From the IMG/VR virus record IMGVR_UViG_3300005582_000071, positions 1 to 29,242 of that record: 29,242 nt of DNA. One strand, written 5' to 3'. Source of the stretch: a virus. Positions within the stretch are counted from its first letter, which is position 1, and every line of letters starts with the position of its first letter. Made by a program: the position numbers and the translations under genes. The notes under the pieces are model-generated. The model was not told the DNA's origin, ran no database searches, and worked only from the letters and a program-made list of their open reading frames with translations. Positions 1 to 29,242 of the stretch are shown here, piece after piece.

Positions 1-348
1 GCAGATATGGTGAAGCTTGGCTTCTCTTCATTTATGCGTGGCTCTTACACCTTCCACAAGCACAGCTGGAAGCTCCTCAACGATCCTACGTTGTTGGGCG
101 CTAGCAACTTCCAAGGTGTTATGATTCCGTTGACTAATGTTGCTGATCCTCGCACTGGAGAGAAGTCTCCAGCTCTTGAGCTCAACTACAAGGCAACGAA
201 TGGCTACAACCGCGAAATGGAGCACTGGATGACAGGTTCTATCTTGGGTGTTACCAACACCAACACGGACGCTTTGCAGTTTAACTACCGCTCAGAGTTC
301 GCATTGGTTACTCGCGCTGCTAACCAGCACGTTTTGCTCACAAAGTAA
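1..348 (+). CDS. Major capsid protein, C-terminal part (5' end outside window)
   Basis: The reading frame is open to the left edge of the window, so this is the last 115 codons of a longer gene and the first ATG visible (position 7) is probably internal. The segment contains a run with NDPTLLGAS, then IPLTNVADPRTGEKS, then NREMEHWMTG, and ends NQHVLLTK. This pattern (a Phe/Asp-rich strand, a DxxTGE turn, a Trp-containing strand and a short hydrophobic C-terminus) resembles the C-terminal end of crAss-like HK97-fold major capsid proteins as I remember them. It is followed at once by a strong terminator, as expected for a very highly expressed capsid gene, and then by connector-type genes. The alternative would be another virion protein, but position and motif both favour capsid. 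Confidence 0.68.
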   Translation, partial: ADMVKLGFSSFMRGSYTFHKHSWKLLNDPTLLGASNFQGVMIPLTNVADPRTGEKSPALELNYKATNGYNREMEHWMTGSILGVTNTNTDALQFNYRSEFALVTRAANQHVLLTK

Positions 349-375
349 TTAGTTTCAACTAGTTACGTAATGAGA

Positions 376-399
376 GAGGGGGCTTCGGCCCCCTTTTTT
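376..399 (+). terminator. Rho-independent terminator after the capsid gene
   Basis: A perfect 6-bp G/C stem GGGGGC / GCCCCC closes a stable TTCG tetraloop and is followed by six T. It lies 28 bases after the capsid stop codon. It separates the capsid transcript from the next gene, which has its own -7 element at 430-437. Confidence 0.93.
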
Positions 400-429
400 A
401 TTGCCAAATTTTCGCTTTGCATAGAAGTG

Positions 430-437
430 TAATTTTG
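430..437 (+). promoter_or_regulatory. Bacteroidetes-type -7 promoter element TAATTTTG
   Basis: TAATTTTG fits the TAnnTTTG -7 consensus of Bacteroidetes sigma factors and sits just after the capsid terminator. No TTG lies at the usual 17-23 nt upstream; the nearest are 26 nt (401-403) and 11 nt (416-418) away, so the -33 half is weak. Predicted start of transcription is near 441, giving an AT-rich leader of about 27 nt before the ATG at 468. Confidence 0.6.
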
Positions 438-467
438 CATAATTATTAATTATAATTCTATTTAACT

Positions 468-1226
468 ATGGCACGTCCAGCACGAGCGTCTGCAGCTCCT
501 AAAGCAGAAGAAAGAAAGGGAAAGATTTTCTCCATCCCTAGCGGAGGAGGAATCATTGCCACGATAAAGTCAGAGGCAATCATCTATGATCCCGAGACTA
601 ATACCAACAGACAGATACGTTACTGCCCCAACGAGTCTTCTATCTTTGCCGACGAGCAGAGCAGCCTAGCTGTTCGCCGTCACGTTATCTTCGAAGGTGG
701 GCTACTCTACGCTCCAGCTAACCAGCCTAACCTGCTTAGCTTTTTAGACCTTCACCCCGCCAACCGAGCAAACGGTGGAGGCTTGTTCGAAGAGGTAAAC
801 ACCGAGCACAACGCAGAGATTGATATCAACGTAGAGTTCCTTCTCCACGACGCTATCGGTCTTATCCGTAGCAAGTCCGTAGACGAGCTTATTCCTGTCG
901 CTATATGGTTAGGTATCGACACTGGTCAGAAGAACGCCGAGATTAAGCGTGAGCTACTCCTAGAGGCTAAGGGAAACCCTAAGCGCTTCATTAGTCTGTT
1001 CGATAACCCAACAGTTACCACTAGGGCTAATGTTAAGAAAGCTGTTGACTTTCAGATGCTACTTGCCCGTGAGGACGGTATGTATTGGTTCGACAGCAAC
1101 CGCTTGATTGTCGCTACACCAGTAGGTCAGGACACCATCAGTGTTATGACTCAGTTCTGTATGACCGAAAAAGGCGGAACAGTATACGAAACTTTAAAGA
1201 CAGAGTTGCAGAAGTTGGAGCAATAG
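468..1226 (+). CDS. Conserved virion-module protein, 252 aa, function unknown
   Basis: A full-length ORF between the capsid gene and the connector genes, with its own promoter and stop TAG. The N-terminus is Ala/Arg/Lys-rich for about 17 residues. A Gly-rich beta turn (IPSGGGIIATIKSEA) follows near residues 22-37, and the rest is mixed alpha/beta with no signal peptide or membrane segment. Its place between capsid and ring-type proteins suggests an auxiliary capsid or head-completion protein, but I do not recognise a family. No Shine-Dalgarno sequence precedes the ATG; the leader is AT-rich, as is usual in Bacteroidetes. A second promoter lies inside its 3' end. Confidence 0.8.
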   Translation: MARPARASAAPKAEERKGKIFSIPSGGGIIATIKSEAIIYDPETNTNRQIRYCPNESSIFADEQSSLAVRRHVIFEGGLLYAPANQPNLLSFLDLHPANRANGGGLFEEVNTEHNAEIDINVEFLLHDAIGLIRSKSVDELIPVAIWLGIDTGQKNAEIKRELLLEAKGNPKRFISLFDNPTVTTRANVKKAVDFQMLLAREDGMYWFDSNRLIVATPVGQDTISVMTQFCMTEKGGTVYETLKTELQKLEQ

Positions 1227-1236
1227 CGTATATTTG
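1206..1236 (+). promoter_or_regulatory. Promoter inside the 3' end of the 252-aa gene (TTG, 20 nt, TATATTTG)
   Basis: A perfect -7 element TATATTTG (1229-1236) lies 20 nt downstream of a TTG (1206-1208), the best two-part Bacteroidetes promoter match I found in the window. It overlaps the stop codon of the 252-aa gene. Transcription would begin near 1241 and meet the terminator at 1284-1315 without crossing a gene. Confidence 0.6.
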
Positions 1237-1240
1237 CACC

Positions 1241-1315
1241 CTACATTGGACCTCGTTTCATAGGTTAATTGTTGATTGGTTGGAAAGGGCTCTAGAAATA
1301 GAGCCCTTTTCTTTT
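1241..1315 (+). ncRNA. Candidate small RNA of about 70 nt
   Basis: The interval is bounded by a good promoter (1206-1236) and a strong intrinsic terminator (1284-1315), and no convincing reading frame starts and ends within it. The simplest reading is a short untranslated RNA with a 3' GAAA-loop hairpin. The alternative is that the promoter merely boosts read-through into the ring-protein genes. I have no family match for it. Confidence 0.28.
1284..1315 (+). terminator. Rho-independent terminator with GAAA tetraloop
   Basis: The stem GGGCTCTA (1287-1294) / TAGAGCCC (1299-1306) is perfect over 8 bp and closes a GAAA (GNRA) loop. AAA upstream can pair with the first T residues of the tail TTTTCTTTT. 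It ends the transcript of the 252-aa gene and of the candidate small RNA, and lies directly before the next -7 element. Confidence 0.92.
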
Positions 1316-1319
1316 GTCG

Positions 1320-1327
1320 TACTTTTG
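1320..1327 (+). promoter_or_regulatory. -7 promoter element TACTTTTG
   Basis: TACTTTTG matches TAnnTTTG and starts five bases after the preceding terminator. With a transcription start near 1331-1334, the in-frame ATG at 1329 would be lost from the mRNA, so the element argues for the ATG at 1350 as the start of the next gene (leader of about 16-19 nt). Confidence 0.6.
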
Positions 1328-1349
1328 TATGAACTACAGACATCAATAT

Positions 1350-2084
1350 ATGGCAAGTGTAAATAGAGTATATTCAGCGTTACGTGATTTGGTCAACAAG
1401 GACCAGCGTGGCTTTGTTACGCCTGCCGTGTTCAACAACTTTGCTCAGGTGGCACAGATGAACATATTTAACGATATGTTTTCAAGCCTTGACCGATCCA
1501 AGGTAGTACGGCTACGCAACGCAGACCCAAAGTCGGAGAAGTCTACGACCAAGAGGCTAGAGGAGGATTTGTCTGTGTTTGTCAAGAGAGCAACAATAAC
1601 TCAGGCAAATGCTGTTTTCGCTAAGCCAACAGATTTAGCGAGGACTATATCGGCAACATCCTCCGGCTCTATTCTATTGGATAGGACCACTAAGATTAAC
1701 ATACCCTTTGAGTATGATACCTTTAAGCTAGACTACATCTTAAGCAGCAGGCTGTCTATGCCTACTGAGAGTGCCCCTATGGCTACGATGTTAAGTGATA
1801 TCGAGGTTTACCCTGGGTCTATCAAGAAGATTATCTTGACTTACTACAAGCAACCACAAGGTCTTGTGCCCTCTACGGGGGCCAAGACCACCGCTATGCC
1901 GAAATTCGGATATACAGTAGTAGCTGGCAAGGAGCTGTACAGCGCCACAAACAGCGTAGACTTTGAACTTCCAGAGCACTACTTTGCTGAGATTGTTATT
2001 GAAATTGCAAAGTTGATTGGGGTAAACCTTCGCGATAGTGATGTCTATCAGTTCGCATCACAAGAAAAACAACAGCAACAATAA
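1350..2084 (+). CDS. Putative head-tail connector / ring protein, 244 aa
   Basis: The frame is open from 1314 (TTG), with ATGs at 1329 and 1350. I choose 1350 because the -7 element at 1320-1327 places the mRNA start after 1329, and because MASVNRVYSALRDLVN is a natural start. The N-terminal 60 residues are helical, with a motif RGFVTPAVFNNFAQVAQMNIF. The rest contains beta-rich stretches, and the C-terminus is Gln-rich (EKQQQQ). It lies just before the gp11/gp4-like protein and has the size of the second ring or connector proteins of crAss-like phages; this is inferred from synteny more than from motifs. It ends three bases before the next ATG. Confidence 0.6.
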   Translation: MASVNRVYSALRDLVNKDQRGFVTPAVFNNFAQVAQMNIFNDMFSSLDRSKVVRLRNADPKSEKSTTKRLEEDLSVFVKRATITQANAVFAKPTDLARTISATSSGSILLDRTTKINIPFEYDTFKLDYILSSRLSMPTESAPMATMLSDIEVYPGSIKKIILTYYKQPQGLVPSTGAKTTAMPKFGYTVVAGKELYSATNSVDFELPEHYFAEIVIEIAKLIGVNLRDSDVYQFASQEKQQQQ

Positions 2085-2087
2085 GCT

Positions 2088-2831
2088 ATGGCACAGAGTT
2101 ACGTAACGGTTGACCAAGTAGTAAAGGACTTTATCATTGGGATAGAGTATGACGATTTTGCCAATAGCGCATCAGACGTCGTCATCAGGAGCCTTGCCAA
2201 GCGAGGAGTTAGGGAGATGGGCTTTGACCTACTAAAGAGGCTCAAGGCTACGGAGCTTACTATTGATCTGTCCACTAATACCGTAGAGCTACCTTGCGAT
2301 TATGTTGATTTAGTAAAAATTGGAATAGTAGGAGCAGATGGACTTGTATATATATTCGGTGAGAACAAAAATAAAAACATCCTTCCCAACCAGCAGCCAT
2401 ATCAGGTTCCTGATTACCTGCTTGGCTTTGATGACTTTATTTACCGCAACTATGTGTACGCCACAACCAATGGCCGCTTATACGGCTATGGTGGTGGCCA
2501 CTACAGCGGAGAGTACAGAATAAACCTAGAGCAGAACAGGATAGAACTCACCACTGGCACTAGCGTAGACAGTGTCTACCTTGAGTACATCGGTGACGAG
2601 GCCTTAGCGGAAAACCCATCCATCCACGTATATGCAGAGCAGGCGCTTAGGTCCTATATGTACTACCACTTAGTGGAGCGCAAGAGTAATGTACCCCTAG
2701 GGGAGAAGGCTCGCGCTCGTCAGGAGTACTACAACGACAGAAGGCTTGCTAATTCAAGATTGAAGTCATTCTCTAAGGATGAAGCACTGAAGACGATTCG
2801 AAAATCGTTCAAGCAAAGCCCTAAGTATTAA
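2088..2831 (+). CDS. Tail tubular / ring protein (T7 gp11- or P22 gp4-like), 247 aa
   Basis: The N-terminus is a helical bundle (residues 1-60) with RSLAKRGVREMGFDLLKRLKA. Beta strands follow with the signature TIDLSTNTVELPCDYVDLVKIG around residues 61-82. This helix-then-'VELPxDYVxxxKIG' layout is what I associate with connector and tail-tubular proteins of podoviruses, including crAss-like phages. These form a ring below the portal and join head to nozzle. Its position directly before a 1637-aa nozzle candidate matches T7 genes 11 and 12. The C-terminus is Lys/Arg-rich. Six bases separate it from the next ATG. Confidence 0.62.
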   Translation: MAQSYVTVDQVVKDFIIGIEYDDFANSASDVVIRSLAKRGVREMGFDLLKRLKATELTIDLSTNTVELPCDYVDLVKIGIVGADGLVYIFGENKNKNILPNQQPYQVPDYLLGFDDFIYRNYVYATTNGRLYGYGGGHYSGEYRINLEQNRIELTTGTSVDSVYLEYIGDEALAENPSIHVYAEQALRSYMYYHLVERKSNVPLGEKARARQEYYNDRRLANSRLKSFSKDEALKTIRKSFKQSPKY

Positions 2832-2837
2832 GCACTT

Positions 2838-5800
2838 ATGATTGATAAACTCATACCTAAATACCTCAACCTAGAGGACGACGAGCGATTGGTTAAGTCT
2901 GTTGAGATGACTAACGCCATAAACGTCAGGTTTTCTTCTGAGCAGGATGGTGATGGCAACATCGTAAAGAATGCCTATGGCAACCTGCCCGTGACTTTTG
3001 CCACTGGCAGTTCCCTAGCGGCAGGTAGTAATGAGGTTATTGGGGTTGTTGAAAATAGCGAGAAGGGTGAGATATTCTACTTTGTATGGAACAGCAATGA
3101 CGACCACACAATCTACCGCTACTCTACATCATCCGATGAGGTGCAGATTGTTTACCGCGATAGCATACTAGCGTTCTCTAAGTTTTACCACGTCCGATCA
3201 TCGATTATACAAAATCTTGCAGGAGAGACTCTTTTATACTTCACGGACGCTAACAATGCTCCCAAGAAGATAAACGTAACACGAGCGCTCCTAGGCCTAT
3301 ATCCTGCCTCGTTTACCTCTGGTACCGATGCAGAGAAGCTAACCAACATAGCGGTTGCTAAACAACCGCCTATGACGCCTCCTACGTTTACGTTCTCCAC
3401 CAATGTAAACCTAAAGCAAAACAATATATACGAGTCTACGTTTCAGTTTGCTGCTCAGTATATATATCAAGACGGAGAGCGTTCTGCAATATCTGCGTAC
3501 TCTGAATTAGCTGTTGCCCGAAATCAGTTCTTTGATGGCATTATCGACGAGGAGCAGAAGCTTGCAAACAATACCTTAACGATATCCGTACCAACTTCTG
3601 TTGCTGACGTAAAGGAGATTCTCGTTCTTGCCCGTAATGGTAATGCAGGTGCATTCTATGAAATTGGCACTATTGTAAACAGCCCGTCTGTGACTACGCA
3701 GACAATATCTTTTGATAACTCTAAGCTTTACTCTGCTGTTTCTCAGGACGAGGTCAATAAGTTGTACGATAACGTACCGCAAACAGCAGAAGCTCTTGAT
3801 ATTGCTGGTAATCGTCTTATGATGGGTGGATACACTGAAGGGTATCCAAACATAAGGACCGACGTAGATGTTTTACCGAATTACTTCCCTCAGCCGACAG
3901 ACTATGCAATAAGCGTAACATATCCATCAGTAACTGGACTCCCAATCAATATTGAGCGAAGAAAAGCATTTGATATTGACATTAGCACACTTCCAAATGT
4001 TACTACCGAGAATTCTATATTAAATATAACGTTTGCGTTAAATTTAGGTAGAATTACAATTGACGGAGGTCAGGTTTATTGTCAGTGGGTGCAAACCGAT
4101 AAGGCCACTCAAACTGACCTCGACTACGCAGGAATTACGCAGCAATACGTTGAAATTGGAACGCCTAATCTTCCAATTGGCGGAGGAATTAAGGTTAAAG
4201 CGTCTCCAGTATCTATATCCGAAACAATTCAAGTTCCAATTGGAACCACAAAGGCACAAATCATTAGTATGATTAAGGCCGCTATTGTTGGCAACTACAA
4301 CTTAGTTCTTGATTCCGATGTGACGGACTTCGACTACGCTACGAAAATTACTGGCGTAAAACAATTAGGACCCGGGACTACCAATTCTAATAAGTGGATG
4401 TTTTTTGCAGGCTCAGGCCAATTGCAGATTACTGATGATACTGGAGCGCTTGTAAACAATTTAAGGTTTACGATGAGCATTACTAGTGCGGCGCTATCCG
4501 CTAAACTTGGGTATAATTTCAACATATCTAGCCTTGTGGATTCTGTCACGAATATGATAGTTCCACTTTCGATGATTAAGTCTTTGTTTACAAAGGGGCG
4601 CACTCTTGGTGAAAAATATCCCGCAACAAATGTTTTATTCAATCAAATAGATTTTGTAAATACGCCGTCTATTATATATCCAGGTGACAACAATCCATAT
4701 AGAGGATTTACTGATATCAATATATCCAACGATGAATTTGTTCCAAACGCTGGCCAAAATGATTTTCTCCCATTAACTGGCGATACTACGTTTTTAACTA
4801 AAAGTGAAGACTTAGATAATCCGCCAGTATCTTTTGACTCCAATGTATTAACCAAGGGAGATGTTGATGGATACCAAGCATTTAAAGCTGGCGCAACTCA
4901 CTCCTTTGGAATTGTATACTACGACCAGTTTAATAGAAACGGGGGCGTGCAGACCGTTTCGGATATGTATGTCAAATGGTTCGATGACCGAGGGTCTGAG
5001 AATGATTTGTATGGCCGAGTAAACTCCATATTCAGGGTAAAGCATAACGCTCCACTTTGGGCGGTAAAATGGGCGCCTGTTTATGTGCCAATAAATACTA
5101 TTATCAATAAGTTTCAATACTCCATTACGTCTGCGTTTACGGCAACAAACCTTCAAGCAAAGCCATTTGCTGGCATTTCTTCATTCGAGGAGGTAACATA
5201 TCTGTCCTTGCGTTCACTTGAGGGTAAGAGTGACTCCTATAGAGAGTTATTTTCTGCCAACATTGATTATTCATTTCAGCGAGGAGACAGACTTAGAATA
5301 ATACAATACGGACAACTAGAGCGTTCAAGTATTAATCTTGAGGTTCTTGGCTATTTTGATTTCATAAACGACATTGACACGAATCCAATCCTTGACCTTA
5401 CTAGCGATGAGGATACATTTAATACTACGGGTAAATTTATTGCCGTTCGCTCTAGCGAAGAGCCCGAATGGGACAATTATAGCATTATTACAGGAGTAGA
5501 CAACTGGAGAAATCAATGCATTATTGAAGTTTATAGGCAAAACCTACCAGCAACGGAGCAGATTTTCTATGAAATAGGCGATAACTTCCCCGTAGTAAAC
5601 GGAATTCACCAGGGTCAAAGGACTACGGTTAGTCCAGTTAGTGTTGAAGTTGTTGCTGATGGTGATGGACTTATATTTTATTCAGATATTATTGTCTATA
5701 AGGGGGATACATTAACTGTTTCAGGGAATACGCTTAGCGTTGGAAATGTATATCTTCAGGTAAATGGTATTTACAACTATGTGTTCTACGCAAGAATTAT

Positions 5801-7751
5801 TAGCGGCTCTTTTGCTGTCGGATCCTATACATTAACTTTATCCAACAGCACTGATGCTGTTATTCAGTTTTCACAAGGTGACAGCTATTATCGCCCTAGG
5901 CTTCTAAAGATGGGAGATAAAGCCTATTCTAATAACTTTAAATTGTTTTTTATCGAGGACTATTCCGTAAGCGATTTTTTCTCTTCTAAGTCTACATCTG
6001 CTGGCCGTCCTCACGCTGTACAGCCAGATGCCCAGACTGTGTTTCGCAGCGGCTCTGTAACGTATTCTGACGCATTTGTAATCGACAGCAAATACCTAGG
6101 CCTATCTAGCTTTAACCTATCCCTTGCTAACTTCTACGACTTCGAGTACCTACACGGCACCATCAAGCAAATCGTTGGTGACGATGACCGTATGTACATC
6201 ATACAGGAACGTAAGGCAGGATGGGCTCCAATTGGCCGTAATATAATAGAGTCTAGCGACGGAATTCAGTCAATTACCTTGTCGAGAAATGTAATTGGTT
6301 CACCAAATTACTATCTCGGCAACTACGGCATCAACGACAACCCAGAGTCTTTGGCTGTGGACAGGGGTCGCATATACTTTGCTGACATCCGTACTGGTAA
6401 GGTTGTACGTATATCTAGGGACGGCATCACCCTAATTAGTGAACAGCTGATGGATGCCTTCTTTAAGGAGAACTTTAGGTTCATATCATCCCAAGCATCA
6501 CGTCAAAAGGTAATCGCAGGCATTGACTCCGAGTCTGATCAGTACATCATATCAACAGACTTTATATCAAACGCTACCATCGACATAGATAGTTCAGACC
6601 CTGAGGCTGCTAGCTATTCTTATATCGCCCAGACAAATGCTGACGGTGATGCTATCGTTGTTGAGCTAGAGTTTGATGACGATGATTTGTTTACCTTCTC
6701 TACGGAGATTAGAGAGTTTCAAGTTCTTTGCGACGAGTTTGACGATAGCCTAAATGCTATCGTCTTCTTAGATAAGATAATAGATGGCCAGCCTGCGTAT
6801 GTAGGAGAGGAGTTCTTAGGACTTGGTGGAGTCATATACGGTGTTGCAACAAACACATCGTATGACTTTTTTGTGACTATAGCACTTGACCTATCTATTG
6901 GGGAGTTTTACTTTACCAATGATTGTGGAAACTACTCGGGCACGATAGGAACTCCTAGTGTTTTAGTCAACGATTTTACCGCTGCATACGACGTAACAGA
7001 CAACGTATGGACCACTCTATACTCGTTTAGGCCAGAAGCTGTTGCTTCTATTGATGATAATATGTTTAGCTTTAAGGGTGGTACTATGTACAATCACTCT
7101 AGCGCCGCGCCAAGGTCTCGCTACTATGATGATGCAACATCCTACACGGAGATAGAAGTCATCAGTAATAACAACCCATCGATGGTCAAGAGCTACGAGT
7201 CCATTAGCCTAGAGGGTAACAGCCCTTGGTCCGCTGAGTTCTTTAACACAGACCAATCGACGTCTTTATTGACGTCTGACTTTAGCGAGAGGGAGCGCAA
7301 CTACTACGCATACATACCTAGGGACTCTAGTGTAAACACCGGAACTTCTACTATCACAGCACTAAGTGGAAGCTCTGAAGTGTTCTCCCTTGGCGAGGTA
7401 GCTACTGGAGGAGTAAGTGGTTCTACAATCACGTTTACCACACCTGTGGGAGACATACCATTCCCAATGGGAGCAACCCTCTACAGGGTTGTTGGCGCTA
7501 CACTTGTAACCCTTAACGTAACTGTTACTGCCATCAGTGGTAATAAGCAGATTACTGCAAGCGGAGCCATAGTTAATGTTAGCAATGGCAACACAATTGT
7601 TGCTATTGGCAATGGAGCGATAGAGGGAGACCAGATGAGGGACTACTACATTAAGACAAAGCTTGTGAATACGTCTTCTAATAACGTTGAGCTTTATGCA
7701 GTAAACCTTGTATACGCTAAAAGTAACCTACACAACCAACTGGAACAATAA
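2838..7751 (+). CDS. Giant tail nozzle / 'muzzle' or tail-stabilisation protein, 1637 aa
   Basis: The protein is almost entirely beta-rich with no signal peptide or membrane helix. Residues about 1095-1235 carry a propeller-like repeat pattern: DDRMYIIQERKAGW, GNYGINDNPESLAVDRGRIYFAD and RTGKVVRISRDGI. I recognise this stretch from tail-stabilisation proteins of crAss-like and Cellulophaga podoviruses, the counterpart of T7 gp12 nozzle proteins. It probably forms the distal tube of the short tail and may contact the receptor. Base composition is uneven: about 3900-5950 (residues ~355-1035) is much richer in A/T than both flanks, suggesting that the central domains have another origin. The stop TAA overlaps the promoter region of the next gene. 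Confidence 0.66.
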   Translation: MIDKLIPKYLNLEDDERLVKSVEMTNAINVRFSSEQDGDGNIVKNAYGNLPVTFATGSSLAAGSNEVIGVVENSEKGEIFYFVWNSNDDHTIYRYSTSSDEVQIVYRDSILAFSKFYHVRSSIIQNLAGETLLYFTDANNAPKKINVTRALLGLYPASFTSGTDAEKLTNIAVAKQPPMTPPTFTFSTNVNLKQNNIYESTFQFAAQYIYQDGERSAISAYSELAVARNQFFDGIIDEEQKLANNTLTISVPTSVADVKEILVLARNGNAGAFYEIGTIVNSPSVTTQTISFDNSKLYSAVSQDEVNKLYDNVPQTAEALDIAGNRLMMGGYTEGYPNIRTDVDVLPNYFPQPTDYAISVTYPSVTGLPINIERRKAFDIDISTLPNVTTENSILNITFALNLGRITIDGGQVYCQWVQTDKATQTDLDYAGITQQYVEIGTPNLPIGGGIKVKASPVSISETIQVPIGTTKAQIISMIKAAIVGNYNLVLDSDVTDFDYATKITGVKQLGPGTTNSNKWMFFAGSGQLQITDDTGALVNNLRFTMSITSAALSAKLGYNFNISSLVDSVTNMIVPLSMIKSLFTKGRTLGEKYPATNVLFNQIDFVNTPSIIYPGDNNPYRGFTDINISNDEFVPNAGQNDFLPLTGDTTFLTKSEDLDNPPVSFDSNVLTKGDVDGYQAFKAGATHSFGIVYYDQFNRNGGVQTVSDMYVKWFDDRGSENDLYGRVNSIFRVKHNAPLWAVKWAPVYVPINTIINKFQYSITSAFTATNLQAKPFAGISSFEEVTYLSLRSLEGKSDSYRELFSANIDYSFQRGDRLRIIQYGQLERSSINLEVLGYFDFINDIDTNPILDLTSDEDTFNTTGKFIAVRSSEEPEWDNYSIITGVDNWRNQCIIEVYRQNLPATEQIFYEIGDNFPVVNGIHQGQRTTVSPVSVEVVADGDGLIFYSDIIVYKGDTLTVSGNTLSVGNVYLQVNGIYNYVFYARIISGSFAVGSYTLTLSNSTDAVIQFSQGDSYYRPRLLKMGDKAYSNNFKLFFIEDYSVSDFFSSKSTSAGRPHAVQPDAQTVFRSGSVTYSDAFVIDSKYLGLSSFNLSLANFYDFEYLHGTIKQIVGDDDRMYIIQERKAGWAPIGRNIIESSDGIQSITLSRNVIGSPNYYLGNYGINDNPESLAVDRGRIYFADIRTGKVVRISRDGITLISEQLMDAFFKENFRFISSQASRQKVIAGIDSESDQYIISTDFISNATIDIDSSDPEAASYSYIAQTNADGDAIVVELEFDDDDLFTFSTEIREFQVLCDEFDDSLNAIVFLDKIIDGQPAYVGEEFLGLGGVIYGVATNTSYDFFVTIALDLSIGEFYFTNDCGNYSGTIGTPSVLVNDFTAAYDVTDNVWTTLYSFRPEAVASIDDNMFSFKGGTMYNHSSAAPRSRYYDDATSYTEIEVISNNNPSMVKSYESISLEGNSPWSAEFFNTDQSTSLLTSDFSERERNYYAYIPRDSSVNTGTSTITALSGSSEVFSLGEVATGGVSGSTITFTTPVGDIPFPMGATLYRVVGATLVTLNVTVTAISGNKQITASGAIVNVSNGNTIVAIGNGAIEGDQMRDYYIKTKLVNTSSNNVELYAVNLVYAKSNLHNQLEQ

Positions 7752-7755
7752 TTAG

Positions 7756-7763
7756 TACCTTTG
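7756..7763 (+). promoter_or_regulatory. -7 promoter element TACCTTTG, four bases before a start codon
   Basis: TACCTTTG matches TAnnTTTG exactly, and the ATG follows after TAAT. The expected transcription start falls on or within a base or two of the ATG, which predicts a leaderless mRNA. No TTG is present at 17-23 nt upstream, so the -33 half is missing. Confidence 0.6.
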
Positions 7764-7767
7764 TAAT

Positions 7768-8739
7768 ATGCGATCAAAGAAGAGTAAAGAACCAAAAAAA
7801 TATGTAGCCGGAGGCTTTATTGCCGCTGGTGCTTTAGGGGGGCTCCAGGGATTAATTGGTGCTGGACAATACATAGCTGGTAAGTCTGCCGCTAGCCGAA
7901 TCAAAGAGGCCTCAACAGCTAGTCCATCTGAGTATGCGGAGATGCTAAAGCAGGCTCGCAATGCAGAGCTAGAGCAAAAGCGTCTTGAGGAACTTAACCG
8001 CTCTATAGCCACAGGAATCGCTGCCGCCCAAGGGGCTGGCGGTCGTGCTGTTATCGGGGCGTTACCGGGTATGGTTCGCGCATCAGATGCTGGTGCCTTA
8101 GATATCTTAGGTCAGCGTCAGGCTCAGACTATGCAGGCCCTTGGCTTTGCAGCAAAGGGAGCAGAGAATAAGATTGAACGTGATATGTATCGTGAGATGA
8201 TGGAGCGTCAAGCTGCTCAGGCCGCCATTGAGGGCGGCCTCCAGAACATCTCTGGAGGTCTTGGACAGATTGGCTCTGCTGCTGTCTATGGGCAGATGGA
8301 GAAAAACAAGATGGGTAAAGACTTTGGAGGAGTGGAAGCGGCAAGTGTGCAACCTAAAGGACTTGCTAGTGTACTTCCAGAAAAACCAGGAGCAGGTAGG
8401 ATTGGAAGATCTGAAGCTCCTATTGCACTTCCTGACTTAGGCATTAAAAAACCAGGACCTGGAAATATTATGCGAGCATTACCACCATTTACGCTTCCAA
8501 ATGAATTAGAGGAATCACTTAGGGGCATAAGCAGGACCTCCTTCTTAAAAGAAGGCGGTATGGTCACAGGCGGTAAGTTTGACCACAAGACCAACCCAAT
8601 TGACATCGTAAAGAAAGGTCAGAAGATTGGCGAGATGACGGGCGGAGAGGTTATCCTCAACCCAGCCCAACAGCAAAAGCTCAGCAAAGAAAGTGCTTAC
8701 TTCCGTCAGCTGTTAAAGAAATTCAATAAGCAAAAATAA
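7768..8739 (+). CDS. Internal virion / cargo protein with N-terminal hydrophobic segment, 323 aa
   Basis: A basic N-terminus (KKSKEPKK) leads into a Gly/Ala-rich hydrophobic stretch at about residues 14-40 (GGFIAAGALGGLQGLIGAG), then long Ala/Gln/Glu-rich helices to about residue 170. Residues ~185-270 are Pro/Gly-rich and probably flexible. The C-terminus has GQKIGEMTGGEVILNPAQQQKL, a 'TGGEVILNP' module I associate with phage internal and tail proteins. The helical, Ala-rich, membrane-active N-terminus and its place after the nozzle gene match T7 gp14-type ejected proteins and crAss cargo proteins. The start ATG lies on a -7 element, and the next gene overlaps by one base (TAATG). Confidence 0.55.
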   Translation: MRSKKSKEPKKYVAGGFIAAGALGGLQGLIGAGQYIAGKSAASRIKEASTASPSEYAEMLKQARNAELEQKRLEELNRSIATGIAAAQGAGGRAVIGALPGMVRASDAGALDILGQRQAQTMQALGFAAKGAENKIERDMYREMMERQAAQAAIEGGLQNISGGLGQIGSAAVYGQMEKNKMGKDFGGVEAASVQPKGLASVLPEKPGAGRIGRSEAPIALPDLGIKKPGPGNIMRALPPFTLPNELEESLRGISRTSFLKEGGMVTGGKFDHKTNPIDIVKKGQKIGEMTGGEVILNPAQQQKLSKESAYFRQLLKKFNKQK

Positions 8740-10187
8740 TGGCTAAACTTATCCCGAGTGGCGTAATTAATCTGCCAAACTTTGCGGAGCTTCAGTACAA
8801 GCTCAATGAGCGTGAACGCGAAAAGCAGCTTCAGTTTGACGATTGGTCCTCTCAGTTCACGAAGAAGTCAGGAACATATCTTGATGGAGACAGAGAGGCT
8901 GTTCAGACAGCCTATGGTGCGGTAGAGAACTCACTTAAAGAACTTGCTCGTGACCCAGACAATATAGATCTACGACGTAAGGTCCGTGAGGCTAATGCTG
9001 GGTATAATGAGATAGCAGGAACAGCTCAGTTTATTGCTGACAACTACCGACAGCAGTGGTCTGCATACAATACCAATCCAGACCAGTTTGACTTGGGCGG
9101 GAAAAACGCTATTGAATTATTTGATTCCGAGCGCACCACTAAGCGTGATGCTAATCAGATTATGTCGTTAGCTTCAAACCCGTTTACCCTACTGCCTCGC
9201 TACAAGTACGATATGCAGAGCCCTAATCAAATTGCTGATGAAATGGTTGCAACATTTGAACGCAATAAGAATGATTATATCAATCGTGATGGAACCATTG
9301 ACCAAGCAAAAGCCGGGAAATGGGCATCAGAATATCTTCTTGCTAGAAACATTGATCCAGCACAGTTAAAAAATGCTGTTGTATTTGAGGGTGTGTCTCA
9401 GGGCAAGATAGGACGTAACGGTCAAATCACAAGCCGAGCTGACTTAGACATCATTGATTCAGAAGGGTTTGCTACACTAAAAGATGGATTGGTTATAGAC
9501 TATAACAACAAAGCTATTAATGCTTTCTTAAAGAAAATTCCTGAGCGTGGAATTTCAGCTTACGATAAGGCTGTAAATGATCAGAAGATTGCACTTGAGT
9601 ACGCTAAGCTTAACCAAAATGCAACTGAAAATCAGCGTAAAAATAAGTATTTCGGAATTGATCCAGCTCCATATACTCAAAAGGTTGGGGACAAAGAAAT
9701 CGGTAGTGGATTTATGGTGCCAATTGACTTTGCACCAGTTGCCTCTGCGGGAGGCAAGATTGTTCGCTTTGGCAAAATTAACGGCTCCCCATATGTAATT
9801 GAGATAGTCAATGAAAAGAAAATGGTCCAAAGCGCTGAAGGCTTACCTATTCAGATTGACGTCCCTAGAGAAAAGGGCAGGGTCGCAAAGGAAAGCGACC
9901 TATCACTACTAAGAAAGGCAACAGATGGTCTTTCTGACGAGTACTTTAAGATTCTTCCATCATCGCAACGCACTGGACGTAGTACAACTCAATCTGCAGC
10001 GTCTGGACAGTTTGATGTAACTGGGGCAATGGAGTCACTTGGGATAACAGAAGAACAGGCACCACAGGATGGAGAAGTATGGTCATCAGAGATGTTTGGG
10101 GCCGACTTATTTAGCCCAACTACACAAGGAAAGACTAGATATGGTGAGCCAATAACATACCAGAGGTTCCCATATTTTCCTGAGTAG
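8739..10187 (+). CDS. Putative internal virion / cargo protein, 482 aa
   Basis: It starts at the ATG of a TAATG junction with the 323-aa gene, so the two are translationally coupled. The N-terminal 110 residues are highly charged helix (ELQYKLNEREREKQLQFDDW). Residues ~140-290 are mixed, and the C-terminal 80 residues are Gly/Ser/Thr-rich and look disordered. No catalytic motif, signal peptide or membrane helix was seen. Its position between the gp14-like and the 2271-aa giant protein matches T7 gene 15, a component of the ejected channel; this is an inference from gene order. Confidence 0.5.
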   Translation: MAKLIPSGVINLPNFAELQYKLNEREREKQLQFDDWSSQFTKKSGTYLDGDREAVQTAYGAVENSLKELARDPDNIDLRRKVREANAGYNEIAGTAQFIADNYRQQWSAYNTNPDQFDLGGKNAIELFDSERTTKRDANQIMSLASNPFTLLPRYKYDMQSPNQIADEMVATFERNKNDYINRDGTIDQAKAGKWASEYLLARNIDPAQLKNAVVFEGVSQGKIGRNGQITSRADLDIIDSEGFATLKDGLVIDYNNKAINAFLKKIPERGISAYDKAVNDQKIALEYAKLNQNATENQRKNKYFGIDPAPYTQKVGDKEIGSGFMVPIDFAPVASAGGKIVRFGKINGSPYVIEIVNEKKMVQSAEGLPIQIDVPREKGRVAKESDLSLLRKATDGLSDEYFKILPSSQRTGRSTTQSAASGQFDVTGAMESLGITEEQAPQDGEVWSSEMFGADLFSPTTQGKTRYGEPITYQRFPYFPE

Positions 10188-10194
10188 CATTTAG

Positions 10195-10202
10195 TATCTT
10201 TG
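10195..10202 (+). promoter_or_regulatory. -7 promoter element TATCTTTG, five bases before a start codon
   Basis: TATCTTTG fits TAnnTTTG, and the ATG at 10208 follows after TCATA. The surrounding sequence strongly resembles that at 7751-7770 (TTAGTAyCTTTGT before the ATG). Predicted transcription start is at or next to the ATG, again suggesting a leaderless mRNA for the giant protein. Confidence 0.6.
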
Positions 10203-10207
10203 TCATA

Positions 10208-13200
10208 ATGAATGAAGAGCTACAATCTTTAATCGATCGCGCAATAGCTGCTGGTCGTAGTCCCGGGCAAATTATTTCAGCCTTAAAGCAGAATGGTCTT
10301 GATGATGGCGGAATAATGTCCGCAGATTCCTATATTAAAAAAAAAAGTCCAAGCGATTTAGGGGAGTCAAGTTCTCCATTGGATCTGCGACCATCTGTAT
10401 CGGAATCATTAGGTAGCGAGCGAGTACAGATAGGCTTTGATGATGCTGCTATACAGCAGAAGAAAAAGGCTATCTCTGACGCTGCAGCGGCTCAGGTATA
10501 CACTGCTGTTGCTAAGACTGGTGGTGACCTAAACAAGATTCAAAACAAGCAGGATTTTGCAGATGCCTACACCACGTATCGTTCTATGTCGGACGATCCT
10601 ATGGTATCGTCGCTCCCTCAGAATCCAGTAGCTCAGAACGGTCAGATTGATTTTGCTGTTGTTCCTGCGCTAAAGAAGGGTGCTACTGAATACATCAACG
10701 ACTTAATCAAGCAAGAAGAAGCTCGCAAAGCAAAACTTGGAGATAAATTTACAGTTATAGGGCTAAGTGAAGCAGCTGCGGGTACAAGCGCTCTTATTGG
10801 TGGTGTCTTGAAGTTCAATGAAATGATTACTGGAAAGGACAGCGAGCTTGCTGATTTCTTCCTAGATGATGCAGCAACCAGAAGTCGTGATGCCCTTATT
10901 GACTATGGACTTACTGAAGAAGACATTAGTAAGGGTCTTATCGGAAATATGTCAGAAGGCAATATCGGAACTGGTTTAGCAATATTTGGTTCTACCTTGG
11001 TTCAGCAGGTCCCACAGCTTGCTGCTGTCGCTCTGACTGGAGGTGCTGGACTTCCACTTCTTGCTGCATCTGCAGCTGGTGGTGGATACGCTTCGCTTGA
11101 AGATCGCTCCGATCTCAGCGAAGGGGAGAAAGTGCTTTATGGTATTGGTGTAGGAGCTGCTGAATATTTAGCAGAACGGCTATTCCTAGGTGACATAAAC
11201 GCAATCCGAAAGGCCCTTGGTAAAGAAGGTATAGAAGGCCTCACTAAAAAAGAGCTGGGCGATATGATGTTTGGCGCACTACCGAAAGGAGTGCGTGGAG
11301 TAATGGAAGAAGGAACAGAAGAACTTCTTACCAGTGTAGCTCAGCAGACTCTCGGAAAGATTATTGCGGGAGAGGAGTTCAACCCTATTGAGATCGCAGA
11401 AAGTGCAATCTATGGCGGAACTATGGGCGGAGGCGTATACTTACTTAGTCGCGGTAGTGGTGCTATTGTAGATCCAGAGAATGAAGCTAAGATGCGTGGG
11501 CTAAAAGATATCCTTAAACGCACCAAACAAGCTGAGGAACAGCCAGATATTACTGAAGCCGAGAAGGAAGCACTTCGTAGAAAAACTCAAGAAACTCAAG
11601 AGGCTATTAATGCACTAAAAGTAAAAGACGATGAGCTTGTAGCTCGTATGAGCGAAGAAGATCGTGGAACCCTAAAGGATATCCAGACTCAGATTAAGTC
11701 AAATATGCGCGATATTCGCTCGGCTAAAACTGAGGAAGGACAAGAGCAATTAAGAAGTGAGCTAAGAAAAAATCTAGATAAACTAACCGAACTAAGAAAA
11801 AGCTATGATCGTCAAGAAGAAGCAGGGATACCAAGTCCTATCGTCGAAGGGGAAGCCCCTATCGAAGCCCAACCTATCGAAGGAGCAAGCCAAGAAACGC
11901 CTGAAGCAGGTGGAGTTCTTCAAGTACCTATCGAAGAAGCGGTAAAAAAATTATCAGAAGTAACCGCTGACGACATACTTTCATCTATAGAGTCTCAAGA
12001 AATCTATGATAAAAAATTAGATGATGCTATACGCTTAACCTTTGACTCAATTAGAACACTTGATGACATTAAGTTTTTATCAGAAAGATTGCCAAATTAT
12101 GGCAAAAGAGTTAAGGGTCTAGAAAAAGAAGGCTCCTTTTACCCACCCCGCACTATTAAGGACTTATCGCTATTAAATGAAAGTGAGTCTAATGAAATTG
12201 ATTCAATTGATGCAAAAATCAATGAAGGTTTAATAGAATTATCTAAAATACTTAACGAACCGCGTTCACCGGAAACATATGGGGATGGCAAGAGGCTGGT
12301 TAACGAATTAAATAATTTATCTGGAAGGATAGACTCAATAGTGAAGTCTGTCAACGATAGGTATAACGAAATTTCTGGGGATTTATATAAATTTGATATC
12401 GTTAGGTATCAGATGTCTGAAGAAGACGCAAAAGAGTATACTGCTCTAAATGAAAGGCTTAGTGAGGTAAATAAATATCGAGAAGCCAAACAAATTAAGG
12501 CAAACCTAAGTAGGAATAAAGCCTTTAAGGCTCAAGCGGAAGAAAGTCAGCGTTTAGGCGTTGCCTTTAGGCAGACGCCTGAGCAGGTGCAAGAGACTAT
12601 AGATATCTTAAATGCCAAGTTGGAAGCTTTAGGAGATGTTGTTGAGATTCCAGAGGGCTCTGGTCCAATAGAACTTAGAATCAAGGACAGCATAAAAGAT
12701 ATACTTTCAAAGTATAAGACTGAAGAAGGGGTTCAAGAAGTAACACTAACAGCTATTGAAGAGGCTCCAGTAGGAGTCACTGAAGAAGTAAAGACGTCTC
12801 AGCCAGAACCAAATAAACTATTTGAAGAAGAAAAAAAACGACTACAGACAGAGATAATTCGTTTGCAAGAAATACAAGTAGATGAAATTTCTCGTGCACG
12901 GCAAGCCATAAGGGATGTACAAGGAACTGATAAATTAGCAAAAATTGATGGAACTGTTGTTAATGAGGGGACAATTGAACGAATTTATGACTATTATGAT
13001 CCCCTTATAGCGAATCTAGAAAAGGAACTTAGGGACTTATTAAAATCATCTAAACCTGCAGAAGAGACAAAGGTATCTCCAGTTGCTGAGCCAGTTGCTG
13101 AGGTTGTAACTCCTATTGCCGAACCAACTGCTGAGGTCGAAGCGACCACAGCGCCAGTTGCTGTTCCCGAGGCAGAACCCGCTAAAGAGGCACCATCTGC

Positions 13201-16200
13201 TGTTTCCACTAACTCAAGTGGTGATGCATTTATTTCTCAGCAAAACTTTAGAACTTCATATCCCAATTTGTTTTCTTTCTTAAATACTGGAGAGATATTC
13301 CGGAGAGAACGAGGTGCATCCGATACTAGAAACAAATACCTAAAAGAAAATCAGGGTACTACTAATCAAATATTACGCTTGCAAAACGTAGGGATATTTG
13401 ATGCCAAGGATATATTGGTGATGATGTCATCATATACACCAAGAACAAAGGCTGATATAGATAGATTTAATCAGGCCTATCTTGAGACTGAACAATTGCT
13501 TGCGGATATGCAAAAGGCTCAGAAGAATGATACGATATATAAAACTAAAGCTCAAGTTATAGCCGTAATAAACCGACAGCAGTCATTAAGCCAAAAGCAA
13601 AAGGACGTTCTTACTTCTGTAATAAATACAGTAAAAGCCGATAAAGTTTTTAACATAAACTTTATGGGAAACAGGGATTTTTATGCTTTTGCCACAAACT
13701 TATTAAAAGCAAATCACGGAAGTACGTTCATACACGAAATAGGTCACTGGGGATATTTTAACTTGTTGAGCCCACAAGATCGTATTGACTATATGAACTA
13801 TATGTCAGAAAAATTCCTTAATAGAGAACTAACTGGCTTGGTATATCCAGCTGCAGTTGGCGTTAGTAGTACTGGCGGCACAAATGCAAAAGACAGTTAC
13901 CAAGAGTACTTTGCTAATCAATTTGATCAATGGTTTACTAACGAGGTTGGGGCCGAAGGAGTATTGCTTGATATCTACAATACTCTTAAAAGTATTGTAG
14001 ACAATCTAATCAACCTGTTTAAAGAGAAGGGATACAATCCCGATCTAGTACGATACTTTGACAAGATTGCTGATACCACTAAATATGGTATGGACAAGGC
14101 TCAAATCGAAAAGATTGACAGCCAGTTAAACGAAGACTTAAATGTCGGAGATAATTCTGTTGGTAATCCGGGAAGGTTATCTGAAAGTATTTATGATCAA
14201 GAAGATGAAAGCGAACTAGATATACGTCAGGAAACTATGAAGGACAGAGCCAAGAAATCTTGGCGGTCTATGTGGTGGAGTGACGAGCAGAAGAAAATCC
14301 GAACCTTCAAGGAAAGTCTTAGTTCTATGTTGAGCCGAGAGGGTATGAAGATTCAAGAGTTTGCTGTTGGGTTAAACCGCATCTTGAAGAACGCAGACCA
14401 GTCAACCATTGATCTTGTATCAAAGGTTATGGATGGATCTATTGAGCCAGATCAAAAGGTTGAGCTAACTCAAAAGAAAGACGGAGAGCTAATCTTTGGA
14501 TTGAGCAATGCAATGCGTGAATACATTGATTCGCTTAGTGAAGACATCATATTTGACCCTGCATTTAGCAAGCTGTCTGATGATTTACAAGATACTATCA
14601 TTAAGAACTTAGGAACCTATCTTCGTGGTACGTACCGCTTCTGGAAGGATAAGCGTTTCTTCCCGGGTGAAGAGACAATCAAAGCTGCAATCGAGGAAGT
14701 GTACAATACAATGTACAACGAGAAGTTTTTGGAGCTCGAGCAATTGTTTGACGTAGATGGCTTAGAGAGCAACATTGCGAAACTAGAAGACCAATACGAG
14801 CAGCTTCGTGAGGATATCATCGAACAAGAGCGTAAGCTTCCAGCTGGAGAAAAGACAGTTGAGATTAAAGCAATGATTGCTAACCTTGACGCTTTAGGTA
14901 AAGAACTTAATGAGGCGCGTAAGCTTGTTGTTGAGCAGAAAAAGGTAATGAAGGAGCTTCTCAAAACGGATGAGATGACTCCAGAAAACATACGTGCATT
15001 CAAAGCTCTAAAGAACAGCTATATTGATAGCCAACTTGAGTTCTTAGCACCAGCGATTAAGTCAGAAGCTAAAGACTTTGTTAAGGCTTATCTCGAAGAG
15101 GCAAAGAAGATTCGCGAACGTGATGACTTCAAAGGTCTTGGTATGATTAGCCCATCATCTATCAAGATTCCAAACAAGCAATTCAGTCAGCGTAAGAACT
15201 TACCAGAGACAATCAAGGCCCTACTTGGGGAGGAGAAGGATCCAATCATTAGGTTTGTCGACAGCGCACTTTCGCTCAGCAACATCAAGTACAAGGGCGA
15301 TATGATCTACAAGATTGCATCCCAGTTTAACGGGACTGACTTTGTTAAAAATAATGCCACTCGTGCTGAGATGGCATCTGGAGAATATCGAATTGTAACT
15401 GACAAGTTTTCTCCGCTAAACGGTAAGTACGTACACAAGGATGTATTTGAGGCCATTACTGACCCACAGCTATATTCTGCTGAAACCGCTTGGTTCCAGA
15501 CATACCTAAACATATTGCTATTGGCTCGTAAGTCGAAAGTTATTTATAACTTACCGACTTGGCGTAAGAACCTTACTGGAGGTTGGTACACTATGATGGC
15601 GAATGGCGTGATCAATCCATCGTTCTTTAGCGATATGCGTCGCAGGACTGAACTTCTTTTTGATAAGCGAACCGACCCGGAGACGGAAGCTCTGTTGGAT
15701 CTTATGGCTCAATATGGACTACTTGGTCAGGGCGTAGACGCTAATCTTATTGGTGCTGTTAATGTAATGTACACCCGTCCATCTACAGGTAGTGATATGG
15801 AGTACTTAAGTACTTTAGAGAAGCTAGTTGAAAAGGGAAAGGGTATTGATAGTTGGCTTGGGGGAAAGTACGCATCTGTGGATGACTACACTAAGCTTGT
15901 GGTGTTCCGTTCAGAAATTGAAAGCTTTGCAGTTAAGTTGTTTGACAAGAAATACAGCGACCTTAGCGATTCTCAAAAGGAAACTGTTCACGAACAAGCA
16001 GCAGAGCGAGTAAAGCAATCTACTCCTACGTTCTCTCGTCTTCCGCCATTCTATTACAAGTTGGCACAAATGCCACTTGGTGACTTCTTGTCGTTTGAAT
16101 TTGAAGCCTTCCGTAGCTTCACCGCAAACTTCGCCAATGGATATAAGGATATCCAGAAGGCTATTCAGGACAAGACTTTGTCTACAACTCAGAAGGCTGC

Positions 16201-17023
16201 ATATATGAAGGCTGGTGTTGCTCGACTTATGGGTACTGCAGCTGTATTCGGTGCTCGTGCCGCTGTTCCAGCTATACTTGCTGGTCTTGCACTTGGAGAT
16301 GACGATGATCTAGAAGAGGATTTAAAAGCACTGCGCCCAAACTGGATGGAAGGACATAGTATTGTACCAACAAACATCACTAAAGATGGTATGGCTACAG
16401 TGTATGACTACTCGATGGAAGATCCGTATGGAACAATCTTCGACGTAGCTACTGATCCGTTATCCTTTCCATCGCATATGATTAGTATGTTGAACCCGAA
16501 TATGGCAATTACGTTCCTATTCAATCTTCAAGATTCTAAGGACGTATATGGAAAGGATATTGTAAACAGCTACGATAGCCCATTTACGAAAGCATACAAG
16601 TATGGTGGTTACACTCTCAAATCATTGATAGTGCCTCCTTTCGCGTCGTCAGCACTTCGTGATGAACTTCGCACATATGAGTTAGAAGCTGAAAAGTATA
16701 GTCCTTTAGATATGGTTGGGCGTGTTGCTTCACGTGCAGTCATCCGCGACTACAAATATGACGTTGCTTCTCAACTTTATTACTTCGGTCAAGAGTTTGC
16801 CACTAAAAAAGAACAATACAGTGATCTTTCTGGAATAGCTAGAGGCAATCGTTTAGCTCAGCTTGATGAGGTGCGAAATATGTACAAAGGTTTGATTAAC
16901 ATTGCCATTAAGAAGGGCAATACGAAATTAATCTTTGACGCAAATAAGAATATTAAACGCCAGTTTAAGCCATTTGAAGAAGCATACATTTTATACGGAT
17001 ACGAAATACCAGAGAAAAAATGA
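10208..17023 (+). CDS. Giant internal virion 'polyvalent' protein with zincin protease motif, 2271 aa
   Basis: This is the largest protein in the window and probably an ejected multi-domain protein, like T7 gp16 or crAss cargo proteins. In order: an N-terminal helical segment ending in a Lys run; a Gly/Ala-rich hydrophobic stretch at ~253-290; long charged helices; acidic Pro-rich linkers near 541-577 and 958-1000; a zinc-metalloprotease motif HEIGH at 1176-1180 with a possible third ligand Glu1233 in QEYFANQF; a coiled coil near 1519-1590; an LPD38-like stretch near 1938-1970 (PTFSRLPPFYYKLAQ); and a second hydrophobic segment near 2005-2035. No DxDGD motif of virion RNA polymerase is present. 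It likely helps DNA entry and carries early host-acting domains. The region 11950-13900 is richer in A/T. The stop TGA overlaps the next ATG (ATGA). Confidence 0.68.
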   Translation: MNEELQSLIDRAIAAGRSPGQIISALKQNGLDDGGIMSADSYIKKKSPSDLGESSSPLDLRPSVSESLGSERVQIGFDDAAIQQKKKAISDAAAAQVYTAVAKTGGDLNKIQNKQDFADAYTTYRSMSDDPMVSSLPQNPVAQNGQIDFAVVPALKKGATEYINDLIKQEEARKAKLGDKFTVIGLSEAAAGTSALIGGVLKFNEMITGKDSELADFFLDDAATRSRDALIDYGLTEEDISKGLIGNMSEGNIGTGLAIFGSTLVQQVPQLAAVALTGGAGLPLLAASAAGGGYASLEDRSDLSEGEKVLYGIGVGAAEYLAERLFLGDINAIRKALGKEGIEGLTKKELGDMMFGALPKGVRGVMEEGTEELLTSVAQQTLGKIIAGEEFNPIEIAESAIYGGTMGGGVYLLSRGSGAIVDPENEAKMRGLKDILKRTKQAEEQPDITEAEKEALRRKTQETQEAINALKVKDDELVARMSEEDRGTLKDIQTQIKSNMRDIRSAKTEEGQEQLRSELRKNLDKLTELRKSYDRQEEAGIPSPIVEGEAPIEAQPIEGASQETPEAGGVLQVPIEEAVKKLSEVTADDILSSIESQEIYDKKLDDAIRLTFDSIRTLDDIKFLSERLPNYGKRVKGLEKEGSFYPPRTIKDLSLLNESESNEIDSIDAKINEGLIELSKILNEPRSPETYGDGKRLVNELNNLSGRIDSIVKSVNDRYNEISGDLYKFDIVRYQMSEEDAKEYTALNERLSEVNKYREAKQIKANLSRNKAFKAQAEESQRLGVAFRQTPEQVQETIDILNAKLEALGDVVEIPEGSGPIELRIKDSIKDILSKYKTEEGVQEVTLTAIEEAPVGVTEEVKTSQPEPNKLFEEEKKRLQTEIIRLQEIQVDEISRARQAIRDVQGTDKLAKIDGTVVNEGTIERIYDYYDPLIANLEKELRDLLKSSKPAEETKVSPVAEPVAEVVTPIAEPTAEVEATTAPVAVPEAEPAKEAPSAVSTNSSGDAFISQQNFRTSYPNLFSFLNTGEIFRRERGASDTRNKYLKENQGTTNQILRLQNVGIFDAKDILVMMSSYTPRTKADIDRFNQAYLETEQLLADMQKAQKNDTIYKTKAQVIAVINRQQSLSQKQKDVLTSVINTVKADKVFNINFMGNRDFYAFATNLLKANHGSTFIHEIGHWGYFNLLSPQDRIDYMNYMSEKFLNRELTGLVYPAAVGVSSTGGTNAKDSYQEYFANQFDQWFTNEVGAEGVLLDIYNTLKSIVDNLINLFKEKGYNPDLVRYFDKIADTTKYGMDKAQIEKIDSQLNEDLNVGDNSVGNPGRLSESIYDQEDESELDIRQETMKDRAKKSWRSMWWSDEQKKIRTFKESLSSMLSREGMKIQEFAVGLNRILKNADQSTIDLVSKVMDGSIEPDQKVELTQKKDGELIFGLSNAMREYIDSLSEDIIFDPAFSKLSDDLQDTIIKNLGTYLRGTYRFWKDKRFFPGEETIKAAIEEVYNTMYNEKFLELEQLFDVDGLESNIAKLEDQYEQLREDIIEQERKLPAGEKTVEIKAMIANLDALGKELNEARKLVVEQKKVMKELLKTDEMTPENIRAFKALKNSYIDSQLEFLAPAIKSEAKDFVKAYLEEAKKIRERDDFKGLGMISPSSIKIPNKQFSQRKNLPETIKALLGEEKDPIIRFVDSALSLSNIKYKGDMIYKIASQFNGTDFVKNNATRAEMASGEYRIVTDKFSPLNGKYVHKDVFEAITDPQLYSAETAWFQTYLNILLLARKSKVIYNLPTWRKNLTGGWYTMMANGVINPSFFSDMRRRTELLFDKRTDPETEALLDLMAQYGLLGQGVDANLIGAVNVMYTRPSTGSDMEYLSTLEKLVEKGKGIDSWLGGKYASVDDYTKLVVFRSEIESFAVKLFDKKYSDLSDSQKETVHEQAAERVKQSTPTFSRLPPFYYKLAQMPLGDFLSFEFEAFRSFTANFANGYKDIQKAIQDKTLSTTQKAAYMKAGVARLMGTAAVFGARAAVPAILAGLALGDDDDLEEDLKALRPNWMEGHSIVPTNITKDGMATVYDYSMEDPYGTIFDVATDPLSFPSHMISMLNPNMAITFLFNLQDSKDVYGKDIVNSYDSPFTKAYKYGGYTLKSLIVPPFASSALRDELRTYELEAEKYSPLDMVGRVASRAVIRDYKYDVASQLYYFGQEFATKKEQYSDLSGIARGNRLAQLDEVRNMYKGLINIAIKKGNTKLIFDANKNIKRQFKPFEEAYILYGYEIPEKK

Positions 17024-17433
17024 AATATCTATCAACCCTACTAGTCGCTGCACTTCTTTCAGGATGCAGCGCCACTTATCATCTCAACAAAGCAGTAAAG
17101 AAGGACCCTTCAATACTTAAGCCAACCATTGTTACGGTATGGGACACCATCATCACTCCACCGGTGTATATGGTTGACACAGTCGAGGTCATCGCTGAAG
17201 GCGATTCCTCGGTGATTGACAACGACACAGTGCGTATTGTCATCACGAAGTACAAAGACAAGATGATAGTGAAGACCTTGATTAAGGAAGTTCCCTACGC
17301 GGTAAGCGTTCAAGCCGAGTGTCCACCGCAATTAGTTCAGCCGGAAAGCAAAACGGGTAAGGTAAAAGATTACTTACTTTTGTTCCTAGCGGCAGCACTT
17401 GTCGTTATGATGTTTTTATACCGATTTAGATAA
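17020..17433 (+). CDS. Putative unimolecular spanin (lipoprotein with C-terminal membrane anchor), 137 aa
   Basis: The N-terminus is a classic lipoprotein signal peptide, MKYLSTLLVAALLSGC, with lipobox LSGC and lipidation at Cys16. The middle (17-115) is a soluble domain rich in Val, Thr and Asp. The C-terminus has a strong membrane helix at about 118-134 followed by YRFR. An outer-membrane lipid anchor plus an inner-membrane C-terminal helix is the defining layout of u-spanins (type: T1 gp11), which fuse the two membranes in the last step of lysis. The position after the internal virion genes parallels T7 18.5/18.7. No holin or endolysin is adjacent. It overlaps the previous gene by ATGA and the next by TAATG. 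Confidence 0.66.
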   Translation: MKYLSTLLVAALLSGCSATYHLNKAVKKDPSILKPTIVTVWDTIITPPVYMVDTVEVIAEGDSSVIDNDTVRIVITKYKDKMIVKTLIKEVPYAVSVQAECPPQLVQPESKTGKVKDYLLLFLAAALVVMMFLYRFR

Positions 17434-17573
17434 TGGCGAAGACCAAAGCACAAACAGCATCAACCTTCCAAGCAAAGCCTAAAGTAAGCAGGCCAGGCGT
17501 ACATTCCAAGACCAAGAGCAGTAAGCTCAAGACCTCTAAGCTGTACTCTAAGTCCTACCGTGGCCAGGGCTAA
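17433..17573 (+). CDS. Small basic conserved phage protein, 46 aa
   Basis: It starts at the ATG of a TAATG junction with the spanin gene and ends TAA. The product is very basic, with motif RPGVHSKTKSSKLKTSK followed by SYRGQG at the C-terminus. I recall short basic proteins with RPGVHxKTK and YRGQG in other Bacteroidetes phages; their function is unknown to me. The charge suggests binding to nucleic acid or to the virion. Coupling to the spanin gene points to late expression. Confidence 0.62.
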   Translation: MAKTKAQTASTFQAKPKVSRPGVHSKTKSSKLKTSKLYSKSYRGQG

Positions 17574-17694
17574 AGAGAAAGACCCGTCTTATGAAGGCAG
17601 GCCCCTCAATCCAGCAGTAGTTGGATGGTGTGAAATCCGACCAACAGCTTGTGATGGTAACTGCCCCCACGCTTCCTGCAGCAGCAAGAAGTAA
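17560..17694 (+). CDS. Cys-rich microprotein, 44 aa, GTG start
   Basis: The ORF has no ATG; the first plausible start is GTG at 17560, which overlaps the 3' end of the 46-aa gene by 14 bases. The product carries four cysteines in its C-terminal half (C24, C31, C35, C40: WCEIRPTACDGNCPHASC), suggesting a small metal-binding knuckle or disulfides. It fills the space exactly up to the convergent nrdA stop at 17700. The spaced cysteines and the fit to the gap support it, but a translated start has not been shown by any motif. Confidence 0.45.
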   Translation: MARAKEKDPSYEGRPLNPAVVGWCEIRPTACDGNCPHASCSSKK

Positions 17695-17699
17695 AACCT

Positions 17700-19478
17700 C
17701 TAGCCGTCGCAAGCGCTGCACGAAGGATCCATAGCCTTTACGGCTATATCACCACGAAGCACAGACTCTGTTCGCATATAGTACAGCGTCTTGATTCCTT
17801 GGTTCCACGCCTCCATATGTACCTGATTGATCCACTTAGGGGTAGCCTCAGTAGGGAACGCAAGGTTCAATGATACAGACTGATCTATGTACTGCTGTCG
17901 GATCCCCGCTTGGTAGATTAGGTCCAGCTGATTGATTTCCTTAAAGGTCTTGTAGACCTCCTTTACTAGAACTACGTCCATCATAGGGTCAGCCTCATTG
18001 CTTTGCATCAGCTTCCCCTTCTGGTAAATCCATCCGTCAAGCTCACCTATGTTCTGAACAGATCCTTCGTCGGCGAGTATCTGGTCCCAGGTCTCCTTGT
18101 TGTTGATGCCTATCTTACGCAGAACCCGCTCTAAGGTTGGGTTCTTGCGTATGAATGTACCCTTGGCGGACTGCTCGGTAAATACGTTGGCAGCCCAAGG
18201 CTCGATGCCTGCACTCACGTTACCGCTAAGCTTGGAGTTGGACACCGTAGGTGCTATCGCACGTAGGTGGGTGTTGCGAACACCGAAGCCACGACACCAT
18301 AGAGGCTCTCCGAACATCTTAGCCATATCGCGGCTAGCACGCTCTGATTCCATCTTGATGTGTGAGAAGATACGGCGCGTCTCGATCTGCGCCTGTAGCC
18401 CCTCAAATGGGGCTCCACGTTGCTGCAAGTAGGTGTGCCATCCGAGTACTCCCAGTCCAAGTGCCCGTCCCTTTTCAGCGGAACGAACCGAATTTTCGAA
18501 GCCCCTCATATTCTTGGCTTTCTGGATGAACTCCTCTAGTACGCCGTCCAAGAAGAACGTGGAGTAGTATACAACGTCTGTGTCCTTCCACTCGTCATAC
18601 TTGGCGAGGTTTAGTGAAGATAAACAGCAAACAAAGCTGTGGGACTCGTCGGTGTATAGGGTAATCTCAGAGCAGATGTTGGTCATAAATACCTTAAGTC
18701 CGTTGTGCTTGTACATCTCGGGGTTCTGCTTGTTGACGTTGCCTCGGTACATAATGTACGGCTGGCCTGTGGCCTTGCGCTTCTGCAGTACTTTAGACCA
18801 GCGACGGCGTGACTCATCATCGCCGTCCTCTAGCTTCCGCATAAACTTATCGGAGACAATAACTGACTGGTTTAGGTTAAGACACTGGCGGTTTACGTCG
18901 CCCTTTGGCTCGCGGATTTCAATCCACTCCCAAAAGTCTCCGTGCTCTATGCTTAGGTTCACCGATGCAGCACCCCTGCGTACGTTGCCCTGTGAGGTGG
19001 CGAGTATCGTTGAGTCGTATATCTTACAGAAGGGGACCACACCATCGGTAGTCCCATTGCTGTTGGAGATAGGTGACCCTGCAGGACGTAGCATATTAAG
19101 GCCGATGCCTACGCCTCCGCCGTGCTTGGCAAGAAGCATAGTCTCTAGGTTCTTCATCCCGATGTCGTGGATGCTGTCGCCGATGTCAACGCCAAAGCAA
19201 GAGATTGGAAGCCCACGATCTGTTCCCATATTGGCAAGCACTGGTGTGGCAAGGCCAAGCCAGTTGTTCCATATGTATCCGTAGAACTTGCTGGCAAGCT
19301 CGGGTCGATTTAGGCGGTATGCTGCCGCCTTAGCGACCCGTAGGTACGCATCCTTAGGCTTCTCGTCGTTGATGAGGTAGCCACGTGATATGGTCTTCAC
19401 GTACTCCTCTGTGTTTCCCCATTCGGGGAAGTCAACTCCGACTTCCCACCCTAGGCTCTCTGCAAAATTCTTAGACAT
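17700..19478 (-). CDS. nrdA: Class I ribonucleoside-diphosphate reductase, large (alpha) subunit, 592 aa
   Basis: It reduces ribonucleotides to deoxynucleotides for phage DNA synthesis, together with NrdB. Key residues are visible: Cys94 (LPISCFG), the substrate loop GGGVGIGLNMLRPAGS at about 120-135, Asn267-Cys269-Glu271 (TNICSEI, with the thiyl-radical Cys), Cys284/285 (FVCCLSSLNL) and the C-terminal redox pair CSAC. At 592 aa it is much shorter than E. coli NrdA (761 aa), because the N-terminal ATP-cone is absent; dATP feedback at the activity site should therefore be missing. I chose ATG 19478 over an upstream in-frame TTG at 19484. The start overlaps the stop of the DnaA-like gene by 8 bases. 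It is convergent with the + strand late genes. Confidence 0.93.
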   Translation of the reverse strand: MSKNFAESLGWEVGVDFPEWGNTEEYVKTISRGYLINDEKPKDAYLRVAKAAAYRLNRPELASKFYGYIWNNWLGLATPVLANMGTDRGLPISCFGVDIGDSIHDIGMKNLETMLLAKHGGGVGIGLNMLRPAGSPISNSNGTTDGVVPFCKIYDSTILATSQGNVRRGAASVNLSIEHGDFWEWIEIREPKGDVNRQCLNLNQSVIVSDKFMRKLEDGDDESRRRWSKVLQKRKATGQPYIMYRGNVNKQNPEMYKHNGLKVFMTNICSEITLYTDESHSFVCCLSSLNLAKYDEWKDTDVVYYSTFFLDGVLEEFIQKAKNMRGFENSVRSAEKGRALGLGVLGWHTYLQQRGAPFEGLQAQIETRRIFSHIKMESERASRDMAKMFGEPLWCRGFGVRNTHLRAIAPTVSNSKLSGNVSAGIEPWAANVFTEQSAKGTFIRKNPTLERVLRKIGINNKETWDQILADEGSVQNIGELDGWIYQKGKLMQSNEADPMMDVVLVKEVYKTFKEINQLDLIYQAGIRQQYIDQSVSLNLAFPTEATPKWINQVHMEAWNQGIKTLYYMRTESVLRGDIAVKAMDPSCSACDG

Positions 19479-19779
19479 TTTCAATTTTTGATTCTATGTT
19501 AAACTTCATCTTACTATAACGATTTCGATATAATGCGTTTGTATCTAGCTCACGTCTTACTGCCTTTGTGGTGGCTATCACTGTGGAGTGGTCTCTATTT
19601 ACTAGTCTGCCAATCTGCGTGGTACTCATTGATGAGTGCTCTCTCATAAGCTGAGTAAACACCTGACGTGCCTCACGTACGTAGGATATACGAGTCTTGT
19701 TACGTATATGGGAAATGCTAAGACCATACTCATTTCTTACCTCGTTAAAAACGATGGATTTGATTGTATTGTTGTCCAT
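19471..19779 (-). CDS. Stand-alone DnaA C-terminal (domain IV) DNA-binding protein, 102 aa
   Basis: The protein is only the DnaA box-binding domain: helices with VRNEYGLSISHIRNKTR, then REARQVFTQLMREHSSMSTTQIGRLV, then the signature NRDHSTV (DnaA: RDHTTV/DHSTV) at about residues 63-69 and a last basic helix. The AAA+ ATPase and domains I-II are absent, so it cannot open an origin by itself. It could bind DnaA boxes, regulate genes or recruit host replication proteins. It sits between nrdB (11 bases upstream) and nrdA (8-base overlap), so all three share one mRNA. In E. coli, DnaA is a regulator of nrdAB, which makes the position suggestive. Confidence 0.85.
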   Translation of the reverse strand: MDNNTIKSIVFNEVRNEYGLSISHIRNKTRISYVREARQVFTQLMREHSSMSTTQIGRLVNRDHSTVIATTKAVRRELDTNALYRNRYSKMKFNIESKIENV

Positions 19780-19790
19780 AAATTTAATTC

Positions 19791-20780
19791 TTACCAGATG
19801 TTTTCAAAGTCTTCTCCCTCGTTGGCCTTCGAATAGTCGGTAGGACGGATAGAGAAAAAGTCAGTATGGGTATGGCCACCAGTGAGATGGTAGAACCAAT
19901 CAAGCTGCGAAGCCTTCGACTCATCATACTCAAAGATACCATCGTATCCCAACTCCCGCAACTTTTCGTTGCCTCTTTTTTTAATAAACTCTTTTAGGTC
20001 CGAAGCCCTTAGGTTCTCGAGGTCTCCCATCTCAAACATCTTATCGATAAAGTTTATCTCCATATCAACAGCTACCCTAGCAGCCTCCTCAATCTTTTCC
20101 TTTACGCCAGCTCGGATGTACGGATCCTCTTCACACATATGGTTGAACAGGATGCATCCCATCTTGGAGTGGAGCGACTCATCCCTTACGGACCACTTCA
20201 TCTGTTGACCGATTCCCTTCAGCAGGTTACGCATCTGGAAGGAGTAAAGAACAGCAAAGGAAGAGTAGAGCGCCATACCTTCGGCGAAGGCAGAGAAGAC
20301 CGCTATAGAGCGGGCGACGTCCTGACGTGCCTTAGGGTCTATCTTAAGCATCTTGTGGTTGTAATCAGCCTTAGTGTCTACTAGGTTTTCAAACCTAGCG
20401 ACCGTTGAGGGCTCGCGAAGGAACGCCTCAAAGTCCTCAAGTCCTAACGTCTCGTTGAGGTAGCTGTAGGCTGTGGCGTGGATGGTCTCCTGTGATCCGA
20501 ACATCATAGCCATCTGCTTGATCTCGTGCTTAGGGAACCACTTGGTAACCATACCAGTCCAGTAGTCTGCAACAGCAGTCTCTGTCTGGGCGAAGCCTAG
20601 CAGGATGTTGCCTACGAGGTTCTTCTCGCTAGGGGTTAGGTTCTCCCTAAAGTCCTTGACATCGTTCTGCATAGATATCTCTGTGTGCAGCCAAAACGCT
20701 TGGGCCTGCTTGAGCCAACCCTCGGTATAGTATATTGGATATTCGAAAGGTTTGAAAGGAATGCGCTCGTCAAATAGCAT
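19791..20780 (-). CDS. nrdB: Class I ribonucleoside-diphosphate reductase, small (beta) subunit, 329 aa
   Basis: It houses the di-metal and radical cofactor that starts catalysis in NrdA. Ligands are placed by motif: Glu67 (QTETAV), Glu98 and His101 (QETIH), Glu167 (FAEGMALY), Glu201 and His204 (RDESLH). The radical Tyr is present at 105 (ETIHATAY). The 67-98 and 167-201 spacings (31 and 34) equal those of E. coli NrdB D84-E115 and E204-E238, so the first ligand here is Glu in place of Asp. The length is normal for short NrdB proteins, and the C-terminus ENIW is a likely NrdA-binding tail. It is the first gene after the terminator at 20801-20827, so it probably opens the nrd transcription unit, though I found no clear TAnnTTTG upstream. 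Confidence 0.93.
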   Translation of the reverse strand: MLFDERIPFKPFEYPIYYTEGWLKQAQAFWLHTEISMQNDVKDFRENLTPSEKNLVGNILLGFAQTETAVADYWTGMVTKWFPKHEIKQMAMMFGSQETIHATAYSYLNETLGLEDFEAFLREPSTVARFENLVDTKADYNHKMLKIDPKARQDVARSIAVFSAFAEGMALYSSFAVLYSFQMRNLLKGIGQQMKWSVRDESLHSKMGCILFNHMCEEDPYIRAGVKEKIEEAARVAVDMEINFIDKMFEMGDLENLRASDLKEFIKKRGNEKLRELGYDGIFEYDESKASQLDWFYHLTGGHTHTDFFSIRPTDYSKANEGEDFENIW

Positions 20781-20800
20781 AGGATTATTGTTTAGGTTAG

Positions 20801-20827
20801 AAAAGAAAGGGCCACACTCGGTGGCCC
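20801..20827 (-). terminator. Rho-independent terminator upstream of nrdB
   Basis: Read on the - strand, the stem GGGCCAC / GTGGCCC (7 bp, perfect) closes the loop CGAGT and is followed by TTTCTTTT. It lies 22 bases after the stop of the 137-aa gene and separates the replication/glycosyltransferase operon from the nrd unit. Confidence 0.9.
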
Positions 20828-20849
20828 AAAACGGATTGCGAAGATAGTG

Positions 20850-21263
20850 CTACTTGCTCAATCCTAGCAACTCTGTGATGTCTTTTCCCAAAGAAATATT
20901 GTAGTAACCCACCATCTTGACAATCATATTGTTATTGGTAAAGTGTGTAGTCTTTGGCATCCTTCGCTCCTCCCACTCAGGCTCTGGGAGTTCGCTTAAG
21001 CGGAACGACCAGACCCCAATAGGGGTTGAGTTGATGTAAACTGGGATAGTACCAAACATTGCCGCCCTTTCGATAAGGGCGTCATACTTCGACTTCTCAA
21101 TGACTAGGTTATCGTAGTGAATGTTGCGGCACTTAAGTTCTATGTCCGAGTTATGGACAAGGGAGTAGCAATCGTACTTAGACATCTTATGCTCGCTGAC
21201 CTGAAGGTCATCGGCAATTCTCTCCTTAATGAGGTTGAAGAGCTCCCTCTCGTACTTGATCAT
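20850..21263 (-). CDS. Putative PD-(D/E)XK-type nuclease, 137 aa
   Basis: The N-terminal helix (residues 1-25) is followed by a compact core: KYDCYSL (Asp31), then SDIELKCR with Glu42-x-Lys44, then a helix with IEKSKYDALIERA and the strands GTIPVYI and GVWSFRL. An Asp about ten residues before an ExK on the next strand, then a conserved Lys-containing helix, is the core layout of PD-(D/E)XK nucleases and VSR/resolvase-like enzymes. This is a motif-level guess. It overlaps the glycosyltransferase gene before it by 4 bases (ATGA) and is the last gene before the terminator at 20801-20827. Confidence 0.48.
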   Translation of the reverse strand: MIKYERELFNLIKERIADDLQVSEHKMSKYDCYSLVHNSDIELKCRNIHYDNLVIEKSKYDALIERAAMFGTIPVYINSTPIGVWSFRLSELPEPEWEERRMPKTTHFTNNNMIVKMVGYYNISLGKDITELLGLSK

Positions 21264-21793
21264 ATGTAGTTATAGTAGCTCACATAGCTGTTTAGGGCTA
21301 ACACTCTTCCTCTTGTCGAGCACTCTTCAGCATATTCGCCATCGTGGACGTAGCCGTCGTTACACCTAATGTCCTTAACATACTTCCATTTGACCATAAA
21401 AGAGGCAGAGTCGATTTCTCCAACATTTGGAATATCTACAGGGATAAGTCTAACACTTCCATCCTTTGATAATTGTCCCCAGGTTAGCATTGCTAAGTCC
21501 TTATTTAGGTGAGGCTTTACCGTCTTATACCAATCTGGGTGGATAATGTTGTCACTGTCTAGCCATAAAATCCAGTCGTTGTCTTCAAACGGGAAATTGT
21601 CAAACGCATAGTTTCTGTTGTGTGATCCAAATCCTCCAGTCATATTTGAATTCATACATACAGCACCATCAACAATAGGAGGATTCTCAACCAAGGAATC
21701 AAACACTATAATCCAATTACAATCTGTTGGTATAGACTTCTTTATTGTCTCAAGATTTTCCGGCCTATGGCAAGGTGTTATAATGTAAATCAT
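21260..21793 (-). CDS. GT-A type glycosyltransferase-like protein, 177 aa
   Basis: The N-terminus IYIITPCHRPENLETIKKSIP is the opening strand and helix of GT-A glycosyltransferases (GT2/GT43-like). GSHNRNYAFD near residue 60 and the metal-binding DxD in ILWLDSDNIIHPDW (Asp79-x-Asp81) follow. The C-terminal third has Cys residues and HDGEYAEEC, a candidate acceptor or base region. At 177 aa it is close to a minimal catalytic domain. It overlaps both neighbours by ATGA, so it is made together with the GT-B enzyme and the 137-aa protein. Targets could be modified phage DNA, virion proteins or host surface glycans; the sequence does not decide. Confidence 0.75.
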   Translation of the reverse strand: MIYIITPCHRPENLETIKKSIPTDCNWIIVFDSLVENPPIVDGAVCMNSNMTGGFGSHNRNYAFDNFPFEDNDWILWLDSDNIIHPDWYKTVKPHLNKDLAMLTWGQLSKDGSVRLIPVDIPNVGEIDSASFMVKWKYVKDIRCNDGYVHDGEYAEECSTRGRVLALNSYVSYYNYI

Positions 21794-22752
21794 AGCAAGT
21801 GCTTTAATCTTTTTTCGTTAATCAAATCAAGGTTATGATTAGGACAATCCTTCAGCATATCGTGCAGATTGTCTCCGAGCATTTTAGCCTTTTTTTTCGT
21901 CATAGACTCAATTGCTTCAGCCCAATCTTCCTTGGTTCTGACCAGCAAACCGGTCTCGTTGTGGATAATGCTTTTGCTGTAGGGCATTGTATTGGAAGCA
22001 ATGACTGCTGTTCTTGTATGTGCCGCCTCGGTTATCTTTAAATCGCTTTTACTCCAATTGAATTTATTGCCAACCAATGGCACAAGGCTTACATCAAAGT
22101 TTCTATACATACTTGCATAACTGTATATAGTCCTTGGCGACATAACATACTTTGCCCCAAGCTTTTCTGGGTAGTCTGATACCTGTACGCAATACAATTC
22201 TTTTTTTGAAAAATCATACCCAATACTTTGTACATCGTGGTCGTGACCTAGTGCACCAACATACCCGAAGGAAACAGTCTTGCTTTTGTACTTTTCTTGA
22301 TCAATCCATTGACTATCTCGATCATCAACAGCATTGTTTATAATCTCAACTATTGCCCTTGGGTTTACGTCAAGCATAAGTTTAGCTAAGTAGTGGGACG
22401 GCGTCCAGATGACGTCGGCGATACGTATGGTCTTCTTGATGTCTGGGCCGTAGTACACCTCGTAAAGACCCTTGGCAGGATTTCCGTTGTTGAGGTCCCA
22501 GTAGTCATCGTTGTCAAGTATCAACTTAACTCCGCGACTCTTAAGCATTTGACTGAACTTCTTATGGTTATTAACCGATAACTTGCGTGATACAATTAAG
22601 CTTGTTACAACATCTAAATTAATATCCTTTAGTTCGTTCAGTGATTGTATCCAGTGTATATTGACGCCTTGATTAGCAAGGCGTCTCAATGGGACGATCA
22701 GCCTATGGTAGTTTATACCACTAAGCCCATCGATATGCACCAAGGTTATCAT
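21790..22752 (-). CDS. GT-B (GT4-like) glycosyltransferase, 320 aa
   Basis: The N-terminal half opens with a Rossmann strand (MITLVHIDGLSGINYHRL) and contains LILDNDDYWD near 77-86. The C-terminal half has the typical FGYVGALGHDHD at 162-173 and the nucleotide-sugar site FNWSKSDLKITEAAHTRTAVIAS (231-253), followed by IIHNETGLLV and a DWAEAI helix. This is the two-domain GT-B arrangement at normal length. It is intracellular, with no signal peptide. The stop overlaps the ATG of the GT-A gene, and its own ATG overlaps the stop of the 72-aa gene (both ATGA), making a coupled cassette. Confidence 0.85.
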   Translation of the reverse strand: MITLVHIDGLSGINYHRLIVPLRRLANQGVNIHWIQSLNELKDINLDVVTSLIVSRKLSVNNHKKFSQMLKSRGVKLILDNDDYWDLNNGNPAKGLYEVYYGPDIKKTIRIADVIWTPSHYLAKLMLDVNPRAIVEIINNAVDDRDSQWIDQEKYKSKTVSFGYVGALGHDHDVQSIGYDFSKKELYCVQVSDYPEKLGAKYVMSPRTIYSYASMYRNFDVSLVPLVGNKFNWSKSDLKITEAAHTRTAVIASNTMPYSKSIIHNETGLLVRTKEDWAEAIESMTKKKAKMLGDNLHDMLKDCPNHNLDLINEKRLKHLL

Positions 22753-22967
22753 CGCTGCTGCTCTGCGTACTCCGTAAGTGCGGAGCGAATCATATCAAGC
22801 TCAAGACGAAATGATCGAGAGTACTTATTTGTTATCTCGCTTACCTGTTTTGGGTCTAGCAGAGGGCTTCCTTTTTGGTCGTGTAGGTCTTCGTACAGTT
22901 CCGCGCTCCCCGCTGAGATCCTCGAGGTCGCTATGAAGTACACTCGGCTTAGTTGCTCTAATGTCAT
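22749..22967 (-). CDS. Small helical protein, 72 aa, overlapping the RusA gene
   Basis: It is unrecognised. The product is acidic and basic mixed helix (LEQLSRVYFIATSRIS, then VSEITNKYSRSFRLELDMIRSALTEYAEQQR). The C-terminal half reads like a regular amphipathic coil and seems a genuine coding frame. The stop TGA overlaps the glycosyltransferase ATG by 4 bases, the usual junction in this operon. Its first 143 bases overlap, in another frame, the basic tail of RusA. Either both are translated or the RusA tail is a by-product. Confidence 0.6.
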   Translation of the reverse strand: MTLEQLSRVYFIATSRISAGSAELYEDLHDQKGSPLLDPKQVSEITNKYSRSFRLELDMIRSALTEYAEQQR

Positions 22968-23355
22968 TATCGTTATTGTTTTGAATTAAATTATAGTTAT
23001 AACAGATTATTTTAGCAAGGTATTCATCCTTTTTGAGTTGCGCGTCAAACGTGATTCTAAGTTCCAAGAAATGTTTAGGAGTATCATCGATAACGTATCC
23101 ATTATAGCGTAGATAATCTGCAAGGAACTTAACAGCAACAACAGAATTGTCAACGTCGAATTTAGAATTATACCGTAGGTGGATAGCAAAGCGGTCCGTA
23201 GACCACTTGTCGTGTCCTTCAAGCGCAGCGGTAAGGCCATTAAAATACTTTTCTTTTTCCCTGTGGCGGAACGTCCAAAACTTGCCAGCGTAGAGCTGAT
23301 TAAGTGACGGAGGCTTTGGTATTGATATCTCAATTTCATTATAATTATTTATCAC
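22825..23355 (-). CDS. rusA: RusA-family Holliday junction resolvase, 176 aa
   Basis: It cuts branched DNA made in replication and recombination. Visible are PPSLNQLYAG near the N-terminus and the catalytic set Asp67 and Asp69 (KFDVDNS), Lys76 and Asp90/Asp91 (GYVIDDTP); these positions nearly equal E. coli RusA D70, D72, K76, D91. The start is GTG (no ATG in frame), four bases after a perfect -7 element. The catalytic domain ends near residue 128; residues ~130-176 are an extra Arg/Lys/Pro-rich tail that overlaps the 72-aa gene. Usual RusA proteins are about 120-130 aa. Confidence 0.85.
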   Translation of the reverse strand: MINNYNEIEISIPKPPSLNQLYAGKFWTFRHREKEKYFNGLTAALEGHDKWSTDRFAIHLRYNSKFDVDNSVVAVKFLADYLRYNGYVIDDTPKHFLELRITFDAQLKKDEYLAKIICYNYNLIQNNNDNDIRATKPSVLHSDLEDLSGERGTVRRPTRPKRKPSARPKTGKRDNK

Positions 23356-23359
23356 TAAT

Positions 23360-23367
23360 CAAAGATA
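23360..23367 (-). promoter_or_regulatory. -7 promoter element TATCTTTG before rusA
   Basis: Read on the - strand, TATCTTTG follows the stop TAG of the primase-helicase gene by less than one base and precedes the rusA GTG by four bases (ATTA). It is identical to the element at 10195-10202 and lies at nearly the same distance from the start codon, so the rusA mRNA is predicted to be leaderless. It would drive the rusA, 72-aa, glycosyltransferase and 137-aa genes down to the terminator at 20801-20827. Confidence 0.6.
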
Positions 23368-25194
23368 CTAGAAAGCATCTTCATACACAACACCTTCGAA
23401 GTTTATTTTTGGTGGTGGGATATCGGCAAGTATAGACTTAAACAATGGCTTTCCTGTGAACTTGTTTACAAAGCCAGTGCTGAGCCTGTTCATCTCAAAC
23501 AGAACAGGATAGTCGAGGCTTGTGGGTTCCCCACCCGACTCGACCTCTCTAACCTTTCTGACGTGGACCTCAACGGTGCGCCTCATATCGTGCTCAGGAT
23601 GCTGAATCTTTCTATGAAACGTCAAGAAATTATCGCTCTTATTGACGAACTTACCCCCACCTTCGGTGTCCTCTGCGAAGGGCGCCTTCGGCAGCCCGTC
23701 CTCACCTTTACGCCTCTGTGCTTCGGTGATGGCGTGAGTCGACAGCCACAGGCCCATATTGTGGGACTGGGTAAACGTAAGGAACTCAGAAGCAGCCTCG
23801 TAGTGGTAGTCGTGGGTGGTGAGCGAGGAGCCAGACGACATCTGAATCTTGAGGCTGTTGTACGGATCGATGAAGTATCCGTCGTAGTTACCTTGACGTA
23901 TCAGCTTTTCTCCGAATACCAAAAGGTCACTATATGAGTAGATGCTGTTGTTGCTGATTATCGTGAAGTGGTCATTGACCCATTGGTACGACCTCTTAAG
24001 GTCGTAGCTATTCATCTCCTTGATCTGCATATTTGCAGCAAACTGGATTAGCTTCATCTTCACTGCAGCGGTACGGTTCTCTGCTGAGTATATAATCCAC
24101 CTCCAGTTATGATTCACGGCAGTAGAGACAATCATATAGAGGGAGAACGTGGACTTACCAATGTTTGATATGCCGTTGATTACCGTGAGGTCTCTCTTGA
24201 CTAGGAAGTGCTTATCAAAGTCATTGCACCCAGTGGTAAGGCCAAGCTGTAGCTTTCCGTCTATGTAGTCCTGAATCCATCGGTAGTCCTCATCATCGGA
24301 GGATATGAATGACATATCGCCGTCGTTAATCATCATCTCTAGCTTGGCGGAGTTCTCTCCCTCTAGTACCTCACGGATGGGCATTGTCTTGCCCTTCTCT
24401 ATGCCGTCCTTGATTGTGTTGCGTGCGGTCTCTATGGAGTCCACATCGCGCCTAAGTATCTCCCTCTCGAGTACGTGGTATGCCTCGTCCTCTTCCATTC
24501 TCCCAACAGCAATATATCCACCACATAGGATGGCGGCCTTGAGAAGCATTGTATGCTTCTCTCCGTCCTCTGCTCGGCGTATCATAGAGGACACCACCGC
24601 CAACTTATTGTAGTCGGTGTAGTGTTCCTTGGGCTGTATCTTCTGGGATATAGACTTCTCGGACATCATCTGTCCGAATATCTTGGAGCCTTCGTTGACG
24701 ACAATCTCTGGGTCGTAGCTGTCGAAACAGGCACGAGATTCGTTGATTCCTGAGGGGTCTACCTCTAGACCATACTCTTTATCAAAGTACGCCTGAAGTG
24801 CTCGGAAATGGTCTCTATGGAGGCTTGGATTGGATACGCTGACCAGTGCCTTGAGTCCTTCGCCGGATGGAGATATCCAGCAGGCGAATACATAAGGATC
24901 TGTAGACAAAACGTTCTTGCTTCCCTCTACATCTAGGTGGTCAAAGTCAAGAACAATCAGTCCACTATGCTGACGTATGGAGTCGTCCCTACGAGAGTCA
25001 AATTCACCCGCCCATAGGATCACCGGAAGCTTCTTCTTGGCTTCTTTTTGACCCCCTCTGAATTGCTGAATCAATGGTAGATGTTTCCCACCAGTCGAGA
25101 TTCTTTGGAGTGCGGCGGATATCGTTATGTACGATGGCTTTTCCGTCTGCAGAACGCTCGGAAATATTGTCACTGATTGTTCTAGTACGTTCAT
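23368..25194 (-). CDS. Primase-helicase: BT4734/VirE-like primase domain plus RecA-fold helicase, 608 aa
   Basis: Residues ~10-165 match the BT4734-like/VirE N-terminal type seen in Bacteroidetes elements: LPVILWAGEF, HSGLIVLDFDHLD (Asp83, Asp85), ISPSGEGLKALVSV and DPSGINESRACFDSYDP. This is an archaeo-eukaryotic primase-like domain with an acidic DxD centre. After a helical linker comes a RecA/DnaB-type ATPase: Walker A GISNIGKS (341-348), IIYSAEN, and Walker B in DGYFIDPYNSLK (Asp443). It should unwind DNA and lay primers at the phage fork. I chose ATG 25194 over the in-frame TTG 25206. Its first 191 bases overlap the tail of the MazG-like gene in another frame. Confidence 0.82.
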   Translation of the reverse strand: MNVLEQSVTIFPSVLQTEKPSYITISAALQRISTGGKHLPLIQQFRGGQKEAKKKLPVILWAGEFDSRRDDSIRQHSGLIVLDFDHLDVEGSKNVLSTDPYVFACWISPSGEGLKALVSVSNPSLHRDHFRALQAYFDKEYGLEVDPSGINESRACFDSYDPEIVVNEGSKIFGQMMSEKSISQKIQPKEHYTDYNKLAVVSSMIRRAEDGEKHTMLLKAAILCGGYIAVGRMEEDEAYHVLEREILRRDVDSIETARNTIKDGIEKGKTMPIREVLEGENSAKLEMMINDGDMSFISSDDEDYRWIQDYIDGKLQLGLTTGCNDFDKHFLVKRDLTVINGISNIGKSTFSLYMIVSTAVNHNWRWIIYSAENRTAAVKMKLIQFAANMQIKEMNSYDLKRSYQWVNDHFTIISNNSIYSYSDLLVFGEKLIRQGNYDGYFIDPYNSLKIQMSSGSSLTTHDYHYEAASEFLTFTQSHNMGLWLSTHAITEAQRRKGEDGLPKAPFAEDTEGGGKFVNKSDNFLTFHRKIQHPEHDMRRTVEVHVRKVREVESGGEPTSLDYPVLFEMNRLSTGFVNKFTGKPLFKSILADIPPPKINFEGVVYEDAF

Positions 25195-25450
25195 CTTCAA
25201 TTGCAATTTTAAGTAAAATTAAATAACCTATTAGGTCCTGAATAGTATCCTCCGTGGAGTCGTTGATCCCTTTGTTTTTGATTCGCATCAGCTTGTCGTC
25301 AATACGACAGCAGATGTTATCGACAGCGGAACCCTTGGCAAAGATATTGGAAGGCTCTAGTGCTGAGTCCCCATATGCTTCATTTTTTTCTAACAATAAA
25401 TCCCTAACAGCATTTGCTGTTCTTAATATTCTTATGGCTGAGTCGTTCAT
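25004..25450 (-). CDS. MazG-like / DUF1599-type nucleotide pyrophosphohydrolase with odd C-terminal tail, 148 aa
   Basis: Residues 1-84 are all-alpha with EKNEAYGDSA (21-30), CCRIDDKLMRIKN (48-59) and EDTIQDLIGYLILLKIA (67-83). Charged pairs Asp51/Asp52, Lys53, Glu67/Asp68 and Asp72 fit the metal-binding helices of all-alpha NTP pyrophosphatases (MazG-like, 'nucleotide modification associated' families). These cleave non-canonical or excess NTPs to NMPs and suit a neighbour of replication and RNR genes. Residues ~86-148 are Arg/Ser/Asp-rich, show no fold, and overlap the primase N-terminus for 191 bases. I trust the first 85 residues; the tail may be run-on coding after a recombination event. 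Confidence 0.62.
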   Translation of the reverse strand: MNDSAIRILRTANAVRDLLLEKNEAYGDSALEPSNIFAKGSAVDNICCRIDDKLMRIKNKGINDSTEDTIQDLIGYLILLKIAIEDERTRTISDNISERSADGKAIVHNDIRRTPKNLDWWETSTIDSAIQRGSKRSQEEASGDPMGG

Positions 25451-25457
25451 TGTCTTG

Positions 25458-25559
25458 TTATTGTATGCAGTAGCAGTCGCTGCTTCCTTCGTTAATCTGT
25501 TGAATTGTGCGCAGACATACTGGGCACGGATCCTGTGTTTCTGTTGTTTCTGTTCTCAT
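25458..25559 (-). CDS. Cys microprotein (CPVC...CYC), 33 aa
   Basis: A tiny ORF with ATG 25559 and stop TAA fills the gap between the 97-aa and MazG-like genes, 5 bases after the stop of the first and 7 bases before the ATG of the second. The product is MRTETTETQDPCPVC... with Cys12, Cys15, Cys28 and Cys30 (CxxC and CxC), a layout fit for one zinc ion. The regular spacing within the operon and the paired cysteines are the reasons to call it real. The function is unknown; small zinc proteins of phages often act as adaptors or host-protein inhibitors, which is only a general expectation. Confidence 0.58.
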   Translation of the reverse strand: MRTETTETQDPCPVCLRTIQQINEGSSDCYCIQ

Positions 25560-25564
25560 TGTTT

Positions 25565-25858
25565 TTAATTGTTAATTGGACGATAACCTATGTTGTACAG
25601 GGTATCGGTGTCGGCGGCGAGGATTATCTCCACTCCGTGTTTGATTGCGTTATAAGCGCTTTCAATGTTGTTGTCGGTCTTCATATTCTTATATATTACC
25701 TCAAGTTGTGCCTCAAGATCTTTTACAAGATTGTTAACTGCTCGTTTGATATTGTGACGATACATCGGTGTGGTCTGTAGCTCATCAAGCAGTTCGAGTT
25801 GAACCTGCATAATGATTAATAGTTTTACTAGCTTTAGTTCTATACTTGAGTCGCTCAT
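25565..25858 (-). CDS. Helical protein of unknown function, 97 aa
   Basis: First gene after the repeat-bearing intergenic region 25859-26037, so probably the first gene of an early replication transcript. The whole chain is predicted helix: IELKLVKLLIIMQVQLELLDELQ, then RHNIKRAVNNLVKDLEAQLEVIYKNM, then SAYNAIKHGVEIILAADTDTLYNIG. The amphipathic Leu/Ile spacing suggests a coiled-coil dimer. There is no signal peptide, and the N-terminal hydrophobic run is too charged for a membrane helix. I do not recognise a family. Confidence 0.7.
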   Translation of the reverse strand: MSDSSIELKLVKLLIIMQVQLELLDELQTTPMYRHNIKRAVNNLVKDLEAQLEVIYKNMKTDNNIESAYNAIKHGVEIILAADTDTLYNIGYRPINN

Positions 25859-25895
25859 CTGTCTTGTTTTTAATAAAATTTACTGGACATACTAT

Positions 25896-25920
25896 ACGTA
25901 TCTAGACGTAAATGTACGTA
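25896..25920. repeat. Three ACGTA repeats at exact 10-bp spacing
   Basis: ACGTA occurs at 25896-25900, 25906-25910 and 25916-25920, each preceded by T or G, so all three face the same side of the helix. They lie upstream of the 97-aa gene on the - strand in AT-rich DNA. This is the form expected of an operator or of initiator-binding iterons. Three short words could also arise by chance in AT-rich DNA. Confidence 0.5.
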
Positions 25921-25924
25921 TTGG

Positions 25925-25959
25925 TTTGGTTTATATGCAAATAAATATATTTATTTTTG
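25925..25959 (+). promoter_or_regulatory. Weak candidate + strand promoter in the AT-rich intergenic region
   Basis: TTTG (25925-25928), a 23-nt spacer and TATTTTTG (25952-25959) fit a Bacteroidetes promoter on the + strand, but no + strand gene follows; only the palindrome with a T-run at 25979-26001 does. In sequence this AT-rich the match is easily random. Confidence 0.22.
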
Positions 25960-25978
25960 GTTTGATAATGTGCCTTAT

Positions 25979-26001
25979 GTTGCACTAAAGTGCAACTTTT
26001 T
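25979..26001 (+). repeat. Perfect 8-bp inverted repeat followed by TTTTT
   Basis: GTTGCACT, two bases AA, then AGTGCAAC form an 18-bp palindrome (25979-25996), followed on the + strand by five T. It can be read as an operator for a dimeric repressor, as a structural element of a replication origin, or as a terminator-like hairpin, although a two-base loop would force the inner pairs open. Related words (AAAGTGC, GTGCC) recur to both sides between 25970 and 26040. Confidence 0.55.
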
Positions 26002-26037
26002 GTACGTTATATCCTACATTACACGGCAAAGTGCCAC

Positions 26038-26343
26038 TTAATGCACGATAAAGGGTTCATTCCAATCACTATACTTAAGCCCCCACTGTATGTTCATCCA
26101 CCGCATTTCTTTCTCGGCTAAGGTTTTGTTTAGCTTTAGATTCTTACGCAGATAGTCTACGCCCCAGGCCATCCACTGGTCGGACTGAGCCATAGTCATA
26201 GTCCACTCAGCCCACCAGTTGTCAGTCCTACCCTTGATGTCTTCGTAGGTAACGCTATGACCAGCAATCACAAACATCTGATTGAGTATATCAATCACTG
26301 CCTGCTCTCGCTTTTGTTGCTTGGTTAGTCGTTTTGCTTTCAT
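26038..26343 (-). CDS. Conserved Bacteroidetes-phage protein, 101 aa, function unknown
   Basis: A basic N-terminus (KAKRLTKQQKREQ) leads into a helical, Trp-rich body: VIDILNQMFVIAGHSVTYEDIKGRTDNWWAEWTM, then WGVDYLRKNLKLNKTLAEKEMRWMNIQWGLKYSDW. I recall similar Trp-rich 100-aa proteins near replication genes in other Bacteroidetes phages, without known function. It is the last gene before the intergenic region, and its stop TGA/TAA area borders the repeats. The first 53 bases overlap the 59-aa gene in another frame. Confidence 0.78.
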   Translation of the reverse strand: MKAKRLTKQQKREQAVIDILNQMFVIAGHSVTYEDIKGRTDNWWAEWTMTMAQSDQWMAWGVDYLRKNLKLNKTLAEKEMRWMNIQWGLKYSDWNEPFIVH

Positions 26344-26470
26344 AGTTCCTTATTACTTCTTGTTCTATTAGTTCCAACATATAGTCAAAGCTGATGCCTT
26401 CGTCTTCGCCTCCGAAGCGTTGACGATTCACTACGTCCCTAAAGAATGCTGCGCTGATGTATTTGCTCAT
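26291..26470 (-). CDS. Small protein, 59 aa, unknown
   Basis: ATG 26470 overlaps the stop of the 84-aa gene (ATGA) and the frame ends at TGA 26291. It fills the only gap between the 84-aa and 101-aa genes. Residues 1-42 read like a folded or helical protein (SKYISAAFFRDVVNRQRFGG, then ISFDYMLELIEQEVI). The last 16 residues are polar and lie inside the 101-aa gene in another frame, as in other genes of this block. The ATG lies within a 26-bp repeat also found at 26755-26780. Confidence 0.58.
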   Translation of the reverse strand: MSKYISAAFFRDVVNRQRFGGEDEGISFDYMLELIEQEVIRNYESKTTNQATKARAGSD

Positions 26471-26491
26471 TTCTCTTTGGTGCTAAAGGTT
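26466..26491. repeat. 26-bp direct repeat, copy 1
   Basis: This segment equals 26755-26780 at 25 of 26 positions (C at 26483 versus T at 26772). On the - strand it covers the last seven codons of the 84-aa gene (TFSTKEK), its stop, and the ATG of the 59-aa gene. Confidence 0.85.
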
Positions 26492-26721
26492 TTTTCGTAG
26501 TAAAGTTCTGCTTGGTCAGTAGTCCACTGGGTGTGAGGGTAGTCGTCAAATACTCGCTGACCCTCAATGTGGGCATCTATAATTACATTTTTCTCTTTCT
26601 CAATATAGTTCTGTTCAATGATGCATATAACAAAATGTAAAGAATCTCTAAATATTACATCATTTGATTTATAATAAGTATTGTTCAACCCATCTAATAA
26701 TTCCTGCATCGGCGTTTTCAT
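26467..26721 (-). CDS. Small acidic phage protein, 84 aa, unknown
   Basis: The product starts MKTPMQELLDGLNNTYYK and ends DQAELYYEKTFSTKEK, with a central amphipathic stretch HFVICIIEQNYIEKEKNVIIDAHIEGQ. I recall proteins of this length and start, with an 'AxxYYxxT' end, as frequent accessory genes of Bacteroidetes phages; no function is known to me. It overlaps the next gene by ATGA. It lies exactly between the two copies of a 26-bp repeat, which suggests that it entered or was duplicated as a module. Confidence 0.75.
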   Translation of the reverse strand: MKTPMQELLDGLNNTYYKSNDVIFRDSLHFVICIIEQNYIEKEKNVIIDAHIEGQRVFDDYPHTQWTTDQAELYYEKTFSTKEK

Positions 26722-26754
26722 AAGTAAATTTATTTACGGTGAGGAGCCTTGCGA

Positions 26755-26780
26755 CTCATTTCTCTTTGGTGTTAAAGGTT
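26755..26780. repeat. 26-bp direct repeat, copy 2
   Basis: It matches 26466-26491 with one mismatch, 289 bp away. On the - strand it covers the stop of the 92-aa gene and an ATG that opens a 9-codon frame (26730-26759). The same codons that encode TFSTKEK in copy 1 are present here but out of any gene, so copy 2 looks like a remnant of a lost or moved gene end. Confidence 0.85.
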
Positions 26781-27050
26781 AATATCCCAATAGTATTCGC
26801 ACTTGCCGTTCTTGATAGGTGGGTTCATAAAGTAGGATTGATACATCCCCTCAGGGGCGGTGAAGCGGTAGCAAGATTCCTTGAGAGCGCATCCGTGTCC
26901 CCAGCATTTAGTGATGTCGGTCATTGTTTTTCTGTTATTAAGTTCATCTTCAGTGTAGAAGTCCGTGCCTTCGTTGTCTTCTGGCTCGATGCCGTTCTTA
27001 ATCATATCAATGATTAGTAACAACTCGGTCATTGTTAAGTCTATTTTCAT
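26772..27050 (-). CDS. Small Cys-containing phage protein, 92 aa
   Basis: The N-terminus is helical (MKIDLTMTELLLIIDMIKNGIEPED). The C-terminal half has a four-cysteine pattern, KCWGHGCALKESCYRF and NGKCEYYWD (C-x4-C-x5-C-x25-C), which could hold zinc or an iron-sulfur cluster. Aromatic residues cluster around it (MYQSYFMNPP). I recall similar CWGxGCxLKxxCYR proteins in Bacteroidetes phages, uncharacterised. The ATG at 27050 lies next to a divergent + strand lipoprotein gene at 27087, so the two may share a regulatory region. Confidence 0.75.
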   Translation of the reverse strand: MKIDLTMTELLLIIDMIKNGIEPEDNEGTDFYTEDELNNRKTMTDITKCWGHGCALKESCYRFTAPEGMYQSYFMNPPIKNGKCEYYWDINL

Positions 27051-27060
27051 TTATTATTTG
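27032..27060 (+). promoter_or_regulatory. Near-consensus promoter for the small lipoprotein gene
   Basis: TTG (27032-27034), a 17-nt spacer and TATTATTTG (27052-27060), which is TAnnTTTG with one extra base. The predicted mRNA would start about 20 nt before the ATG at 27087. It is the only promoter-like sequence that could serve the single + strand gene in this block. Confidence 0.35.
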
Positions 27061-27086
27061 TACATTTAACATTAAATTAACATTCT

Positions 27087-27230
27087 ATGAAGAAACTTTT
27101 CTTGGTTTTAGTAGCATTAACTGCTACATCTTGCGCATCAGTAACCCCAAACAGCTTTAGTACTTCGACCCTGTGTGTCGTGGGTGGGTGTACAAGCTCG
27201 TCAATACATCATCACTTTTCTTTTGAGTAG
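27087..27230 (+). CDS. Small lipoprotein, 47 aa, on the strand opposite to its neighbours
   Basis: ATG 27087 opens MKKLFLVLVALTATSC: two Lys, a hydrophobic core and a lipobox ATSC with Cys16 as lipidation site. The mature chain of 32 residues is Ser/Thr-rich with two more Cys (LCVVGGC) and a His-rich end (HHHFSFE). It should sit in a host membrane. It is the only + strand gene between 17700 and the right edge. Its start lies in the gap between two - strand genes, and its last 74 bases overlap the 3' end of the 62-aa gene on the other strand. Phage lipoproteins of this size can block receptors (T5 Llp type) or act in lysis; both are only possibilities here. Confidence 0.6.
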   Translation: MKKLFLVLVALTATSCASVTPNSFSTSTLCVVGGCTSSSIHHHFSFE

Positions 27231-27345
27231 ACTTATTGTCAACTTCCAATAGGCGATGCATATTTATTATGATCCATCGGTAGAACTCCTTGGAATCTAG
27301 CTCGTTTAGTTTATCTTCGACTTCTTTAATTGCTGTCTTTTTCAT
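27157..27345 (-). CDS. Small helical protein, 62 aa, unknown
   Basis: The product starts MKKTAIKEVEDKLNELDSKEFYRWIIINMHRLLEVDNK, an amphipathic helical segment that looks genuine. Residues 40-62 are polar, and from about residue 39 on they overlap the antisense lipoprotein gene. Its ATG overlaps the 3' end of the 54-aa gene by 20 bases. No motif was recognised. Confidence 0.6.
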   Translation of the reverse strand: MKKTAIKEVEDKLNELDSKEFYRWIIINMHRLLEVDNKSTQKKSDDVLTSLYTHPRHTGSKY

Positions 27346-27490
27346 CTATCTGTGTTTCTATAATTAAACTAAGTGCGTCGATGTAGCCAGACCAGTATTT
27401 AGCTTCTGCCTGCTTACCATCGTACATACATACGTTGCGAGAATACTTTGCCTTATTGTACTGTTCAAGTATTAGTCTTTTATTTTTCAT
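27326..27490 (-). CDS. Small protein, 54 aa, unknown
   Basis: The frame is open further upstream to 27538, but I chose ATG 27490: MKNKRLILEQYNKAKYSRNVC is a natural start, and the 11-base overlap with the previous gene (stop at 27480) is normal here. The body, YDGKQAEAKYWSGYIDALSLIIET, reads as a helical hairpin. No motif was recognised. Confidence 0.6.
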   Translation of the reverse strand: MKNKRLILEQYNKAKYSRNVCMYDGKQAEAKYWSGYIDALSLIIETQIDEKDSN

Positions 27491-27716
27491 CGTCTTGATC
27501 TTCTTTATCGTCATACTCTGGGTAGTGAGTTCCCTCATTGCCGTTTCGTATGATAATCATCATACGTTCCTCGGCAAGTCGCTCCTCTTCCTCGGTAGCC
27601 TTGTCGTGGTTTGAACAGCTAGGCTTCTGGTTGTCTACGTGGTCTTGGCTGTCGCCAACATCGTCCCAGAATATAAACTTTAAGTCGCTACCAACTCCTT
27701 TATTGTCTGCTTTCAT
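27480..27716 (-). CDS. Acidic small protein, 78 aa, unknown
   Basis: Strongly acidic with a Glu-rich helix (ATEEEERLAEERMMIIIRN) and an Asp/Glu/Lys tail (YDDKEDQDDEK). Two features are FIFWDDVGD and CSNHD. The acidity would suit a DNA mimic or an inhibitor of a DNA-binding host protein, but nothing specific supports this. It overlaps the 80-aa gene before it by 17 bases and the 54-aa gene after it by 11 bases. Confidence 0.58.
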   Translation of the reverse strand: MKADNKGVGSDLKFIFWDDVGDSQDHVDNQKPSCSNHDKATEEEERLAEERMMIIIRNGNEGTHYPEYDDKEDQDDEK

Positions 27717-27942
27717 ATCCTACTATCTTCTTTGAGTTAATCTTTACAATAACAATCTTCTTGTCTCCTTTGTATGCCTTTCCGTATATCCTATCCTCTA
27801 AGCTTTGGGTAGTCTTAGGGTCGTTGATCATTATATCGCTAGCGGTGTCGTACTTAGATACGATCCACTCATTACGCTTTATCTTTTGCTTGCCTTTGGT
27901 ATATGAAATCGTTGCCTGAAGGTAGAAAATCGGACGAGACAT
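27700..27942 (-). CDS. Small basic protein, 80 aa, unknown
   Basis: Predicted beta-rich, Lys-rich chain: RPIFYLQATISYTKGKQKIKRNEW, then KAYKGDKKIVIVKINSKKIVGYESRQ. No motif was recognised. The first 71 bases overlap the 3' tail of the 130-aa gene in another frame, and the last 17 bases overlap the 78-aa gene. Confidence 0.62.
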   Translation of the reverse strand: MSRPIFYLQATISYTKGKQKIKRNEWIVSKYDTASDIMINDPKTTQSLEDRIYGKAYKGDKKIVIVKINSKKIVGYESRQ

Positions 27943-28264
27943 CTATGCGTATTTTATGGATGAAGGACTCTGCAATCTTCTTTGGTGTTATCACCCCAGT
28001 AGGTAGGTCGTCCTGTATTTTTGCTGTTGGTATAGTTACGCAGTTGTCACCTTCCTTGTTCCATATAAACATAACGATGAACTCCTTGCTTGTAGACATA
28101 GGAACGAATCGTATGAGTCCTTGGTCAAGCGTAGCTTGGATGATGTAGAACGTAACGTCCTTTGATCCGTTGCTGCTTGCTAAGGAGAAGGAGGAGGTGG
28201 GGGGAGATTTTATCTCCCTCCCCCACTCCATCGAAAGCAGGTATGCTATCGAGCTCTCCAGCAT
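27872..28264 (-). CDS. Conserved-looking protein, 130 aa, unknown
   Basis: It starts at the ATG of a TAATG junction with the 99-aa gene, so the two are coupled. The body is alpha/beta with VTFYIIQATLDQGLIRFVP, EFIVMFIWNKEGD and GVITPKKIAESFIHKIRID, which appears to be the end of the folded part near residue 108. The last 22 residues lie inside the 80-aa gene in another frame. I do not recognise a family; placement next to the exonuclease suggests a recombination or DNA-processing role. Confidence 0.65.
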   Translation of the reverse strand: MLESSIAYLLSMEWGREIKSPPTSSFSLASSNGSKDVTFYIIQATLDQGLIRFVPMSTSKEFIVMFIWNKEGDNCVTIPTAKIQDDLPTGVITPKKIAESFIHKIRIDVSSDFLPSGNDFIYQRQAKDKA

Positions 28265-28563
28265 TAGAATTCTAGCGTGGTGGATGGTGTTACCCGAGAG
28301 TATCCTGAGTTACCCTTAGCCTGATCAGTCTTAGGCGGTGCAGGCGTCTTAGCGGCTTCGATAGATGCGTAAGGCTTCTTTGGCTCACGACCCGCTCTAA
28401 GCTTAACCAATACACGACCAGTGTCGCCTAAGTATGCCTTAGCATTCTCAAGCTCTTCTGCTGTTAGGTACAGAGAGTATCCAGTGAATTCACCTTCGTA
28501 CTCGTTGTAAAAAACATTGCCGATATAATTGATTTTCTTTTTATAATCTGTTGATGATGACAT
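28264..28563 (-). CDS. Protein of 99 aa next to the exonuclease, unknown
   Basis: Residues 1-60 are beta-rich and then helical (KINYIGNVFYNEYEGEFTGYSLYLTAEELENAKAYLG, GRVLVKLRAG). Residues 62-99 are Pro/Lys/Ser/Thr-rich, probably disordered, and end in TTLEF. It lies 10 bases after the exonuclease stop, with AGGAGA 20 bases before the ATG. A small beta domain plus a disordered tail with a hydrophobic end recalls single-strand DNA-binding proteins in outline only; I would not name it so. Confidence 0.68.
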   Translation of the reverse strand: MSSSTDYKKKINYIGNVFYNEYEGEFTGYSLYLTAEELENAKAYLGDTGRVLVKLRAGREPKKPYASIEAAKTPAPPKTDQAKGNSGYSRVTPSTTLEF

Positions 28564-28573
28564 AAAATTAAAA

Positions 28574-29242
28574 TTAAAGTTCTCCTGTTATTATATAATT
28601 ATCGAGGTCTTCGCCGTTGATAAAGTATTCCGTGTAAACACGGACAGCTTTATCGACTAAACGCTTACCCTCAAGGTAGAAGGACTCAGAGACGGAGAAA
28701 ACCCCGATATCCTTACTTCCCTTATCGACCACAATGAACTGAAAGTTCTTGTAGTCAATTCCAAACAGCGTAGAGTAGATGTATACCTGTGCTGGATATC
28801 CATACCGTTTTGCGCTGTGGCTAAATGAGCCAATGTCTGATGTTGTCTTAAGATCGTAAACGGCAACACCTCTGTGGAGGATGTCCGCCTTCGCCCGGTG
28901 GGGCAGTCCAGATACGTCACCAATGGCTGGCATCTCGAACTCCCCACCCTTTAGCATATCCTTAACTAACTCGTTGCGAAGCAGAACTTCCACAACAGCC
29001 ATACTAAGGTCGTACTCGCTAGTGGTAAGGATCGTCTGACCCTTCAACAGCTGTTCTTTTGCATCCTTGTATATCTTCGATGCCTTGGAGGCCACGTCTA
29101 CCTTCACAAACAGAGCCTCTACCTTCTCAGGCTCAAGGACCGCAGTGTGGATAAGCTTTCCGATGGCAAGGGCTGGTGTATCCAGCCTTGCCCCCTCTAG
29201 CATATTTTTATACTCCTTCGGGCTTTCGTTTAAAAGCTTGTC
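28574..29242 (-). CDS. RecB/Cas4-like PD-(D/E)XK exonuclease (DUF3799-type), N-terminus outside window
   Basis: The frame is open to the right edge, where codons for DKLLNESPKEYKNMLEG precede the first visible ATG, so the true start lies beyond the window. All RecB-family motifs are visible in order: G-x3-H in IGKLIHTAVLEPE, Asp in HRAKADIL, D-x-K in VYDLKTTSD, and Q-x3-Y in PAQVYIYST. The 'SPxxYKxMLEG' opening fits the YqaJ/RecE-like DUF3799 group found beside phage annealing proteins. It should resect DNA ends to make single strands for recombination. A recT/bet-type annealing gene would be expected nearby but is not in the window. Confidence 0.82.
   Translation of the reverse strand, partial: DKLLNESPKEYKNMLEGARLDTPALAIGKLIHTAVLEPEKVEALFVKVDVASKASKIYKDAKEQLLKGQTILTTSEYDLSMAVVEVLLRNELVKDMLKGGEFEMPAIGDVSGLPHRAKADILHRGVAVYDLKTTSDIGSFSHSAKRYGYPAQVYIYSTLFGIDYKNFQFIVVDKGSKDIGVFSVSESFYLEGKRLVDKAVRVYTEYFINGEDLDNYIITGEL

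Follow-up and report, generated by a model that had tools for sequence, protein, structure and literature searches.

The minus strand of the window, which comprises all 29,242 bases of an IMG/VR virus record, carries the same short sequence at two gene junctions within a run of small genes, and this raises the question of what such a repeat does and how it came to lie there. Phage genomes are mosaics with joints at gene boundaries, and it is a long-standing question whether these joints reflect random joining followed by selection or the use of dedicated linker sequences. The 26-bp direct repeat reported in a preliminary description is real. Positions 26466-26491 and 26755-26780 are identical at 25 of 26 positions (read on the minus strand, AACCTTTAGCACCAAAGAGAAATGAG and AACCTTTAACACCAAAGAGAAATGAG) and have the shared form AACCTTTA[AG]CACCAAAGAGAAATGAG. 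In copy 1, which has a 25-nt core at 26467-26491 with one mismatch to the consensus, the repeat joins the end of an 84-aa gene (26467-26721, minus strand) to the start of the next gene, as was first proposed: it holds the final codons ACC TTT AGC ACC AAA GAG AAA TGA, and the TGA overlaps the ATG of a 59-aa gene (26291-26470, minus strand). Copy 2 (core 26756-26780, an exact consensus) had been taken for a coding end stranded after the stop of a 92-aa gene (26772-27050, minus strand; phrog_20586, unknown function). Instead, the TAA of the 92-aa gene lies inside the repeat, and the ATG of the repeat opens a 9-codon ORF, MSRKAPHRK* (26730-26759, minus strand). There is no third copy in the window, where the next best site has 7 mismatches in 25 positions.

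The two repeats are copies of a dispersed 25-nt element, AACCTTTAACACCAAAGAGAAATGA, the last four bases of which contain the start codon of the next gene. Further copies had been suggested as a test of recombination, and hundreds are present. An exact 26-mer scan of IMG/VR gave 61 stretches, and a scan of viral contigs with a 19-base core gave at least 119. Together with relatives of the 84-aa protein, these scans yielded 239 loci on 221 contigs, which hold 441 distinct copies at six or fewer mismatches (153 of them exact), with an ATG in register at positions 22-24 in 414. At least one site with an ATG at five or fewer mismatches occurs in 203 contigs, and the maximum counted per contig is 11. 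In a first-order Markov control of 0.93 Mb, no site matched at six or fewer mismatches, whereas the real loci compared with it gave 257 distinct sites; this result and the 61 exact stretches rule out chance or simple duplication as the origin of the repeat. Motif-bearing contigs span 4 to 297 kb. Among 40 long records, picked by us mostly by length, 36 match at three or fewer mismatches, against one match in the backwards control. Where a record has at least three copies, they lie on one strand within about 2.5 kb, the exceptions being isolated 3-mismatch hits and four records in which the cluster straddles the contig ends.

The motif is carried by uncultured Bacteroidota phages, the nearest isolates of which infect Flavobacteriia. 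The minus-strand replication genes of the window include a BT4734/DnaB-type primase-helicase and ribonucleotide reductase, and the nearest annotated relatives of the primase-helicase and of a structural protein are mostly found in Flavobacterium, Cellulophaga, Maribacter and Nonlabens phages. Two glycosyltransferase-like genes (21260-22752, minus strand) adjoin the ribonucleotide reductase genes. The motif is not confined to close kin of the window, because the 482-aa structural-region protein of the window is absent from the other records searched (35 of the 41 numbered records). No known isolate phage was found to carry the motif; in four Bacteroidota phages, three of them covered over their first 50 kb, no copy is closer than 7 mismatches, and tblastn found no relatives of the 84-aa protein among known isolates. 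In genome collections, a 21-base core of the motif occurs in just two stretches, each from a MAG of another phylum (L136 in a Pseudomonadales MAG and L137 in a Rickettsiaceae MAG), which are probably virus contigs wrongly binned. A search of six sources against Rfam gave one tRNA and nothing else. The repeat is, with fair probability, a start-associated sequence whose copies also serve as homology for the shuffling of small accessory genes, and the evidence for the shuffling is taken first.

Homology between contigs ends at the motif more often than at its surroundings. For the homology-break, insertion, anchoring, motif-variant and frame comparisons, 40 of the 239 loci were dropped as near-identical; three same-contig locus pairs stayed in the filtered set and were handled solely in the flank-sharing count. 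Counted per aligned kb, homology stops 30.0 times in the motif, 18.2 times at the remaining gene starts up to 2 kb away and 3.4 times elsewhere in the neighbourhood, and the distinct end positions per kb of sequence number 44.7, 15.8 and 5.2, respectively. Relative to ordinary mosaicism at gene junctions, the motif shows a 1.7-fold excess per aligned kb and a 2.8-fold excess in distinct break positions per kb. Stretches of homology that run on into the downstream gene stop at the 5' edge of the motif, and those that run on upstream stop at its 3' edge. Flank sharing between contigs, counted over 436 sites, is upstream only in 330 pairs, downstream only in 343 and on both sides in 71. Two motif copies flank 11 of the 57 clean insertions in the size range 90-2500 bp, with a joint overlap of 15-33 bp, and these motif-bounded insertions carry one gene or a few. 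Clean insertions near motifs number 46, and by the test applied 35 of them are not bounded in this way. No clean insertion had both forms present in two contigs each. Recombination between gene ends as a way to load or lose cassettes, as first proposed, is in part supported by the homology breaks and the 11 clean insertions, with the mosaic structure itself as the ground for naming recombination as the cause.

The variants of the motif add some detail. Within a locus their mean distance is 1.60, against 1.77 when permuted (14 of 2000 permutations were as low), so that genome-wide homogenisation of the variants is weak. A motif variant follows the same downstream gene in another contig in 181 of 296 pairs and its own contig in 93 of 296. 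A cross-over within the motif predicts that its 3' half should follow the downstream gene, and no such effect was seen (difference -0.002, 95% interval -0.038 to 0.032). The 5' half, in turn, tracks the upstream gene, an effect for which coding constraint could account.

Relatives of the window vary at the site itself, and do so exactly at the repeat. L002, in which the 84-aa protein is 96% identical, retains the 92-aa gene, the tiny ORF and the 84-aa gene but has an unrelated gene in place of the 59-aa gene. Between the 84-aa and 59-aa genes, L003 has an inserted additional gene accompanied by a motif copy of its own; the comparison of L003 with the window was scored as not motif-bounded since the left copy in L003 has a 3-base insertion. 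In L122, a different gene lies across the motif from the end of the 92-aa gene. The variation expected in relatives is therefore found in the neighbours of the 84-aa gene, one replaced and one added, while the 84-aa gene itself, which had been expected to come and go, stays in both L002 and L003. It is unlikely, though assembly chimaeras are to be kept in mind as a caveat, that the motif is a start-associated sequence only and that the breaks arise from short-read assemblers joining strains at a shared 25-mer, added to ordinary gene-boundary mosaicism. Every sequence here is a metagenomic assembly with no isolate to set beside it, many contigs have a motif close to one of their ends, and motif-free gene starts break too. 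However, 40 junction types occur in at least two contigs, 10 pairs of these have just one side in common, and the site differs among the window, L002 and L003 although the collinear stretches around it are 80-95% identical.

The other part of the favoured reading is that the motif is a start-associated sequence, and a role in translation start is suggested by its position, its built-in stops and its low structure. The motif spans -21 to +4 of the start codon. Per-site information is 0.8-2.2 bits at positions 1-25 and mostly below 0.2 outside, with 0.2-0.5 bits at the few bases beside each edge. The sites were selected by the motif, and hence an anchoring test used only the initial 9, the final 9 or the central 8 bases; anchoring on any one part recovers the remainder, with flanks near zero. 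An ORF of at least 30 aa lies behind 345 of 401 motif ATGs, compared with 44% of 4059 control ATGs. The motif holds stops in two of the three frames, TAA at 7-9 and TGA at 23-25. Upstream of the other genes of at least 120 aa in these contigs (n=1396) the sequence is merely A-rich, and the motif differs from this ordinary start region. RNA at motif starts is less structured (unpaired fraction 0.65, against 0.55 at other starts; 390 each), in part because these starts are poorer in G+C. Bacteroidota rarely use Shine-Dalgarno pairing, in which a purine core AGGAGG stands some 5-9 nt from the start, and no such core was found in the motif, where the sequence reads CACCAAAGAGAA-ATG. The motif might also be a promoter or operator rather than a translation element, for example one read by a phage-specific RNA polymerase that gives leaderless mRNA. 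Single-subunit polymerase promoters look like contiguous blocks of about 25 nt, which the motif, at its fixed position, resembles. This too we consider unlikely, as 228 of the 352 copies with upstream room end an open gene of at least 40 codons in same-strand arrays and the register to the ATG is fixed; no RNA_pol family match was obtained in 30 records, and the control genomes gave no match either.

Recombination genes were sought by family searches in 30 of the 41 numbered records. Of these 30 motif-bearing records, 19 have exonuclease VIII matches, among them the window, where an Exonuclease VIII-like gene (phrog_412; 28574-29203, minus strand) lies about 1.8 kb upstream of the repeats and is a candidate for the recombination function; exonuclease VIII as the partner of the motif is only suggestive. 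YqaJ recombinase, present in 1 of the 30 records, was set aside as a partner. Maribacter phage Panino and Flavobacterium phage elemoD, annotated isolates with related replication or structural genes, encode an exonuclease and an Erf-like annealing protein in the vicinity of small genes. One-gene cassettes in one orientation, a single array per genome and precise joints would also suit a dedicated site-specific recombination site, with integron-like cassettes moved by an unknown recombinase. We regard this as improbable. Tyrosine integrase PF00589 was matched in 0 of the 30 records (possibly fragments) and in 14 of 14 control genomes; the motif lacks palindromic symmetry, with a folding energy of only -0.5 kcal/mol and a best self-complement of 10 matches; and its copies vary and carry a start codon.

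The sequence is conserved as nucleotides, whatever the upstream reading frame. Frames were called for 396 sites in the 199 filtered loci with an upstream ORF threshold of 40 codons. The upstream ORF is in frame 1, with TGA overlapping the ATG, at 182 sites (mean mismatches 1.59), in frame 0, with TAA inside the motif, at 43 (1.98), and in the open frame at 3 (0); at 124 sites there is no upstream ORF of 40 codons (1.40), and 44 sites are too close to an edge for a frame call (1.55). Once the motif-coded tail is left out, the upstream proteins of the 182 frame-1 sites form 51 unrelated families, and these proteins end alike in (T)FNTKEK because the tail is encoded by the DNA element. That the repeat is a duplicated remnant of the coding end of the 84-aa gene, as the preliminary description held, is hardly credible even though frame 1 of the motif encodes the C-terminus of that family, TFNTKEK, since conservation is equal or nearly equal at the 124 sites without an upstream ORF and the 43 in the other frame, the tail is common to 51 unrelated families and the motif is fixed on the downstream start codon. 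A coding-only origin, as the common C-terminus of one protein family, is ruled out by the same conservation behind non-coding sequence and the same 51 families.

Genes behind the motif are small and diverse. The 339 complete downstream ORFs have a median of 68 aa and form 121 families, 74 of them singletons, and the largest family, with 105 members, is that of the 84-aa gene (MKTPMQEL...YYNETFNTKEK). Representatives of at least 35 aa, cut at 110, were annotated with Pfam and PHROGs, covering 110 of the 121 families. Pfam gave 13 families, each in one member of the 110; PHROGs gave 55 families, and each of the 25 among the matches listed was found in one member. The matches are scattered over nucleases, MazG, methyltransferase and DNA binding. 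Three helices are predicted for the 84-aa protein, with low confidence in its motif-coded tail, and the predicted fold has no PDB match at E<=0.001.

Several other features were seen around the motif copies. The 84-aa family is itself mosaic: 42 pairs have a common N-half (at least 85% identity) and a differing C-half, as in L058:368-583, L073:3001-3216, L083:3591-3815 and L095:601-855. The switch lies near a conserved LEKEKE, present in 52 of the 105 members, the DNA of which contains AAAGAGAAA, a 9-mer also found in the motif. A composite element stands behind some motif copies and consists of a tiny ORF (MSRKAPHRK or MSRCTPHR...), possibly a leader peptide, and a short inverted repeat before the next ATG. 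It was found at window positions 26724-26759 (minus strand) and in L003, L029, L077, L112, L119, L188 (twice) and L224. In the window, the inverted repeat GTAAATAAATTTAC (26724-26737, minus strand) lies between the 9-codon ORF and the start of the 84-aa gene, and in other phages its two arms vary together, with paired changes in 9 distinct instances (GTAAAT..ATTTAC, GCAAAT..ATTTGC, GATAAAT..ATTTATC). A unit of 70-80 nt (MRTPPAYGALGFSKRQATALINGVFF) with a terminator-like end of CGGAGT and a T-run also recurs downstream of the motif (for example in L075, L085, L134 and L184), at 7 sites with 7 different upstream contexts.

The nearest known system is that of the Start-Associated Sequences (SAS/ESAS) of Cluster K mycobacteriophages. 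These are described as short asymmetric repeats that lie on the start codon or within a few bases of it, in one orientation in the non-structural region, and that precede genes of different families and are absent from most other phages (PMC3203893; PMC12699233). Their role in translation is proposed but unproven, and their consensus is the 13-bp GGGATAGGAGCCC with an AGGAG core (PMC3203893). The present motif likewise stands at start codons in one orientation, before 121 downstream families, and in the 40-record scan it keeps to one strand per record apart from an isolated weak hit. Unlike SAS, it lacks the GGGATAGGAGCCC consensus and the AGGAG core, is 25 nt long and includes the ATG; its copies also crowd into a single array, occur in many contigs and mark mosaic joints. 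The PeSL mobile regulatory cassettes of T4-type phages (described by Arbiol in 2010 and Comeau in 2014) reportedly consist of an early promoter and a terminator stem-loop between genes, and this repeated intergenic regulatory element is said to provide homology for modular shuffling. Mosaic joints fall at the present motif in a similar way; however, the motif has no stem-loop and overlaps coding ends and a start codon. Integron gene cassettes and attC sites have been reported in phages as well (PMC9892861). The motif arrays resemble these in having single-gene cassettes of one orientation separated by a repeated site, and differ in that no integrase (30 records) and no attC-like hairpin or palindrome was found, and in that the motif carries stop and start codons. 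Translation initiation in Flavobacterium johnsoniae is described as A-rich or Kozak-like, without Shine-Dalgarno, and as favouring A at -3, -6, -12 and -13 (PMC6847099). The motif agrees with such starts in lacking a Shine-Dalgarno and in having A at -6 and -13, whereas it has G at -3 and C at -12 and is a fixed 25-nt sequence at a subset of genes. No paper turned up when the text of the literature was searched for a 15-base core of the motif, and no description of it was found in the available text of the literature on start-associated sequences, Bacteroidetes start motifs, and cassette or gene-boundary repeats. The motif is a new SAS-like element that probably also acts as a recombination seam.

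On the favoured reading of a start-associated sequence that doubles as homology for gene shuffling, the motif would promote translation initiation, probably as re-initiation after the upstream stop, because it has stops in two of three frames and ends on an ATG. Homologous or single-strand-annealing recombination between copies would add, delete or exchange one gene at a time, probably carried out by a phage exonuclease and an annealing protein; this is suggested by the recurrence of one 25-nt sequence at gene junctions, where unrelated genes can adjoin it at each side with frames unbroken. The 84-aa gene would be one such cassette family. A stronger version can be held only tentatively, namely a cassette system independent of any dedicated recombinase, in which a universal 25-nt stop-start adapter stands at each junction and annealing by phage recombination proteins swaps single genes. 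If this is true, every neighbour would stay correctly terminated and translated after the insertion, deletion or exchange of a single gene, and different Bacteroidota phages would have in common an integron-like array without integrase or attC for reloading their accessory genes. One sequence marks hundreds of joints, and the mechanism is directly testable with two copies and one gene going cleanly in and out. The motif is also a candidate start signal for Bacteroidota, and the content between two copies offers a way to search for small accessory genes, possibly with anti-defence roles.
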